A stretch of 64,000 bases of DNA. Source: Chryseobacterium gregarium DSM 19109. Its GTDB lineage: Bacteria > Bacteroidota > Bacteroidia > Flavobacteriales > Weeksellaceae. The notes under the pieces are model-generated. The model worked only from the letters and a program-made list of their open reading frames with translations. It was not told where the DNA came from and did not search any database. The position numbers and the translations under genes are program-made. The stretch covers positions 62,001-126,000 of the forward strand of contig NZ_AUMU01000008.1 of assembly GCF_000430845.1 (NCBI RefSeq), given 5' to 3'. This document shows, in pieces, positions 1 through 64,000 of the stretch. Numbering within the stretch: the stretch's first letter is position 1; every line of letters begins with the position of its first letter.

Positions 1-483
1 TTTGATGTTTTCGGCGGCAAAAACATCGATGTTATTTACAATGGCAGCTTCACGGGTATTCTGTCTCGGAAGGATGATTCCTTTAAAGCCTTCTTCACGG
101 GCCTGAATGGCAATCGGTAGAACGCCACGGACCGGCTGCAGGTTTCCGTCGAGAGAAAGCTCACCCATAATGATATAATCCTGTATATTTTCTGCCAGAA
201 TCTGATCAGAGGCTGCAAGTATGCCTATGGCGATGCTCAGGTCATAGGCAGCTCCTTCTTTACGGAGATCTGCCGGCGCCATATTGATCGTGATTTTTTT
301 TCCGGGGATTTTGTAACCGACATTCTTTAAAGCGGCAGAAATTCTGTAACTGCTTTCCTTGATGGCATTATCGGGAAGGCCTACTAAATGGTAGCCTATT
401 CCTCCGGTATCTACGTTAACTTCGATGGTAATGGTCTGTGCCGCAACTCCGTGAATGGCACTTCCGTAAATTTTAATCAGCAT
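1..483 (-). CDS. YifB/ComM-family Mg-chelatase-like AAA ATPase (3' end cut by window)
   Basis: The 161 N-terminal codons of a minus-strand gene whose 3' end lies left of the window. The translation begins MLIKIYGSAIHGVAAQ and contains VGLPDNAIKES, NMAPADLRKEG and MGELSLDGNLQPVRGVLP, the conserved N-terminal (ChlI/Lon-protease-like fold) segment of the YifB/ComM family. Members are hexameric ATPases; in naturally transformable Gram-negatives ComM is a branch-migration helicase acting on integrating DNA. The Walker A and B motifs would lie in the missing part, so ATPase function cannot be checked here. The ATG at 481-483 is preceded by an A/T-rich stretch. It is separated from sufD by 313 bases and is probably its own transcription unit. 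Confidence 0.9.
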   Translation of the reverse strand, partial: MLIKIYGSAIHGVAAQTITIEVNVDTGGIGYHLVGLPDNAIKESSYRISAALKNVGYKIPGKKITINMAPADLRKEGAAYDLSIAIGILAASDQILAENIQDYIIMGELSLDGNLQPVRGVLPIAIQAREEGFKGIILPRQNTREAAIVNNIDVFAAENIK

Positions 484-796
484 TGATAGGTGTTTACAGT
501 AAAAATAAAAAATTATAAATAATTGCTTTTCTTACTGAAATTCACCTGATTTCCAAAACAATAAAAAAATATTCGTTTATTTATTGATCTGGCCGTAAAG
601 TATTTACATAAAATTTAAATAATTCTTAAAAAAATCAGCTGACTAAATAAATTATGAATTTGAAAATAAATTACAAAGCATTCAATGTGAATGGCTTATC
701 GATTTTTTATCTGACGGCGTATTTTATCATTAATATAATTAAAACAGCTGCTTCATTCCTGAAACAGCCGTTATGTATTTATCAACTATATAGTAA
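484..796. other. Gene-poor gap between sufD and the YifB gene
   Basis: A strongly AT-rich 313-base spacer between two minus-strand genes. It should carry the promoter of the YifB gene, but I found no convincing TAnnTTTG element there and no clear terminator hairpin behind sufD. A plus-strand ORF of 48 codons (654-800, starting MNLKINYKAF) exists and overlaps the sufD stop codon. It resembles no family I know and could easily be chance in such AT-rich DNA. Confidence 0.5.
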
Positions 797-2104
797 TTAA
801 AATTCTATATCAACTTCCAGTTTCTCAGCCAAAAGCTTTGAAATTTTTTCTTTTAACGGTTCGATGTCAATATTCTGCATCGCGTCATTGGCAAAAGCAT
901 ATAAAAGGAGTGCCTGGGCTGCCTTTTTAGAAATACCTCTTGCCCTCAGATAAAATAAGGCATCCTCATTCAGCTGGCCTACCGTACAGCCGTGGGAACA
1001 TTTCACATCATCTGCAAAAATTTCCAGCTGAGGCTTGGTATTAATAACAGCACCTTCACTTAATAAAACATTGTTATTTTGCTGGTAGGCATTGGTTTTC
1101 TGGGCCAATTTATCTACAAAGACTTTCCCGTTAAATACCCCGTGAGATTTTCCGTTGAAAATACCCTTGTAATTCTGATAGCTTTCACAATTCGGAAATT
1201 TATGGTGAACCGCCGTATGGTGGTCTACCAGCTGATCTTTTCCGATGATGGTGATTCCGTTCATGAATGAATTGATATTCGATCCGTTATGGATGAAATC
1301 AAGGTTGTTCCTGACCAGCTTACCTCCGAAAGAGAAGGTATTCACCGTGGTTAAGCTGTCTTTTTCCTGCCTGGCAAAAGTACTGTCGATAAGATAGGAC
1401 GTATCATTGTCATTCTGTACTTTATGCCAGTCTGCTTTTGCATTGGGATGGGTGAAAATTTCTGTCACCGAATTTGTCAATACATAGATGCTGTCAAAAT
1501 TGTGGTGGCTTTCAATGATTTCCACTTTGGATCCTTCTTCTGCAATTAATAAATTCCGGGTATTGTAGAAGGTATTTTCTTCCTGATTCTGGGAAATATA
1601 AAAAATGTGAATCGGTTTTTCAATCACTACATTTTTAGGAACTTTAAGAAAGAACCCATATTTGCAGTAGGCTTGATTCAGGTTGGCAAAAGCAGAATCT
1701 TTGGCTGCAATGGTATTAAAATACTGCTCAAAAACATCTTTATGTTTCTCATCATTCAATGCATAATTAAATGAAAGAAACTCAACGTTTTCTATGGAAA
1801 CTTTAGACAGTTCTTTGCGAAGCTTACCGTTTACAAAAGTAATCCAGTCAAAATTTTCTTCACCCAGATGAAGCTGGTCCAGCTGCTCTTTGGTGATGTT
1901 ATGATTTTCTTTCGGGAAAAAATTATATTCTTTTTCAGTAATTTCCTTAAGGTTGGTATACTTGAATTCTTCGTCTTTTTTAGTCGGAAAACCCATGTTT
2001 TCAAATCTTTGAAGAGCTGTTTTTCTATCCTCATCCAGAAATCTGTGACGAAGGCTCTCCAAAAACGCATGATGGTTTTCTATAATCTGTTCTTTTAATG
2101 CCAT
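797..2104 (-). CDS. sufD: Fe-S cluster assembly protein SufD
   Basis: SufD partners SufB and the ATPase SufC in the cytosolic SufBC2D scaffold on which Fe-S clusters are built. The protein has the right-handed beta-helix core typical of SufB/SufD; its C-terminal part contains ADDVKCSHGCTVGQLNEDALFYLRARGI, of which the CSHGCTVG stretch is the family hallmark, followed by the AxxLLLYAF segment. The N-terminus carries the KDEEFKYTNL motif seen in SufD. I start it at the ATG giving MALKEQIIENHH, which fits the family. An in-frame ATG nine codons upstream (2131) is possible and has an A-rich leader. It is third in a sufB-sufC-sufD order on the minus strand, behind a 101-base spacer that contains a short palindrome. 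Confidence 0.95.
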   Translation of the reverse strand: MALKEQIIENHHAFLESLRHRFLDEDRKTALQRFENMGFPTKKDEEFKYTNLKEITEKEYNFFPKENHNITKEQLDQLHLGEENFDWITFVNGKLRKELSKVSIENVEFLSFNYALNDEKHKDVFEQYFNTIAAKDSAFANLNQAYCKYGFFLKVPKNVVIEKPIHIFYISQNQEENTFYNTRNLLIAEEGSKVEIIESHHNFDSIYVLTNSVTEIFTHPNAKADWHKVQNDNDTSYLIDSTFARQEKDSLTTVNTFSFGGKLVRNNLDFIHNGSNINSFMNGITIIGKDQLVDHHTAVHHKFPNCESYQNYKGIFNGKSHGVFNGKVFVDKLAQKTNAYQQNNNVLLSEGAVINTKPQLEIFADDVKCSHGCTVGQLNEDALFYLRARGISKKAAQALLLYAFANDAMQNIDIEPLKEKISKLLAEKLEVDIEF

Positions 2105-2158
2105 TACTGGTATATATGTGGTTTGCACCATTTTTTCTTTTTATTAGGCTGAAATCTG

Positions 2159-2174
2159 TCATTCCGTGGAATGA
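2159..2174. repeat. Short palindrome with GTCATTCCG core between sufC and sufD
   Basis: TCATTCC-gt-GGAATGA is a perfect 7-bp inverted repeat in the sufD-sufC spacer. The preceding bases give TGTCATTCCG (2157-2166), a core that recurs inverted in the sufB-sufC spacer (CGGAATGACA at 3107-3116) and, with one change, after rtcB (62988-62995). It is probably a degenerate copy of an intergenic repeat. Confidence 0.5.
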
Positions 2175-2232
2175 ATAGTTTTAAACATCAATTAATAAAA
2201 CATTTCTGTTTTTCAATTTTTGAATCCTTCAA

Positions 2233-2976
2233 TTAATTTAGAAGCCAGTCGTATCCTTTTTCTTCCAGTTCAAGGGCAAGAGATTTATCACCGGTCTTGA
2301 TGATTCTACCGTTGGCCAGAACATGAACAAAATCAGGCTGAATATAGTTAAGCAGTCTTTGATAATGGGTAATCAGAAGAACGGCATTTCCTTCGCTTTT
2401 AAAAGTATTTACGCCGTCTGCAACGATTCTTAAGGCATCAATATCCAGTCCTGAATCTGTTTCGTCAAGAATAGCCAGTTTTGGATTAAGCATCATCATC
2501 TGGAAGATCTCATTTCTTTTCTTTTCACCTCCGGAGAAGCCTTCGTTGAGTGATCTTGAAAGGAAGTCTTTTTTAATGCCCAGTTTTTCAGATTTTTCAC
2601 GGATCATGCCAAGCATATCTTTGGCTGACATATCTTCCAATCCGTTTGCTTTTCTGTTCTCGTTTACGGCCGCTTTGATAAAATTGGTTACGGAAACACC
2701 CGGAATTTCCACCGGATACTGGAAAGAAAGGAAAATCCCTTTATGGGCTCTTTCTTCCGGAGCATCTTCAATAATGTTTTCTCCGTCAAAGATAATTTCA
2801 CCTTCCGTTACTTCGTAATCTTCTTTCCCTGCAATGATGGATGAAAGCGTAGATTTTCCGGCTCCGTTCGGTCCCATGATCGCATGAACTTCGCCCGGCT
2901 TTATTTCAAGATTGATCCCTTTTAAAATTTGTGCGCCGTCTTCGATTCTGGCGTGTAAGTTTTTTATGTTTAACAT
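2233..2976 (-). CDS. sufC: Fe-S cluster assembly ATPase SufC
   Basis: ABC-type ATPase of the SufBCD scaffold; ATP hydrolysis drives the rearrangement that opens the cluster-assembly site at the SufB/SufD interface. The 247-aa length is standard. Visible motifs are Walker A GPNGAGKST (about residues 36-44), the Q-loop FLSFQYP, the signature LNEGFSGGEKKRNEI (SufC-specific FSGGEKKR form), Walker B LAILDETDSGLD and the H-loop LLITHYQ. The DETDSGLDIDAL form is characteristic of SufC rather than transport ATPases. It lies between sufB and sufD on the same strand. Both spacers (165 and 101 or more bases) are unusually long for an operon and contain remnants of an intergenic repeat. Confidence 0.97.
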   Translation of the reverse strand: MLNIKNLHARIEDGAQILKGINLEIKPGEVHAIMGPNGAGKSTLSSIIAGKEDYEVTEGEIIFDGENIIEDAPEERAHKGIFLSFQYPVEIPGVSVTNFIKAAVNENRKANGLEDMSAKDMLGMIREKSEKLGIKKDFLSRSLNEGFSGGEKKRNEIFQMMMLNPKLAILDETDSGLDIDALRIVADGVNTFKSEGNAVLLITHYQRLLNYIQPDFVHVLANGRIIKTGDKSLALELEEKGYDWLLN

Positions 2977-3049
2977 AGTTTTGATATGATCATTTGGTAA
3001 TGGATAATCTAAATTATATTACCGCTTTATATTCTTTATTTTTTATTTC

Positions 3050-3116
3050 CGTGAAGAAAAAAGATCTGATGTAATCATTTAAGCCTTCACGACGTTTTGT
3101 TTTATTCGGAATGACA
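3050..3116. repeat. Degenerate intergenic hairpin repeat between sufB and sufC
   Basis: The spacer contains CGTGAAG (3050-3056) facing CTTCACG (3085-3091), a 7-bp stem, followed by CGGAATGACA (3107-3116). The GTGAAGA and GAATGACAAAG elements both recur in the hairpin after rtcB (62926-62995), so the two are probably members of one dispersed family. The stem here is interrupted and looks decayed. Confidence 0.45.
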
Positions 3117-3141
3117 AAGTAATGTCAGACTAAATAATAAT

Positions 3142-4590
3142 TTATCCTACAGAACCTTCTAATGAAATCTCCAGCAGTTTCTGGGCTTCGATAGCAAATT
3201 CCATAGGCAGTTTATTTAAAACTTCCTTACTGAATCCGTTTACGATCAAAGCAATGGCTCTTTCCGTATCAATCCCTCTCTGGTTGCAGTAGAAAATCTG
3301 GTCTTCCCCGATTTTTGAAGTGGTGGCTTCATGTTCCAGCTGTGCTGTAGGGTCTTTGATTTCGATATACGGGAACGTATGCGCTCCGCATTCATTGCCC
3401 ATCAGTAAAGAATCACATTGTGAGAAGTTTCTTGCTCCTTTGGCTGACGGCATTACTTTTACCAGGCCCCTGTATGAGTTCTGGGATTTTCCTGCAGAGA
3501 TCCCTTTCGAAATAATGGTTGACTTTGTATTTTTACCGATGTGGATCATTTTGGTTCCTGTATCGGCATACTGGTGATTGTTGGTTACCGCGATAGAGTA
3601 GAACTCACCGATGGAACCGTCACCCTTCAGGATGCATGACGGATATTTCCAAGTTACCGCAGAGCCTGTTTCCACCTGGGTCCAGGAGATTTTTGCTTTT
3701 GTTTCGCAAAGCCCTCTTTTCGTTACAAAATTGAACACACCCCCTTTTCCTTCTTCATTTCCAGGATACCAGTTCTGAACGGTTGAATATTTGATTTCTG
3801 CATTATCCAGTGCAATCAGTTCAACCACCGCTGCGTGAAGCTGATTCTCATCTCTTGAAGGTGCTGTACATCCTTCAAGATAAGACACATAGCTTCCTTC
3901 ATCTGCAATCACGAGCGTTCTTTCAAACTGTCCCGTTCCTGCCTGATTGATACGGAAATAGGTGGATAACTCCATAGGGCATCTCACGCCTTTCGGAATA
4001 TAGCAGAAACTTCCGTCAGAAAAAACGGCAGAATTCAGGGCGGCATAGAAATTATCACCTCTAGGAACTACTTTTCCGAGATATTTTCTTATCAAATCCG
4101 GATGATTTTTAATAGCTTCTGAAATTGAACAGAAAATAATTCCTTTCTCCGCCAGGGTATGCTGGAAAGTGGTTTTCACGGAAACTGAATCCATCACGAT
4201 ATCTACAGCAACGCCGGAAAGCCTTTTCTGTTCTTCGATATTGATCCCTAATTTAGCGAAAGTTGCCAGCAACTCAGGATCTACTTCATCAAGGCTGTCC
4301 AGCTCCGGTTTTGATTTCGGAGCAGCATAATATTTTATAGCCTGAAAATCGGGTTTTGTATATTTGATATTAGCCCATTCCGGCTCAATCATTTTTTTCC
4401 AGATTCTGAAAGATTCCAGACGCCAGTCTGTCATCCATTCCGGCTCTTCTTTTTTAGCGGAAATAGCACGGACAATATCTTCATTCAGGCCGATCGGAAA
4501 ATCTTCGTAATCGATTTTCGTTTCCCAGCCGAATTCATATTTTTTATTTTCTAGATCGACCCTCAGATCGTCTTCAGTATATTTACTCAT
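3142..4590 (-). CDS. sufB: Fe-S cluster assembly scaffold SufB
   Basis: SufB is the main scaffold subunit of SufBC2D and receives sulfur from the SufS system before cluster transfer to carriers. The 482-aa protein is full length. It shows [42 protein letters not shown] as a contiguous conserved core (about residues 172-213; key residues CPMELSTYF) and the C-terminal QCDSLLMG...HTFPYIEI...[23 protein letters not shown] segment that carries the conserved Glu, His and Cys. It starts [13 protein letters not shown]. The HesB/IscA carrier gene ends upstream at 4653, 62 bases away, making a SufA-like/SufB/SufC/SufD order. No sufS or sufE follows. Confidence 0.97.
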
Positions 4591-4652
4591 TTTAGTAGAT
4601 TATAGACATCAGAGGTCAGTTTCTGCAATATGCTTCTGACCCTGATTTCTAA

Positions 4653-4982
4653 TTATAAAGAAAAACTTTCTCCGCATCCGCAGGTCCGGGATGCGTTCGG
4701 ATTGTTAAATACAAATCCTTTTCCGTTTAAGCCTCCTGAATATTCAAGAACGGTCCCGGCCAGATAAAGAATTGATTTTTTATCAATAATGATTTTAACA
4801 TTATTGTCTTCAAACATCTGATCAGTGTCTGTTTTTTGGTTGTCAAATCTCAAAACATATTCTAAACCAGAACATCCTCCGCTTTTTACCCCCACTCTTA
4901 TATAATCTTCAACCGGGTTGAAGCCTTCCTCTGTCATCAGCTGAATGGCTTTGGCCTTTGCTTGGTCTGATACTTTTATCAT
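4653..4982 (-). CDS. HesB/IscA-family (SufA-like) Fe-S carrier
   Basis: A small A-type carrier of 109 aa that accepts assembled Fe-S clusters and passes them to apo-proteins. The three conserved cysteines are all present: SGGCSGLEY near residues 36-44 and TCGCGESFSL at the C-terminus. As first gene of the minus-strand suf run it is functionally SufA-like. By sequence alone it could equally be called ErpA or IscA, so I give no symbol. A TATTTTTG element 28 bases upstream of the ATG is the likely promoter of the suf run. Confidence 0.92.
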   Translation of the reverse strand: MIKVSDQAKAKAIQLMTEEGFNPVEDYIRVGVKSGGCSGLEYVLRFDNQKTDTDQMFEDNNVKIIIDKKSILYLAGTVLEYSGGLNGKGFVFNNPNASRTCGCGESFSL

Positions 4983-5010
4983 TGTATTTATTTAGAATGA
5001 TTTAATGTTA

Positions 5011-5018
5011 CAAAAATA
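5011..5018 (-). promoter_or_regulatory. Probable -7 element for the suf gene run
   Basis: On the minus strand the sequence is TATTTTTG, a perfect match to the Bacteroidota -7 consensus TAnnTTTG, 28 bases ahead of the HesB/IscA ATG. I see no TTG at the usual 17-23 base distance, so the promoter may be weak or activator-dependent. Confidence 0.45.
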
Positions 5019-5128
5019 CGAACAATAATCAGTATATAAAAATTAGCGATTTTATTTTATCGATTTTTATTATTGATGCCTTTAACTTCGATAATATTTT
5101 AAGATCAAAACAATAAATTAGCCTTATA

Positions 5129-5950
5129 ATGAAAAAGCCAATACTTATAGCTTTCGTTTTGTTCATACATACTGTTTTTGCACAAACCAACAGGTTTGTA
5201 TACCAGGTGACGACAAAACCTGATGCTTCCAACAAAAATGAAAGTAAAACTGAAAATGCTTATCTGGATATCTCGCCGGAAAAATCGGTTTTCTATTCTG
5301 AGAACCGGATTAAAAGAGATTCCGTTATGCAGGCCAATTTTAAGAGCGGCGGAGCCAGAGGGTTTAACAGAGAACAGATGGAGGGTTTAAGATCCAATAT
5401 TAATTATACTATTGAAAAAGATAAGGCCGATCAGAAAACTTTTTTTAAAGACAGGATCGGGCGGGATATGTACATCTATGAAGAAGAAAGGCCGATCAAC
5501 TGGAAAATTTCTTCTGAAACAAGAAAAATAGGGGAGTATAAAGTACAAAAGGCAGAAACAGATTTCGGAGGCAGAAAATGGACTGCCTGGTTTACCACCG
5601 ATCTTCCTTACCCTGACGGGCCGTATAAATTTAACGGACTTCCAGGACTTATTGTAAAAGTGGAGGATGATAAGGGAGATTATTCTTTTGATCTGATGAA
5701 AAATTATAAAATCACAGACCTTCCGGCACTAAACCAATTCGGAAACACAATTAAAGTAAAACGAGCCGATTATATAAAACAGCAGAAGAAGTTTCAGGAA
5801 GATCCTATGGCTTTCATGAGCCAGGGAGGTGGCCCACAGATCAGAATGGGAGGTGGCGGAAACCAGAACCCCGCCGATATGAGGAAACGGATGGAAGAAC
5901 GGATAAAAGAAGAAGCTAAAAAGAACAGCAACCCTATCGAACTGCAGTAA
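5129..5950 (+). CDS. GLPGLI-family secreted protein
   Basis: A 273-aa exported protein of the Bacteroidota-specific GLPGLI family (function unknown). The N-terminus MKKPILIAFVLFIHTVFAQ is a signal peptide probably cut after AQ. The family hallmark GPYKFNGLPGLIVKVED occurs around residue 170, preceded by the WTAWFTTDLP segment usual for these proteins. The C-terminal 50 residues are rich in Gly, Gln, Arg and Lys with a GGGPQIRMGGGGNQ stretch and look disordered. It is divergent from the suf run and ends at a bidirectional terminator, so it is probably monocistronic. Confidence 0.88.
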   Translation: MKKPILIAFVLFIHTVFAQTNRFVYQVTTKPDASNKNESKTENAYLDISPEKSVFYSENRIKRDSVMQANFKSGGARGFNREQMEGLRSNINYTIEKDKADQKTFFKDRIGRDMYIYEEERPINWKISSETRKIGEYKVQKAETDFGGRKWTAWFTTDLPYPDGPYKFNGLPGLIVKVEDDKGDYSFDLMKNYKITDLPALNQFGNTIKVKRADYIKQQKKFQEDPMAFMSQGGGPQIRMGGGGNQNPADMRKRMEERIKEEAKKNSNPIELQ

Positions 5951-5958
5951 AAATAATA

Positions 5959-5986
5959 AACCCTGAAGATCATTTTCTTCAGGGTT
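5959..5986. terminator. Bidirectional intrinsic terminator
   Basis: The 11-bp perfect stem AACCCTGAAGA / TCTTCAGGGTT with a 6-base loop is followed by a T-run on the plus strand and preceded by an A-rich stretch. It sits between convergent genes and can serve both. Confidence 0.9.
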
Positions 5987-6008
5987 ATTTTTTATAAATA
6001 AATTGAAA

Positions 6009-6860
6009 TTATTTCAAAAGCTGATTGAAAGTGTCACCCTGCTTGATATCTCCGGTATTGTAGCCTTTCATAAACCATTCTTTACGCTGCGCGGATGACC
6101 CGTGTGTAAAACTTTCCTGGTTCACATATCCCTGGGATCTTTTCTGAATGTTGTCATCACCTACCGCTTCTGCCGCGCTGATGGCTGCATCAATATCTCC
6201 CGGCTCCAGAATTTTTTCCCTGGCATCCGTTTGTTTTGACCAGACTCCGGCATAGAAATCTGCCTGAAGCTCTGTGGCTACAGAAACTCTGTTCATTTGC
6301 TCTTCAGAATAACTGCCGCTTCTTCTCAATTCATCAACTTTCTGAGTGGTTCCTAAGAGGGTCTGGACGTGATGACCGATTTCATGCGCCATTACATAGG
6401 CAATGGTGAATTCAGTAACCTGTGCCCCGAATTTTGACTGGAGCTCTTTAAAAAAACTCATATCCATATATACCGATTGGTCTGCCGGACAGTAAAATGG
6501 GCCCATTGCAGCCTGTGCGGTACCGCAACCGGACTCCGTAGTATCTTCGAACAGGATTACCTTTGCCGGCTGATACTGCATTCCGTTTTCAGCAAAAATT
6601 TTAGTCCATGTTTCTTCATTTTCAGCCGTAACCATTTGTACAAATTCCCTTACTTTCAGCTCTTTTTCACTGAGCTGCCTCTGTTCGGTTCTGGGCGAGC
6701 CTGATCCTGATCCTGAAGATAGGATAGCAGAAGGGTCTCCTCCCAGGAAAAATACAATGGCTGCAATAATCAGGGTTCCCAGTCCTCCTCCTACTAAGGC
6801 TCCGCCGCCTAATCCGCGCCGGTCTTCCACATTACCACTTCTGTCGTCTGTCCATCTCAT
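6009..6860 (-). CDS. YpfJ-family neutral zinc metallopeptidase
   Basis: A 283-aa membrane-anchored putative metalloprotease. It opens with the family signature MRWTDDRSGNVEDRRG, followed by a Gly-rich segment and one transmembrane helix (about residues 22-40), so the catalytic domain is outside the cytoplasm. The zinc motif HEIGHH is at residues 159-164 (HExxH with H159, E160, H163). The GCGTAQAAMGPFYCPAD segment with its two cysteines and the downstream ELQADFYAGVW (likely third ligand region) are also conserved in the family. Substrates are unknown. It is convergent with the GLPGLI gene and 74 bases downstream of the sulfatase gene. Confidence 0.92.
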   Translation of the reverse strand: MRWTDDRSGNVEDRRGLGGGALVGGGLGTLIIAAIVFFLGGDPSAILSSGSGSGSPRTEQRQLSEKELKVREFVQMVTAENEETWTKIFAENGMQYQPAKVILFEDTTESGCGTAQAAMGPFYCPADQSVYMDMSFFKELQSKFGAQVTEFTIAYVMAHEIGHHVQTLLGTTQKVDELRRSGSYSEEQMNRVSVATELQADFYAGVWSKQTDAREKILEPGDIDAAISAAEAVGDDNIQKRSQGYVNQESFTHGSSAQRKEWFMKGYNTGDIKQGDTFNQLLK

Positions 6861-6934
6861 AGTTTATTATTTATATGTAAATTTAATTATTTAAAACATA
6901 TGTTTCATCGATGGATGACTTTTTTTAGTATTAA

Positions 6935-9019
6935 TTAGCGATTAAGCCTGTTTTTTTTAAGCCAGAACGAGGTTGACTGATATGCAGAAATCGTTTCTTC
7001 GATAAGCTTCTCATTCCGTCTGTCTTTTTTTAGAGATTTCTCATCGAAATACATATTGAATTCGGGACTGAGGTTATTCTTTTGCTGAAATAAAGCATAC
7101 TGTTTTACTTTTCTGACCGGAGAAAGTACGGTTAAGTAATTATCCTGTATTAATCCCAGGTCTTCATAGGTGGCAATATAGGCTTTCGGCCGGAATTCTT
7201 TTGTGAATACATCCTGCCCTAAAAATTCAGACTGATAGTTAAAATTCAGTAATCCGAAAAGGGTAGGCATCACATCAATCTGTGACATTGTTTTTGTGAA
7301 TTTCTGTGGCTGAATAAAGCCTTCAGAAAAAATTATGGCGGGAATCCTGTATTTATCCATCGGAAGCTCCATCTTTCCTGCGCTCGAGGCACAATGATCG
7401 GCAATAATAATGAATACCGTATTTTTATACCATTGCTGCTTTTCAGCCATTTCAAAAAACTTCCGCAAGGCATAATCCGTATATTTTACGCCGCCTTCAC
7501 GTGATTTCGCATTGCCGGGAACATTAATCCTGCCATTCGGATAAGTAAAGGGACGATGGTTGGAAACCGTCATCCAGTGATTGAAAAAGGGTTTTCCCGA
7601 CCGGCTTTCCTGATTCATGGTCTGGATTGCTTTTTTAGCCATATCTTCATCGGCAACCCCCCAGACATTGGCGAATGTGATTTCTTCAGGTTTAAAATTG
7701 TTGCGGTCAACAATTCCGTAGCCGTTTCCTTCAAAGAAATCCTGCATGTTATCGAAATAACTGTAACCTCCGTACAAAAATTTCACATCATATCCTTTTG
7801 AACGGAAGACGCTTCCTGTGGTAAATTTATTTTTATTATTTTCTCTTTTAATAATGCTTTCCCCGGCAGTAGGAGGAATGCAAAGGGTCAGTGCTTCCAG
7901 GCCCCGGACTGTCCGGTTTCCGGTAGCATAAAGATTGGTGAACATCAGTGATCGGTCTGCCAGGCGGTCTAAAAAAGGAGTAAGCTTTTCCTTATTTCCA
8001 TAATGTTCCATAAAATCGGCAGACAGGCTTTCTATGGAAATTAAAACAACATTTTTCTTTAATTCAGGCTGTTCGGAAGTGATGTTTCTTTTTAGAACAG
8101 GTTCTGAAAACTGACTTAAGAAATTTTTTTCTGCCAGTTTCTGTTCGATTTTCGGATAAAACTGAAAGTAATCCAATTCATTGTGGGTAAATGCCCAATA
8201 AAATTTCGGCAACCCGTTGGCCTGGATTTCTTCTTCAAAAACATTACATGCGGTTATTTTTGTTGTAAAGTGGAGTCCCAGTAAACTGATGCCTGTCAGA
8301 ACAAAAAAGGATCCAAGCAGAATGAGCTTCTGTTTCAGGTTCGGCAATGTCAGAAGTTCCGTTTTTGTTTTTTTATAAATAAAAATCGTGACTGATGCGG
8401 CAACGGCAAAAATTGCCAGGAATAACGGAATGACAGGATAGCTTTCCATGATATTGCCGATCACTTCATTGGTATAGATCAGGTAATCTACTGCAATAAA
8501 GTTGTACCTCAGGCCGAATTCAGTGTAAAAAAAATATTCACTCACCGAATTAAAGACAATTAATAAAACGTAGATAAAAACGGTAATGAAATACAAGATG
8601 TTCCTGATCTTCAGCCGCTTTTCCGGTAAAAAAAACATCAGTCCGAAAAAAATGATCTTTAAGCCGGTGAATGCCAATGCGATTTCAGCAATTGAACCGC
8701 CGTACTGTTTGAAAATGTTATTTGGAAGGAGAAGTATATACAGAAAGAAAAGTATCAATAATCCTAAAATGATCTGCCCGTATGGTTTCCTGTATTTTGA
8801 ATTGGATAAAAACAGAAAATAAAGTGCCAGAAAAGGACAGGTTAAAATGAAAACAAAGCAATCATTAATAAATCCGACGGCCAGAATTTTCAGTATTTGA
8901 AAAATTCCGAAACTGGCTGTCGTGATGGGATGAAATAAAAATACAGTTCTTAAGATCAAAGAGATGATAAGGTAAAAAATACCCAGGTATAAGAAGGGTT
9001 TTATTTTCTGAATAAACAT
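6935..9019 (-). CDS. LtaS-type sulfatase-family membrane phosphotransferase
   Basis: A 694-aa protein with about five N-terminal transmembrane helices (residues 10-250) and a large periplasmic sulfatase/alkaline-phosphatase-fold domain. Catalytic features resemble lipoteichoic acid synthase and phosphoethanolamine transferases: the metal-site SIESLSADFMEHYG, the nucleophile Thr370 in GNRTVRG, and the metal-binding IIADHCASS late in the domain. In a Gram-negative host the product is more likely involved in modifying a glycan or lipid with a phospho-group than in true teichoic acid synthesis; the actual substrate cannot be read from the sequence. A good promoter lies just upstream. Confidence 0.88.
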   Translation of the reverse strand: MFIQKIKPFLYLGIFYLIISLILRTVFLFHPITTASFGIFQILKILAVGFINDCFVFILTCPFLALYFLFLSNSKYRKPYGQIILGLLILFFLYILLLPNNIFKQYGGSIAEIALAFTGLKIIFFGLMFFLPEKRLKIRNILYFITVFIYVLLIVFNSVSEYFFYTEFGLRYNFIAVDYLIYTNEVIGNIMESYPVIPLFLAIFAVAASVTIFIYKKTKTELLTLPNLKQKLILLGSFFVLTGISLLGLHFTTKITACNVFEEEIQANGLPKFYWAFTHNELDYFQFYPKIEQKLAEKNFLSQFSEPVLKRNITSEQPELKKNVVLISIESLSADFMEHYGNKEKLTPFLDRLADRSLMFTNLYATGNRTVRGLEALTLCIPPTAGESIIKRENNKNKFTTGSVFRSKGYDVKFLYGGYSYFDNMQDFFEGNGYGIVDRNNFKPEEITFANVWGVADEDMAKKAIQTMNQESRSGKPFFNHWMTVSNHRPFTYPNGRINVPGNAKSREGGVKYTDYALRKFFEMAEKQQWYKNTVFIIIADHCASSAGKMELPMDKYRIPAIIFSEGFIQPQKFTKTMSQIDVMPTLFGLLNFNYQSEFLGQDVFTKEFRPKAYIATYEDLGLIQDNYLTVLSPVRKVKQYALFQQKNNLSPEFNMYFDEKSLKKDRRNEKLIEETISAYQSTSFWLKKNRLNR

Positions 9020-9044
9020 AAGGTTAACTGTATATTAATTTTTG

Positions 9045-9074
9045 CAAATATACTTTTTAAGCAGAATCATTCAA
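9045..9074 (-). promoter_or_regulatory. Promoter of the sulfatase gene
   Basis: On the minus strand TTG, 19 bases, TATATTTG: a full match to the flavobacterial TTG-N(17-23)-TAnnTTTG promoter, with the -7 element ending 25 bases before the ATG. Confidence 0.7.
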
Positions 9075-9186
9075 TATAAAATCTTAAAATAACCCTATTA
9101 TTTAGAAAATTTATAAATTTTTAAAATTTCATTAAAATTATAATAAGACAGTCTGGTCTTCTTTTTAACTATTTTTAATAAAAAAA

Positions 9187-9205
9187 GAACTACAAATTGT
9201 AGTTC
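9187..9205 (-). terminator. Terminator behind ribH
   Basis: A palindrome GAACTACAA-a-TTGTAGTTC, realistically a 7-bp stem with a small loop, followed on the minus strand by a run of T. It is 29 bases beyond the ribH stop. Confidence 0.8.
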
Positions 9206-9233
9206 CTGATTTTCTTTTAATAAGATATCTCTG

Positions 9234-9752
9234 TTAAGAATGGCCGAAACCTATATTTCCTTTTTTATCCGAAAGGCTTTTTTTGAAGTTGATCATTCTT
9301 AAGGCTGTTACTGCTGCTTCAACGCCTTTATTTCCGAGGTCGCCGCCGCTTCTTGCGATAGACTGTTCTTTTGTATCATCGGTAAGTACGCAGAAAATGG
9401 TAGGCGTATCGGTTAATATATTACAGTCTTTTATTCCCTGGGCAACGGCTGAGCATACATAATCAAAATGAGGGGTCTCGCCGCGGATGATACATCCAAT
9501 TGAAATAACCGCATCATATTTCCGTTCTTTGCAAAGCTGCATACTGGCGTAATTCAGCTCAAAAGCTCCGGGAACCGGAAAAAGTTTAATATTTTCAGAT
9601 TTCACGCCTTCTTTTTGAAGGATTTCCAATGCTGCATCACGAAGATTGTAGGTTACAAAATCATTCCACTCGGAAAAAACAATGCCGATAGAAAACTCAT
9701 CGGCATTGTTTATATGAAGTGGCTTGTAATCAGAAAGATTAACTGTTGCCAT
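9234..9752 (-). CDS. ribH: 6,7-dimethyl-8-ribityllumazine synthase
   Basis: Penultimate enzyme of riboflavin synthesis: condenses 5-amino-6-ribitylamino-uracil with 3,4-dihydroxy-2-butanone 4-phosphate to give lumazine. The 172-aa protein shows the expected motifs: FSEWNDFVTYNL near the N-terminus, PVPGAFELNYAS, the GCIIRGETPHFDYVCSAVAQGI substrate loop with catalytic His in TPHFDYV, and the FCVLTDDTKEQSIAR segment. It lies three bases behind the TPR protein gene and is clearly cotranscribed with it; no other rib gene is nearby. Confidence 0.97.
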   Translation of the reverse strand: MATVNLSDYKPLHINNADEFSIGIVFSEWNDFVTYNLRDAALEILQKEGVKSENIKLFPVPGAFELNYASMQLCKERKYDAVISIGCIIRGETPHFDYVCSAVAQGIKDCNILTDTPTIFCVLTDDTKEQSIARSGGDLGNKGVEAAVTALRMINFKKSLSDKKGNIGFGHS

Positions 9753-9755
9753 TAT

Positions 9756-10463
9756 TTAGTAATATTTAGTCATTTCAATATAAGAATCGGACATTCCGTT
9801 ATCGTAGTCCTGGTATTTTTCGTCAATAGCAGAAAAATATTTTTTTGCATCTGCTTTTTTATTTAGGCCTAATGCTAAAATCCCTGCCTTTCTTGTGAAA
9901 TAATAGGTAGTATAAGGATCATCAGAAGCTGAAGCTGCTTTTTCCAATAATTGCAAAGCATCATCATTCTTGTTAAGGCCCGACTGAGAATCTGCCATGG
10001 CGCCAAACTTCATAGCCATCATTGTTTTGTTATCTGAAGAAAATTTATCCAGAAGATCATATGCTTCCTGGAATTTCCCTTCTTTAAACTTTAAAATCCC
10101 TGCATTATAAGCGGAAAGTTTACCGACATTTGTCGCAGAATATTCATTATAAGTTCCCAGGAAGCCCGGATTAGCAGCAGATTTTCCCCCCAGTGCTTCT
10201 TTTTCTTTGCCTTCAGCAAGATTTTTCTGAGCAGCCAGGAAACTTTTAACAGCTTCAACATTTTTAGGAGCTACAACAAATTGTTTGTAACCAAAAAATC
10301 CCAGTACACCTAAAATCAGTGCTCCGAAAACAATACCCAGCGGTTTTGAATATCTTTCAAGGAATCTTTCTGTGTTTAAAGCCTCTCTGTCAAGATCTTT
10401 AAAAAACTCCACTGTTTCTTTACCTTCTTGCTCATCCTGAGCATTCTTTGTAAGTTTTGCCAT
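9756..10463 (-). CDS. YfgM-like tetratricopeptide membrane protein
   Basis: A 235-aa protein with a basic/acidic cytoplasmic N-terminus, one transmembrane helix around residues 43-62 (LGIVFGALILGVLGFFGY) and an alpha-helical, TPR-like C-terminal domain (AYNAGILKFKEGKFQEAYDLLDKF, ...ALQLLEKAA). The organisation resembles YfgM/ancillary SecYEG translocon proteins, which act as periplasmic chaperone-like factors; that assignment is by architecture only. It is directly upstream of ribH (3-base gap) and has its own strong promoter. Confidence 0.75.
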   Translation of the reverse strand: MAKLTKNAQDEQEGKETVEFFKDLDREALNTERFLERYSKPLGIVFGALILGVLGFFGYKQFVVAPKNVEAVKSFLAAQKNLAEGKEKEALGGKSAANPGFLGTYNEYSATNVGKLSAYNAGILKFKEGKFQEAYDLLDKFSSDNKTMMAMKFGAMADSQSGLNKNDDALQLLEKAASASDDPYTTYYFTRKAGILALGLNKKADAKKYFSAIDEKYQDYDNGMSDSYIEMTKYY

Positions 10464-10484
10464 AAATTATTAAAAATTGAAATG

Positions 10485-10514
10485 CAAATTTAATTGTTTC
10501 TGAGTGATTTACAA
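10485..10514 (-). promoter_or_regulatory. Promoter of the TPR-ribH operon
   Basis: On the minus strand TTTTG, 19 bases, TAAATTTG: full flavobacterial consensus. The -7 element ends 21 bases before the ATG of the TPR gene. Confidence 0.75.
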
Positions 10515-10590
10515 AATACTTTGTAAGGATTATTGATAAAAATTAAACAAATATTCCGGCTGTACCGTGCCTTATTAATTATCAGGTATA

Positions 10591-10625
10591 AAAAAGGCCT
10601 TATCAAAAAATTCATAAGGCTTTTT
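10591..10625 (-). terminator. Terminator behind apt
   Basis: The arms AAAAAGgCCTTAT-type and ATAAGGCTTTTT form a 12-bp stem with one bulged G and a roughly 10-base loop; on the minus strand it is followed by T6. Confidence 0.85.
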
Positions 10626-10643
10626 AAATATGTTTTTAAAGAT

Positions 10644-11180
10644 TTAATATTCTAGTATATGATACACTTCAGCATTGAATCTTTTCAGTTTTTCTGCTCC
10701 GTTCAATTCTTTTAAGCCAATCAGGAAACTGAATTGTGCAACGGTGGCACCTTGCTTTTCCACTAATTTTGCCGCGGCTTCCGTAGTCCCTCCGGTTGCC
10801 AGAAGGTCATCATGAACAAGAATTCTCTGACCCGGTTTTATCTGTCCTTCACGGGTTTCGATCACGGCACTTCCATATTCAAGGTCGTATTTTTCTGCAA
10901 TCATCGGTGGCGGGAGTTTACCTGCTTTTCTGATTAAAATAAAAGGAACTTCCAGAGCTACGGCGATAGCAATCCCGAAGAGATAACCGCGACTTTCAAT
11001 TCCGCATACTGCATCTATTTTTCCTTTACTGAATGCAACCAGGTCTGTAATTACGTCTTCATATAGCTTCGGGTCAAGGAAGATCGGGGAAATATCTTTG
11101 AACTGAATCCCGGGAACCGGAAAATCAGATACATTTTCAATTTTTTCTTCGAGCCTGTTGATGAGTTCCTGTGAAGCCAT
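10644..11180 (-). CDS. apt: Adenine phosphoribosyltransferase
   Basis: Purine salvage enzyme converting adenine and PRPP to AMP and pyrophosphate. The 178-aa length is normal. Motifs: DFPVPGIQFKDISPIF at the N-terminus, GIESRGYLFG, the RKAGKLPPP hood loop, and the PRPP-binding loop VHDDLLATGGTTEAA. It follows the lipoprotein gene after 5 bases and is probably cotranscribed with it. The terminator at 10591-10625 closes the unit. Confidence 0.97.
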   Translation of the reverse strand: MASQELINRLEEKIENVSDFPVPGIQFKDISPIFLDPKLYEDVITDLVAFSKGKIDAVCGIESRGYLFGIAIAVALEVPFILIRKAGKLPPPMIAEKYDLEYGSAVIETREGQIKPGQRILVHDDLLATGGTTEAAAKLVEKQGATVAQFSFLIGLKELNGAEKLKRFNAEVYHILEY

Positions 11181-11185
11181 TATCT

Positions 11186-12379
11186 TTATTGATTGATTTT
11201 ATAGCTGGAAATTTTCCATTCCCCGTTTACATTTTTAAGTCCGAAAGTCGCTCTTAAAGAGGTGGTTCTTCCGCTTTTATCCGTGACATCATAGGTTGCA
11301 TTGACACTTGCTGCATTGGCATTGGCCAAATTTGAACTGATATTCTTTACACTTACATTTTTTACAGAGCCGAAACCGGAGCTGGGATTTGAGAATGACT
11401 CATAACTTCCCCAATTTGGATTGCTCGCAGCGCCATAAGCGGCTTTCAGGTTTTGGGAACTCACATTATTTAAAAATCCGGATACTACATTTTTAGGGTC
11501 TGCCGCTGGTTGTTTAGGCGTTGCCGGTGTGGTTGCTGCAGGATCTGTAACTGTTGACGGTACGGTTGCTTCAGGATTGTTCGGATCGATTACGGCAGGA
11601 TCCTGGTTGATGGCTGTTGAATCCACCACCTGTGGAGCCGGAACCTTCAGTAATGAAGGATTTACATCCAGACCGATCTTGGTCATTTTGAAGGTCTTTG
11701 CCGTAGTTTTTACGGATACGGTGATGTCAATTTTATTATCCACCACTTTGGCTGCCGGAATGGAAGAGAATTTTAAATTAAATCCTTTGAAATTATTATC
11801 CTGCATCAGGTTTTTTGCAGTAGAAAGCTTTACCCCGTTGCTGAATACTTCAAGAGTGGCTTCAAGGCCTGCTCCCGTAAATGCGACGGGCTTTCCTGAA
11901 TTGTCAATCAGTCTCGGCACAATCTGAAGTGCTGTCGGTGCTCCGGCTCCATCGTCTCCGGTAGGATTGATGAGAATACTTAATGAGCTGGCTTTTATAT
12001 CATTCGGATCACTTTCTTTTGCTTTATCGTCACCGAAAATATTCATTTCTCCTAATGATGGCGGCGCATTGCTTGCCCATTCAATACCGTTTTTCTGCGC
12101 TACCTGATCTGCCATTGACATAATTTCAGGAACTTTTTTCCCGTTGATCAGCTGTCCCAGTGCTTTTAGCTCCGCAACATCCCCGTCAGCCTCTACACCA
12201 AAAGTTTTCAGGATGTAAAGTGCTTCATTAAACTTAATCTGTTTAATGGTCGGAAGGCTGGCTGTCATATCATTGATACTCGACTGCAAAGTTTGGGTAC
12301 TGGTAGCATCTACATGGTCTTTCTTGCATGCTGTGAAAAGCAACAGGCTGAAAATTAGCAGAAAAGAAAACTTTTTCAT
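11186..12379 (-). CDS. Unknown lipoprotein with C-terminal NTF2-like/DUF4878-type domain
   Basis: A 397-aa lipoprotein that I do not recognise as a named gene. The N-terminus MKKFSFLLIFSLLLFTACKKD is a lipoprotein signal with the lipobox Cys at 19. The middle part is a mixed domain with a repeated SLSILINPTGDD / TALQIVPRLID character, followed by a Pro/Thr/Ala-rich linker (about 265-300). The last 100 residues (VVSGFLNNVSSQNLKAAYG ... GEWKISSYKI) look like the NTF2-like fold of DUF4878-type lipoproteins. The start at 12379 is chosen because the upstream ATG at 12397 overlaps the -7 promoter element. It is first gene of a two-gene unit with apt. Confidence 0.7.
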   Translation of the reverse strand: MKKFSFLLIFSLLLFTACKKDHVDATSTQTLQSSINDMTASLPTIKQIKFNEALYILKTFGVEADGDVAELKALGQLINGKKVPEIMSMADQVAQKNGIEWASNAPPSLGEMNIFGDDKAKESDPNDIKASSLSILINPTGDDGAGAPTALQIVPRLIDNSGKPVAFTGAGLEATLEVFSNGVKLSTAKNLMQDNNFKGFNLKFSSIPAAKVVDNKIDITVSVKTTAKTFKMTKIGLDVNPSLLKVPAPQVVDSTAINQDPAVIDPNNPEATVPSTVTDPAATTPATPKQPAADPKNVVSGFLNNVSSQNLKAAYGAASNPNWGSYESFSNPSSGFGSVKNVSVKNISSNLANANAASVNATYDVTDKSGRTTSLRATFGLKNVNGEWKISSYKINQ

Positions 12380-12396
12380 TTTTATTCGGTTTGCCA

Positions 12397-12404
12397 CAAA
12401 TTTA
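12397..12404 (-). promoter_or_regulatory. -7 element of the lipoprotein-apt operon
   Basis: On the minus strand TAAATTTG, 17 bases before the ATG at 12379. The position where TTG is expected (19 bases upstream) reads CTG. This placement argues against the longer ORF start. Confidence 0.55.
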
Positions 12405-12429
12405 GTAAAACCTTTATTAATAGCAGATT

Positions 12430-13449
12430 TTATTTTTTGTTTTGTTGCTCTTTCAGATCATCTTTAAAGAAAGAACTGAAAACAGCCTGCATATTCGGGA
12501 AAGAAGCATCCTGCCAATATTCAGTATTGTATTGACTGATATTCTTATTGAGTTTCACTTTGTCTGCAACTTCGTTATCATCGGTGAAATCCAATTCTGT
12601 AGGATAGAAATTTCTATAAACAATCACCTGATTGTAATCCGGTTCTGTTTTGTGCTTAAGCTTTATGAAAGCAACTTCATTTGATTCCAGAAAATCCCTT
12701 AAAGTCTTTTTTGAATCCTTATCATAGGAATGGTTAATGATGGTTTTGATATCGTATAATCTATAGCCGAAAAGCGCCAGTTCTTTTTCCTGAAGTGCGC
12801 TGCCGCTAATTTCTATTTCGTCTTTTCCGTTTCCTTTAAGTTCTTTTATCGTTGCTTTTTTACTTTTGAATTCTTCGATATTGCCTGCATTTTTTAAGGC
12901 TGGAAGATCAAGAAATGCCGTGTAATCCCAGGCGCCTGTTTCCTTTCGTTCGTTTGAAGCCTTTTCTAACCTGAAAATACGGTACTGTCCGATATTGGTA
13001 CTTTTTACCTTTTTAGTTTTGTTATCGAAAACGTATGTGACAATACCATCCACATAACAATTCAGTTTATTATTTAAAGTGACGTAAGCATTGAAATTTC
13101 CTTTGACCAAAGCATATTTTGCTGGTTTGTTATTCTTAATGACAACAGCTTCGATATCTTTTACTCTGTCATTTAATTTTACGACCTCTTTATCCAGTTC
13201 AGCGTAAGAAAATGTTCCTATCGATACATTGTCATACACCAACTGGAACTTTTCCTGAGAAGGATTTAATGATTTTCGTTCTATTTTCCCATCAATGTCA
13301 GAATAGGCAACAATGCTTCCATCTTTCCCGAAAACAGAAACTTTGGGTAGTGGCTGATTTGTTTTCTCCGAAAGGAAAGCAGTAGTTTGTGCGTTAAAAA
13401 AGTTTAGCCATAGCACAAAGAGAAGAAAGAATAATTGCGTTTTTTTCAT
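12430..13449 (-). CDS. Secreted protein of unknown function
   Basis: A 339-aa exported protein not recognised as a named family. The first 20 residues are a signal peptide ending FFNAQ. The next 60 residues (LPKVSVFGKDGSIVAYSDIDGKI) resemble the carboxypeptidase-regulatory-like fold that often begins Bacteroidota outer-membrane and T9SS-linked proteins. The rest is a mixed alpha/beta region rich in Lys, Asp and Asn without recognisable catalytic motifs or a C-terminal sorting domain. It stands alone between the act terminator and the lipoprotein-apt operon. Confidence 0.6.
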   Translation of the reverse strand: MKKTQLFFLLFVLWLNFFNAQTTAFLSEKTNQPLPKVSVFGKDGSIVAYSDIDGKIERKSLNPSQEKFQLVYDNVSIGTFSYAELDKEVVKLNDRVKDIEAVVIKNNKPAKYALVKGNFNAYVTLNNKLNCYVDGIVTYVFDNKTKKVKSTNIGQYRIFRLEKASNERKETGAWDYTAFLDLPALKNAGNIEEFKSKKATIKELKGNGKDEIEISGSALQEKELALFGYRLYDIKTIINHSYDKDSKKTLRDFLESNEVAFIKLKHKTEPDYNQVIVYRNFYPTELDFTDDNEVADKVKLNKNISQYNTEYWQDASFPNMQAVFSSFFKDDLKEQQNKK

Positions 13450-13526
13450 TGTTTATAATTTTTAAGTTAAAATCTAATTTATTATAAAGACAACAGATTT
13501 TTTAAAAGGTTGCCTTGATTGCAAAA

Positions 13527-13560
13527 AAAAAGACTGATTATTTATAATAATCAGTCTTTT
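13527..13560 (-). terminator. Terminator of the act operon
   Basis: A perfect 15-bp inverted repeat (arms AAAAGACTGATTATT and its complement, 3-4 base loop) just beyond actF. On the minus strand the hairpin ends in a T-run. There is therefore no readthrough into a cox cluster. Confidence 0.9.
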
Positions 13561-13585
13561 AAAGTTTTATTTTGTTTCAAGTTCC

Positions 13586-14917
13586 TTAGAAAGGATACTC
13601 ATAAATTTCAGATTCATGTAGGTAAGGGTTTCCTGTAGGAATCAATTTAAGTTTAGCCAATGCTGAAAGCACGGTAAACATGAATAACCCGACTACAAAC
13701 AGAACCGCTCCTAAAATTAACAGGAATACTTCTGGGGTTTTCCAGTATGGCCCTACCGTTCCCGGCATTACCATATTAAAGTAATCTAAAAGGTGTCCGC
13801 AGATTACCACGATTGCCATTACCGTTACTACTTTATAATTCCTCTTAATGCTGCTGCTCACCAATACCAATAAAGGCAATAAGAAGTTAACGATCAGCAT
13901 CGGTAAGAATGTTGGTGAATAGTGCTGGAACCTTCCGAAGAAGTAATTTACCTCTTCCGGAATGTTGGCGTACCAATATAACATGAACTGAGCAAACCAA
14001 GTATAGGTCCAAAGCATACTTGTTGCAAAAAGGAAAACTCCAAGGTCATGCAAATGGTTGTCATTGAACTGAGGAAGGAATCCGTTTTTCTTTAAGTAAA
14101 CACTTAAAAGAATGATTACTGCAATACCACTTGAAAGACAGCTCACCATTGAATACCAGATATACATCGTGGAATACCAGTGAGGGTCGATAGACATTAA
14201 CCAGTCCCAAGCCCATGCTGCAGATGCAAACCCGAAGAATGCGATATATCCTACTGCCCATCTGTAAAGCATCTGATATTCAGCTCTTGATTTGGTTTCG
14301 TCAACTTTTTTAGACTGTGCCTTTAATTTCCATGCGAAGAATGAAGCTCCCAATACATAGATCAATGTTCTTACGGCATAGAAAGGAATATTTAAGAATA
14401 TTCTTTTTTCAAATAAAATCACGTCAAAATGAGCAGATTCAGGATCTGTCAATTCCGGGTCCATCCAGTGGAACAGGTGCCCGATATGAGTGACATTCAG
14501 GATCATTAAAATGACAAGGATCGCGCCTCCGTAAGGGATATAAGAAGCAATGGCTTCCATGACCCTGGTAATAATGATCGGCCATCCTGCGTGGGCAGCA
14601 TGCTGAATACAATAGAAGAATAATACGCAGCAGCTTACTCCAAAGAAAAATACAGCTACAAAATGTATTGCCGCCAAAGGTTGATTGTGTACCTGAAGCT
14701 CAGTGTGCTCAAGGTGAGCAGCATGATCCTGAGGACCCATCATTTCACTGGAATGTGTAGGAGCCGTATGACCAGAAGCATGAACCGCTTCCATCATATG
14801 TTCTATTTTCTCTGTAGTAAGCCCTTTATTCATAAAGAAACCGACAGCAAATAGAACTAAACCTACAACAAGAAGGATTATAGAAGTTGATTTTAATTTT
14901 GGTGAAAAACTATACAT
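13586..14917 (-). CDS. actF: Alternative complex III subunit ActF
   Basis: A 443-aa integral membrane protein with about ten transmembrane helices, homologous to the ActC/NrfD-like quinone-binding subunits of alternative complex III, which oxidises quinol and passes electrons to cytochrome c or directly to an oxidase. Its position after actE and sequence features such as AWAWDWLMSIDPHWYSTMYIWY and WFAQFMLYWYANIPEE are those of ActF. A His/Glu-rich extramembrane loop occurs at residues 40-75. It is the last gene of the operon; the actE stop is only 8 bases upstream. Confidence 0.93.
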   Translation of the reverse strand: MYSFSPKLKSTSIILLVVGLVLFAVGFFMNKGLTTEKIEHMMEAVHASGHTAPTHSSEMMGPQDHAAHLEHTELQVHNQPLAAIHFVAVFFFGVSCCVLFFYCIQHAAHAGWPIIITRVMEAIASYIPYGGAILVILMILNVTHIGHLFHWMDPELTDPESAHFDVILFEKRIFLNIPFYAVRTLIYVLGASFFAWKLKAQSKKVDETKSRAEYQMLYRWAVGYIAFFGFASAAWAWDWLMSIDPHWYSTMYIWYSMVSCLSSGIAVIILLSVYLKKNGFLPQFNDNHLHDLGVFLFATSMLWTYTWFAQFMLYWYANIPEEVNYFFGRFQHYSPTFLPMLIVNFLLPLLVLVSSSIKRNYKVVTVMAIVVICGHLLDYFNMVMPGTVGPYWKTPEVFLLILGAVLFVVGLFMFTVLSALAKLKLIPTGNPYLHESEIYEYPF

Positions 14918-14925
14918 TTCTTTTC

Positions 14926-15636
14926 TTATTTTTTAGTTGCGGTAGTAGTTTCAGGTTTTGCTGATGCTGTCGTCGCTGTAGCTGATGCTGCCGGTGTTGC
15001 TGTAGCAGGTGCTGCAGCTCCTTTCTTAAAGGCATTCATCACATACATTGCTACTCTCCACCGGTCTCCTGCGTTCAGTTGTCCCGCATAAGATCCCATT
15101 GCATTTCTACCGTTTGTTATTACATAATGAACGGATGCTACCGTAAGTTCCCTGTCGGCATAGTTAGGAACACCTGTAAAGGCTCCTGTCTGTACAATCG
15201 GGCCCTGTCCGTCACCTCCGACCCCATGACAGGCTGAACATGTTTTATCAAACAACTGTTTTCCTCTTTCGATATCCTTTGCCGCATTGGCAGCGTTCAA
15301 AGGAGAAACTGTCATTTTTTTAGATGCATCGTAGCCTGCATTATATTCATCAACATTTTTAGGAAGCAAACCTTCTTCAAAAACGCCATCTTTATTTTGT
15401 GCTACGGATCCTTCTACAGGAGAAAGACCTGTCGCTCCGTTATTTTTAACGAAAGCCGGGATTTCATTTTCATGATCTGAATAGGCATCCTGAGCTTTCA
15501 TCAACGGATCGTAAGCTACCGGAAAATACATATCAGGGAAATATACTAATGGTGTATTCTCTTTCGGCCCGCAAGAGTTAAGTAAAACCATTGTTAAACC
15601 TAAAACTGCTGTAATTTTTAGTACATTCTTTTTCAT
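14926..15636 (-). CDS. actE: Alternative complex III monoheme cytochrome ActE
   Basis: A roughly 236-aa membrane-anchored cytochrome c. The N-terminus has a lipoprotein signal with lipobox LLNSC. The single heme site is CSACHG (about residue 140), within the typical GKQLFDKTCSACHG context, and a downstream Met in NAMGSY is a plausible axial ligand. The tail (last 35 residues) is an Ala/Thr-rich low-complexity stretch. I start at the ATG one base behind the actD stop (MKKNVLK); an ATG three codons earlier (15645) overlaps actD by 8 bases. In the complex ActE is the likely electron exit or relay heme. Confidence 0.93.
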   Translation of the reverse strand: MKKNVLKITAVLGLTMVLLNSCGPKENTPLVYFPDMYFPVAYDPLMKAQDAYSDHENEIPAFVKNNGATGLSPVEGSVAQNKDGVFEEGLLPKNVDEYNAGYDASKKMTVSPLNAANAAKDIERGKQLFDKTCSACHGVGGDGQGPIVQTGAFTGVPNYADRELTVASVHYVITNGRNAMGSYAGQLNAGDRWRVAMYVMNAFKKGAAAPATATPAASATATTASAKPETTTATKK

Positions 15637-15637
15637 T

Positions 15638-16159
15638 TTAAGCATCTTTAACAGTTATTTCTTCAACTCCGGTTTCAATAAGCAGCTGTTTTACAGATTC
15701 TACATCTTCAGTTACGAATTCCATCATGAATTTATCATCCGTTGTTCTCGGGTCAGGATTCTGTGCGGGAGCTCCTGGATACATTTTATTTCTTACCAAG
15801 AAAGTCAATGACATCATGTGAGCGGCACAAAATACCATAAGCTCAAACATAGGCACTACGAATGCCGGCATGTTGTGCGCCCAGTCGAAAGCGGGTTTAC
15901 CACCGATATTCTGAGGCCAATCATGGTTCATCACATACCAGGTTACCGTAGAACCGATTGTAACACCATAAAGCGCGTAAAGGAATGCGGCATCAGAAAT
16001 TCTGGTTTTCTTTAACCCCAGCGCTTTGTCTAGCCCGTGAACCGGAAACGGAGTATAAACTTCGTTTATTGCGATTCCTTTATCGTTGAATGCTTTTACG
16101 CCGTTCATCAAATCGTCGTCGTCAGCATAAAGTCCGTATACAATTTTAGTGGTGCTCAT
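15638..16159 (-). CDS. actD: Alternative complex III subunit ActD (DUF3341)
   Basis: A 173-aa membrane protein with two transmembrane helices around residues 65-125 (AFLYALYGVTIGS and FVVPMFELMVFCAAHMM), matching the DUF3341/ActD family. It starts MSTTKIVYGLYADDDDLMNG, the usual family N-terminus. This ATG lies inside the last codons of actC (14-base overlap), indicating translational coupling. The longer ORF beginning nine codons earlier is less likely. The role is structural, supporting the membrane arm of the complex. Confidence 0.92.
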   Translation of the reverse strand: MSTTKIVYGLYADDDDLMNGVKAFNDKGIAINEVYTPFPVHGLDKALGLKKTRISDAAFLYALYGVTIGSTVTWYVMNHDWPQNIGGKPAFDWAHNMPAFVVPMFELMVFCAAHMMSLTFLVRNKMYPGAPAQNPDPRTTDDKFMMEFVTEDVESVKQLLIETGVEEITVKDA

Positions 16160-17543
16160 CTCCTTCTTTTGCTTTATAAGTTTCACCTGAGATTTTCAAA
16201 ATCGATTTTAATTCAGCCTGTGCGATTACAGGGAATGTTCTTGCGTATAACAGGAATAATACAGAGAAGAACCCGATTGTTCCTAAATATACACCTACAT
16301 CAATAATTGTTGGCTTAAACATTGTCCAAGATCCAGGCAGGTAGTCTCTGGAAAGGTTAATTACGATAATGTCAAAACGCTCGAACCACATCCCGATGTT
16401 GATGATCAATGCAATAATGAATGTTGCGATAATATTGGTTCTGATTCTCTTAAACCAGAATAGGGCAGGGATAATCAGGTTACATGTGATCAATGCCCAG
16501 AAAGCCCACCAGTAAGGTCCGACAGCGGCACCTGGTGAAAGATAGGTAAAGTCTTCATATCTTGATCCGGAATACCATCCGATAAAATACTCAGTGGCAT
16601 ATGCTACCGTTACCATACCTCCTGTTAAGATGATTACAATGTTCATGATTTCGATATGGTACATCGTAATATAGTCTTCAAGGTGACATACTTTTCTGGC
16701 GATCAGCAATAGTGTCTGCACCATTGCAAATCCAGAGAAGATCGCTCCGGCAACGAAGTATGGAGGATAGATCGTAGAGTGCCATCCTTTAATAACCGAA
16801 GTGGCGAAGTCAAAAGATACGGTAGTGTGTACCGAGAATACAAGCGGTGTTGCCAAACCTGCAAGAACCAAAGAAAGTTCTTCGAATCTCTGCCAGTGTT
16901 TTGCCTTACCACCCCAGCCGAAGGCAAGGAATGTATAGATTTTCTTTGTCCAAGGTGTTTTTGCGCGGTCTCTGATCATTGCAAAGTCAGGGATTAATCC
17001 CATAAACCAGAATACCGTTGATACCGAGAAATACGTAGAGATCGCAAATACGTCCCAAAGCAGGGGAGAGTTGAAGTTCCCCCAAAGAGAACCGAACTGG
17101 TTCGGTAAAGGGAATACCCAATATCCTACCCAGACTCTACCCATGTGGATTACCGGGAAGATTGCGGCCTGCACTACGGCAAAGATCGTCATCGCCTCTG
17201 CAGAACGGTTTACAGACATTCTCCAACGCTGTCTAAATAATAATAATACTGCTGAGATTAGGGTTCCGGCGTGACCGATCCCTACCCACCATACGAAGTT
17301 GGTAATATCCCAACCCCAGTTAATAGTTCTGTTAAGCCCCCATGCTCCAATACCTGTCCCGATCGTATAAGCGATACACCCGAATCCATAGATGAATAGA
17401 ACCAAGGCTGCATATAGTGAAATCCACCATAATTTACCTGCTCTTTCTTCGATAGGTCGTGCAATATCTTCTGTGATATCGTGATAAGTTTTGTGACCAA
17501 TAATTAGAGGTTCCCTTATCGGAGCTTCGTAATGTCCTGACAT
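16146..17543 (-). CDS. actC: Alternative complex III quinone-binding subunit ActC (NrfD-like)
   Basis: A 465-aa polytopic membrane protein of the NrfD/PsrC family with about ten helices; it carries the quinol-oxidation site that feeds the Fe-S chain of ActB. N-terminal HYEAPIREPLIIGHKTYHDI and the FVWWVGIGHAGTLISAVLLLFRQ helix are typical. It follows actB by 25 bases and overlaps actD by 14 bases. Confidence 0.95.
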   Translation of the reverse strand: MSGHYEAPIREPLIIGHKTYHDITEDIARPIEERAGKLWWISLYAALVLFIYGFGCIAYTIGTGIGAWGLNRTINWGWDITNFVWWVGIGHAGTLISAVLLLFRQRWRMSVNRSAEAMTIFAVVQAAIFPVIHMGRVWVGYWVFPLPNQFGSLWGNFNSPLLWDVFAISTYFSVSTVFWFMGLIPDFAMIRDRAKTPWTKKIYTFLAFGWGGKAKHWQRFEELSLVLAGLATPLVFSVHTTVSFDFATSVIKGWHSTIYPPYFVAGAIFSGFAMVQTLLLIARKVCHLEDYITMYHIEIMNIVIILTGGMVTVAYATEYFIGWYSGSRYEDFTYLSPGAAVGPYWWAFWALITCNLIIPALFWFKRIRTNIIATFIIALIINIGMWFERFDIIVINLSRDYLPGSWTMFKPTIIDVGVYLGTIGFFSVLFLLYARTFPVIAQAELKSILKISGETYKAKEGDEHH

Positions 17544-17568
17544 TTTTTACCTATTTATTATTTAAACT

Positions 17569-20500
17569 TTATTTTTCTACTCTGTTTCTTACTTTGGTAT
17601 GATAGAACACATTTGGTTTGGTCCCGATCTCTTCAAGTAAATAATATCTCCTGTTATCAGCATATAATTTTCTGACTTCAGATGCTTTGTCATTCATGTC
17701 TCCGAACTGGATGGATCCCGTAGTACAGGCTTTTGAACATGCCGTCTGGAATTCCCCGTCTTGTACCACTCTGTTTTCTTTCTTCGCTTCAAGAATAGTA
17801 GTCTGAGTCATCTGGATACATAATGAACATTTCTCCATTACCCCTCTCGTTCTTACCACGACATCCGGATTCAGTACCATTCTTCCTAAATCGTTATTCT
17901 GATTGAAATCAAACTTGTCATTTAAGTTATAGGTAAACCAGTTGAAACGTCTTACTTTATACGGACAGTTGTTCGCACAGTATCTCGTACCGATACATCT
18001 GTTGTAAGCCATATGGTTCTGTCCCTGCTTACTGTGAGAAGTAGCCGCTACCGGACATACTGTTTCACAAGGTGCATGGTTACAGTGCTGACACATTACG
18101 GGCTGGAAGATGACATCAGGATTGTCTGCCGGGTGGTTCAAGGCCCCTCCGTCTCCGAATGCAGTACCGTACAATTCAGGTACGGCCATTCCTTCTTTTA
18201 ATCCTTCGTATACTTCTACTTTCTGTCTTGAAGAATAGTAACGGTCAATTCTTAACCAATACATATCTCTGGACATTCTGATCTCTTCTTTACCTACAAC
18301 AGGAACGTTGTTTTCTGCCTGACAGGCAATGATACAAGATCCGCATCCAGTACAGGAGTTAAGATCGACAGACATGTTGAAGTGAGGTCCGTCCGTATCA
18401 TCGAAAGCATCCCAAAGGTCAATTTTTCTTGCCGGAAGTGCTCCGCTGATGGTATGATATTCCAAAGGCCTGTTCCATCCTTTATGTTCGTCATCGAAGG
18501 CAACGTTTAAGAATTCAGCCAAAGGAACTTCTTTAGCGATCTCATAACGGCCCATTAAAGTATTCTGAAGCTGGATTCCTGCAAATTCGTGGTCTTCTCC
18601 TGTCTTTTCTAACTTAACATTAGAAACCGCAAGGTTGGAACCGTCAAATAAAGGATAAGCATTTACCCCTGTATCAGCGGTAGCTCCTGAGTTTTTCTTA
18701 CCGTATCCAAGCGCAAGACCTACTGATCCTTCTGCCTGACCGGGCTGGATAAATACAGGGACATCTTTTACGGTTACTCCGTTTACCGTAAGGTTCACAA
18801 TAGAACCGTCAAGCTGCATCCTTGCATTAAGATCATTTTCAAGTCCTAATCTTTCTGCATCTTTAGGAGAAATGGTCAGGTAATTATCCCAAGACATTCT
18901 TGTCAACGGATCCGGTAATTCCTGTAGCCAAGGGTTATTGGCCTGGGTACCATCTCCCATTGCAGTCTTGGTATACAATACCAATTCCAGGTCGGAAGTT
19001 TTAAAGTTTCCTAATTCAGCCAAGGCCTGAGCTGCATTTCCTCCGGCGTAAGACAAGGTCGTAGCATTCGGGGAAACGTTGATACCGTTATATAAAGCTT
19101 TATTGAAAGAAGTAGCCCCTAAAAGAGAAGAAGCACTTGCTTTTAAATAATCGTAATAGTTATTGGCTGCGTTGTTTTTACCGTTCTTCCAAACCAATAA
19201 AGATTCTTCGATCTGTCTTGATTTGTAAATTTTCTGAATGGTAGGCTGCATTAATGAATATACACCTGTCTGAGGTTCGATATCTCCCCAGGATTCCAGC
19301 CAGTTGGCTACAGGGATTACCGCTTTCGCAGCTTTGTACATTTCATTTTTCTTCTCAGCCACAGCGATCACATAAGGAACTTTGGATAGAGATTTTTTGA
19401 AATCTTCTCCTTTATGATAAGAGTAAATAGGGTCTACATTGTTGGTAATTAATACCCCAACCTGACCTGCATTTACCCATCCGAGGAATTCCTGGAATCT
19501 TGCTTTATCAAAATCTTTTAAGAAGTTAGCTTTACCGGTGAAAGCAACAGATCCTAATTTCTGGTTAATTAAATGAGCGAGTACCTGAGCACCTTTGGAG
19601 CTGTCAGCAAAAACTACTGCCTTGCTTCCTTTTGCCTGAAGTTCTTTCGCGATTTCAGAAGCTGTTTTATCAGAAGTTCCTCCACCGACAATGGCGTTAT
19701 ATACTTCCACCAGGGTTTTATTAACCTGGCTTGGCTTTAATCTTACTCTTGAGTCAGCGTTAGCACCCGTCAGAGACATATTGGATTCTACCTGGATATG
19801 TCTTAACATATTGGCTCCCGGTTTTCTTGCTGCTGCATAAGAAGATTCAAGGCTTGCTGCATTGTAATCTCCCAAGAAATCAGCCTGGAATGCCACTACC
19901 AGTTCTGTCCCTCTAAGGTCATATACCGGTAATGCTCTTGTTCCAAAAACTTCCTGCGCAGCATCCAGAGCTGCAGCATAAGGGAAAGCATCATAAGTTA
20001 CTAATTCTGCTGTAGGATATTTAGCTTTAAATTCAGCAAATAATTTTTTGAAAGTAGGGGACGCAAAAGAATGTGATAATAATACGATTCTTTTACCTGC
20101 TGCATTAGCTTCTTCCAGTCCTTTGATCACAAAGCTGTCAACTTTATCAAAAGTTTCATCTTTACCTTCAAATTTCGGCTGCTTTACTTTATCATTATCA
20201 TAAAGAGAAAGTACACTTGCCTGAGCTCTTGCGCTTGTTTTTCCCAAATCTCCGGCAGCCGGATTCGGTTCGATTTTAATCGGTCTTCCTTCACGTGTCT
20301 TTACCAGAATACTCGCAAAGTCAAAGCCGTCGAAATATGTTGAAGCGTAATAATTCGGGATCCCCGGGATAATATCATGCGGTTTTACCACATAAGGGAT
20401 TGTTTTAATTACCGGAGCTTCACATGCAGCCAGGGTTACCGCAGCTGTAGAGAATCCTAATAATTTTAAGAAATCCCTTCTTGAAGTAGCAGAACCGTTC

Positions 20501-20628
20501 TGTTCAGCATCTCCAAGGAAATCTTCTACCGGAATTTCTTCCTGGAACTCTTTCTGAGCCAGCTTATTGTTTAAAGCCGGATCTTTAAGTTCGTGAATAC
20601 TTCTAAATTGTATTTTGTTTGAAGCCAT
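17569..20628 (-). CDS. actB: Alternative complex III Fe-S subunit ActB (fused molybdopterin-oxidoreductase-like and 4-cluster ferredoxin domains)
   Basis: A 1019-aa fusion of a large molybdopterin-oxidoreductase-like domain, which in this complex carries no molybdenum cofactor, and a C-terminal four-cluster Fe-S domain. The N-terminal Tat-like motif SRRDFLKLLG at residues 49-58 is followed by a hydrophobic stretch, the TAT-variant form known for this family. The cluster-ligating cysteines are in CTGCGSCIIACQ, CQHCNHAPCETVCP, CIGTRYCANNCPY and CSLCIQM...CSKAC. Electrons from quinol at ActC run through these clusters to the heme subunits. It is 23 bases downstream of actA. Confidence 0.96.
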   Translation of the reverse strand: MASNKIQFRSIHELKDPALNNKLAQKEFQEEIPVEDFLGDAEQNGSATSRRDFLKLLGFSTAAVTLAACEAPVIKTIPYVVKPHDIIPGIPNYYASTYFDGFDFASILVKTREGRPIKIEPNPAAGDLGKTSARAQASVLSLYDNDKVKQPKFEGKDETFDKVDSFVIKGLEEANAAGKRIVLLSHSFASPTFKKLFAEFKAKYPTAELVTYDAFPYAAALDAAQEVFGTRALPVYDLRGTELVVAFQADFLGDYNAASLESSYAAARKPGANMLRHIQVESNMSLTGANADSRVRLKPSQVNKTLVEVYNAIVGGGTSDKTASEIAKELQAKGSKAVVFADSSKGAQVLAHLINQKLGSVAFTGKANFLKDFDKARFQEFLGWVNAGQVGVLITNNVDPIYSYHKGEDFKKSLSKVPYVIAVAEKKNEMYKAAKAVIPVANWLESWGDIEPQTGVYSLMQPTIQKIYKSRQIEESLLVWKNGKNNAANNYYDYLKASASSLLGATSFNKALYNGINVSPNATTLSYAGGNAAQALAELGNFKTSDLELVLYTKTAMGDGTQANNPWLQELPDPLTRMSWDNYLTISPKDAERLGLENDLNARMQLDGSIVNLTVNGVTVKDVPVFIQPGQAEGSVGLALGYGKKNSGATADTGVNAYPLFDGSNLAVSNVKLEKTGEDHEFAGIQLQNTLMGRYEIAKEVPLAEFLNVAFDDEHKGWNRPLEYHTISGALPARKIDLWDAFDDTDGPHFNMSVDLNSCTGCGSCIIACQAENNVPVVGKEEIRMSRDMYWLRIDRYYSSRQKVEVYEGLKEGMAVPELYGTAFGDGGALNHPADNPDVIFQPVMCQHCNHAPCETVCPVAATSHSKQGQNHMAYNRCIGTRYCANNCPYKVRRFNWFTYNLNDKFDFNQNNDLGRMVLNPDVVVRTRGVMEKCSLCIQMTQTTILEAKKENRVVQDGEFQTACSKACTTGSIQFGDMNDKASEVRKLYADNRRYYLLEEIGTKPNVFYHTKVRNRVEK

Positions 20629-20650
20629 TTATACTTCTAATTTTTAGTTA

Positions 20651-22015
20651 TTAATAATGACATTTACCACATTCAAGACCTCCAATAGCATCTACAGTAA
20701 TCTTACCACCATCTTTAGGGTATTGTTTTTTCAATTTGTCATGTAGATTCTTGAAGTATTCTTTATTATAACCGTTGTTCATATCAACTTCAGTCGTTCT
20801 GTGGCACTCGATACACCATCCCATTGTGAAGTCATTAGCCATCTGAACAACATTCATTGTATCTATTTTTCCGTGACACGCTTTACAAACAACGTCGATT
20901 TTATTGTCAGGGTTCTTTTTGTTGAAAGAATTGATAATTGCTTGTTCACCGGCTACCACGTGCTGTGAGTGATTAAAGTAAACGAAGTCCGGCATATTGT
21001 GAATTCTCGTCCATTCAACCGGCTGGGTTTTTCCTGTATACTGCTGTTTTTCAGAATTCCATCCTGTGGCAGCATAAATTTTCTGGATTTCCCCGTCGTA
21101 GAATGCCTTATCTTTTCCTGGTTCCATGTAATGCTCTGCGTTGTACTCAGAAATTGTTCTGTGGCAGTTCATACAAACGTTCATAGAAGGGATTTCAGAT
21201 ACTTTTCCATACTTGGCACTGGAGTGACAAAGTTGACAGTCAATCTTCTGTTCCCCGGCGTGGATTTTATGAGAGAAATAGATAGGCTGTTCCGGCTTGT
21301 ATCCTTTGTAAACCCCGATCCACATGATCCAGTTCCAAACCCCGTAAGCGGCCAGAAGCGCAAGGATAGCAATGATTCCCTTACCGATATAATGGTATTT
21401 TTCATAGATCTCACTGAAAGATTTAACCCTTGATTCGTTAAGTCCGGCTAAGTCTTCAGACTGTCCTAATTTAACGAGCTGTCTTAGTTTTATTAAGATC
21501 CAAACCAATAAAGCGGCAATGGCCAAAAGTGAAATAATCACTACGTTTGTTGTCGTAGAGCTGTTTGCCGGTGCTGCTGTTGCATTGGCAGGATCTGCTG
21601 TTGTTTTCTTTTCATCAGCGGCAGGTGCAGCCGGAGGATTAGTTGTGTAGGCTAAGATGTCATCAATATCCTTATCGGTAAGATTTGGAAAGACCTGCAT
21701 CTCAGTCTTGTTAAATTTTTCGAAAATTTCATTGGCGTACTTATCTCCGGAAGCTCTCAAAGACTTGTTATCCTTGATCCACTTGTGAAGCCAGTCTGTA
21801 TCCACCCCACCCTCTGTCTTTACGCGTTCCACAACCCCCTTCAACGGTGGTCCTACAACTTGTTTGTCTAGTGCGTGGCATGCTGTACAATTTGCTTTGA
21901 AAAGTTTCTCACCATTGCTCGGATCGCCTTCTTGCCCGTAAATTGAAGCACTGGTTGACAACAATAAGCCTATTGCAATCAACGTTTTTCTATAATGCTT
22001 TCTCCAACTAATCAT
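20651..22015 (-). CDS. actA: Alternative complex III multiheme cytochrome ActA with extra N-terminal cytochrome c domain
   Basis: A 454-aa protein with six CxxCH heme sites: CTACH in an N-terminal monoheme domain (about residue 43), then CQLCH, CMNCH, CKACH, CIECH and CGKCH. The last five are the classic ActA pentaheme part, so the first is an added cytochrome c domain fused in front, a form common in Bacteroidota. A signal sequence (residues 1-27) and a transmembrane helix near residue 158 place the N-terminal domain outside, and a second membrane helix precedes the pentaheme part. A Pro/Ala-rich linker lies between (about 125-150). First gene of the actABCDEF operon. Confidence 0.95.
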   Translation of the reverse strand: MISWRKHYRKTLIAIGLLLSTSASIYGQEGDPSNGEKLFKANCTACHALDKQVVGPPLKGVVERVKTEGGVDTDWLHKWIKDNKSLRASGDKYANEIFEKFNKTEMQVFPNLTDKDIDDILAYTTNPPAAPAADEKKTTADPANATAAPANSSTTTNVVIISLLAIAALLVWILIKLRQLVKLGQSEDLAGLNESRVKSFSEIYEKYHYIGKGIIAILALLAAYGVWNWIMWIGVYKGYKPEQPIYFSHKIHAGEQKIDCQLCHSSAKYGKVSEIPSMNVCMNCHRTISEYNAEHYMEPGKDKAFYDGEIQKIYAATGWNSEKQQYTGKTQPVEWTRIHNMPDFVYFNHSQHVVAGEQAIINSFNKKNPDNKIDVVCKACHGKIDTMNVVQMANDFTMGWCIECHRTTEVDMNNGYNKEYFKNLHDKLKKQYPKDGGKITVDAIGGLECGKCHY

Positions 22016-22061
22016 TTAAATTATCTTATGTTAGTAAATATTGAACATTCAATCAATCCCG

Positions 22062-22069
22062 CAAAAATA
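22062..22069 (-). promoter_or_regulatory. Possible -7 element of the act operon
   Basis: TATTTTTG on the minus strand, 46 bases ahead of the actA ATG. The nearest TTG upstream is only 13 bases away, below the usual 17-23, so this is a tentative call. Confidence 0.35.
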
Positions 22070-22152
22070 ATATTTTTAACACCAATTTAACGGCATATGC
22101 AAAGGGGAAAATGTCATTTACGTTTAATTTGTATTGATTCTAAATAACTCTG

Positions 22153-22184
22153 TTTGGTATAATTTTTTAATTTGCCTAAATTTG
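22153..22184 (+). promoter_or_regulatory. Promoter of the SPOR-domain gene
   Basis: TTTG, 20 bases, TAAATTTG: full flavobacterial consensus, ending 15 bases before the ATG at 22200, which implies a very short leader. Confidence 0.75.
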
Positions 22185-22199
22185 CGGAAACAAGTTTAA

Positions 22200-22739
22200 A
22201 TGAAAAATTTTATTAAAATATTTTCGATATTCTCTCTATTGGCATTTTATACTGTTGATGCACAGCAGATTGTAAAGAGAGATACTTTGGCAGGCACTGA
22301 ACTTACGATGACTATGGATTCTAAGGTAAATGCTACACTGGAAAGTATTGAAGATAAGTGTACGAGAGTCGCCGTAGCCATACCTTCAAGGAATGATGAC
22401 GATGACTATGTATCTCCCAAGCCTGTAAAGATTTATGTTCCAAGCAGAGAGATGAGCAATGCAGAAATCTGCAGAAAAAATCCGAGGATTCTGGGGTACA
22501 AAATACAGATTACTACGGTAAAAAGTAACGAAGAAGCCAATGAAGTGAAATCCTATTTCAGAAAGAGGTTTCCTAACCTGAAAGTAGAAACGGATGCCTC
22601 GTTGAGACCCAATTATAAAATTTTAGCGGGAAGTTATTTTACCAAACAGAGCGCCTCTTCTGACCTTTCAAGAGTAAGAGAATATTTTAAATCTGCCATT
22701 CCCGTACAATACAGAATTTTCTGTGCGGAAGCCAAATAA
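22200..22739 (+). CDS. SPOR-domain periplasmic protein
   Basis: A 179-aa exported protein. Residues 1-21 are a signal peptide ending VDAQQ. The C-terminal 80 residues (GYKIQITTVKSNEEANEVKSYF ... YKILAGSYFTKQSASSDL) are a SPOR domain, which binds denuded septal peptidoglycan. The central segment is short and charged and has no other recognisable domain. It is divergent from the act operon and has its own promoter and terminator. The role may be linked to division or cell-wall turnover, inferred from the domain only. Confidence 0.85.
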   Translation: MKNFIKIFSIFSLLAFYTVDAQQIVKRDTLAGTELTMTMDSKVNATLESIEDKCTRVAVAIPSRNDDDDYVSPKPVKIYVPSREMSNAEICRKNPRILGYKIQITTVKSNEEANEVKSYFRKRFPNLKVETDASLRPNYKILAGSYFTKQSASSDLSRVREYFKSAIPVQYRIFCAEAK

Positions 22740-22760
22740 AATTTATTGCCATAAAAACAT

Positions 22761-22786
22761 AAAGCTGAGGATGAATTCTCAGCTTT
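22761..22786 (+). terminator. Terminator behind the SPOR gene
   Basis: Arms AAAGCTGAG and CTCAGCTTT (9 bp, 8-base loop) followed by TTAT and T-rich sequence, 21 bases after the stop codon. Confidence 0.85.
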
Positions 22787-23030
22787 TTATTTTAAAATCA
22801 GGTATTGGTTTAATGCCATTTTACAAAAAATCATTTCTGTATGATGGCTTGCTGTCATTTATCTTAAAACCAATTCCGAAAGGGTCATTTAATTCAGATT
22901 GTATTAGAATCTGAATTAAATTATTTTAGAAGATACTTTATCGCAGAGTAGCTTGATCACCAATATTTTATATGTATTCAAATCTTTAAAATATAAAAAA
23001 ATAAGCAACGGAATTTTGGAATAAGTTTTA
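22787..23030. other. Intergenic spacer without a gene
   Basis: AT-rich DNA between two convergent genes. It holds a perfect inverted repeat (22888-22920) and otherwise nothing I can identify. A short ORF that begins inside the SPOR gene and ends at 22914 has no protein-like character. Confidence 0.5.
22888..22920. repeat. Perfect 13-bp inverted repeat
   Basis: TTTAATTCAGATT, 7-base loop, AATCTGAATTAAA. It is followed by a T-rich stretch on the plus strand but has no GC-rich base, so a terminator role is doubtful. It may be a regulator site or back-up hairpin. Confidence 0.6.
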
Positions 23031-23055
23031 TAAAGTCTTTTTTAAAAGGACTTTA
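23031..23055 (-). terminator. Terminator overlapping the stop codon of the polytopic membrane protein gene
   Basis: TAAAGTC-TTTT / AAAA-G-GACTTTA forms an 11-bp stem with one bulge; its right arm covers the TAA stop at 23053-23055. The minus-strand tail is only moderately T-rich. Confidence 0.5.
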
Positions 23056-24327
23056 GTAATAATTATTTAAAAACCAGAAAAATTCTGTCATCCTTACATA
23101 GTTGTTTATTGCTAAATAGGTAAATAAAATGCAGAGCACCGCAGTCAGGAAAGACAGTATTTTCGGGGATTTTCTGTAAGCATAAAATAACCATCCCAAC
23201 AGGATCGGATATATAAAAACGAAGTGCCCGCCGTAAATGTAAGAAGTATGGATCCCGAATTTCATAATACAGTGAATGACCACATCCAGCAGAAATGAAA
23301 TCATGATTACCTGAACCAGTCTGTTGTTGAAGTTTTTATAATAGCTCCACAAAATAAGTCCAAGCAGAACGGCAATAAAAATATAAGGAATCCATGATGA
23401 ATAGACATCCATAATAATCCCTTTGTATTCAAAACCTTTCATATTGTGCTTATCACGGATGACAAAGTTCGAGAACAGGATATTTCCGCCGAAAAAATAA
23501 GAAGAAATCATATCCCATAGCGGAGTGGATTTAACATTTGAAAATTTTTCATACTGTTCGCTTGTTTTGCTGAAGATATTCTGATATTTGAAATCAATAC
23601 GGTTTAAATACAGCAGTACAAAGCAAATACAGGTAAATATTACCCTGAAAACGGCATTTCCGAATTTTTTCCTGTTTTTAAACAATCCTTTTTCAAACAG
23701 GACCGGAATAAAAACTTTGATAATATTCGTTACCGTTAATCCTCCGATGGTGATCCCTGAAAAGACCAGTGCCAAAGCGGGAATTTTTTCTTCTTTTTTC
23801 AATTTTACGGCTGAATAATGATTAAATAAAGTCAGTAAAAACAGGGTATAGGTAAAATTTTCCGGAGTGAATGAAAGCAGGATCAAGGTTGAAAACGATC
23901 CGAAAAACAGGATCAGTAAAATACTGATTATAAGAGGCAGCTGAATGATATTTTTCAGATATTTGAAAACCTGAAGGATGCTGAGGCTTACTGCAATATT
24001 ACTGAACCACGCCAGGGCAAACCTGAAATTCCCATCCATTTTTCCATCTGAAAACAGCAGGGCCAGTTCACGGATCCAGTTGAAAAAGTAATAGGAGAGC
24101 GGATGTCTCTCAAAGCTTCCGCCGCTCATCACGATGGATTTATTGTCAAAACTGAAATAGGCATCCCAGGGAATGCGGCTGTCAAAAATAATCTTGTGAT
24201 GGATGGCGATGTAAGAACCCAGGTATCCGTAGACAACCAGAAAAAAAAGGAATACGACCAGTTCAATGCCCGTTGAAGGAAACAAGAGTTTAAAAAAATC
24301 TGTAAATTTTATTCTGAGCTTTGACAC
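23053..24327 (-). CDS. Polytopic membrane protein of unknown function (glycosyltransferase-C-like topology)
   Basis: A roughly 424-aa integral membrane protein with 9-11 predicted helices, not identified with certainty. A loop after the first helix contains WDAYFSFDNKSIVMSGGSFERHPLSYYFF; its acidic residue and the ERHP motif recall the first periplasmic loop of GT-C glycosyltransferases, but this is only a topological resemblance. I think it belongs to a Bacteroidota family annotated as a domain of unknown function. The reading frame is open up to 24450 and overlaps selO, but a terminator for selO (24358-24381) and a TATTTTTG element (24344-24351) lie in between. I therefore prefer a GTG start at 24327 (VSKLRIKFTDFF). 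Confidence 0.6.
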   Translation of the reverse strand: MSKLRIKFTDFFKLLFPSTGIELVVFLFFLVVYGYLGSYIAIHHKIIFDSRIPWDAYFSFDNKSIVMSGGSFERHPLSYYFFNWIRELALLFSDGKMDGNFRFALAWFSNIAVSLSILQVFKYLKNIIQLPLIISILLILFFGSFSTLILLSFTPENFTYTLFLLTLFNHYSAVKLKKEEKIPALALVFSGITIGGLTVTNIIKVFIPVLFEKGLFKNRKKFGNAVFRVIFTCICFVLLYLNRIDFKYQNIFSKTSEQYEKFSNVKSTPLWDMISSYFFGGNILFSNFVIRDKHNMKGFEYKGIIMDVYSSWIPYIFIAVLLGLILWSYYKNFNNRLVQVIMISFLLDVVIHCIMKFGIHTSYIYGGHFVFIYPILLGWLFYAYRKSPKILSFLTAVLCILFTYLAINNYVRMTEFFWFLNNYY

Positions 24328-24343
24328 TTTAGATAAGTTTTTG

Positions 24344-24351
24344 CAAAAATA
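24344..24351 (-). promoter_or_regulatory. -7 element for the polytopic membrane protein gene
   Basis: TATTTTTG on the minus strand, 16 bases before the proposed GTG start and just behind the selO terminator. No TTG at the expected distance. Confidence 0.4.
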
Positions 24352-24357
24352 AAATAA

Positions 24358-24381
24358 AAACTCACCAGTTTTGATGAGTTT
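24358..24381 (-). terminator. Terminator behind selO
   Basis: Arms AAACTCA and TGAGTTT (plus an inner C-G pair) with a run of T and TTTTATTTT following on the minus strand, 26 bases after the selO stop. Confidence 0.7.
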
Positions 24382-24406
24382 GACAATTGATTTTAATTCA
24401 TTTAAG

Positions 24407-25948
24407 TTAAGAACTGCAGGAAAGTGTTGAACATCCTGAGGTATCATCATATTTTGAAGGTCTTTTTACTGAAAATTCAGGATAAATTTCTTCATAAGGA
24501 TTTTCCAGGGCTTTGGTTAATCTGTAAAGCATGCCCGTTTTTCCTTCGTTGATTTCTTCGATACACTGGTATAAAAGATAATTTCTCAGAATAAACTTGG
24601 GGTTTGTTTTTTTCATTATATCTGAAGACTGTTCCTTGGAAATAATATTTCTTTCTAATCTTGATTGATAGGATGCCATGAAATTTTCGAGTTTTAAGAT
24701 TTTCTCATCATCCAGAAAAGTATAGGAAACATTTTCGAACTGATTTTTCATATCTTTTTGAATGTCAAATTTCTCCAGCTGATTAAAAAACAGGGTGTAG
24801 TCAAGCTGAAGTTCCTGCATCAGTTCCTGCCAGCCGGTGAAAAACTTTTCATCATGGGTCAGCAGCTGATCAAATCCGAATTTCCGGCAGAGCATCCGGT
24901 CATGGGTTTCCCAGAAATAGCTTCCGAAATCATTCAGGATGTCTTCCAGAAACTTTTCGTCTTTAATTAACGGATGAAGGGCATTGGCGAGCTGCCACAG
25001 GTTCCACTGCGCAATCTGGCCCTGTTTTCCGAAAGCATATCTTCTGCCGGGAAGGTCCGTTGTATTAGGCGTGAAATTTAAACTGTACTCATCCATCATT
25101 GAATAAGGTCCATAATCAATCGTTAAGCCCAGAATTGACATGTTATCGGTATTCATTACCCCATGAACGAACCCGACCCGGTACCATTCCACCATAAGAT
25201 CTGCCGTTTTTCTGCCTACATTTTCAAAAAAATCTTTATATTTCTGTTCTCCTTCCGAAGTAATTTCTTTAAAATAATTTTTAATGGTATAGTCTGCCAA
25301 GTCCTGTAAAGTTTTGTATTCTTTTTGGGCAGACATCAGTTCAAAATGTCCGAAACGGAGAAAGCTTTCCGCTGTCCGGATAACCACTGCGCCCTTTTCA
25401 TATTGCGGATTTCCGTTGTACATCATATCCCTTACAACGTCTTCTCCCGTAAAAGTAAGGCTCAAGGCCCGTGTTGTCGGAATACCCAGGTGGAACATTG
25501 CTTCACTCATCAGGTATTCGCGGACCGATGACCTCAACACAGCTCTTCCGTCAGCATGCCTGGAATACGGGGTTGCTCCGGCACCTTTCCACTGGATCTC
25601 ATTTTTCTGTCCGGCATTACTGGTTATTTCTCCTGCAAGGATAGCGCGACCGTCGCCCAGCTGTCCTGCCCAGTTGCCGAACTGATGTCCTGCATAGGCG
25701 GTAGAATAGGTTTTAATATTTTCGGGAAGATTATTTCCGACCAGAAAATCAAGGTCTTTTTCTTCAAATTTTCCCAAACCGATTTCTTCTGAAAGTTTTT
25801 CGTTGAAAGCAATAAGCTTCGGATGATCAAAGCCCGCCGGTGGTGTGGCAGAGAATAAGACTTTCGGCGTGTTCCTCTGCATCTGATTGCCTGAGAAATC
25901 GCCGGGAAATATTTTTATAAAGGGTTGTTGTATGTTTTCAATATTCAT
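24407..25948 (-). CDS. selO: Protein adenylyltransferase SelO
   Basis: A 513-aa pseudokinase-fold enzyme (YdiU/UPF0061) that transfers AMP from ATP to Ser/Thr/Tyr of target proteins, linked to redox stress. Family motifs are present: GQFGNWAGQLGDGRA-type segment (HQFGNWAGQLGDGRAI), the QWKGAGATPYSRHADGRAVLRSS core that binds ATP in flipped orientation, and GFVHGVMNTDNMSILGLTIDYGPYSMMD with the catalytic Asp-Asn region. The C-terminus ends GCSTLSCSS; the final Cys is in the place where vertebrate SelO has selenocysteine. A TATCTTTG element lies only 4 bases ahead of the ATG, so the message could be almost leaderless. Confidence 0.96.
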   Translation of the reverse strand: MNIENIQQPFIKIFPGDFSGNQMQRNTPKVLFSATPPAGFDHPKLIAFNEKLSEEIGLGKFEEKDLDFLVGNNLPENIKTYSTAYAGHQFGNWAGQLGDGRAILAGEITSNAGQKNEIQWKGAGATPYSRHADGRAVLRSSVREYLMSEAMFHLGIPTTRALSLTFTGEDVVRDMMYNGNPQYEKGAVVIRTAESFLRFGHFELMSAQKEYKTLQDLADYTIKNYFKEITSEGEQKYKDFFENVGRKTADLMVEWYRVGFVHGVMNTDNMSILGLTIDYGPYSMMDEYSLNFTPNTTDLPGRRYAFGKQGQIAQWNLWQLANALHPLIKDEKFLEDILNDFGSYFWETHDRMLCRKFGFDQLLTHDEKFFTGWQELMQELQLDYTLFFNQLEKFDIQKDMKNQFENVSYTFLDDEKILKLENFMASYQSRLERNIISKEQSSDIMKKTNPKFILRNYLLYQCIEEINEGKTGMLYRLTKALENPYEEIYPEFSVKRPSKYDDTSGCSTLSCSS

Positions 25949-25952
25949 ATTT

Positions 25953-25960
25953 CAAAGATA
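25953..25960 (-). promoter_or_regulatory. Possible -7 element of selO
   Basis: TATCTTTG on the minus strand, with TTG 24 bases upstream (one beyond the usual range). Only 4 bases separate it from the ATG. Confidence 0.4.
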
Positions 25961-25975
25961 TTAATTATAAAAGAA

Positions 25976-26003
25976 AAGACCTTTCAAATCACTGAAAGGT
26001 CTT
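25976..26003 (-). terminator. Terminator behind the PBP1A gene
   Basis: A perfect 11-bp stem AAGACCTTTCA / TGAAAGGTCTT with a 6-base loop; the minus-strand side continues TTTTCTTTTAT. It closes the ricT-gldH-PBP1A run. Confidence 0.9.
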
Positions 26004-26023
26004 GTGTATATCTAAAAGAGAAT

Positions 26024-28402
26024 TTATTTATTATTAAAATCTATATCTTCCCCTGTATTCAGGTTTTCATTGACATTCTCTTCTTTTTTACCTGAATTTT
26101 TAGGTCCCGAAGGTTCTGCAGGTCTGGGATTTTTAATCTCATCAATTGTCTGTAAACCGCCGTCATCTCCATAGCCTCCGCTCAAGCCTTTTAGGTTGGA
26201 GCATCCGTCTTTCCATTCCGAAGGTTTGACAAACTTATCATCAGGAGAGACTCCTAAAGTTTTGTCTGCCCATACTTTCTTCATGAAAATAGCCCAGATC
26301 GGCAATGCCATTTTAGCACCCTGACCTTCACCGGTTCCTAAGAAGTGGGTTGCCCTGTCTTCCCATCCGACCCATGCGCCGGTAGCCAGTTTGGGAACGA
26401 TACCCATAAACCAACCGTCAGAATTGTTCTGCGTGGTTCCTGTTTTACCGGCAATTTCTATATCTTTTGAGATTCCTTTTCTTCCCAATTCTCCTGAAGC
26501 GGTACCGTATTGTGCAACCCCTTTCATCAGTTCGATCATGGTGTATGCATACAGTGGGTTCATTACTTCTTTCGGCTCTACATTCACTTCTTTGATTACC
26601 CTTCCGTTGGCATCTTCAATTCTCCAGATCATTTCCGGTTTGTTGTAGTTTCCGTAATTCGCAAAGGTACTGTAAGCACCTACCATTTCATAAATGGTAA
26701 TGTCGGATGAACCCAAAGCCATCGGTAAACTGGTAGAAATGTCCTCCGTTACTCCAAGATCCCTTGCGGTCTGAATAACGCTCTGTGTTCCCGTCATCTC
26801 AGCGAGACGCAGGGCAACAGGGTTCTGAGAGTGTGCCAAAGCATCTTTCAGCGTAAGCATGCCGCCTCTTCCCGGAACATGGTATGTTCCTTTGTTGAAG
26901 CTTGCATTGGAAACTACGGAGCAAGGGGTCATGCCCAGTTTCATAATTGCCGTTGCATATACAAAAGGCTTAAATGTGGAGCCTACCTGTCTTTTTCCCT
27001 GTTTAATATGATCGTATTGAAAATGTTCCCAGTCGATACCGCCAACCCAGGCTTTAATTTCACCTGTTCCCGGAGTCATTGACATCAATCCGGCCTGAGC
27101 CACTTTTTTGTGCCATCTGATCGAATCCCATGGTGACATCTCCACTTCTTCTTCACCCGCCCATGTGAAACGGGAGGTCTTCACCGGTTTTTTGAATTCC
27201 ATCATAATGGAATCTTCAGAAACGCCTGCTGCCTGCAATTGTTTATAACGGCCGGTTCTTTTCATGGCCTGCACCATCAAACTGTTGATCTGCTTGTCAT
27301 TCAGGTAATAAAAAGGCCAGTTTTTTCTACCTCTCTGTTCAGCATCAAATCTTTTCTGGATATCCATTAAATGCTCTTTAATAGCATCTTCAGCATATTT
27401 CTGCATTTTGGAATCGAGCGTTACGAAAATTTTAAGACCGTCTTTATAGAGATTTAGCTTTTTGCCGTTTTCTTTTTCGTAATCTTTAAGATAATTGTCG
27501 ATTTCCTTTTTAAGATAGAACTTGTAATAAGCTGAATAATCGTCGTTGATATTTTTAATCGGATGATAGTCCAAAGTGATAGGGGTAGCAACTGCTTTTT
27601 CAAAGGTTGCCTGGTCAACATAACCTGTTTTCAGCATCTGGTCCAGTACGACATCCCTTCTGGCTTTTGCCCGTTCAGGGTTTCTCATCGGATTGTTTTT
27701 TACCGGGTTTTCCAGCATGGCAACAAACATAGCGGCTTCCGGTAAGGTAAGCTGGGATGTTTTTTTATTGAAATAAATCCGGGAAGCCATTTCAATTCCG
27801 TTGGCATTGTATAAGAAGTCAAACTTATTGAAATATAAAGTTACGATCTCTTCTTTGGTATATCTTTTTTCAAGACTTACTGCAACAACCCATTCTTTTA
27901 ATTTCTGGAAAGCCCTTCCGATTTTATTCCGAGAGGCACCATTGGTGAAAAGAAGTTTTGCTAACTGTTGGGTAATGGTGGAGCCGCCACCTCTTCCGCC
28001 GCCATAAGCAACGGCCCTAGCCACCGACTGTAAATCAATCCCCGAATGTTCCTTGAAACGTTCATCCTCTTTGGCTTGAAGAGCATAGATCAGAAAAGGA
28101 GGAAGGTCTTTATAAATAATAGGCTGTGTTTTTTCCTTTTCAAATTTGCCTAATAAGACCCCATCTGAAGAGATGATTTCAGAGGCAACATAGATATCCG
28201 GGTTTTCAAGCTCTTTTACATCGGGCATTTCTCCAAGAAAGCCCTGGGAAACGGCAAAGAAAAGTCCTGAAATTCCTAAAACGATAGCAATTAACCCTAC
28301 CCAGATAATGCTGACCCACTTTTTCCAGGCGGTATTTTTCTTTTTGGGAGGAAGAGGGAAGGTTTTCCCTTTTCTTCCTGTATTAGATCTGTTTTCTTCC
28401 AT
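26024..28402 (-). CDS. Class A penicillin-binding protein 1A (bifunctional peptidoglycan glycosyltransferase/transpeptidase)
   Basis: A 792-aa inner-membrane enzyme with a cytoplasmic basic N-terminus, one membrane anchor (about residues 30-52), a GT51 glycosyltransferase domain with the catalytic EDERFKEHSGID (E112) and GGSTITQQLAK, and a transpeptidase domain with SxxK at S475-K478 (VGSTFKPF), SQN in AHSQNPVAL and KTG at 653-655 (GKTGTTQN). The C-terminal tail is rich in Pro, Asn and Glu and probably disordered. It polymerises and crosslinks peptidoglycan. The gldH stop lies 6 bases upstream, so it is cotranscribed with ricT and gldH. Confidence 0.95.
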   Translation of the reverse strand: MEENRSNTGRKGKTFPLPPKKKNTAWKKWVSIIWVGLIAIVLGISGLFFAVSQGFLGEMPDVKELENPDIYVASEIISSDGVLLGKFEKEKTQPIIYKDLPPFLIYALQAKEDERFKEHSGIDLQSVARAVAYGGGRGGGSTITQQLAKLLFTNGASRNKIGRAFQKLKEWVVAVSLEKRYTKEEIVTLYFNKFDFLYNANGIEMASRIYFNKKTSQLTLPEAAMFVAMLENPVKNNPMRNPERAKARRDVVLDQMLKTGYVDQATFEKAVATPITLDYHPIKNINDDYSAYYKFYLKKEIDNYLKDYEKENGKKLNLYKDGLKIFVTLDSKMQKYAEDAIKEHLMDIQKRFDAEQRGRKNWPFYYLNDKQINSLMVQAMKRTGRYKQLQAAGVSEDSIMMEFKKPVKTSRFTWAGEEEVEMSPWDSIRWHKKVAQAGLMSMTPGTGEIKAWVGGIDWEHFQYDHIKQGKRQVGSTFKPFVYATAIMKLGMTPCSVVSNASFNKGTYHVPGRGGMLTLKDALAHSQNPVALRLAEMTGTQSVIQTARDLGVTEDISTSLPMALGSSDITIYEMVGAYSTFANYGNYNKPEMIWRIEDANGRVIKEVNVEPKEVMNPLYAYTMIELMKGVAQYGTASGELGRKGISKDIEIAGKTGTTQNNSDGWFMGIVPKLATGAWVGWEDRATHFLGTGEGQGAKMALPIWAIFMKKVWADKTLGVSPDDKFVKPSEWKDGCSNLKGLSGGYGDDGGLQTIDEIKNPRPAEPSGPKNSGKKEENVNENLNTGEDIDFNNK

Positions 28403-28408
28403 TGATGA

Positions 28409-28873
28409 TTACGGTTTATCCGTTTCTATTTTTACTCCAATGTCTTCAATTCCCGGTAAAATATCATTTCTCATAGCCTGGATCAGGCCTATTTCATATG
28501 TTCCTTTTGCCGGAAATCTGTAGTTCAGTTTATACTGAAACAATGTTTCTTTTGTATCACCGAATCCTGTTCCCAGCCAGTCTCCGTTTGGTTTAGCCAG
28601 TATATAGTTTAACGTGTCCGTTTCCTTTTTCTTGTTCTGAAGATTGGTGAAATTAACAATTAACCTGATATTGCTGTAAGGATACTCATTGTTGTTCCTT
28701 ACAACAAATATAATATTTTTAGGATGTTCAGGATCTGAAATTTCAAGATTAAATTTTTGTTCGCTTTTCTTATTCCATTTGTTATCAACGGGATTCATGA
28801 TAACTTCTCCTTCTGAAGAAGACTGGCAGCTCAAGAAAAGGATAAATGAGAATAATCCTAAAATTTTACGCAT
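28409..28873 (-). CDS. gldH: Gliding motility lipoprotein GldH
   Basis: A 154-aa lipoprotein of the GldH family, needed for gliding motility and linked to the GldKLMN/type IX secretion machinery in flavobacteria. The signal MRKILGLFSFILFLSC carries the lipobox Cys at residue 16. The mature part has the family segments FVVRNNNEYPYSNIRLIVNF, LAKPNGDWLGTGFGD and YEIGLIQAMRND. I start at the ATG at 28873, which overlaps the ricT stop by 8 bases. The open frame extends 25 codons further upstream into ricT, but that part has no signal character. Confidence 0.92.
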   Translation of the reverse strand: MRKILGLFSFILFLSCQSSSEGEVIMNPVDNKWNKKSEQKFNLEISDPEHPKNIIFVVRNNNEYPYSNIRLIVNFTNLQNKKKETDTLNYILAKPNGDWLGTGFGDTKETLFQYKLNYRFPAKGTYEIGLIQAMRNDILPGIEDIGVKIETDKP

Positions 28874-30302
28874 TGTTATCTTTTTTTGGAGGAAACTTCT
28901 TTTTAAATTTTTTCTTGTTCGGATTAGGCTTCTTCTCAGCATCACCACCGGTTACTGCTTCAGTTTTCTCTATCTGAGGCTTGGGCTGCTGTTGCTGTTG
29001 CTTCTGTGCCCTTGGCTGTCCGGCCGCATTGGCATTTGGATTAGGCTGTCTCTCCTGTCTTTGAGGCCTTTCAGATTTTTCATTTCTGTCAGAACGCTCA
29101 GGACGGTCTTGTCTCTCAGGTCTGGCCTGATTCCTTTTTTGTCCCTGATTCGGATTATTCTGATTGTTGTTTGGCCTGTTCTGGCTTCTGTTCTTGTTAT
29201 TATTCCCTCTGTTTTTCTTTTCAAACCGGTCAACACTGTTTTCCTGAATCAGGTCAATGCTTACCAATGGCGCATCCGGCTGTTTCAGTTCTTCAAGAGG
29301 AGGTGTCTTTTCGCCACGCTTGTTTTTGGCGATTAATTTTTTAATCACATCAATATCAAAGTCGTACCATGCCATAGAACTATCTACATAAGCAAACCAC
29401 ATTTTCTTTTTGAAAACGTCGATTTTAATACAGAATGCTCTTCCTTTTTCAGTATCCAAAGTGGTTGAAGAAGATGGAAAGTGGCTTAGCGCATCAAGAT
29501 AGCTGTCCAGTTCGTAATTAAGGCAGCACTTAAGCTTACCGCATTGTCCGGCCAACTTTTGAGGATTGATACTCAACTGCTGGTATCTTGCCACATTGGT
29601 ATTGACAGATCTGAAATCTGTCAGCCAGGTTGAACAGCAAAGCTCTCTTCCACACGATCCGATTCCGCCTACTTTTGCTGCTTCCTGCCTGAAACCGATC
29701 TGCTTCATGTCGATTTTCGTTCTGAAAGCACCTGCGTATTCTTTAATCAGCTGCCTGAAATCCACACGGTTTTCTGCGGTATAATAAAATGTAACTTTTG
29801 AAGCGTCTCCCTGGTACTCTACATCGGTAATCTTCATTTCAAGACCGATTCTATGGGCGATTTTTCGCGCTTCTATTTTTATATTCTCTTCTTTTTTTCG
29901 CGCTTCCTGCCATACCTCAAGATCTTTCTGGTTGGCCTGTCTGTATATTTTAAGGGCTAGTTCTTCAGAAGCTCTTTTCTTCTTCATCTGAATTTTCACC
30001 AATTCTCCGGTGAGACTTACCACACCTACATCATGTCCGGGACTTGATTCTACTGTAACGACACTACCTATGTGTAACGGGATATTATTTATATTTTTAT
30101 AAAAGGATTTTCTGTCATTTTTAAATCTAACCTCTACAAAATCGCATCTGTTCGGTGCAGGATTGTTGATGTTGGAAAGCCAGTCAAAAACACTTAATTT
30201 ATAACTATTACCACAGGTATTTACGTTTTCACAGCCATTCGCGGTTTTCTTGGGTCCGCAAGAATGTGCAGAATCGCCGGATGTTTTACATCCACAACTC
30301 AT
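28866..30302 (-). CDS. ricT: RicT (PSP1 domain, YaaT-like) with long disordered tail
   Basis: A 478-aa protein. In Bacillus the RicA-RicF-RicT complex binds Fe-S clusters and affects RNase Y-dependent mRNA processing. The PSP1 core is at about residues 55-300; the Cys signature GGIGSCGRELCCSTWL ... CGKLKCCLNYE is intact. The N-terminus is also Cys-rich (MSCGCKTSGDSAHSCG). The last 130 residues are an Asn/Gln/Arg/Pro-rich low-complexity tail, as in other flavobacterial members, and may bind RNA. It is the first gene of a run with gldH (8-base overlap) and PBP1A. Confidence 0.9.
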   Translation of the reverse strand: MSCGCKTSGDSAHSCGPKKTANGCENVNTCGNSYKLSVFDWLSNINNPAPNRCDFVEVRFKNDRKSFYKNINNIPLHIGSVVTVESSPGHDVGVVSLTGELVKIQMKKKRASEELALKIYRQANQKDLEVWQEARKKEENIKIEARKIAHRIGLEMKITDVEYQGDASKVTFYYTAENRVDFRQLIKEYAGAFRTKIDMKQIGFRQEAAKVGGIGSCGRELCCSTWLTDFRSVNTNVARYQQLSINPQKLAGQCGKLKCCLNYELDSYLDALSHFPSSSTTLDTEKGRAFCIKIDVFKKKMWFAYVDSSMAWYDFDIDVIKKLIAKNKRGEKTPPLEELKQPDAPLVSIDLIQENSVDRFEKKNRGNNNKNRSQNRPNNNQNNPNQGQKRNQARPERQDRPERSDRNEKSERPQRQERQPNPNANAAGQPRAQKQQQQQPKPQIEKTEAVTGGDAEKKPNPNKKKFKKKFPPKKDNNA

Positions 30303-30322
30303 ATATTATATATTTAATCTTG

Positions 30323-30330
30323 CAAATTTA
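30323..30330 (-). promoter_or_regulatory. -7 element of the ricT-gldH-PBP1A run
   Basis: TAAATTTG on the minus strand, 20 bases before the ricT ATG; no TTG at the usual distance. Confidence 0.5.
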
Positions 30331-30549
30331 TGATTTTTATCTTTATAAGGTCTAAAATAATCAAATATTCAGAAACATCGGTGTTTGGGATTAAACAAAA
30401 ATAAAAATTTACGGAAGTAGGTTTGTTAGAGTCTTGATAATTAGATGAATTAACTCGTGATTTATTATAATGCTATTTTAAACATAATTTTCTTTTTCCA
30501 TATCGTTTAAAATTTTATGATTTATTAACAGGCATAGCCAAAATAATTT

Positions 30550-30557
30550 TATATTTG
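30550..30557 (+). promoter_or_regulatory. -7 element of the FadL-type porin gene
   Basis: TATATTTG ending 19 bases before the ATG at 30577. The -33 position reads TTA rather than TTG. Confidence 0.5.
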
Positions 30558-30576
30558 ACTTATATAATAATAGTCT

Positions 30577-31812
30577 ATGAAAAAAATATTAGTATCAACT
30601 GCATTACTGGCGGGGGTTCTATCTTATGCGGGAGGCTTCAGGGTTTCTTTGCAGGGGGTAAAGCAATTGGCAATGGCGCATACCAGTGCGCATGCTGAAG
30701 ATGCGAGTGTGGCATTCTTCAATCCTGCAGGAATGTCATTCATTCCTTCGAAGCTAAGTATCGTTGCCGGAGGATTCGGAGCAAGCAATAAGGTTACTTT
30801 TCAGAATCTGAATACCCTGCAGAGCACAGAAACCAATAATCCGACGGGAACGCCTATTTACGCAGCTATTGCTTATAGACCGATCGATAAATTGTCAATC
30901 GGGTTCAGTTTTTCCACTCCTTTCGGAAGTACGATTGAGTGGCCGGATCAGTGGGAAGGAAAAGAAATGGTTCAGAGACTTGAGCTGAAAAGTTATTATT
31001 TCCAGCCTATGGTTTCTTATAAGTTCAATGACTGGCTGGCTTTTGGAGCAAGCTATATCTATGCAAAAGGAAAAGTGGACTGGGATAAGGCCGTGACGCA
31101 GTTCGGAGGCCAGGTTAATATCAATGATGAAAAAGCAAGCGGCCATGGTTACGGCTTCGGGTTTTATTTCAGACCGGACCCTAAACTTGACGTGAGTATT
31201 GCCTACCGTTCGCCGGTTGATATGAAGGCCAAAAACGGAACGGCTACCTTTAAGTTTCCGTCGGCTTCTGCTTATACTTTATTAGGTTTGGATGCAAGCG
31301 GCAAAGACGGCTTTACGGCAACATTGCCTTTGGTGGAAGAATATACGGTTGGTTTAACCTATAAGATCACTCCGAAATGGTTGGTTTCTGCTGATTTCAA
31401 TTATCATGGTTGGGAACGGTACAGCAAACTGACACTGGATTTCGCTACGGCACCGGTTGGAAACCAGGCAGATCCTACAGTTTCTGTTTCTCCTAAAAAC
31501 TTCAGGAATTCCAAAACATTCAGATTAGGAACCCAATATGCATTCACTGATATGATCTACGGACGTCTGGGAGCTTATTATGATGAGTCTCCTTATTCTG
31601 ATGACCATTTTATTCCTGAAACTCCATCGTTCAATACCTATGTTGTAACGGGCGGGGTTGGCTTTAAGCTGAAGCAGTTCGGAGTTGACGTGGCAGGAGG
31701 ATATGCAATGCCTCAGGCGAGAGATGTAAACAATTCAACACTTGGATTTTATGGACAGGCTAAAGCTAAGGCGTTCTATTTAGGTTTAGGTTTATCTTAC
31801 AACCCTTTTTAA
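30577..31812 (+). CDS. OmpP1/FadL/TodX-family outer membrane transporter
   Basis: A 411-aa outer-membrane beta-barrel for hydrophobic compounds such as long-chain fatty acids. Signal peptide of about 19 residues. The family N-terminus is clear: GGFRVSLQGVKQLAMAHTSAHAEDASVAFFNPAGMSF, of which the NPAGM motif is diagnostic, as is the hatch region after it. The pattern of alternating residues and the ending LGLGLSYNPF fit a barrel whose last strand ends in Phe. The SGNH lipoprotein gene follows 9 bases later, suggesting a coupled lipid hydrolysis and uptake unit. Confidence 0.92.
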   Translation: MKKILVSTALLAGVLSYAGGFRVSLQGVKQLAMAHTSAHAEDASVAFFNPAGMSFIPSKLSIVAGGFGASNKVTFQNLNTLQSTETNNPTGTPIYAAIAYRPIDKLSIGFSFSTPFGSTIEWPDQWEGKEMVQRLELKSYYFQPMVSYKFNDWLAFGASYIYAKGKVDWDKAVTQFGGQVNINDEKASGHGYGFGFYFRPDPKLDVSIAYRSPVDMKAKNGTATFKFPSASAYTLLGLDASGKDGFTATLPLVEEYTVGLTYKITPKWLVSADFNYHGWERYSKLTLDFATAPVGNQADPTVSVSPKNFRNSKTFRLGTQYAFTDMIYGRLGAYYDESPYSDDHFIPETPSFNTYVVTGGVGFKLKQFGVDVAGGYAMPQARDVNNSTLGFYGQAKAKAFYLGLGLSYNPF

Positions 31813-31821
31813 TTGAAGACT

Positions 31822-33258
31822 ATGAAAAAAATTATAATTTCTACATTCGCGATTTCTGCAATGCTTTTTACAACAAGCTGCGAAAATGATTTTGATACCG
31901 ATGTAAATGATGTGGTGGTCACTAAGGGTGAAGCCGATTTCTCTAAATATGTTGCACTGGGTAATTCTTTGACATCCGGATACCGGGACGGAGCTCTTTA
32001 CAGTTCCGGGCAGAATGAATCTTATCCCTCAATGATTGCCGCTCAGATGAAACTTGCCGGAGGAGGAGCATTTAAACAGCCACTGATGCCGAATAATGTT
32101 GGCGGATTTATAGGGTTGCCAGGTTTTCCGGGTAAACTGGAGCTTAAGATGGTGAATGGGGCATTAAGTCCTGTACCTAACAGTCCGGCGGCTGTATTGG
32201 ATAATGTGACTTCAGGAGGGACTTACCAGAATATGGGAGTTCCGGGTGCGAAAGTATTTCACTTGTTAGCTCCGGGTTACGGCAATGCTGCGAATATTCC
32301 TTTAGGCCTTGCGAATCCTTATTTTGCAAGATTTGCTTCGTCTGCTACTGCATCTGTTGTTAGTGATGCATTGGCACAGAATCCTACCTTTATCTCTTTA
32401 TGGATCGGGAATAATGATGTATTGGGATATGCAACTTCAGGCGGAGACGGTTCTAACCCGATTACCCCGGTTGACGGAGCTGTCGGTGTTGGTTTTACCA
32501 ATTCATATACCGCATTAGTAGGGTTGTTATTTCCTGCAGGAACAACAAGAAAAGGAATCATAGCCAATATACCTAACGTAACAAGTGTGCCTTATTTTAC
32601 AAGAGTTCCGGCTATGCCGCTTACCAATCTTACTGCTGCACAGGTTACACAGCTAAACGGAGGGTATGCTGCATATAATGCAGGGCTAGCACAAGCTAAA
32701 AGCTTAGGGGCAATCAATGATGCAGAATACCAGAAAAGACTGATAAAGTTTACAGCAGGAGCTGTAGCAAACGGAGCGGTAATTGCTGATAAAGACCTGT
32801 CAACTGTTCCGGGGCTTCCGAAATACCGGCAGACCACTGCAAAAGATTTCATTTTATTACCGGCAAGCCAGGTTCTTAATCCGACAGCCGGGGGAGGTAC
32901 ATCTGTTCCTTTGGAAGATAAGCTTGTGCTGACGGAATCTGAAGCGGCAAAAGTAACAACTGCTACGGTTGCCTATAATACAACCATAAAAAATGTAGCG
33001 GCTGCCAAAAATCTTGCATTTGTAGATATGAATGCAAAGATGGAAGAGCTCAATTCCAAATCGGGAATCGTTTGGGACGGAGTGAAATATACTGCGACTT
33101 TTGTTAGCGGCGGTGCATTTTCACTGGACGGTATTCACCTTACAGGCAGAGGGTATGCCATCATAGCCAATGAGTTTATCAAAACAATTAATGATAAATA
33201 CAAATCCACGTTACCCCAGGTAAATCCTAATACATATTCCGGAGTTACCTTCCCGTAA
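31822..33258 (+). CDS. SGNH/GDSL-type hydrolase lipoprotein
   Basis: A 478-aa surface-lipoprotein-like esterase/lipase. Residues 1-20 MKKIIISTFAISAMLFTTSC form the lipoprotein signal (Cys20). SGNH blocks: block I ALGNSLTSG (Ser49, GNSL in place of GDSL), block III WIGNNDVLGYA, block V DGIHLTGRGYAI carrying the catalytic Asp and His. Only 9 bases from the FadL-type porin gene and on the same strand, so the enzyme may release fatty acids that the porin imports; this is inference from position. The start at 31822 is preferred over an in-frame TTG at 31813. Confidence 0.88.
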   Translation: MKKIIISTFAISAMLFTTSCENDFDTDVNDVVVTKGEADFSKYVALGNSLTSGYRDGALYSSGQNESYPSMIAAQMKLAGGGAFKQPLMPNNVGGFIGLPGFPGKLELKMVNGALSPVPNSPAAVLDNVTSGGTYQNMGVPGAKVFHLLAPGYGNAANIPLGLANPYFARFASSATASVVSDALAQNPTFISLWIGNNDVLGYATSGGDGSNPITPVDGAVGVGFTNSYTALVGLLFPAGTTRKGIIANIPNVTSVPYFTRVPAMPLTNLTAAQVTQLNGGYAAYNAGLAQAKSLGAINDAEYQKRLIKFTAGAVANGAVIADKDLSTVPGLPKYRQTTAKDFILLPASQVLNPTAGGGTSVPLEDKLVLTESEAAKVTTATVAYNTTIKNVAAAKNLAFVDMNAKMEELNSKSGIVWDGVKYTATFVSGGAFSLDGIHLTGRGYAIIANEFIKTINDKYKSTLPQVNPNTYSGVTFP

Positions 33259-33281
33259 TTATTGATAAAATAAAAACTTAG

Positions 33282-33308
33282 AAACCACAAGAGTAATTCT
33301 TGTGGTTT
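33282..33308 (+). terminator. Terminator behind the porin-SGNH operon
   Basis: Perfect 11-bp stem AAACCACAAGA / TCTTGTGGTTT with a 5-base loop and a long T-run. Confidence 0.92.
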
Positions 33309-33313
33309 TTTTT

Positions 33314-33321
33314 TAAATTTG
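33314..33321 (+). promoter_or_regulatory. -7 element for prs
   Basis: TAAATTTG directly behind the terminator T-run, 22 bases before the prs ATG. The -33 region would fall inside the terminator hairpin and has no TTG at 17-23 bases, so the call is tentative. Confidence 0.4.
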
Positions 33322-33343
33322 CAAAATCTTTTAAAAAGTAAAA

Positions 33344-34282
33344 ATGGCCGATCAGTTAAGTTATCTATTTAGTACAAGGACGAGTAAGGACTTGGCAGAG
33401 AAAATTGCCCAGCATTACGGGCAGCAATTAGGGAAGATCAACTTTCAGGAGTTCAGTGACGGGGAATTTGAACCTGTTCTGGATGAATCTGTAAGAGGAG
33501 GAAGAGTGTTCCTGATTGGATCTACATTTCCCCCGGCAGACAATCTTTTAGAACTTCTTCTGATGATTGATGCTGCAAAAAGAGCTTCTGCAAAAAGCAT
33601 TACCGTCGTACTTCCTTATTTCGGGCTTGCAAGACAGGACAGAAAAGACCAGCCAAGAGCACCTATCGGAGCAAAACTGGTTGCAAATCTTTTGACTGCT
33701 GCAGGGGCAACAAGGGTAATGACGATGGATCTGCACGCAGATCAGATCCAGGGATTCTTTGAAATTCCGGTAGATCACTTATATGCTTCCACGATTTTCG
33801 TGGATTATATCAGAGATCTAAAACTGGAAGACCTTACCATTGCTTCTCCGGATATGGGAGGGGCAAAAAGAGCGAAAAACTATGCAGGACACTTAGGAGC
33901 AGACGTGGTAATTGCTTATAAGGAAAGAAAAAAGGCCAATGTGGTAGAAGAAATGTTCCTTATCGGAGATGTAGAGGGTAAAAATGTAATCCTTATTGAT
34001 GATATGATCGATACCGCAGGCACCCTTTGCAAGGCCGCCGATATCTTAATGGAAAAAGGAGCTAAATCCGTAAGGGCAATGGCCACTCATGGAGTTCTTT
34101 CAGGGAAGGCTTACGAAAATATTGAGAACTCAAAATTATTGGAAGTAATTGTAACTGACTCGATTCCTTTGAAAAATAATTTGACAACTAAAATAAAAGT
34201 GCTATCTTGCGCCCCATTATTTGCAGACGTTATGAAGATGGTTCATGAGCATCAGTCAATTAGCAGTAAATTCATTATCTAA
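33344..34282 (+). CDS. prs: Ribose-phosphate pyrophosphokinase
   Basis: Makes PRPP from ribose 5-phosphate and ATP, feeding purine, pyrimidine, His, Trp and NAD synthesis as well as salvage (compare apt at 10.6 kb). The 312-aa protein has EFSDGEFEPVLDESVRGGRVF at the N-terminus, LPYFGLARQDRKDQPRAPI (flexible ATP loop), DLHADQIQGFF and the PRPP loop VILIDDMIDTAGTL. rplY follows 55 bases later on the same strand, a common Bacteroidota neighbour. Confidence 0.97.
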   Translation: MADQLSYLFSTRTSKDLAEKIAQHYGQQLGKINFQEFSDGEFEPVLDESVRGGRVFLIGSTFPPADNLLELLLMIDAAKRASAKSITVVLPYFGLARQDRKDQPRAPIGAKLVANLLTAAGATRVMTMDLHADQIQGFFEIPVDHLYASTIFVDYIRDLKLEDLTIASPDMGGAKRAKNYAGHLGADVVIAYKERKKANVVEEMFLIGDVEGKNVILIDDMIDTAGTLCKAADILMEKGAKSVRAMATHGVLSGKAYENIENSKLLEVIVTDSIPLKNNLTTKIKVLSCAPLFADVMKMVHEHQSISSKFII

Positions 34283-34337
34283 TTGATATTCATTGTTTTG
34301 CAGGTTCAAATTGAAACAAATTTTTAAATTTTTATAA

Positions 34338-34982
34338 ATGAAATCTATTACAATTCAAGGTACAAAAAGAGAAAGCGTGGGCAAAAAGTCGACAAAAGCT
34401 TTACGTGATGCTGAATTAGTTCCTTGTGTTGTTTACGGAGGTGGCGAGCCATTGAACTTCTCTGCAGAAGAGAGAGCATTCAAAGGTTTGGTATATACTC
34501 CTGAAGCACACACGGTATCTATTGAGGTTGATGGTCAGACAATTCCGGCCGTTCTTCAGGATATTCAGTTCCACCCGATCACTGATAAAATTCTTCACGC
34601 AGACTTCTATCAATTATCTGCTGATAAGCCGGTTGTTATGGAAGTTCCTGTAAGAATGACAGGTCGTTCCAAAGGTGTTGTAGCTGGTGGTGCTTTACGT
34701 CAATCTTTCAGAAAATTAAAGGTAAAAGCTATTCCTGCTAACTTACCTGACGAAATCGTTGTAGATGTTACCCAATTAAGAATCGGTAACAAATTATACA
34801 TCGGTGGTATTAAAACTGAAGGATATTCTTTCGTGCACCCGGACAATGCAGTAGTAGTTGCTGTTAAGATGTCTAGAAATGCAATGAAAGGCGGTGCTGT
34901 AGTTGAGGATGATGATGAAGAAGAAGGAACAACAGAAGAAGGAGCTGCTCCGGCAGCAGAAGAAACTACTTCAGCAGAATAA
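34338..34982 (+). CDS. rplY: 50S ribosomal protein L25 (general stress protein Ctc type)
   Basis: A 214-aa long-form L25 that binds 5S rRNA: N-terminal L25 beta-barrel ([35 protein letters not shown]) followed by the C-terminal TL5/CTC domain (about residues 95-180) and an acidic Glu/Ala tail of 30 residues. It is downstream of prs and closed by a terminator. Confidence 0.96.
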
Positions 34983-35005
34983 GAATCACTTATTTAAACG
35001 ATATA

Positions 35006-35029
35006 AAACCTGTCAGTTCTGGCAGGTTT
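35006..35029 (+). terminator. Terminator behind rplY
   Basis: Arms AAACCTGTCA and TGGCAGGTTT (10 bp, one G-U pair, 4-base loop), then TTGTTTTT. Confidence 0.88.
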
Positions 35030-35067
35030 TTGTTTTTAGATTACATCTATAATCATATTTAGCCACC

Positions 35068-35096
35068 TTCCTTTCAGAAAAAAAGCCGTAAATTTG
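35068..35096 (+). promoter_or_regulatory. Probable promoter of sufS
   Basis: TTC (one mismatch to TTG), 18 bases, TAAATTTG. The -7 element ends 42 bases before the sufS ATG. Confidence 0.5.
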
Positions 35097-35138
35097 AAGG
35101 GTTCTAAATAAGAACGTATCAATTTAAAATTTTAATAA

Positions 35139-36359
35139 ATGTTTGACATTCAGGAAATAAGAAGTCAGTTTTCTATATTAGACAGGCAGGTAAACGGGAA
35201 ACCTTTGGTTTATCTGGATAATGCAGCAACATCCCAGAAACCGGATTCCGTTTTAGAAGTCTGGAATCAATATTATACGGAAATTAATGCCAACGTACAC
35301 AGGGGAATTCACACCCTGAGCCAGCTGGCAACAGAAGAAATGGAGCTTTCCAGAAGGAAAATCCAGAAATTTATCAATGCTGAGCACGATTTTGAAATCA
35401 TTTTTACCAAGGGCACAACGGAAGGATTGAATCTAATCTCCTATATTTTAACACAGAAGCTTAAAAAGGATGATGAGATTATTATATCTTACCTGGAACA
35501 CCATTCCAATATCGTCCCTTGGCAGTTACTTTGTGAAAGAACGGGTGCGCGATTAAAAGTTATTCCTATGGATCAAAACGGAATTCTTAACCTCGATCAG
35601 TTTGACGAACTTTTAAGCGAAAAAACAAAAGTAGTTTCTTTAAATCAGGTTTCCAATGCATTGGGCGTGATTAATCCTATTGAAGAAATTATCTCAAGAA
35701 CCAGGAAAAATACAGATGCCTATATTGTAATCGACGGCGCCCAGTCAGTTCCGCACTTTACCGTTGATGTACAAAAAATGGATTGTGATTTCTTTGTTTT
35801 CTCAGGGCACAAGATGTATGCACCGATGGGAACGGGGATTTTATACGGAAAACAAAAGCTTCTGGAAGAACTGCCGCCGTTTCACGGAGGAGGGGAAATG
35901 ATTGCCAGCTGTTCATTTACCGAAACCACTTATGCCGCATTGCCTTTTAAATATGAGGCAGGGACACCGAATGTCGGTGGAAATATTGCTCTGGGAGCAG
36001 CGGTGGACTTTATCCGGAATATCGGACAGGAAAACATCCGGAGCCATGAAAATGCGTTGCTGGAATATGCCCAGAAACAGCTTTTGGAACTTGAAGGAAT
36101 CAGAATTTATGGGGAAAAGGCTAACAGGACCGGCGTGGTTTCCTTTAATCTTGAGGGGATTGGGATTGCTTCTGATGTCGGGATGATTCTCGATAAGTTA
36201 GGAATTGCTGTAAGAACCGGACACCACTGTACACAGCCGATTATGGATTTCTTTAATATTGCCGGTACCGTAAGGGCAAGCTTCGCGGTGTATAATACAT
36301 TTAATGAGATTGATTTGCTGGTAGAAGGCGTGAAAAAAGCACAGCGGATGCTGAGTTAA
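35139..36359 (+). CDS. sufS: Cysteine desulfurase SufS
   Basis: PLP enzyme that removes sulfur from cysteine and supplies it as a persulfide to the SufBCD scaffold. The 406-aa class II (SufS-type) enzyme has the PLP-binding Lys225 in FSGHKMYAPMGTGILYG, the GAQSVPH pocket residues and the active-site Cys364 in RTGHHCTQP with the short SufS-type loop. It stands alone 30 kb from sufABCD, with its own promoter and terminator. No SufE or SufU gene is adjacent. Confidence 0.96.
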   Translation: MFDIQEIRSQFSILDRQVNGKPLVYLDNAATSQKPDSVLEVWNQYYTEINANVHRGIHTLSQLATEEMELSRRKIQKFINAEHDFEIIFTKGTTEGLNLISYILTQKLKKDDEIIISYLEHHSNIVPWQLLCERTGARLKVIPMDQNGILNLDQFDELLSEKTKVVSLNQVSNALGVINPIEEIISRTRKNTDAYIVIDGAQSVPHFTVDVQKMDCDFFVFSGHKMYAPMGTGILYGKQKLLEELPPFHGGGEMIASCSFTETTYAALPFKYEAGTPNVGGNIALGAAVDFIRNIGQENIRSHENALLEYAQKQLLELEGIRIYGEKANRTGVVSFNLEGIGIASDVGMILDKLGIAVRTGHHCTQPIMDFFNIAGTVRASFAVYNTFNEIDLLVEGVKKAQRMLS

Positions 36360-36386
36360 AATATCAATGATTTTCATTTAGCATAG

Positions 36387-36404
36387 AGGCTCCGATTGGA
36401 GCCT
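36387..36404 (+). terminator. Terminator behind sufS
   Basis: Stem AGGCTCC / GGAGCCT with a 4-base loop and a long T-run. Confidence 0.9.
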
Positions 36405-36500
36405 TTTTTATTTTTATATAAAGCATTGGTTTCCAGTATTGAGGTATTGCGTTTTTCCGGAATAAATATTAAATTTAGGGTACCAATAAATCAAAAACCT

Positions 36501-37316
36501 ATGAAAAAACATTTATTTTTACTAGTATTCGCTGCCGGATTAAGTCAGGCACAGGTATTTTCTGAAAATTTTAACACCGGAACAATGCCTTCCGGATGGA
36601 CAGCCGATAATGCGGACACCTCAGAAAACTGGGGAGTGGGAACGGAAAATAGTTTTGCAACGTTTCCGGACGGTGCAGCGTATTTTGACGATGATAATGC
36701 AGGTGAAGATGGTATTAATTCCAATGCAACCTTGACTTCGCCTATCATTAACCTTACAGGAGCTGTAAATCCCAGGCTGTCATTTAAATATGCCAACATG
36801 ATTTATAATGACGATTCTATCCTAAAGGTTGAGGTCTTTAACGGAGCTTCCTGGATACAGTTATTTACTTTTTCCGGTGAGGCGGGAGACTGGGGACTGG
36901 ATCCTGATACTTTTGTATTTTATGTTGATGCTTATGCAGAGGCAACAAATATTGACTTAACCCCTTATATAAATGCTGATTTCCGGCTCAGGTTCGTTTA
37001 TGATGATGCCGGAGATTATTCTTATGGTGTGGTGGTGGATGATGTTCTGATTTCTTCAGACCTTTTATCAACATCAGATGTTTCGTTTCAGGATGCAGTT
37101 GAAATCTATCCCAATCCTGTAAAAGACAATTTTTACATCAAACCGGATTTGAAACCCGGATCGGTCATTTCAGTAGTTGATATGTCGGGGAAAGCAGTAA
37201 AAACTTTCAGGCAAAAATCAGATGCCTATGACCTGTCAGATCTTCCAAAAGGAACTTATATGCTCATGATTAATAGCGATACGTTAACGGTCAGGAAAAA
37301 AATTATAAAACAATAA
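36501..37316 (+). CDS. T9SS-secreted protein with MAM-like/choice-of-anchor domain
   Basis: A 271-aa secreted protein. Signal peptide 1-18 (MKKHLFLLVFAAGLSQAQ). A jelly-roll-like domain follows (ENFNTGTMPSGWTADNADTSENW ... LTSPIINLTGAVNPRLSFKYANM ... GVVVDDVLI), typical of the choice-of-anchor-J or cleaved-adhesin-like domains of Bacteroidota. The last 75 residues are a type A sorting domain (VEIYPNPVKDNFYI ... LPKGTYMLMI ... VRKKIIKQ) recognised by the type IX secretion system. The protein has no catalytic domain, so an adhesive or binding role is likely. The open frame reaches back to 36396, but the signal peptide fixes the start at 36501. Confidence 0.87.
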   Translation: MKKHLFLLVFAAGLSQAQVFSENFNTGTMPSGWTADNADTSENWGVGTENSFATFPDGAAYFDDDNAGEDGINSNATLTSPIINLTGAVNPRLSFKYANMIYNDDSILKVEVFNGASWIQLFTFSGEAGDWGLDPDTFVFYVDAYAEATNIDLTPYINADFRLRFVYDDAGDYSYGVVVDDVLISSDLLSTSDVSFQDAVEIYPNPVKDNFYIKPDLKPGSVISVVDMSGKAVKTFRQKSDAYDLSDLPKGTYMLMINSDTLTVRKKIIKQ

Positions 37317-37321
37317 AACCT

Positions 37322-37346
37322 AAAGCTTCTGAATTTCAGGAGCTTT
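37322..37346 (+). terminator. Terminator behind the T9SS protein gene
   Basis: Arms AAAGCTTCTGAA and TTCAGGAGCTTT (12 positions with one G-U pair) followed by TTTT. Confidence 0.88.
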
Positions 37347-37433
37347 TTTAATGCATATATAAAATTTCAAAAAAATGCTGTACAGCTGTAACTTTTTCTC
37401 TATTTCTTTGTCTTAGTAATAGAAACAATAATT

Positions 37434-38000
37434 ATGAAGCTTTTGTTCGGAAATAAAAAGGATGATTTGTTGAGCCGCCTGAAAAAGCAGGATCCGGCTG
37501 CACAGAAAATCTTTTATGATCAGAATGTAAAGAAATTCCTGAGTATAAGCAGAAGTTATATCAGTGACCTGTATCAGGCTGAAGACTGCCTTATCAAAGC
37601 ATTCTGTAAAATTTTCAAAAATATAGAAAGCTTCCGTGAAGAAGGCAGCTTTGACGGCTGGACCAGAAGGGTAGTAGTCAATGAATGCCTGAACTTTATT
37701 AAAAGTCATAAAACGGTTTTTTACCTCGATGAGGTGAGTCCGTCTTATCTGGAAGAAATCCATGAGGAAGAAGTAAGTTTTGATTTTAACGCACAGCAGC
37801 TGCTGGACCAGCTGCCGGATAATTACAGAATGGTTTTTAATTTATATGTTCTGGAAGAGTACTCGCATCAGGAAATTGCTGATGCATTACAGATTTCAAC
37901 AGCAGTAAGCAAAACCCAGTTATTCAGGGCAAAAGAAAAAATGAGAAAAATTTATTTTCAACAACAAGAAGCCGTAAAAAATGAGCACTACCAAAAATAA
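37434..38000 (+). CDS. ECF-type RNA polymerase sigma factor
   Basis: A 188-aa sigma-70 family factor of the extracytoplasmic-function class. Region 2 spans about residues 20-85 (FYDQNVKKFLSISRSYISDLYQAEDCLIKAFCKIFKNIESF ... WTRRVVVNECLNF) and region 4 about 120-175 (LPDNYRMVFNLYVLEEYSHQEIADALQISTAVSKTQLFRAKEKMR). The next gene overlaps by 20 bases and encodes a single-pass membrane protein, the normal sigma/anti-sigma order. Confidence 0.93.
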   Translation: MKLLFGNKKDDLLSRLKKQDPAAQKIFYDQNVKKFLSISRSYISDLYQAEDCLIKAFCKIFKNIESFREEGSFDGWTRRVVVNECLNFIKSHKTVFYLDEVSPSYLEEIHEEEVSFDFNAQQLLDQLPDNYRMVFNLYVLEEYSHQEIADALQISTAVSKTQLFRAKEKMRKIYFQQQEAVKNEHYQK

Positions 38001-38598
38001 TATGGAATACCAGATCAAAAAACAGATCAATGAAAGGGAAATAACACCTTCAAGAGATTTATGGTCTGAAATTGAATTGCAGTCAAAAGGAAATTCTCCA
38101 AAAACAAAAATCAACTGGTTTTTAGTTGCTGCCTGTGTGGTTTTAATATTCAGTTTGGGCACTATTCTGGTTTTTAATAAAAAAGAAAATACGATTGTAA
38201 AACCGGAAATTGTTGCTGAAACTAACGGTTCAAAAATTCAGGAAAGTATAAAAAGATCCGATACAGAATCTCCGGATTTGCTCAGACAAGATCAAAAAGA
38301 ATCTGTAACAACAGAAAGCAGTTCTCCTGAAAAAAAAGAGATTGCTGGAAATCCCCGGATCATTATTCAGGAGAAAGAAGAATTGCCTTTAATTAAAGAA
38401 AATCCTTCTGAAGCATTACCGGATATTTCACAAGTTCCGGCAGAAAAAAGTATCGCCCAGGCAGATTCCGCAAAAGGCTCGGTAAAAAGGAAAAGATATG
38501 TGGATCCTTCCACACTGCTTTTTTCAGTGGAACATAAAGACGTTATCGAAAAAACAAAACAAAGCAATGTTGCTGCCATTGATCTGAACGGGAAATAA
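37981..38598 (+). CDS. Putative membrane anti-sigma factor
   Basis: A 205-aa single-pass membrane protein: cytoplasmic N-terminus of about 45 residues (QIKKQINEREITPSRDLWSEIE), one transmembrane helix (WFLVAACVVLIFSLGTILVF) and a Lys/Glu/Ser/Pro-rich periplasmic part of 130 residues that is probably disordered. No zinc-binding HxxxCxxC motif is present, so it is not a ZAS-type anti-sigma. Overlap with the sigma gene (20 bases) and topology support the assignment. Function by context, not homology. Confidence 0.65.
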   Translation: MSTTKNNMEYQIKKQINEREITPSRDLWSEIELQSKGNSPKTKINWFLVAACVVLIFSLGTILVFNKKENTIVKPEIVAETNGSKIQESIKRSDTESPDLLRQDQKESVTTESSSPEKKEIAGNPRIIIQEKEELPLIKENPSEALPDISQVPAEKSIAQADSAKGSVKRKRYVDPSTLLFSVEHKDVIEKTKQSNVAAIDLNGK

Positions 38599-38627
38599 TA
38601 CATTTTTTAACAATTAAAACTTATAAT

Positions 38628-39668
38628 ATGATCAAGAAATTTATCCTGATGGGATTGGTATGCCTGTTATCCGGCACTGTTTACTCGCAAAAGAATTTTA
38701 ATAAAGTGAATCTTCAGCCAAAAGAAGACACGCAAGTGAGCCCGATAGTAAAAGAAAAAGTGGATGAATACGCCAAAAAAATTGATGCCATTATCCAGGA
38801 AGAAAGAAAGCTGATGGAAGCAGAATTGCTTATTCTTCAGGCAAAAAACCTTGATAAAAGCGAATTTGATAAGCAGAAGTCAATTGTTGCAGACCGGTTT
38901 TCAGAAAAAATAGACCGGAGAATCGAAGAGTTGGGATTTGATCTCGACGCAGTGATTCAAAAGCAGGTAAGATATTCACTTCTTAATTCTGATGTCACCT
39001 CTAATGAAGAACTGAAAGAAAAACTGCTTAAAAAGTTCAGGCCGACGAAGAACCTTGAAGGATATATTTCCTATGGAATTATGAATCTTCCAAACAGCAA
39101 AGCCGATAACAAGCTTGATAAAAATTTAGGATATGCAGGGAATTTTGAATTTGGTTTGAAATTTAATTATCAGTTTGGACGAACAAGTCCGTGGGGGTTA
39201 ATTTCAGGAATCGGTTTTTCCTGGAGAACTTTGAACCTGGACAATAATATGTATTTTGCAAAAGATGCAAACGCTGATGTTTATCTGGCAGATTTTGAGA
39301 AGAATTTAAGTAAGAGTAAATTGAGAACCGGTTATATTGTGGTCCCTCTAGGTTTGCAATACAATTTTTCTAAGATCAAAAATGCCGGAATGGATATTCA
39401 GTACAGGGATTACAGCAAAGGGTTCAAAGTTGGCGCAAATGTTTACGGAGGTGTAAAAATGGCGACCAATAATATCATAAAAGGAGAAGGAATCAGTGAT
39501 AGGGGAAGAGAAAACTATCAGGTGAATCCTTTTATTTACGGAGGTCAGTTTACCGTTTCGTATAATGATTTCAGTATATTCGTGAAAAAAGATTTGAACA
39601 ATTTCTTTAAAGATTATCATTTTGAAAATGATAAAGCCCTGGTTTTTGGTGTGGCCCTTTGGTGGTAG
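38628..39668 (+). CDS. Exported protein with helical N-terminal half and beta-barrel-like C-terminal half, third gene of sigma unit
   Basis: A 346-aa exported protein that I do not recognise. Signal peptide 1-20 (MIKKFILMGLVCLLSGTVYS). Residues 35-145 are Lys/Glu-rich, strongly helical and probably coiled coil. From residue 145 onward (LEGYISYGIMNL ... NFEFGLKFNYQFGRTSPWGLISGIGFSWRTL ... ALVFGVALWW) the alternating pattern and terminal Trp resemble an outer-membrane beta-barrel. It lies 29 bases behind the anti-sigma gene and is probably cotranscribed. A coiled-coil-plus-barrel protein under an ECF factor suggests an envelope sensor or stress target. Confidence 0.6.
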   Translation: MIKKFILMGLVCLLSGTVYSQKNFNKVNLQPKEDTQVSPIVKEKVDEYAKKIDAIIQEERKLMEAELLILQAKNLDKSEFDKQKSIVADRFSEKIDRRIEELGFDLDAVIQKQVRYSLLNSDVTSNEELKEKLLKKFRPTKNLEGYISYGIMNLPNSKADNKLDKNLGYAGNFEFGLKFNYQFGRTSPWGLISGIGFSWRTLNLDNNMYFAKDANADVYLADFEKNLSKSKLRTGYIVVPLGLQYNFSKIKNAGMDIQYRDYSKGFKVGANVYGGVKMATNNIIKGEGISDRGRENYQVNPFIYGGQFTVSYNDFSIFVKKDLNNFFKDYHFENDKALVFGVALWW

Positions 39669-39881
39669 AATGGCGTTTAGCTAATATTAAAAGTCTTTTT
39701 TTAATTTATTCATAATTTCTTCTCAGATTATTATCATGATGATTTTTATCTGCATTTAAATTTAAAAAATTTAAAAGATCAGTAGGAATAGAATTGAAAA
39801 TTAAGCTTTAAAGTTTTATAAAGCTTCAATGAAAAATTTAAAGAGGCTCTGATAAAAATGCTTAGTATTCATATTTATACA

Positions 39882-39910
39882 AAAAACGCCGAGAAATTCC
39901 CGGCGTTTTT
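39882..39910. terminator. Bidirectional terminator between the sigma unit and fumC
   Basis: A GC-rich 10-bp stem AAAAACGCCG / CGGCGTTTTT with a 9-base loop in an AT-rich spacer; T-runs on both strands. A weaker 8-bp repeat AAGCTTTA / TAAAGCTT lies just before it (39803-39826). Confidence 0.9.
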
Positions 39911-39943
39911 CATTCAATATTTAACAGTTAAAATCTAATTTTC

Positions 39944-41338
39944 TTATTTTAAACTTCCCACCATATCTTCAGGTTTTACCCATTCATCGAATTGTTCAGC
40001 CGTTACAAATCCAAGATTGATGGCTTCTTCTTTCAGGGTTGTTCCGTTTTTGTGAGCTGTTTTTGCAATTTTTGCGGCATTTTCGTAACCGATATGCGTG
40101 TTTAAAGCCGTTACCAGCATTAAAGATTTGTCAACCAGTTCTTTGATTCTTTCATGGTTGGGCTCAATGCCTACTGCACAGTGATCGTTAAATGAAATAC
40201 AGGCATCCGCAATCAGCTGGGCAGACTGCAGGAAATTGTAAGCCATTACGGGTTTGAAAACATTCAGTTCATAATTTCCCTGGGTTCCTGCAAATGAGAT
40301 CGTTGTGTCATTTCCTAACACCTGGGCGCACACCATGGTCATGGCTTCGTTTTGTGTAGGGTTTACTTTTCCGGGCATGATGGAGGAGCCCGGCTCATTT
40401 TCTGGGATATTAATTTCGCCGATTCCCGAACGTGGCCCTGAAGCCAGCAACCTGATGTCCTGAGCAATTTTATATAAAGAAACAGCGATTTGCTTCAGGG
40501 CACCGTGAGACTCTACGATCGCGTCGTGAGCAGCCAGCGCTTCAAATTTATTTTCTGCCGTTAAAAAAGGAAGATCTGTGAACTTGGCGATATATTCAGC
40601 TACTTTCACATCATAACCCTGCGGCGTATTCAATCCGGTTCCAACTGCCGTTCCCCCTAAGGCAAGCTCGGAAAGGTGAGGCAATGTATTTTTTAAAGCT
40701 TTGATCCCGTAATTTAACTGGGCAACATACCCTGAAAACTCCTGGCCTAAAGTCAGCGGAGTAGCATCCATTAAATGGGTTCTTCCGATTTTAACGATAT
40801 TTTTAAAGGCTTCCGTTTTTTCTGCCAGAGTATCCCTCAGTTTTTCAACGGCCGGGATAGTAACCTCAACCACTTTTTTATAGGCCGCAATATGCATCGC
40901 TGTCGGATAGGTGTCATTGGAAGACTGGGATTTGTTCACATCATCATTGGGATGAATCTCAGATTTATCGCCTAAAGTACCGCCGTTGTTGACGTGGGCT
41001 CTGTTTGAAACCACTTCATTCACATTCATATTGGATTGCGTTCCGGAACCAGTTTGCCAGATCACCAGAGGAAACTGGTCATTTAATTTTCCTTCTAGGA
41101 TTTCGTCACAGACTGTAGCAATCATATCCCTTTTTTCAGCCGGAAGAACTCCCAGATCAGTGTTGGTAAAGGCTGCCGCTTTCTTTAAATAGGCAAAAGC
41201 TTCAATGATTTCCTGTGGCATGGAACCTTCCGGCCCGATTTTGAAATTGTTTCTCGAACGTTCTGTCTGTGCGCCCCAAAATTTATCTGCAGGAACCTGC
41301 ACTTCCCCCATGGTATCTTTCTCTATTCTGTAATTCAT
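39944..41338 (-). CDS. fumC: Class II fumarate hydratase
   Basis: Metal-free, heat-stable TCA-cycle fumarase that interconverts fumarate and L-malate. The 464-aa homotetrameric-type enzyme has [39 protein letters not shown], the [12 protein letters not shown] segment and the family signature [17 protein letters not shown]. It lies head-to-head with a class I fumarase gene, so the genome has two unrelated enzymes for the same step side by side. Confidence 0.97.
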
Positions 41339-41561
41339 TATAATTTAAATTTTAAATCTCTTATTAATTGTCAGCCGGAAAAGCGACTAAAGCCAGTCTG
41401 AATTCTGATTAAGATTATTATGATTTGCCGAATCAAATACACTTAACAAATTTTGACTTAAGATTTTTATTTCTTTGCTGCTAAAAATAGTTTTATAAAA
41501 ATACTCATAAACTTACAACCTCACAATTTATAATCATTATAAATATCTATCAAATGACTGA

Positions 41562-41597
41562 TTTTGCTCATGCATTTTTCACGAAGTTTTATTTTTG
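41562..41597 (+). promoter_or_regulatory. Promoter of the class I fumarase gene
   Basis: TTTTG, 23 bases, TATTTTTG: consensus elements with the maximal accepted spacing. The -7 element ends 17 bases before the ATG at 41615, and the longer frame starting at 41564 would begin inside this promoter. Confidence 0.65.
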
Positions 41598-41614
41598 CAC
41601 CCAAAGAAAATCAA

Positions 41615-43222
41615 ATGGAATTTAGATACCAGGATCCGTACCCGATTCAGAAAGATGATACGGTGTACCGGAAATTAACTTCAGACTATGTGAAGGTTGA
41701 GCAGTTAGGAGAAAGAGAAATTTTAACCATTGACCCGAAAGGCCTTGAACTGCTGGCGGAAGAAGCCATGGCCGATGTTTCTTTCATGCTCCGTTCTACC
41801 CACTTGGCCAGCCTGAAAAGGATTATTGATGATCCTGAGGCTACGGATAATGACCGGTTTGTTGCTTACAACCTGTTACAGAATGCGGCGGTAGCGGCGG
41901 AAGGAGCCTTGCCGTCCTGCCAGGATACCGGGACCGCAATTGTGATGGGAAAGAAAGGTGAAAATGTATATACTGGAGTTGATGACGGCGAATATTTAAG
42001 CAGAGGGATTTACAATACTTATCAGAAAAGGAATTTAAGGTATTCCCAGGTGGTGCCTTTAACCATGTTTGATGAAAAGAATTCAGGGTCAAACCTTCCG
42101 GCGCAGATTGATATTTATGCTAAAAAAGGAGATTACTATGAGTTTTTATTCCTGACAAAAGGCGGAGGTTCTGCCAATAAAACATTCCTGTACCAAAAAA
42201 CGAAATCTTTACTGAACGAAAAGTCTCTTGAAGCTTTCGTAAAAGAAAGGATCTCAGACCTGGGAACAGCGGCCTGTCCGCCTTATCATCTGGCTTTGGT
42301 GATCGGCGGGACTTCTGCAGAAGCCAACCTGGCTGCCGTAAAAAAAGCATCGGCAAAATATTATGATCATCTTCCGACAGAAGGAAATGAGGCCGGACAG
42401 GCATTCAGGGACCTGGAATGGGAAGCGAGAATCCAGAAAATCTGCGAAGAAAGTTCAATAGGTGCACAGTTTGGCGGTAAATACCTTACGCATGATGTAC
42501 GGGTGATCAGGCTTCCGCGGCATGCCGCTTCCTGCCCGGTAGGAATGGGAGTCTCTTGTTCAGCAGACCGGAATATCAAAGCAAAAATTACCAGAGAAGG
42601 AATCTTCCTTGAACAGCTGGAACAGAACCCGAAAAGGTTTTTACCCAGTACGCCGCCGCACCTGGAAGAGGCTGTCGAAATTAATCTGAACCAGCCGATG
42701 TCTGAAATTTTGGCAGAGCTTTCAAAATATCCGATCAAAACAAGGCTAAAGCTGAATGGAACACTGATTGTGGCAAGAGATATTGCCCACGCAAAAATCA
42801 AAGAACTTTTAGACAGCGGACAACCGATGCCGGAGTATTTCAAAAACCATCCGATTTATTATGCCGGACCGGCAAAAACACCGGATGGAATGGCTTCGGG
42901 GAGTTTCGGACCTACAACGGCCGGAAGGATGGATGTTTATGTTAATGAATTCCAGAGTCACGGAGGAAGCATGGTAATGCTGGCAAAAGGGAACAGGACA
43001 GCAGACGTTACCAATGCCTGCAATACATACGGAGGATTCTATTTAGGATCAATCGGCGGACCGGCAGCAATTTTGGCTAAAGACAATATCGTTTCGGTTG
43101 AGGTCGTGGATTTTCCTGAACTGGGGATGGAAGCGGTAAGAAAAATAGAGGTAAAAGACTTTCCGGCATTTATTATTACCGATGATAAAGGAAATGATTT
43201 CTTTGCAGATCTAGCACACTAA
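41615..43222 (+). CDS. Class I (Fe-S) fumarate hydratase
   Basis: A 535-aa single-chain class I fumarase that uses an oxygen-labile [4Fe-4S] cluster. Cluster cysteines are in [19 protein letters not shown] and [11 protein letters not shown]; the C-terminal beta part contains [30 protein letters not shown]. The start [16 protein letters not shown] is chosen from the promoter position and family alignment by eye. It depends on the Suf machinery found in this window. It is E. coli FumA/FumB-like; I leave the symbol open because those two cannot be told apart. Confidence 0.95.
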
Positions 43223-43251
43223 AAACATTATAAAATATTTACTACTTTGTA

Positions 43252-43282
43252 TTGCATGGTACTTTTTTAAGGTGTACTTTTG
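43252..43282 (+). promoter_or_regulatory. Promoter of the serine hydrolase gene
   Basis: TTG, 20 bases, TACTTTTG; full consensus, ending 18 bases before the ATG at 43301. Confidence 0.7.
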
Positions 43283-43300
43283 CAGTACAAATTAGTAATT

Positions 43301-44372
43301 ATGAAAGATTTTCTATTAGCCTTATTCCTGAGTGTTTGTGTTTTTAGCCCATCCTATGCGCAGCTCAATCAAAAAATAGACAGTCTTATACAGACTGAGT
43401 TCAATGATCAAAACGGTCCGGGCGGAGTTTTCCTTATTTCGAAAAAGGGCAAAACCGTTTATGAAAAGGCGTTCGGAAAAGCCAATCTGGAACTGGATGT
43501 CAATATGACTTCGGATAATATTTTTCAGATCGGTTCCATGACCAAACAGTTCACGGCAATAGCCGTTCTGATCCTGGAATCACAGGGCAGGCTGAAGGTC
43601 AGCGATCCTGTTTCCAAATACATTCCGGATTATCCTTCCGGCCACTCCATTACCATTCACCAGCTGCTTACGCATACTTCCGGAATAAAGGATTTTACGA
43701 AGATGAAATCACTTTCGGAAATCGCCCAGAAAGAGATGTCACCCAAAGCAATGGTAGATTTCTTTAAAAATGAAACTGTAGATTTTAAGCCGGGAGAGAA
43801 ATTCGACTATAATAATTCGGGATATGTGCTGCTGGGATACATCATCGAACTGGTTTCAGGCGCTAAATATGAAGATTTTATCCGTGAAAATATTTTCCGT
43901 AAAGCCGGGATGGACCATTCTTATTATGCCAGCGACAGGAAAGTTATTAAGAACAGCAGAGCATACGGCTACCATCAGAAGAGTGACGGTTATGTCAATA
44001 AAACGATCATCAGTTTCAGTATTCCGTTTGCTTCTGGATCTCTGATGTCTACCGTAGAAGATATGGTGAAATGGCAGAATGCCATCAATAAAAATCTTAT
44101 TCTTGATGCAGAACACACTGAAAAAGCTTTTACCCGATACAAACTTAACAGCGGAACAGAATTTACCTATGGGTATGGCTGGCATCTGAAAGATACCAAC
44201 GGAGTTCCCGACCAGGGAGCATGGCGGAAGTATTTTCGGGTTTAAATCCATGGGTGTTTATATACCGGATGAGGATATTTATGTTATCGGGTTCAGCAAT
44301 TGTGACTGCCATTCCCCGACACAGATTGTAAAAGATATGGCAAAAACTTTTTTAAAGGAAGCGAAAAAATAA
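43301..44372 (+). pseudogene. Serine hydrolase (beta-lactamase/PBP4* fold), frameshifted near its C-terminus
   Basis: A secreted penicillin-recognising-type hydrolase (family of class C beta-lactamases, D-aminopeptidases and esterases). Signal peptide 1-20 ending YAQ. SxxK in GSMTKQF (nucleophile Ser) and YxN-type YNNSGY are intact. The original frame ends at 44245 after a divergent tail, but the sequence continues in the +1 frame from 44220 with HGGSIFGFKSMGVYIPDEDIY and ends at 44372 (last residues KEAKK). HGG is the family's third catalytic motif, so the frameshift lies at 44213-44219, just before it. A single extra base in the GGGAG run would explain it. Either a recent loss of function or a sequencing error; the rest of the gene is undamaged. 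Confidence 0.85.
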
Positions 44373-44428
44373 AATAGCTACCTTAATTAGTTTAAAATCA
44401 AAATAAATAATAAAATAGGATGTATATC

Positions 44429-44461
44429 TTTTGTGTAAAATAATAAAAAGTCCTATTTTTG
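44429..44461 (+). promoter_or_regulatory. Promoter of the small His-tailed membrane protein gene
   Basis: TTTTG, 20 bases, TATTTTTG: textbook flavobacterial promoter, 17 bases ahead of the ATG at 44479. Confidence 0.75.
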
Positions 44462-44478
44462 CCTAAAATCTTTAAGAA

Positions 44479-44778
44479 ATGATAATGATTTTATCAGCAT
44501 TTTGGCCGTTTTACCAGTTCCTTTGGACCGTATTCTTTATTGTAATGTTCCTTGTAGGATTCTGGTGTATTTTTATGTTCTTCGGTTTCGTCATCCCTTT
44601 ATGGTTAACTGAAGGCTTAAAAGAATATTTCGGGAAAGTAAAACCTTTCGATCCTGAAGATGTCAGAAGTAAAATGGTATACGAGCAGGAAGGCGCAGAA
44701 GTAATTTTCAATGAGCCTAAAGGCCATGGTCCGTTTATTCACGATCACAGCCACGACAGTCACGGACATCATCATTAA
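44479..44778 (+). CDS. Small membrane protein with His-rich tail
   Basis: A 99-aa protein of unknown function. The first 45 residues hold one or two transmembrane helices (FWPFYQFLWTVFFIVMFLVGFW ... FFGFVIPLWLTEGL). The following 35 residues are soluble and charged, and the C-terminus is a His/Asp cluster (HDHSHDSHGHHH), a likely metal-binding tail for Zn, Ni, Co or Cu. A very good promoter and a terminator flank it, so it is a real monocistronic gene. An in-frame ATG two codons later is an alternative start. Confidence 0.75.
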   Translation: MIMILSAFWPFYQFLWTVFFIVMFLVGFWCIFMFFGFVIPLWLTEGLKEYFGKVKPFDPEDVRSKMVYEQEGAEVIFNEPKGHGPFIHDHSHDSHGHHH

Positions 44779-44844
44779 TTGATTTTGTCATTGTTTTCTC
44801 ACCTGAATTCTGAGAAAGCAATATCAAAGCAAAACAACATATAT

Positions 44845-44869
44845 AAACCACTTATTGTTTAAGTGGTTT
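44845..44869. terminator. Terminator between the His-tailed protein and AraC-type regulator
   Basis: Stem AAACCACTTA / TAAGTGGTTT with a 5-base loop and TTTTTG tail on the plus strand. It lies between convergent genes and may act on both. Confidence 0.88.
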
Positions 44870-44877
44870 TTTGTTAT

Positions 44878-45747
44878 TCATTCATTTCTTAATTTTTCAG
44901 GCGAAACACCGAATTTCTTTTTGAAGGCTCTGGTGAAATTCTGTACATATTCATAGCCGCACTCTATGGCAATTTCTTTGATCATCAGTTCTTTGTTAAT
45001 GATCAGCTTTTTGGCTTTAAGCATCCTTAATTCTGCAATATAATCGCTCACGGTCATGTTGTACTGAGCTTTAAATTCTTTTCTGATGGTATTCTGGTTA
45101 ATGCCTATTTTTTTTCCTATTTCCTCAACCCTGATGCTCATGTGGTAATTTTCATCCACAAATCTTTTGATTGTTGAAGGGATCTCAGGCATTTTTTTTA
45201 CGGTGTTTTTTTCATTGAACTGTTCGAAAATAAGGATCAGGAGTTTAATGATTTTGGCTTCAACAAACAATTTCTGCATCGCACCTTTCTTAGAATAGGT
45301 TATAACTTCCTTCAGAATCATGTGCATTTCCACCGTCATATAGGGCGGGCTTTCCTTATGAAGGAAAATATAACGGTTCCGGACCATACTTTCAAAAAGG
45401 TCTGCATTCTCTTTACTGAATTTAGGATCGATAAGATGGAGAATATAGCTGTAATTGATCTGAATATGAAAATATCTTAAAGATTCCGGATGTTCCGTCC
45501 ATAGTTCAGCATTGCTTTCCTGCGTGCTATAATGGAGAATATATTGGTTTTTTTCAAATAAAAATGTTCTTCCGCAGTCTCTGGCTGTAAGACTCACCTT
45601 CGGACTCAGTATAAAAAGCAGGTTGAAGCTTGATTCGCTTTCAATCATATTGGCCTTTGAGAGTTTCTCAGGATACAGCTCTTCCTGCATTACAATTTCA
45701 ATGTCTTCGGACCTGAACAATAATCCTTTACCGGATTGGCTCTTCAT
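44878..45747 (-). CDS. AraC-family transcriptional regulator
   Basis: A 289-aa regulator. The C-terminal 100 residues contain two helix-turn-helix motifs (VEEIGKKIGINQNTIRKEFKAQYNMTVSDYI and IKEIAIECGYEYVQNFTRAFKKKFGVSPEKLR), the AraC/XylS DNA-binding domain. The N-terminal 190 residues are an unassigned sensory domain. The start is taken at ATG 45747 (MKSQSGKG); the frame is open to an upstream TTG at 45762. It is divergent from a micro-ORF and the FISUMP/T9SS gene, which are candidate targets. Confidence 0.9.
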   Translation of the reverse strand: MKSQSGKGLLFRSEDIEIVMQEELYPEKLSKANMIESESSFNLLFILSPKVSLTARDCGRTFLFEKNQYILHYSTQESNAELWTEHPESLRYFHIQINYSYILHLIDPKFSKENADLFESMVRNRYIFLHKESPPYMTVEMHMILKEVITYSKKGAMQKLFVEAKIIKLLILIFEQFNEKNTVKKMPEIPSTIKRFVDENYHMSIRVEEIGKKIGINQNTIRKEFKAQYNMTVSDYIAELRMLKAKKLIINKELMIKEIAIECGYEYVQNFTRAFKKKFGVSPEKLRNE

Positions 45748-45818
45748 AATAAGGGTACACAATATTATTATTTAAATAAAACTCAGTCTGGGATAACAGA
45801 AAATTTGGAAATGATAAC

Positions 45819-45846
45819 TTCAAATTAAATAAGGCTGTTACTTTTG
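45819..45846 (+). promoter_or_regulatory. Promoter ahead of micro-ORF 45888-45950
   Basis: TTC (one mismatch), 17 bases, TACTTTTG. The -7 element is 41 bases before the micro-ORF ATG, exactly the same distance as in the rtcB leader. Confidence 0.5.
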
Positions 45847-45887
45847 CGCAAAGTTAATTATAATTTAGAATAAATAAAAATAATATA

Positions 45888-45950
45888 ATGTTGAATCACT
45901 CTTTCCATTTTCTGCCGGCCAAGCGTAGCAGGCTCCAGCTCTTCACATGA
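45888..45950 (+). CDS. 20-codon micro-ORF (candidate leader peptide)
   Basis: Encodes MLNHSFHFLPAKRSRLQLFT. The ATG is 41 bases behind a promoter-like -7 element. The peptide is basic in its second half and shares the motif HSxxxLP, followed by an arginine-rich end, with the micro-ORF ahead of rtcB (61101-61178). The codon use is more GC-rich than the surrounding spacer, supporting translation. It is 166 bases upstream of the FISUMP/T9SS gene. A leader-peptide role is inferred. Confidence 0.45.
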   Translation: MLNHSFHFLPAKRSRLQLFT

Positions 45951-46116
45951 TATAATATCCCAATATACATTCTGTCAGATCTGAAAAGTGTCTCTGTAAA
46001 TAAGGATGTATCATTTAATTATAAAAAGTAAAGATCGAAAATCCAGTTTCGCCAAAATTCGGGAACATAAAAATTGGAGAAAAAATTAAAAAACTTATTA
46101 AAAAATAGTCTCAGGT
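45951..46116 (+). other. Leader spacer between micro-ORF and the FISUMP/T9SS gene
   Basis: The end of a 369-base gap between the AraC-type gene and the T9SS gene. It is AT-rich, has no TAnnTTTG element of its own and no strong hairpin. The T9SS gene therefore may be transcribed from the promoter ahead of the micro-ORF. Confidence 0.4.
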
Positions 46117-48186
46117 ATGTTTAAAAAATTATGTTTTACAGGTAAGAAAATTGGCACAGGTATAGGCCTGCTTATTTTAGCAGGAGGTTTTATACAGGCC
46201 CAGCAATGGGAAAGCGTCGGGGGCCTGCAGACGGTCTCTGCAGCAGGAACCGGATACAATAATCTGGTCGTGAATAACGGGAAATATTATATTTCCTATT
46301 ATGATGTTTCTGTTGGAAAGGGTTCTGTGCAGATGTTTGATGGAAATTCATGGGGTTATGTGGGAGGCAGTGCCGGCATCACCACAGATATGGCAACTTA
46401 TAATTCATTGTCAGTCGATGGTGCCGGGAATATTTATTATACCAATCAGATCGGTTGGCCTGGTGCCGGGATGGGAGTGCGTAAGTTCGACGGAACTTCA
46501 TGGAACCAGCTGCCGGATGCTTTCCATACCTCCATTAATTATCATGCTTCTGCAGTATCTCCGGCCAATACTCTGTTCGCTTTTTCCAGCCAGAATACAG
46601 GAACCGTTCAGCGGTATGGTAACGGAGCCTGGGAACAGGTGGGCAATACCGGATTTTCCGGCGGGTCTGTTTTCGCAGAAATGGTCATCGGGACCAACAA
46701 TAAAATATATACCTGCAATGTATCAGGCGGAGTAAGGGTTTATGAAAATGCCACAACGGCAACCTCTTCGGACAACTGGTCATTGGTAGGGGGAAGTATC
46801 GTAGACGTCGCATCTTCCAGCGAACAGTTTAATTCTGACATTGCTATTGATGCCAGTAATAATCTCTATGTAGCCTATGTTTCCAATTCGGCGAACGGGC
46901 AAAAGCTCAACGTGAAAAAATTTAATGGAACAAACTGGATACAACTCGGCAATGCCAATTTCTCTACAGGTAAAGTACAGCATGTAGCAATTGCAGTTAC
47001 TTCTGAAGGAATCCCTTATGTGGTGGCAAGCCGTTGGGAAAATGATGATTTTTCAAGGAATACAGTCTATCGGTTGGATGCCGTTACGAATACTTGGGGT
47101 ACTTTTGGAGGAAGCTTTATCTCAGACGGAGAAGCAAAGTTTAATGACCTTGCGGTAGACCATACCAATAATTATCTGGTATTGGCCTATTCGCAGGATG
47201 GCACAAAAGTAAAAAGGATGCCTCTTACTCCGGAATGTAACAATACTGATCCGGGAAATAATACCGGCGATCTGGGCTGTGTAAAGTTCAGCTACAGAGG
47301 CCAGCCTGTAGCTTATAAAACCGTACGGGGAGCAGACGGGAAAATATGGCTTCAGCAGAATCTGGGAAGTACCCAGGTGGCTGCCTCTTTTGATGACAGC
47401 AATTCTTATGGAGATCTTTTCCAGTGGGGAAGATGGGATGATGGCCATCAACTGAGAAATTCAGCTACTGGCGCAGCCCCATCCGTAAATTCCCCTGACG
47501 GATTAGCAGGAACCGATGCATTTATATTAGGGTCAGGTTCAGGATCATGGTGGGCCACCAATGCGACCAGCGATGCCTGGAATGCCGTATCTGCATTAAA
47601 CATTACTTCGGCAATCGGAGCAGATCCGTGCAGATCCATCGGGCAGGGCTGGAGGTTGCCTTCACAAGCAGACTGGGCAGGCCTGATAACGGCTGAAGGA
47701 ATCGGCAACCCTGCTTCAGCTTATGCCAGTACACTAAAGCTCTCTGCCGCAGGATACAGAAGCAATACCAATGGCGTATTTACCTATGTCGGTGCAAGAG
47801 GGTATTACTGGAGTTCCGATACCGCAAATTCCGGAGGGAAATATTTATATATAGGTTCTTCTATTGCCAATGCAGGTTCAGGGGCTCCGAGAGGGCAGGG
47901 CGAATCAGTAAGGTGCATCAGGGATATCACCGGATTGTCCACTTCTGAAAATACCCTTACCATTAAACCTGTCAGAATATATCCGAATCCTACCAATGGA
48001 ATGTTGCATATCAGAACAGATGCATCCGTTGAAAGCGTAACTGTAAGCAATGTTGCAGGACAGAAAATATCGGTTCCGTTTTCTGATCATCAGATTCAAA
48101 TGCAGGGTCTTGCCAATGGGATGTATATTGTGGAATTAAAGTTCACGAACGGCAGGACTTTATCTGAAAAGGTGATTAAAAATTAA
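46117..48186 (+). CDS. T9SS-secreted protein with propeller-like N-terminal repeats and FISUMP domain
   Basis: A 689-aa secreted protein. Signal peptide about 1-28 (ILAGGFIQAQ). Residues 30-370 contain repeated units such as NGKYYISYYD, GTSWNQLP, DASNNLYVAYVSN and GTNWIQLGN, suggesting a beta-propeller. Residues 395-610 match the Fibrobacter-succinogenes major-paralogous (FISUMP) domain: GKIWLQQNLG, DLFQWGRWDDGHQ, GWRLPSQADWAGL, GYRSNTNG, YYWSSD and GESVRCIRD. The last 70 residues are a type A sorting domain (RIYPNPTNGMLHI ... LANGMYIVEL ... SEKVIKN). A surface adhesin or carbohydrate-interacting protein is likely; no catalytic residues are visible. Confidence 0.85.
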   Translation: MFKKLCFTGKKIGTGIGLLILAGGFIQAQQWESVGGLQTVSAAGTGYNNLVVNNGKYYISYYDVSVGKGSVQMFDGNSWGYVGGSAGITTDMATYNSLSVDGAGNIYYTNQIGWPGAGMGVRKFDGTSWNQLPDAFHTSINYHASAVSPANTLFAFSSQNTGTVQRYGNGAWEQVGNTGFSGGSVFAEMVIGTNNKIYTCNVSGGVRVYENATTATSSDNWSLVGGSIVDVASSSEQFNSDIAIDASNNLYVAYVSNSANGQKLNVKKFNGTNWIQLGNANFSTGKVQHVAIAVTSEGIPYVVASRWENDDFSRNTVYRLDAVTNTWGTFGGSFISDGEAKFNDLAVDHTNNYLVLAYSQDGTKVKRMPLTPECNNTDPGNNTGDLGCVKFSYRGQPVAYKTVRGADGKIWLQQNLGSTQVAASFDDSNSYGDLFQWGRWDDGHQLRNSATGAAPSVNSPDGLAGTDAFILGSGSGSWWATNATSDAWNAVSALNITSAIGADPCRSIGQGWRLPSQADWAGLITAEGIGNPASAYASTLKLSAAGYRSNTNGVFTYVGARGYYWSSDTANSGGKYLYIGSSIANAGSGAPRGQGESVRCIRDITGLSTSENTLTIKPVRIYPNPTNGMLHIRTDASVESVTVSNVAGQKISVPFSDHQIQMQGLANGMYIVELKFTNGRTLSEKVIKN

Positions 48187-48243
48187 TTCTGATTCATCAT
48201 AAATGATGTAAGAAATCAGCCATTATTGAAGCCGGTTTATTAA

Positions 48244-48276
48244 CATATGGCGCGGGACAAAGTCCCGCGCCATATG
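48244..48276. repeat. GC-rich perfect 15-bp palindrome
   Basis: CATATGGCGCGGGAC, loop aaa, GTCCCGCGCCATATG. It is the most GC-rich patch of the neighbourhood and has no T-run after it. It lies 58 bases behind the T9SS gene and 120 bases ahead of the amylase gene. A Rho-independent terminator without tail, or a member of a dispersed palindrome family, are both possible. Confidence 0.7.
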
Positions 48277-48395
48277 CTTCTTACAGATATGAAATTAAGA
48301 GGTATAAAAAATCTCATAGCCTAAGGCTGATCTTTTTATGAAAAGGGAGAAAAATTGTCAGAAATGGAGTATTTTAGTTTAACTAAATCCGCTTT

Positions 48396-51233
48396 ATGAA
48401 AAAATTCTATTCCGGTATATTTCTATTTGTCATCACATTGATCTTCGGCCAGATAACTTATACCATAACCCCTAACCCTTTTAATGAAACAGATGCTATT
48501 ACACTGACGGTACCGGGAAGCCTGATTGATGAAGCGGCGTGGGGCATTTCAACCAATGCAGTGTATATCTGGTCATGGTCATTTGATGTCAACTACCAGA
48601 ACAGTCAGGATTGTCCGACCAATGGAAGCTGGAACAGTTCAAATGAAGCCAATAGATTAAATTATAATTCCGCAACAGATACCTATTCTTTAACCTTTAC
48701 ACCCACTGTTTTCTATGCCAGGACCGGGATCGGAAGATTCGGTTTCCTGCTGAAGGATAAAACAGGAAGCCATCAGACTTCACCCGATATTTTTGTGAAC
48801 GTCGGCGTTCTCAATCTTGATCTGACCAGTCCGGCGGCTGGGAGTCTCACATCAGTACCGGCAGGAAATTCCATTAATATTACAGCTTCAACCAATGTAA
48901 ATGCAATATTTCAGTTAAAAGCTAACGGAACGATTGTACATTCCACAACAGTTCCTGCAACTTCATATGCCTACACTTATACCGTTACAGGGGATGCTGA
49001 TATGGAACTGGTTGCTACCCAGGGCTCAACTTCAAAAACCTCAGCATTTACTTTGCAAGTGCCGAGAACTGTAGTTTCTGAAGCAGTACCAGGCTGGATC
49101 AGACAGGGGATTAATTATCATCCGTCAGACAATACAAAAGTAGGCTTGGCCTTGTATGCGCCGGCTAAAAACTTTGTTCATGTCATCGGAAGTTTTAACA
49201 ACTGGAGTGTAAATGATGCTTACCTGATGAAAAGAGATACTGCAAACCCGGATTTATACTGGATTGAACTGAGCGGATTAACACCGCAACAGATCTATAC
49301 TTTCCAATACAGGACCAATGATCTTAAAAAAGTGGCAGACCCTTATTCTCCGCAGATCTTATCATCTTATGATGATCAGTATATCTCATCAGCAACATAT
49401 CCGAATCTGCCAGCGTTTCCTTCAGGACAGGGTTTTGAGGTTTCTATGTTTAAGACAGGGCAGGCTCCTTACATCTGGCAGGTAAATAACTTCCAGCGTC
49501 CCACAAAAGAAAACCTGGTAGTGTATGAATTATTGCTGAGGGATTTTACACAGGGAAAAAACTGGCAGTCGTTAATCAATAAAATCGGGTATTTAAAAGG
49601 GTTGAATATCAATGCGATCGAACTGATGCCGATCATGGAATTTGAAGGAAACCTTTCGTGGGGCTACAATACCTCTTTCCATTATGCACTGGACAAAGCT
49701 TACGGTACCCCGGAAAAGTTTAAGGAATTCGTTGATCTGTGCCACCAGAACGGAATTGCCGTGATTTTGGATGTCGCTTTTAACCATGCCACAGGACGCT
49801 CACCATTGGCAAGGCTTTGGAATGTGGACCCCGATGGCGACGGGTACGGAAATGTAGCGGCAAACAATCCTTATTTTAATACTGTTCCCAAGCATTCGTA
49901 TAATGTATTTAATGATTTCAACCATACAAGTCCTTCCACACAATATTATGTGGAAAGGTGCCTTCAGCAATGGCTGACAGAATATAAAATTGACGGCTTC
50001 CGCTGGGATTTGACAAAAGGGTTTACCCAAAACTGTTCTGAAACCGATGAAACCTGTACCAATGCCTACCAGCAGGACCGGGTAGATATCTTAAAAAATT
50101 ATGCAGATAAACAATGGGCAATTGATCCTGATTCTTATATGATTTTTGAACATTTGGGAACCGATCAGGAAGAACAGCAGTGGGCCAATTACAGGATTGC
50201 AGAGGGAAAAGGAGTAATGCTTTGGAACAACCAGAACGGATCATATAACCAGAATACCATGGGATATAAGGAAAATAGCAATTTTGACAGGATGAACCAT
50301 ACGCTTCACGGTTTTACAAATATGCATGCCGTAGGATATGGTGAAAGCCATGATGAAGAAAGGCTTATGTTTAAAAATCTTGCTTACGGTGTGGTAAACG
50401 GAAGTTATGATGTTAAGAATTTAAATACAGCTTTAGAAAGAATGAAAGCTTTCGGAGCAACCTTTTTTACCATTCCCGGCCCGAAAATGATCTGGCAGTT
50501 TGGCGAACTGGGATATGAATTCAGCATCAACCGCTGCGCAGACGGATCAATTAATAATGCATGCAGGACAGATGAAAAGCCGGTTGCCTTTAATTTGGGA
50601 TATGATAGTGATGTTAACAGGAAATCGGTATATGATACCTGGGCAAAAATCATTAATATCAGGAATACCTATCCCGTTTTCAGATCAAAAACCTATACGA
50701 TTGAATCCAATAATCTTTCTAATAATCCGAACGGTTTAATCACAAGAATCTATGTCTATGACAATCTCTTAACTGTCGGAGTGAAAAATGTTGTAGTCCT
50801 GGCCAATTATTCCACGTCAGTACAAAATATAGTTCCTTATTTTCCTTACACGGGCCAGTGGCAGAACTTGATTGATAACTCTGTTTCAAATATCACCTCA
50901 ACAACAAATCCGGTTACGCTTCAGCCGGGGGAATTCAGAATTTTCGGAAATTATGCAGGATCGTTATCAACAGTTGATGAAAATGCATCCGGCAGGCTGT
51001 CACTTCAGGTTGCAGATAACCCGGTGAGAAACGGATGGGCAAAATTCATTTACCACAAAGCTAAAAACGGAGAAATTCTTATCTATGAACTGAGCGGTAA
51101 AAAGCTGGATTCATTTAAATTAAACAATGAAGATGGAACCTATGATTTTAAGGTAAATTATCCGGCAGGGACTTATCTGGTTCATTTAAAATCCGATACC
51201 GGAACAGCGATCCAGAAAATGATTGTTCAGTAA
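48396..51233 (+). CDS. Secreted alpha-amylase-family glycoside hydrolase (GH13) with T9SS sorting domain
   Basis: A 945-aa exported enzyme acting on alpha-glucans such as starch or glycogen. Signal peptide about 1-19. Residues 20-220 hold beta-sandwich domains, then a CBM48/E-set-like domain (HVIGSFNNWSVNDAYLMKRD, about 265-345). The GH13 barrel starts near 372 (VVYELLLRDFTQ). Conserved regions: I DVAFNH (D459-H464), II GFRWD with nucleophile D538, III FEH with acid/base E585, IV ESHD (H652, D653). The C-terminal 80 residues are a type A sorting domain (LQVADNPVRNGWAKF ... YPAGTYLVHL ... IQKMIVQ). It is adjacent to another T9SS protein but not clearly cotranscribed with it. Confidence 0.93.
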   Translation: MKKFYSGIFLFVITLIFGQITYTITPNPFNETDAITLTVPGSLIDEAAWGISTNAVYIWSWSFDVNYQNSQDCPTNGSWNSSNEANRLNYNSATDTYSLTFTPTVFYARTGIGRFGFLLKDKTGSHQTSPDIFVNVGVLNLDLTSPAAGSLTSVPAGNSINITASTNVNAIFQLKANGTIVHSTTVPATSYAYTYTVTGDADMELVATQGSTSKTSAFTLQVPRTVVSEAVPGWIRQGINYHPSDNTKVGLALYAPAKNFVHVIGSFNNWSVNDAYLMKRDTANPDLYWIELSGLTPQQIYTFQYRTNDLKKVADPYSPQILSSYDDQYISSATYPNLPAFPSGQGFEVSMFKTGQAPYIWQVNNFQRPTKENLVVYELLLRDFTQGKNWQSLINKIGYLKGLNINAIELMPIMEFEGNLSWGYNTSFHYALDKAYGTPEKFKEFVDLCHQNGIAVILDVAFNHATGRSPLARLWNVDPDGDGYGNVAANNPYFNTVPKHSYNVFNDFNHTSPSTQYYVERCLQQWLTEYKIDGFRWDLTKGFTQNCSETDETCTNAYQQDRVDILKNYADKQWAIDPDSYMIFEHLGTDQEEQQWANYRIAEGKGVMLWNNQNGSYNQNTMGYKENSNFDRMNHTLHGFTNMHAVGYGESHDEERLMFKNLAYGVVNGSYDVKNLNTALERMKAFGATFFTIPGPKMIWQFGELGYEFSINRCADGSINNACRTDEKPVAFNLGYDSDVNRKSVYDTWAKIINIRNTYPVFRSKTYTIESNNLSNNPNGLITRIYVYDNLLTVGVKNVVVLANYSTSVQNIVPYFPYTGQWQNLIDNSVSNITSTTNPVTLQPGEFRIFGNYAGSLSTVDENASGRLSLQVADNPVRNGWAKFIYHKAKNGEILIYELSGKKLDSFKLNNEDGTYDFKVNYPAGTYLVHLKSDTGTAIQKMIVQ

Positions 51234-51305
51234 TGTATTTAAAAGTAATACTTAACTTTATTTTAAAATAATTCAGCATTAAGCTGAAGATCAGATTAAA
51301 TTTCC

Positions 51306-51329
51306 AAAAGCTCATGAAAATGGGCTTTT
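51306..51329 (+). terminator. Terminator behind the amylase gene
   Basis: Stem AAAAGCTCAT / ATGGGCTTTT (one G-U pair) with GAAA loop and T7 run. Confidence 0.9.
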
Positions 51330-51348
51330 TTTGTTACTGATCAATCCG

Positions 51349-51356
51349 TATCTTTG
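51349..51356 (+). promoter_or_regulatory. -7 element of prfA
   Basis: TATCTTTG, 17 bases before the ATG. The nearest TTG upstream is 15 bases away, slightly short of consensus spacing. Confidence 0.45.
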
Positions 51357-51373
51357 CCAACTAAATTTTTACT

Positions 51374-52459
51374 ATGTCTAAATCATTAATTCCAAAATTA
51401 GAAGCGATAAAACAGAGATATAATGAGGTGGCAGACCTTATTATTCAGCCTGATATTATTTCTGATCAGAAAAAATATTCTTCATTAAATAAAGAATACA
51501 GCGATTTAGGAAAAATTGTACGGGTTTACGATCAATATAAAAATGCTTTGGACAATATTGCAGAATCTGAAGAAATCATTGCAGACGGTTCAGACAGAGA
51601 CCTGGTGGATATGGCCAAAGAAGAAAAAATGGAAGCTCAGGGCAAACTTCCGGGACTGGAAGAAGAATTGAAAGTTCTTTTGATCCCTAAAGACCCTGCC
51701 GATGATAAAAACGTGATTGTGGAACTCCGCGCCGGAACCGGTGGTGATGAAGCCGCTATTTTTGTGGAAGATGTATACAGAGCATATTCTATGTTTTTTA
51801 AAACCAAAGGATGGAAGCACGAAATTACTGATTCCAACGAAGCGGCTAAAGGCTACAAAGAACTGATCTTAAAAGTGGAAGGAGAAGGCGTATACGGAAT
51901 TATGAAATTCGAATCCGGAGTTCACCGGGTGCAGCGTGTCCCGGAAACCGAATCCCAGGGCAGGGTCCACACTTCGGCGATTACCGTTGCCGTTTTACCG
52001 GAAGCGGAAGAAATTGATTTTGAATTAAACCCTGCCGATATCGAAATGCAGACTTCACGTTCAGGCGGTGCGGGTGGACAAAATGTAAACAAGGTTGAAA
52101 CCAAGGTACAGCTGACGCACAAACCTTCCGGAATGGTAGTTATCTGTCAGCAGGCCCGTTCTCAGCTGGCCAACCGTGAATTGGCCATGGAAATGCTTCG
52201 TACCAAACTATATGATATTGAAGTTCAGAAATCCGTAGGGGATATTGCGGCACAGCGTAAATCAATGGTTTCTACCGGCGATCGTTCCGCAAAGATTAAA
52301 ACCTACAATTATCCGCAAGGAAGGGTTACTGATCACAGAATCAACAAATCGATGTACAATCTGGATGCGTATATGAATGGTGACATTTCCGAAATGATCG
52401 ATGCTGTAATCATGGCTGAAAATGCCGAGAAAATGAAAGGGGAAGAGGAAAATTATTAA
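51374..52459 (+). CDS. prfA: Peptide chain release factor 1
   Basis: Recognises UAA and UAG stop codons and triggers peptide release. The 361-aa protein has the RF1 stop-codon motif region ([19 protein letters not shown] with the PxT-equivalent tripeptide PET) and the catalytic GGQ at 234-236 in [10 protein letters not shown]. It is standard in length, with its own promoter element and terminator. A second release factor of a different kind, PrfH, begins at the right window edge. Confidence 0.97.
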
Positions 52460-52480
52460 TTTTTCTTTTTAAAAGATTTG

Positions 52481-52504
52481 AAGCTTCTGAGAAATCAGGA
52501 GCTT
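52481..52504 (+). terminator. Terminator behind prfA
   Basis: Stem AAGCTTCTGA / TCAGGAGCTT (one G-U pair) with GAAA loop and T6 run. Confidence 0.9.
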
Positions 52505-52643
52505 TTTTCGTTTTTCAGTCCTGGTAATTTTTAGAAATGAAATGGATAAAAATGTATCGGAAACTTTAAAGGATTAAAGATCATTTTCTCTCAGCTAATC
52601 GTACTTGGTTCTGAAACACTTTTTTTATTCCCTCAACTTTACG

Positions 52644-52651
52644 TATTTTTG
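52644..52651 (+). promoter_or_regulatory. -7 element of the prolyl oligopeptidase gene
   Basis: TATTTTTG ending 15 bases before the ATG at 52667. An in-frame TTG at 52649 lies within this element and is therefore unlikely to be a start codon. No clear -33 TTG. Confidence 0.5.
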
Positions 52652-52666
52652 AGAAAATCCATCACA

Positions 52667-54778
52667 ATGAATTTCAAACCTGTCCTATTAACCGCTGGAG
52701 TCTTGTTTTCAGCAACTTTTTATTCTCAGAAAATGAATTATCCTAAAGCCGTAAAAGGAAACCAAAGCGATACCTATTTCGGAACTGCCGTGGCAGATCC
52801 GTACAGAGATTTGGAAAATGATTCCGAACCTACTAAAAAATGGGTAGATGAAGAAGTGACATACAGCCAGAATTATCTTTCAAAAATTCCTTTCAGGGAT
52901 CAGATTAAAAATCAGCTGAGAGACATCTGGAATTATGAAAAAATATCGGCACCTTTCAAGGAAGGAGATTATACTTATTATTATAAAAACGACGGACTGC
53001 AGGCACAATCCGTTTTATATAGAACAAACAATAAAACAAAAGCTACGGAAGTTTTTCTCGATCCCAATAAGTTTTCAGAAAAGGGAACCACCTCGCTTGC
53101 CCAATTGTCATTTAATAAAAAAGGAAACCTGGCAGCCTATTCCATTTCAGAAGGCGGAAGCGACTGGAACAAAATCATTATCATCGATGCCGTTTCTAAA
53201 AAACAGATCGACGAAACGCTGTCAGATGTAAAATTCAGCGGGATTTCCTGGCAGGGAGATGAAGGGTTCTACTATTCAAGCTATGATAAGCCGAAAGAAG
53301 GAACCGTACTCTCTGGAATGACAGATAAGCACAAAGTATATTTCCATAAATTAGGGACAAAACAATCCGCTGACCAATTGGTTTTCGGAGGAGACAAAAC
53401 GCCCAGAAGATATCTTGGCGCGGGAGTTTCCGAAGATCAGCGGTATTTAATTATTTCAGCAGCCAATGCCACCAATGGAAATGAACTGTATATTAAAGAC
53501 TTAAAGAACGGAGGTGATTTTATTCAGATCAATAAAGGATTTGATATCAATGCCAGTGTTGTTGATACCCAGGGAGATGATATTTTCATTTTTACGGATA
53601 AAGATGCCCCGAATATGCGTCTGGTAAAAACGACGATCAAAAATCCGTCTCCTGAAACCTGGAAGGATGTCATTCCCCAGACTGAAAACGTGTTGGCTAT
53701 CTCAGGCGGCGGCGGTTATTTCTTCGCAACTTATATGGTCGATGCCATCGATCAGGTGAAGCAATACGATAAAACAGGGAAATTAATAAGAGAGATCTCC
53801 CTTCCCGGAAAAGGGAATGTTTCAGGGTTCGGCGGCAAGGAAAAAGAAAAAGAGATGTATTATTCTTTCAGCAACTATATCACACCGGGAACCACCTATA
53901 AATTCAATGCAGATACGGGAACCTCAGAAGTGTATCAGAAGCCTAAAGTAAAGTTTAATCCTGAAAATTATATTTCAGAGCAGGTGTTCTACACTTCAAA
54001 AGACGGGACAAAAATCCCGATGATGATCAATTATAAAAAAGGGACGAAACTTGACGGTAAAAACCCAACAATCTTATATTCTTACGGAGGTTTTAATATC
54101 AGCCTGCAGCCAGCTTTCTCCGTAGTCAATGCCATCTGGATGGAAAACGGAGGAATTTATGCGGTTCCCAACATCCGCGGGGGTGGTGAATACGGGAAAA
54201 AATGGCATGATGCGGGAACGAAAATGGATAAGAAAAACGTCTTCAATGATTTCATCGCAGCCGGAGAATATCTGCAGGCTAAGGGCTATACTTCAAAAGA
54301 ATACATGGCACTTTCCGGAAGGTCGAATGGCGGATTGCTGGTAGGTGCCACCATGACCATGCGTCCTGATTTGGCAAGAGTGGCCTTTCCGGGAGTTGGC
54401 GTTCTGGATATGCTGAGGTACAACAAATTTACAGCCGGAGCAGGCTGGTCTTATGATTACGGAACAGCAGAAGACAGCAAAGAGATGTTTGAATATTTAA
54501 AATCTTATTCTCCGGTTCATAATGTGAAGGCAGGAACCTGCTATCCTTCAACCATGATTATCACAAGTGATCATGATGACAGGGTAGTTCCGGCGCATTC
54601 CTTTAAATTCGGTGCAGAACTGCAGGAAAAACAGGCCTGCAATAATCCGGTTTTATTAAGAATTGAAAAAAATGCAGGCCATGGAGCAGGAAGGGCAACC
54701 GATCAGGTAATCAGCGAAAATGCAGATCTTATCTCTTTTGCGTTGTTTGAAATGGGGATTAAGAAATTGGGAAAATAA
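52667..54778 (+). CDS. Prolyl oligopeptidase-family serine peptidase (S9A), exported
   Basis: A 703-aa exported peptidase that cuts short proline-containing peptides. Signal peptide 1-20 (MNFKPVLLTAGVLFSATFYS). The N-terminal part (FGTAVADPYRDLENDSEPTKKWVDEE) begins the family; a seven-bladed beta-propeller covers about 80-420 and the alpha/beta hydrolase domain follows. Catalytic triad: Ser553 in SGRSNGGLL, Asp in SDHDDRVVP, His in NAGHGAG. The product is probably periplasmic because no sorting domain is present. Single-gene unit with its own promoter and terminator. Confidence 0.95.
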   Translation: MNFKPVLLTAGVLFSATFYSQKMNYPKAVKGNQSDTYFGTAVADPYRDLENDSEPTKKWVDEEVTYSQNYLSKIPFRDQIKNQLRDIWNYEKISAPFKEGDYTYYYKNDGLQAQSVLYRTNNKTKATEVFLDPNKFSEKGTTSLAQLSFNKKGNLAAYSISEGGSDWNKIIIIDAVSKKQIDETLSDVKFSGISWQGDEGFYYSSYDKPKEGTVLSGMTDKHKVYFHKLGTKQSADQLVFGGDKTPRRYLGAGVSEDQRYLIISAANATNGNELYIKDLKNGGDFIQINKGFDINASVVDTQGDDIFIFTDKDAPNMRLVKTTIKNPSPETWKDVIPQTENVLAISGGGGYFFATYMVDAIDQVKQYDKTGKLIREISLPGKGNVSGFGGKEKEKEMYYSFSNYITPGTTYKFNADTGTSEVYQKPKVKFNPENYISEQVFYTSKDGTKIPMMINYKKGTKLDGKNPTILYSYGGFNISLQPAFSVVNAIWMENGGIYAVPNIRGGGEYGKKWHDAGTKMDKKNVFNDFIAAGEYLQAKGYTSKEYMALSGRSNGGLLVGATMTMRPDLARVAFPGVGVLDMLRYNKFTAGAGWSYDYGTAEDSKEMFEYLKSYSPVHNVKAGTCYPSTMIITSDHDDRVVPAHSFKFGAELQEKQACNNPVLLRIEKNAGHGAGRATDQVISENADLISFALFEMGIKKLGK

Positions 54779-54833
54779 TGAACGGTCGTTGATCTTAATG
54801 ATAATGTTGGGATCAATCCTTGAAATCTATAGG

Positions 54834-54861
54834 GGCGGAATTGCACGAGTGCAATTCCGCC
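54834..54861 (+). terminator. GC-rich hairpin terminator behind the peptidase gene
   Basis: A perfect 13-bp stem GGCGGAATTGCAC / GTGCAATTCCGCC with a 2-base loop (practically 12 bp plus 4), followed by TTTTTCTTG. Its size and GC content recall the palindrome at 48244-48276. Confidence 0.85.
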
Positions 54862-54936
54862 TTTTTCTTGAGAAAATTAACGTAAAATTATTATCTCAAA
54901 AATGTGTAATTTTAGCCGTATAATAAATCTGCCAGT

Positions 54937-57054
54937 ATGAGACGGGACGTTCAGAATAAAACTCCTCAATTTAACATAACCGGGAAAACATTGGAAATCT
55001 ACCAGTTTGAGAAAGACGGACTGCAATTAAAATCTTCGTATAAAAAAGAAGATATTAAAGATGAATCCTTAACACAGACTTCTCCGGGCATAGCACCTTA
55101 TCTGCGGGGGCCATACTCTACCATGTATGTTCAGAAACCCTGGACCGTCCGTCAGTATGCGGGATTTTCAACAGCGGAGGAATCCAATGCTTTTTACAGA
55201 AGAAATCTGGCGGCAGGACAGAAAGGACTTTCTGTAGCTTTCGACCTGGCAACGCACAGAGGCTATGATTCCGATCATGCAAGGGTGGTTGGTGATGTCG
55301 GGAAAGCAGGAGTTGCCATTGATTCTGTAGAGGACATGAAAATTCTATTCAATGAAATTCCGTTAGACCAGATTTCGGTTTCCATGACGATGAACGGAGC
55401 CGTTCTGCCTGTTTTATCGTTCTATATTGTAGCGGCAGAAGAGCAGGGCGTTTCCCAGGAATTGCTTTCGGGAACCATCCAGAATGATATTCTCAAAGAA
55501 TTCATGGTAAGGAATACCTATATTTATCCGCCGGCACCTTCGATGAAGATCATCGCCGATATTTTTGAATATACTTCCAGGCATATTCCGAAATTCAATT
55601 CCATTTCCATTTCAGGATATCACATGCAGGAAGCAGGTGCTACACCAGTTCTGGAAATGGCCTATACGCTCGCAGATGGCCTTGAATATGTACGGACCGG
55701 AATAAAGGCCGGAATGAAAGTGGATGATTTTGCACCGAGATTATCCTTTTTCTGGGCTATTGGAATGAACCATTTTATGGAAATTGCCAAAATGAGGGCG
55801 GCAAGATACATCTGGGCAACCCTTTTAAAGCAGTTTGATCCTCAGAATCCCAAATCATTAGCTTTAAGGACTCATTCCCAGACTTCGGGCTGGTCTTTAA
55901 CAGAGCAGGAACCATTTAATAATATTACCAGAACAGCCATTGAAGCATTGTCTTCGGCGTTGGGCGGAACTCAGTCCCTGCATACCAATGCTTTGGATGA
56001 AGCCATTGCGCTTCCGACAGATTATTCAGCAAAAATTGCGAGGAATACCCAGATTATCCTTCAGCAGGAAAGCGGGATCTGCGATGTCGTTGATCCTATG
56101 GGCGGAAGTAATCTGGTGGAAAGCCTTACCCAGCTGATGATTGAAGAAGCCATGAAATACATCGATGAGGTAGAGCAGGAGGGCGGAATGACCAAAGCGA
56201 TTGAAGCCGGAATCCCGAAGATGAGAATTGAAGAGGCGGCCGCTAAAAAACAGGCGAAAATTGACAGCGGTGAAGAATTTATCATCGGGGTCAATTCATT
56301 CAGATCGGTTTTAAAGCAGGGCCAGATTGAAATTTTAGATATCGATAATACCGAAGTCCGCAGAAAACAGATTGAAAGACTGAACAGGATAAAGGCTGAA
56401 AGGAACGCTGATGCTGTTGAACAGATTCTGAACGAAATCAGGGAATCTGCAAAATCAGGGAAAGGAAACCTTCTGGCCTTGTGCATTGAAGCAGCGCGGA
56501 GAAGGGTAACGCTGGGTGAAATGAGCGACGCGATGGAAGAAAGTTTCGGCAGATATAAAGCCAATATAAGAACCATTTCAGGAGTATATGCGATGAATGC
56601 AGGTAAAAACGAATATTTTGGAAAAGCACTGGAGCTTACAGAGAAGTTCGAGGAAGAAGAAGGGCGCCGCCCAAGGCTGATGGTTGCCAAAATGGGTCAG
56701 GACGGTCATGACAGAGGCGCGAAAGTGGTAGCCACGGCATTTGCGGATATGGGATTTGATGTAGATGTTGCCCCACTGTTCCAGACTCCTGAAGAAGTTG
56801 CCAGGCAGGCGGTAGAGAATGATATTCATATCCTAGGGGTTTCTTCTCTGGCGGCAGGCCATAAAACCCTGGTTCCTCAGGTGGTGGAAGAATTGAAAAA
56901 ACTCGGCGCAGATGATATTACTATCGTTGTCGGCGGAGTGATCCCGCAGCAGGATTACGAATTTTTATATGCCAACGGTGCCGATTTTATTTTTGGCCCG
57001 GGAACGAATTTACCGAAGTGCGCAGTGGATATTCTGAAAAGGTTTTTAGATTAA
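54937..57054 (+). CDS. Methylmalonyl-CoA mutase, large (catalytic) subunit
   Basis: A 705-aa B12-dependent enzyme that interconverts methylmalonyl-CoA and succinyl-CoA. The N-terminal TIM barrel contains [28 protein letters not shown] and the substrate segment [13 protein letters not shown]. The C-terminal cobalamin domain has the DxHxxG-type motif [10 protein letters not shown] (His ligand), [15 protein letters not shown] and [10 protein letters not shown]. No small subunit gene (mutA) is adjacent, although large subunits of this type usually work as an alpha-beta pair; the partner would have to be elsewhere. It could also be called scpA-like or mutB, so I give no symbol. Confidence 0.94.
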
Positions 57055-57121
57055 TTTAACTTAAATACCTCATAAGTTGCATGGCTTTTGTACTGTTAAC
57101 CACAATATAAAAAAAAATATT

Positions 57122-57622
57122 ATGGCTTATACAGTAATTTCAGTATTTCCGGTAACTGTGGATACAGAGGACATTAAAAAAGAATTAAAAGAGAGAGGCT
57201 TTGACGAAACAAATATTATTGTTTCCAAGTCAAGCGTTGAAAGCGGTTTATCAGCTGATCATTATCAGGAAGACGAACAGACAAAAGGTTTCTTTGAATA
57301 TACCTTTGCGCACGATGCAGAAATGCTGGATACCTATCGCAGGCACAGTATAGGAAGAAATAATATCGTTGTTTACGCAGATAGTCTGGAACAGGCTAAA
57401 GTCGCAAAATCAGTGCTGAACGAAAACGGTGCTCTTGAAGTGTATAGAAAACCATCTGAAAACCAAACCGATGTGCCGGAAGGAATGACTGAAGAAGAAT
57501 ACAATGGGATTATTGCCAAGGCAAGACATAATATTTATTTCTTAGGGTCTGAAAGGTCTTATCATTCAAATAATACCAAAGGGATGAATGATGAAATGGA
57601 CAGTCTGGGTTCTGAAGATTAA
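57122..57622 (+). CDS. Small soluble protein, possibly YflT/general-stress-protein-17M-like
   Basis: A 166-aa acidic soluble protein. The first 100 residues (YTVISVFPVTVDTEDIKKELKERGFDETNIIVSKS ... GFFEYTF ... NNIVVYADSLEQAKVAKSVLNENGA) form an alpha/beta pattern resembling the YflT domain of general stress protein 17M, a tentative match. The C-terminal 60 residues are hydrophilic with a short conserved-looking ARHNIYFLGSERSYH. Start taken at ATG 57122 (MAYTV), preceded by an A-rich stretch; the frame is open to 57077. It is 67 bases behind the mutase gene and ends at a bidirectional terminator. Confidence 0.6.
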   Translation: MAYTVISVFPVTVDTEDIKKELKERGFDETNIIVSKSSVESGLSADHYQEDEQTKGFFEYTFAHDAEMLDTYRRHSIGRNNIVVYADSLEQAKVAKSVLNENGALEVYRKPSENQTDVPEGMTEEEYNGIIAKARHNIYFLGSERSYHSNNTKGMNDEMDSLGSED

Positions 57623-57644
57623 TGAGATAACAGTATACGAAATA

Positions 57645-57671
57645 AAAAGACCGTCGCATTGACGGTCTTTT
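57645..57671. terminator. Bidirectional terminator
   Basis: Perfect 11-bp stem AAAAGACCGTC / GACGGTCTTTT with a 5-base loop, between convergent genes; the right arm ends one base before the stop of the permease gene. Confidence 0.9.
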
Positions 57672-57672
57672 A

Positions 57673-58833
57673 TTATATTTTCCATGATCTGATCAGCCAG
57701 CGGTAGATCAGTTCTTTTACTAAGAAATAAACCAATACTGGGATCAGGATTATCGCTGTCCATAGCAAAGGGTTGATATACATGGATAACAATCCATTGG
57801 AAACACTTGATTTTGCTAAAAAGTATTGCCCTCCTGCAATCACTGCTAAACTGACCGCAAGGACAATCATTAAATTAATACAGAACCGTCTGCTGATATC
57901 ACTCACCATTTTTTTAGGTGAATATCCTAAGCTGTTTTTAATGGATACTTCCTCCTGTTTTTCCAGAAACTGAATTTTGATAAAGCTGACGATAATATAC
58001 AGGCATAATGCGAAAATGAAAATCCCCAATAAGGCAATAAGGTTGAGCACAAGAAAAAGCTTTGATTTTATCTTGGCAGAACGCAGGCTTTCCTGGTTGG
58101 ATTCATAATTGTTTTCTTTCATTTTTGAAATTAGGCTTTCATCCCCCGAATCTTTTACCTGTACCAGAACCCGGTTAAAAATCTTAGGCTGATTCGCCAG
58201 TTGTGGCTTTTCTGCCAGGTTCAGGGAGTCAAGGAACTTTTTCGGGATCAGCACGGAATGGATCCTGTCTGACAATCCCACCATCTTTCCGCGGTACGTT
58301 TTATTCTGCTTGTTGACAACAATGTTGATGTTAACCTCAATCTTTTTGGCAAAATCTTCTGAGATCTGCGGCAGTCCCTGGTTTAAGGCAAAGCCGTAAT
58401 TGTAGAGGTTCAGGTATTCTCTCGAAATAATAATCGGGATTTCGTCACCCTTCACCTGGAATTCTTCTTCGTTCAACGGAACATCAATTGCTTTTATATC
58501 AACGCCTTCAAAATACAGATCGGTATAAAAAGGGATGAAATCACCGCCGTTTGCAGAAGCTTTGAATTCATTAGCCGAAAACGGATACACGCTTTTTACC
58601 TCCGGCCACTGTTTGAGCTTGGCAATATCGTTTTCATTGAAACCGAGAAGTGCTCTCCGTCCGATATTATCAGGTGTGATTTTCTTGCTGAAAGTCAGCC
58701 AGTAATTGCTGTCGCTACTCTTATTCCCAAAAAGCCGGTTGGCATTTTCATACAGCTGCAGGCAGGACAGCACTAAAATAAAGGCGATAAATAATCCTGC
58801 ATACAGGATCACTGAGTTAAAAATTTTCTTCAT
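57673..58833 (-). CDS. FtsX/MacB-type ABC transporter permease
   Basis: A 386-aa permease. First transmembrane helix at 8-25, a large periplasmic domain of about 210 residues (SDSNYWLTFSKKITPDNIGRRALLGF ... VLVQVKDSGDESL), then three helices at about 260-290, 315-340 and 350-375. This is the MacB/LolC topology of envelope transporters that move lipoproteins, peptides or signals rather than import substrates. The ATPase gene lies 5 bases upstream, and a lipoprotein gene precedes that. Confidence 0.8.
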   Translation of the reverse strand: MKKIFNSVILYAGLFIAFILVLSCLQLYENANRLFGNKSSDSNYWLTFSKKITPDNIGRRALLGFNENDIAKLKQWPEVKSVYPFSANEFKASANGGDFIPFYTDLYFEGVDIKAIDVPLNEEEFQVKGDEIPIIISREYLNLYNYGFALNQGLPQISEDFAKKIEVNINIVVNKQNKTYRGKMVGLSDRIHSVLIPKKFLDSLNLAEKPQLANQPKIFNRVLVQVKDSGDESLISKMKENNYESNQESLRSAKIKSKLFLVLNLIALLGIFIFALCLYIIVSFIKIQFLEKQEEVSIKNSLGYSPKKMVSDISRRFCINLMIVLAVSLAVIAGGQYFLAKSSVSNGLLSMYINPLLWTAIILIPVLVYFLVKELIYRWLIRSWKI

Positions 58834-58838
58834 ACGCT

Positions 58839-59486
58839 TTATAAATGAAGAATTTGATATTCGTGTTCAAAAGGAAACTCGTTCAATTCAAAAAAGATTA
58901 CTGAGCTTCCGCTTTCCTGAGATGCTTCATGGATCAGGGAGAAGGCAATTTTTTTATTATCTGAGTCCAGGTGGCTGAAACACTCATCATAGATCAGAAA
59001 ATCGGTCGGATTAATCAGGCTTCTTACAATAGCACTCCTTTGCCGTTCACCATATGAACAGTTTTCCGCTTTTTTATTGAGCAGGCTTTTGATTCCTAAT
59101 CTCTCTGCATACATTTCCATTTTAGGGATGAATTTTTTCCGGTCCTTGTCAAAAACGCGCAGTAAGACATTTTCCGAAATCGTAAGGTTCTTGATTAATC
59201 TCACATCCTGGAAAAGCAGGCTTATTCCCTCTTTCCTGTGTTCTACAATTTTTTCGAGATGAAGGTTTTTTACCGCCTGCTGATCATACTTTATATTTCC
59301 CTCATACTGAAAATGGGTCCCCAGCATAGCGGTGGCTAGTGTAGACTTCCCGCTTCCGGAAGGCGCAACGATCAGGAATTTCTTTCCTTTCTGAAAAGCA
59401 ATATGGCGGTTCCAGATTTCAGATTGTTCGATATTTCTGGGCGTGAAATACTTTGGCGAAATACTTTCTAAAACAATATTATCCAT
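58839..59486 (-). CDS. ABC transporter ATP-binding protein (LolD/MacB type)
   Basis: A 215-aa ATPase. Walker A is in APSGSGKST, the Q-loop in LLFQDVRLI, the signature reads CSYGERQRSA (SYGER in place of the usual LSGGQ) and Walker B is in DFLIYDECFSHLD, where the Glu after Asp is present as DE. The size and sequence fit the LolD/MacB group. Its ATG overlaps the stop of the upstream lipoprotein gene by 8 bases. The degenerate signature motif is unusual and may indicate a divergent transporter. Confidence 0.88.
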   Translation of the reverse strand: MDNIVLESISPKYFTPRNIEQSEIWNRHIAFQKGKKFLIVAPSGSGKSTLATAMLGTHFQYEGNIKYDQQAVKNLHLEKIVEHRKEGISLLFQDVRLIKNLTISENVLLRVFDKDRKKFIPKMEMYAERLGIKSLLNKKAENCSYGERQRSAIVRSLINPTDFLIYDECFSHLDSDNKKIAFSLIHEASQESGSSVIFFELNEFPFEHEYQILHL

Positions 59487-60945
59487 TCATAATCAAATAA
59501 TACAATGCATTTTCATCCTTTTTATCCAGTGTAAAGACTGTTTTAGAAACCAGGTTTCCATCGTCTTCTTTAGATTCATTAACCATATTGGTTACTTTTA
59601 CGGCAGCATTCTGTTTCTGGTTATAATCATTTCCGTCAGACCATGAATAAGCGGTAACCCCTGACTTTTTATCAAGCTTCGCGTTTTTACCTGCTTTCTT
59701 ATTCTGGAACTGATAAATCACCGTATTGTCATCAGAGAAGATCACTTCATTCTTGCCGATCATGTATTTTTTGCTCGCCCCGAGAGGCCCCTGTAACAAT
59801 GAGGCAAGATTTTCTTTTTTATCAGGATTAAAACCTAATACCAGTGCATTATTGGACCTGTAGAGATAATCCGTGCTGTCCGTCGGTTTGGTTTTAAAGT
59901 CAACAAAAGCATAATCTCCTGTAAAGGTTGAGGTAATATCTTCCAGGGTCTTGTTGGTGGATGCCAGATAATGATTTACGGTAGCTTCAAAACCGGCTTC
60001 TTTTATCAGGTATTTCATAAAATCTAAACTGAAGAATCCTATGGTAAAAGATTTTGCATGATCAAGTTCAACATTCTTTACCAGATCATAGTTGACCGTG
60101 TTTTTATTATAATACTTTTCCACGACTTTCTTCATATCATTATTGAAGAATGTTTTGGTATCCATTTCAGCTTTTCCCTTATCAAAGTTGAAATCAAAAC
60201 CGATCCCCGAATCTTTAATCAGTTTATTTATGGAAAGGGTTTCAATATATCCCTTTGAAAAGTAGCTGGCTACCGCAGACAGGTTTACCCAGCCGCTGAT
60301 GTCTTTGTTATCTGCTAAAGATTGATTTACCTGATCCTTAATAACCGTGCTTGAAGTTCCCTTTCTTCCCCAGAAATCTGTGAAATATTTTTCATTGAGT
60401 TTCGGGGCAGTGTCTGATCTGTTCATCGGATTATAACCGGTATAAGGATCATAACCCGCATATGGGTTATAGGACTTTTCGCTGGAAATAATGGCCATAT
60501 CGCCTTTGATGCTGCCTGCCAGTTTGCCGTCAACATAAATATAGTCCTTTTTGTCAATGCTGACCTTGCTTTTTGTAAGGTCAGACATGCTTTTCTGAAA
60601 TTTTGCTTTGTCGCTGATCCAGAAAAATGCTTTTGCATCAGGATTATACGTGGATTTTCCCTGGTCAACAATAAAATAAAGCGGCTTATCCGTATCAATA
60701 CCGGATTCCTTTGGCTTGCTTACCAGCTGCAAAAAGAATTTTTCGTCAGCTTTGAGGTCTTTCTTTTCCTTCAGGATTTTATCAACAGGAATTTTTTCTG
60801 AAATGGTGTTTAAATTAACCCTTGACAGTCCCAAAGTCGTGTCTGTGGTATACGCTAAAATTTCATTATTCTTGTTGGAATTGCAGGAAAACAGGACTGC
60901 AAATGCAAATACGTAAAATAACGATTTCATTAAAGTGTTTTTCAT
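59479..60945 (-). CDS. DUF4836-like lipoprotein of the ABC transporter operon
   Basis: A 488-aa lipoprotein. The N-terminus MKNTLMKSLFYVFAFAVLFSC is a lipoprotein signal with the lipobox Cys at 21; an alternative ATG lies five codons later. The mature protein looks like Bacteroidota DUF4836 proteins (LAYTTDTTLGLSRVNLNTISEKIPVDKIL, ...PLYFIVDQ), which are surface or periplasmic with unknown function; the assignment is from memory of the family. The frame extends upstream to 61062 but the leader part has no signal. The stop codon overlaps the ATPase start (ATGGATAA), so the three genes form one operon. Confidence 0.7.
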   Translation of the reverse strand: MKNTLMKSLFYVFAFAVLFSCNSNKNNEILAYTTDTTLGLSRVNLNTISEKIPVDKILKEKKDLKADEKFFLQLVSKPKESGIDTDKPLYFIVDQGKSTYNPDAKAFFWISDKAKFQKSMSDLTKSKVSIDKKDYIYVDGKLAGSIKGDMAIISSEKSYNPYAGYDPYTGYNPMNRSDTAPKLNEKYFTDFWGRKGTSSTVIKDQVNQSLADNKDISGWVNLSAVASYFSKGYIETLSINKLIKDSGIGFDFNFDKGKAEMDTKTFFNNDMKKVVEKYYNKNTVNYDLVKNVELDHAKSFTIGFFSLDFMKYLIKEAGFEATVNHYLASTNKTLEDITSTFTGDYAFVDFKTKPTDSTDYLYRSNNALVLGFNPDKKENLASLLQGPLGASKKYMIGKNEVIFSDDNTVIYQFQNKKAGKNAKLDKKSGVTAYSWSDGNDYNQKQNAAVKVTNMVNESKEDDGNLVSKTVFTLDKKDENALYYLIMNG

Positions 60946-60964
60946 AATTATCAAGTATATGAAA

Positions 60965-60972
60965 CAAATATA
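60965..60972 (-). promoter_or_regulatory. -7 element of the lipoprotein-ATPase-permease operon
   Basis: TATATTTG on the minus strand, 19 bases before the ATG at 60945; no TTG at standard spacing. It is back to back with the rtcB leader promoter. Confidence 0.5.
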
Positions 60973-61030
60973 ACGTTTTGTATTGAACGAAACCCATTTA
61001 AATATAAATAACAAAAACCCAAAATTAAAG

Positions 61031-61059
61031 TTTGGTTTTAAAAAAAAATTATATATTTG
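61031..61059 (+). promoter_or_regulatory. Promoter of the rtcB leader transcript
   Basis: TTTG, 17 bases, TATATTTG: full flavobacterial consensus. No other consensus promoter is visible before rtcB, so transcripts should begin near 61066 and carry a roughly 460-nt untranslated leader. Confidence 0.75.
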
Positions 61060-61100
61060 CACCAGAAATAAAGTTTAACCCTTTTAAAAACAACGAAGCA

Positions 61101-61178
61101 ATGTTCAGATTAGATCATCATTCTCCTTTCGGTTTGCCACTTATGGTGGTAAGGCTTCGTGGTTGGGTACATTCTTAG
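61101..61178 (+). CDS. 25-codon micro-ORF in the rtcB leader (candidate leader peptide)
   Basis: ATG at 61101 and TAG at 61176-61178. The peptide begins MFRLDHHSPFGLPLMVV and ends RLRGWVHS. It is the first ORF behind a strong promoter, 41 bases from the -7 element, and shares HSxxxLP and an Arg-rich end with the micro-ORF at 45888-45950, which has the same 41-base spacing. Leader peptides of this size usually work by ribosome stalling or by coupling translation to RNA folding. Function here is inferred. Confidence 0.5.
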   Translation: MFRLDHHSPFGLPLMVVRLRGWVHS

Positions 61179-61522
61179 AATAACAGTATAATGAAATATC
61201 AGAACCAGGAGTCATAAGATTTCGGGTTTTTGTTGCGCAATATTTCAAACTCAAACAAGTTTCCCCGAAATCATTTTTAATCAGGAGCTTAATCCCGCTG
61301 TCCACTGTATCTTTTTTTGCCATTGCTATTCAGGCCAATGCAAAAAAAGGATGCCGTTTCCATCGGGGCTAATGATAATGCTCAGCCTAAATTTCACAGT
61401 TTTTAAAAATTGTGAGGTCTAAATAAAAATCAACTAAAATTTTAGTTGGTAATGATTGGTGTAAGTCTGATTTTAGATTTCTAAAATCTAGTGTCTTACA
61501 TCTTAAATCTAAAAATATAACA
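61179..61522 (+). promoter_or_regulatory. Structured leader region ahead of rtcB
   Basis: This 344-base stretch contains no convincing gene but several hairpins: GATTTCGGG (61218-61226) with CCCGAAATC (61264-61272); an imperfect roughly 20-bp stem around 61299-61357 with T7/A7 arms; TCACAGTTTTT-centred palindrome 61394-61415 (one mismatch pair); the perfect 18-bp palindrome CAACTAAAATTTTAGTTG at 61431-61448; and a stem GATTTTAG-attt-CTAAAATC (61469-61488) capped outside by TGTAAG / CTTACA (61460-61500). The last hairpin ends 22 bases before the rtcB ATG. The number and placement suggest a regulatory RNA (attenuator, riboswitch or autoregulatory site). An antisense 60-codon frame (61141-61323) was not accepted as a gene. 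Confidence 0.5.
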
Positions 61523-62914
61523 ATGGGAAATTTAAAACTAAAAGGAAAAGATATATTAAAACTGGGCTATCCGAACAATCAGAGTGTCAACATCGCTCTG
61601 GAGGTAATGAAAAGGAATTTTGCAACGAAAAATATCCATCATGTGAAATCTCTTTTGAAGGAAATCCTGATTAATCCTGAGAGCTATGAAAAAGATCTCA
61701 CCTTCGGGCAAATCGCGGAAGCCCTACTTTCATCCAGAAAAACAGAAAAAAGGATGCTGAATGCCAGCCGGACCTCGTTTCAGATTTTTGGAAACCAAAT
61801 TTCAGATGAAGCCAAAAACCAGTTATACACAGGACTGAAGCTTCCGATTGCGGTGCAGGGAGCATTAATGCCCGATGCCCACAGCGGTTACGGGCTTCCA
61901 ATCGGCGGCGTTCTTGCGGTCGAAAATGCTGTGATACCTTACGGGGTCGGGATGGATATCGGCTGTAGGATGAGCCTCAGTATTCTGGATACACCGGTTT
62001 CATATCTGGACGGTGCAAAAGATAAATATGAAAAAGCGCTGGCTGAACATACCAAGTTCGGGATGTACGAAACACATAAATCCCATGTCGATCATGAAAT
62101 TTTCGACAGGGATACGTTCGATATGATCCCGGTTTTAAAAAGATTAAAAGGAAAAGCCATCAGACAAATGGGAAGTTCCGGCGGCGGAAACCACTTTGTG
62201 GAATTCGGGGAAGTTGAAATTACGGAAGATGACGGTCAGATCGGGCTTCCAAAAGGAAAATACCTCGGCATTCTTTCCCACAGCGGTTCGCGTGGTCTGG
62301 GAGCGGAAATCGCCCAGTATTATTCAAGAGTGGCAACAGAACAATGCCCGCTACCAAAAGAAGCGCAGAACTTCGCCTGGCTGGATCTGAATACGCATCT
62401 CGGGTTAGAATACTGGACGGGAATGAACCTTGCGGGAGATTATGCTTCAGCCTGCCATAATGATATTCACAGAAGATTGGTGAAAGCAGTCGGCGGACGG
62501 ATAAAAGCCAGAATTGAAAACCACCACAACTTCGCATGGAAAGAAATCCATAACGGCAAAGAAGTGATCGTTCACAGGAAAGGTGCCACTCCGGCCAACG
62601 AAAATGAGTTGGGAATAATTCCGGGATCAATGACGGCAAAAGGTTTTATCGTCCGCGGAAAAGGAAATCCGGATTCGCTGAACTCAGCTTCACACGGTGC
62701 CGGAAGAGCTTTTTCAAGAGGGGAATGCCGCAATCTTTTCACTCAAAATGACATCAGAAAAGAATTAAAACTCAAAAATGTCACTCTGATGGGCGGAAAT
62801 ACGGAAGAAGCACCGATGGCATACAAAGACATCAATGACGTCATGAATGCCCAAAGTGAGCTGGTGGATATTCTCGGAACTTTCCAGCCCAGGATTGTGA
62901 GGATGGATAAGTAA
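61523..62914 (+). CDS. rtcB: RNA ligase RtcB (long form, PrfH-associated)
   Basis: GTP- and Mn-dependent ligase that joins RNA 3'-phosphate (or 2',3'-cyclic phosphate) to 5'-OH ends. The 463-aa protein has an N-terminal extension of about 70 residues before the core. Key features: MPDAHSGYGLPIGGV, GMDIGCRM with metal ligands D145 and C148, GGGNHFVEFGE, SHSGSRGLG, NHHNFAW and the guanylylated His391 in SASHGAGRAFSRGE. The downstream genes are a nucleotidyltransferase and prfH on the same strand, matching the RtcB-PrfH pair shown to rescue ribosomes with cut 16S rRNA. It is somewhat longer than housekeeping RtcB of E. coli (408 aa). Confidence 0.95.
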   Translation: MGNLKLKGKDILKLGYPNNQSVNIALEVMKRNFATKNIHHVKSLLKEILINPESYEKDLTFGQIAEALLSSRKTEKRMLNASRTSFQIFGNQISDEAKNQLYTGLKLPIAVQGALMPDAHSGYGLPIGGVLAVENAVIPYGVGMDIGCRMSLSILDTPVSYLDGAKDKYEKALAEHTKFGMYETHKSHVDHEIFDRDTFDMIPVLKRLKGKAIRQMGSSGGGNHFVEFGEVEITEDDGQIGLPKGKYLGILSHSGSRGLGAEIAQYYSRVATEQCPLPKEAQNFAWLDLNTHLGLEYWTGMNLAGDYASACHNDIHRRLVKAVGGRIKARIENHHNFAWKEIHNGKEVIVHRKGATPANENELGIIPGSMTAKGFIVRGKGNPDSLNSASHGAGRAFSRGECRNLFTQNDIRKELKLKNVTLMGGNTEEAPMAYKDINDVMNAQSELVDILGTFQPRIVRMDK

Positions 62915-62925
62915 ATCAAGGTATG

Positions 62926-62995
62926 TTATTCTGAACGGAACAAAGCAAAGTGAAGAATCTCGGATTAAAAAGGGATTCTTTCTCCGCCAGAATGA
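62926..62995. repeat. Intergenic hairpin repeat between rtcB and the nucleotidyltransferase gene
   Basis: Outer arms TTATTCTG (62926-62933) and CAGAATGA (62988-62995) and inner arms GAAGAATC (62952-62959) and GATTCTT (62974-62980) form a long imperfect hairpin. The style (ATTCTG ... GAAGAATC ... GATTCTT ... CAGAATGACAAAG) is that of dispersed intergenic repeats of flavobacteria. Fragments with GAATGACAAAG and GTCATTC also occur at 2157-2174 and 3107-3119. An ATG at 62992 lies inside the right arm. Confidence 0.65.
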
Positions 62996-63024
62996 CAAAG
63001 CAGAAAACAATTAAAAAACAAAAA

Positions 63025-63570
63025 ATGGGAGCACCACATAATATAAAACGGTACGGTGAAGTCTGGCCGGAATTCAGAATTCAATACGGACTCGAGATTT
63101 TAGAAAAATTAAAAAATAAAGTCATTTTATCAGGAGGCTGGGCGTGGCATTTTATGTCTGAAACCGGGCACACGGAATATAAACACGCCCATGACCATAA
63201 GGATATTGATATTTTTGTAGAGAAAGAAAATGTAGCTGAAGCCGTTATGATTCTTCAGCAGGAAGGTTTTCAGAAAGTATGGACCCGTTATGATCATTTA
63301 CTCGGTGAAGAAAACTTCCGCAGGTATGAGAAAACAATCGAAACGGAAAATGGAAAATTCCACAGGATAACAATTGATTTCTTTGAAAGAAACGATTTGG
63401 AAACCGTAGAAATCAATGGATTTACAGTAGTGAAGCCTGACGTTTTACTTTCATTTTACAGGAATATTCATTCCAGTGATAAATGTTGGGCAGTCATGGC
63501 TGCAAAAGATTTATTGGAAAAAGGAATTGATCCTGTCAGTCATCCCGGATTAAGTGAAATGCCAAAATAA
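63025..63570 (+). CDS. LinB/ANT(2'')-like nucleotidyltransferase between rtcB and prfH
   Basis: A 181-aa protein with the nucleotidyltransferase-beta signature: [10 protein letters not shown] (GG at 37-38), the metal-binding DxD pair D60/D62 in [10 protein letters not shown] and a third acidic residue D118 in HRITIDFFE. The GGWA...H.DIDI pattern is most like the lincosamide (LinA/LinB) and ANT(2'') aminoglycoside nucleotidyltransferases, not the GS-type tRNA CCA enzymes. It is 2 bases ahead of the prfH ATG and clearly in the rtcB unit, so it may act on RNA ends or on ribosome/antibiotic targets; its substrate is unknown. Start chosen at 63025 (MGAPHN) after an A-rich stretch; ATG 62992 lies in a repeat. 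Confidence 0.75.
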
Positions 63571-63572
63571 CA

Positions 63573-64000
63573 ATGGAAAAATTAATACAGCTCACCTCAG
63601 GAAGAGGGCCCTTGGAATGCCAATGGGTGGTTGCCAAAGTGCTGAAGGTTTTCCTTGAGGAAGCAAAAGATAATACAATAGATTACGAAATCATACACCG
63701 TGAAAACGGCGATGAAAACCTGACATTGAAATCCGTAACCATCCTTGTAAAAGCAAAAAATTTAAATGAATTTTTAAAAACATGGTTAGGAAGCATTTGC
63801 TGGACAGGGAAAAGTACATTACGGAAACTCCACAAAAGAAGCAACTGGTTCATCGGTGTTTTTGAACTGGGTAGTTTGGAGGAAATTAATTTCAATGAAA
63901 AAGATATTCAATTCCAGACCACCCGGAGCCAGGGAAGTGGCGGACAAAATGTAAATAAAGTCAACACCGCCGTTCGTGCAACTCATTTGCCTACGGGACA
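63573..64000 (+). CDS. prfH: Peptide chain release factor H (5' part; cut by window edge)
   Basis: 142 codons of a stop-codon-independent release factor. It begins [18 protein letters not shown] and has the [17 protein letters not shown] segment and the catalytic GGQ at residues 123-125 ([11 protein letters not shown]). It lacks the long N-terminal and codon-recognition domains of RF1/RF2, as expected for PrfH (usually about 200 aa, so the last third is missing). The start is 2 bases after the stop of the nucleotidyltransferase gene. PrfH is known to release peptides from ribosomes damaged in the decoding centre, after which RtcB reseals the rRNA. Confidence 0.95.

Follow-up and report, generated by a model that had tools for sequence, protein, structure and literature searches.

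A minimal nucleotidyltransferase of the rtcB-prfH operon of Chryseobacterium gregarium, probably an RNA-mending helper, and a putative transcription attenuator upstream of the operon

A stretch of 64,000 nucleotides from the genome of Chryseobacterium gregarium DSM 19109 (hereafter the window) encodes a small protein with the active-site residues of a nucleotidyltransferase (NTase), which lies between the RNA ligase gene rtcB and the release-factor homologue gene prfH (Table 1). The question that this locus raises is whether such an enzyme modifies antibiotics or serves the repair of RNA, and how the operon that contains it is controlled.

Table 1. Features of the rtcB-NTase-prfH locus in the window, with release-factor-like proteins of virus records in the last row.
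Feature	Position	Strand	Remarks
Promoter element TAtaTTTGC	61052..61060	+	upstream of leader; Bacteroidota-type -7 element by its sequence
Operon leader RNA, proposed transcription attenuator	61088..61232	+	match of model R1, E 3.2e-18; also matched by nhmmer
Leader segment 1, ACGAAGC	61093..61099	+	immediately 5' of leader start codon; pairs with segment 2
Leader ORF, 25 aa, MFRLDHHSPFGLPLMVVRLRGWVHS	61101..61178	+	
Leader segment 2, GCTTCG-T-GGTT	61154..61164	+	inside Leu-Arg-Gly codons; pairs with segment 1 or 3
Leader segment 3, AACCAGGAG in window; consensus AACCCGAAG	61203..61211	+	antiterminator or terminator left arm
Leader segment 4, terminator right arm and T run	61220..61232	+	
rtcB, 463 aa, RNA 3'-phosphate ligase	61523..62914	+	PF01139, E 3.1e-79; conserved neighbour
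NTase gene	63025..63570	+	181 aa, minimal Pol-beta superfamily nucleotidyltransferase
Codons G37-G38 of SGGWAWH motif	63133..63138	+	invariant in 14 homologues
Codons D60-I61-D62, metal-binding DxD	63202..63210	+	both Asp invariant
Codon D118, third catalytic Asp	63376..63378	+	invariant
prfH, 5' part (232-aa gene extends beyond window end)	63573..64000	+	GGQ release-factor homologue
Short GGQ release-factor-like proteins, virus records	L160:1396-1995, L161:1237-1890, L159:1438-1851		

The translation of the NTase gene places G37-G38, D60, D62 and D118 exactly where the first-pass annotation of this DNA had proposed a catalytic set, in a protein that runs SGGWAWHF ... ITIDFF, and its motifs (SGGWAWH at residues 36-42, HDHKDIDI at 56-63, and D118) fit a minimal NTase. 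In an alignment of 14 homologues from Flavobacteriales and viruses (about 40-65% identity to the window protein), S36-GG-WAWH42, H56, D57, H58, D60, D62 and D118 are kept throughout, with no exception among the catalytic residues, including the three Asp residues whose possible loss in orthologues the annotation had raised. The AlphaFold2 model has a confident NTase fold (mean pLDDT 90). With its G-G/S motif, three catalytic carboxylates and NTase fold, the protein belongs to the Pol-beta superfamily, and its residues and predicted fold are those expected of a catalytically competent minimal NTase. In structure comparison, ANT(2''), LnuA, MenT1/MenT3, an NTase of H. pylori and TM1012 are tied as matches (Z about 9.3-10.6). 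Sequence profiles name no family for the protein: scores are below cut-off for Lnu(C) (NF000141, 23.1 bits, E 5.7e-5, curated cut-off 300 bits), Aminoglyc_resit of the ANT(2'') type (PF10706, 19.4 bits, E 1.2e-3, gathering cut-off 21) and NTP_transf_5 (PF14907, 19.4 bits, cut-off 31.2), as for the Lnu models in general. The claimed likeness to lincosamide and ANT(2'') enzymes thus stands for the fold, which the tRNA-acting MenT enzymes fit about equally (Z 9.5-10.6 for ANT(2''), LnuA and MenT), but does not extend to any antibiotic profile at its cut-off. An RlaP-type family is absent from the Pfam matches of the 14 members; searches of solved structures with the NTase sequence (single and profile) gave no match; PHROGs has no family for the NTase; and PADLOC returned nothing for the NTase, RtcB, PrfH or TPR protein.

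The genes are ordered rtcB, NTase, prfH and TPR with very short gaps; prfH starts 2 nt past the NTase stop codon, and the TPR gene overlaps the end of prfH. The window RtcB belongs to a PrfH-linked subfamily whose N-terminus is extended by about 85-100 aa, and its score against the RtcB2-type model TIGR03073 (141.2 bits) is below the cut-off of 271.8. PrfH, which carries GSGGQ, exceeds the cut-off of TIGR03072 (209.4 versus 166.65 bits). The linkage to a ribosome rescue pair, to which the annotation had drawn attention, proved to be strict: rtcB is upstream and prfH downstream, in the same order, in 80 of 80 related loci that were fetched by NTase similarity alone, and so the linkage is not a matter of chance. 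As a gene for a Pol-beta-fold NTase inside an RtcB-PrfH neighbourhood, the window gene has the setting that marks the RFH/PrfH-associated Pol-beta NTases, and is probably one of these. A sample of 395 Bacteroidota genomes contains true PrfH in 28 and the NTase in 8, all 8 of which adjoin PrfH (8/28 PrfH genomes versus 0/367 others across the phylum sample; Fisher 2e-10). The 20 PrfH genomes that lack the NTase have either nothing or a zinc-ribbon protein between rtcB and prfH; several Chryseobacterium loci have additional genes of other kinds downstream of the NTase and before prfH, and other Chryseobacterium genomes have the operon with no NTase. The NTase is therefore an optional module, as are several others, and because 18 of the 26 flavobacterial prfH operons tested lack it, the core system works in its absence, which weighs against the repair role proposed below. 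One flavobacterial locus has an inserted gene for a 313-aa protein of a different family after the NTase gene and before prfH (L081:5561-6500). The rtcB genes of L029 and L033 appear frame-shifted, as does prfH of L029, which may represent assembly errors or decayed copies.

Homologues of the NTase (36-55% identical) also occur in large IMG/VR records and in a deposited 735-kb phage genome. Among records of at least 60 kb, with two records of one lineage merged before counting, RtcB is encoded in 8 of 11 that bear the NTase versus 2 of 23 random virus records (p = 3e-4), a small control set that was drawn by random 14-mer sampling; above 200 kb the numbers are 6/7 and 0/5. Virus identity is the IMG/VR classification, except for the deposited phage LR756501, and 9 of 10 records have no match to Pfam Terminase_6N; a phage control set matched by Terminase_6N was dropped, this domain being present in only 1/10 records. 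Three records have RtcB at 0.3-4 kb from the NTase and one lineage has it at about 7 kb, whereas the two are far apart in others; RtcB is closer to the NTase than expected by chance (combined p 0.009), an effect that is modest overall and absent in some records. The virus RtcBs are of several lineages, divergent from each other and from bacterial RtcB, and three records have tRNA arrays at most about 5 kb from the NTase. Short GGQ release-factor-like proteins are encoded in the three largest NTase-bearing records, at a long distance from the NTase. Zinc-ribbon-like segments are added to the virus NTases of two lineages (L096:5001-5729, L103:4941-5897), and may be compared with the separate zinc-ribbon gene that can fill the rtcB-prfH slot in bacteria. 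In a tree, the bacterial prfH-linked NTases group together within the virus diversity with moderate support (91/88) and long branches present, which agrees with the single clade that had been proposed for phylogenetic checking. The co-occurrence of virus homologues with RtcB is new here. The company of RtcB and tRNA arrays speaks for repair of RNA or tRNA rather than for drug modification, and points to RNA ends, possibly those of tRNA, as the substrate and away from drugs, although it is no proof. The RNA or translation role that the annotation had suggested is likewise favoured by linkage to RtcB in two settings; this favours the role itself, not its being ancestral.

The NTase could act on RNA in another way, as a MenT-like enzyme that caps or blocks tRNA acceptor ends, holding translation reversibly during repair by RtcB and PrfH, or as a toxin-like module tamed by the operon. 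In favour of this, MenT1, MenT3 and MenT4 (Z about 7.8-10) come close to the antibiotic NTases as matches of the predicted fold, and the tRNA arrays near virus copies of the NTase are also consistent with such an enzyme. It is nonetheless unlikely, as profiles gave no match to a MenT/AbiEii or toxin family, no separate antitoxin-like gene is seen with the NTase, and the NTase lies between repair genes of an operon that other Chryseobacterium genomes possess in an NTase-less form.

Control of the operon appears to reside in a leader RNA upstream of rtcB, in which a 25-codon ORF is located 3' of the promoter and 5' of a terminator. The leader points toward rtcB in every Chryseobacterium-group operon examined that has enough upstream sequence, and it is also upstream of all 13 Flavobacterium-group NTase-less operons compared (L164-L175, L178). 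A covariance model detects the leader in 26/26 PrfH-bearing Flavobacteriales genomes (E at most 1.3e-10) and in 0/23 PrfH-less genomes (best E 0.002); the model was built partly from the PrfH-positive set, and new genomes are the independent test. All 13 regions checked that match with E below 1e-5 precede rtcB-prfH, divergent families included, versus none of 7 with weak matches. Two of these 7 precede a lone TPR homologue with no prfH nearby (L400:~500-1228, L405:~500-1698 (reversed)), hinting that the TPR protein may be controlled alone. The window genome has one copy of the leader, and the two PrfH genomes outside Flavobacteriales have none. Scans of Rfam 15 placed no family over its gathering score on the leader; the best match was the Bacteroides sRNA BTnc005 (28.7 bits versus a gathering score of 174.8), mainly via the terminator (L059:2397-2554). 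Between the leader and rtcB, antisense to them, a Flavo-1 RNA (RF01705, 61287-61374, minus strand) scores 70 bits, over its gathering score. No description of a leader for rtcB-prfH was found in the open-access literature, and the flavobacterial operon leader is new here and previously uncatalogued.

The leader forms three helices: segment 1 (ACGAAG) pairs with segment 2 (CTTCGT) in helix 1:2, segment 2 and its 3' extension pair with segment 3 in helix 2:3, and helix 3:4 is the terminator. All three show changes on both sides of the helix and do better than shuffled and slid controls both in cells paired and in covariation score, and pairing drops when partners are swapped among 21 distinct sequence combinations (p 8e-4). 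Antiterminator and terminator are thus mutually exclusive and both covary, as in an attenuator. For RNA ending at segment 3, predicted 2:3 pairing (mean over 88 sequences) rises from 0.34 with segment 1 free to 0.93 with segment 1 occupied. In the full-length leader at equilibrium the terminator is preferred in most sequences, and therefore the switch depends on folding during transcription. The leader resembles an attenuator that would be opened by a ribosome positioned on the leader start, and a function as a damage sensor is plausible. In the window copy, segment 3 is mutated relative to the consensus and the predicted probability of the antiterminator is only 0.01, so the switch of this strain may be weakened. 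An extra hairpin within the leader ORF (61139-61153) differs in sequence by lineage with its self-complementarity kept (GCCTTTTGCAAAGGC, CCACTTATGGTGG), as judged by eye and uncounted. A reading of the ORF as an arrest peptide is less favoured: C-terminal Leu-Arg-Gly can be replaced by Leu-Arg-Asp with no loss of pairing, and a few sequences have segment 2 in another frame or past the stop codon. It is quite unlikely that the leader is no switch but just a terminator that acts constitutively, its ORF being due to chance; dominance of the terminator at equilibrium, weakness of the antiterminator in the window copy and free variation of parts of the peptide would fit it, but segment 2 covaries with segments 1 and 3, and segment 3 with segment 4, so that bases change in step across mutually exclusive helices, and no flavobacterial prfH genome tested lacks the leader.

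Enzymes with the NTase fold can have proteins as substrates, and the tight coupling to prfH would suit an enzyme that controls a partner protein, be it RtcB, PrfH or a ribosomal protein, by nucleotidylating it; this is very unlikely, however, because the virus NTases accompany very different RtcBs and mostly lack a release-factor-like protein, leaving no shared protein target except RtcB or the ribosome. Least probable of all is an antibiotic-modifying NTase (lincosamide or aminoglycoside) inside a ribosome-protection operon, the drug modification coupled to ribosome repair that the annotation had offered: LnuA and ANT(2'') are among its best structural matches and there is weak profile similarity to Lnu(C) and Aminoglyc_resit, but all scores are below cut-off, a plasmid search found no NTase homologue, the rtcB-prfH linkage is strict, and the NTase occurs with RtcB in large virus records.

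The best explanation, which we hold to be somewhat probable, is that the NTase serves RtcB and PrfH as an accessory enzyme in a ribosome-repair operon, with a leader attenuator gating transcription; rather than conferring antibiotic resistance, the NTase probably helps to mend RNA. An RNase toxin would cut rRNA or tRNA on the ribosome; PrfH would release the stalled ribosome, as is known for E. coli PrfH; if nucleotides had been lost or the end were unsuitable, the NTase would add nucleotides to the RNA 3' end, its candidate substrate; RtcB would then rejoin the RNA ends, as is known for RtcB; and the TPR protein and, in some strains, the zinc-ribbon protein would help. In the direction of regulation that we infer, a ribosome translating the leader normally would end over segment 2, allowing the 3:4 terminator to form and turn the operon off, and the inducing signal would be a ribosome held at the leader start, which would cover segment 1 and leave segment 2 to pair with segment 3, turning the operon on. 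The usual substrates of RtcB are 3'-phosphate or cyclic-phosphate ends, which must be healed before an NTase can use them, and the operon contains no phosphatase, which counts against a course from NTase to RtcB. The roles of the ligase and the release factor are those of published work on E. coli, in which further degradation may follow cleavage of 16S rRNA by colicin E3, and end rebuilding would then be called for; it counts against the scheme that the protection given by E. coli RtcB2-PrfH covered rRNA cleavage but did not extend to colicins that cleave tRNA (PMC9223846).

A wider proposal, which we advance only tentatively, is that the Flavobacteriales attenuator senses ribosomes that start but cannot elongate and switches on the ribosome-repair operon, and that the NTase family is shared with giant phages, in which, paired with RtcB and tRNA arrays, it would mend RNAs that the host has cut. 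How cells detect cut ribosomes is largely an open question, and the leader makes it testable. The NTase is a concrete candidate for the enzyme that replaces missing nucleotides ahead of ligation; as large virus records also contain it together with RtcB and tRNAs, the tool seems to be common to phages and bacteria.

Linkage of an NTase, RFH and RtcB, with TPR and zinc-ribbon genes, was already described by Burroughs & Aravind in 2019 (PMC6514570), who proposed RNA repair in which the NTase, like RlaP, puts back missing nucleotides so that ligation can follow; as described there, RFH-RtcB operons with an accessory Pol-beta NTase and a TPR gene have the same gene set as the window, and the main text of that paper names neither virus homologues that co-occur with RtcB nor a leader element. 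RlaP, an RNA-ligase-associated Pol-beta NTase of phages and bacteria, pairs with RNA ligases in phages and in repair operons (PMC7824862), but according to PMC6514570 it is not specifically related to the RFH-linked NTase. The E. coli RtcB2-PrfH system, which protects against colicin E3 cleavage of 16S rRNA, likewise consists of a ligase and a GGQ release-factor homologue, but its operon as described has no NTase (PMC9223846), and the window RtcB differs from RtcB2 by a score far below the RtcB2 model and by its N-terminal extension. ANT(2'')-Ia, LnuA and the MenT tRNA nucleotidyltransferases have the same minimal NTase fold and GG...DxD...D active site, but are 9-18% identical to the window NTase in structural alignments and occur in a different gene context. 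Attenuators of the trp type resemble the window leader in having a leader ORF and mutually exclusive antiterminator and terminator helices; the window leader differs in that segment 1 is located at the leader start codon and a diagnostic codon run is not seen, and thus it would read occupancy of the start and not one amino acid. The preference for the terminator at equilibrium is shared with other attenuators that act during transcription.
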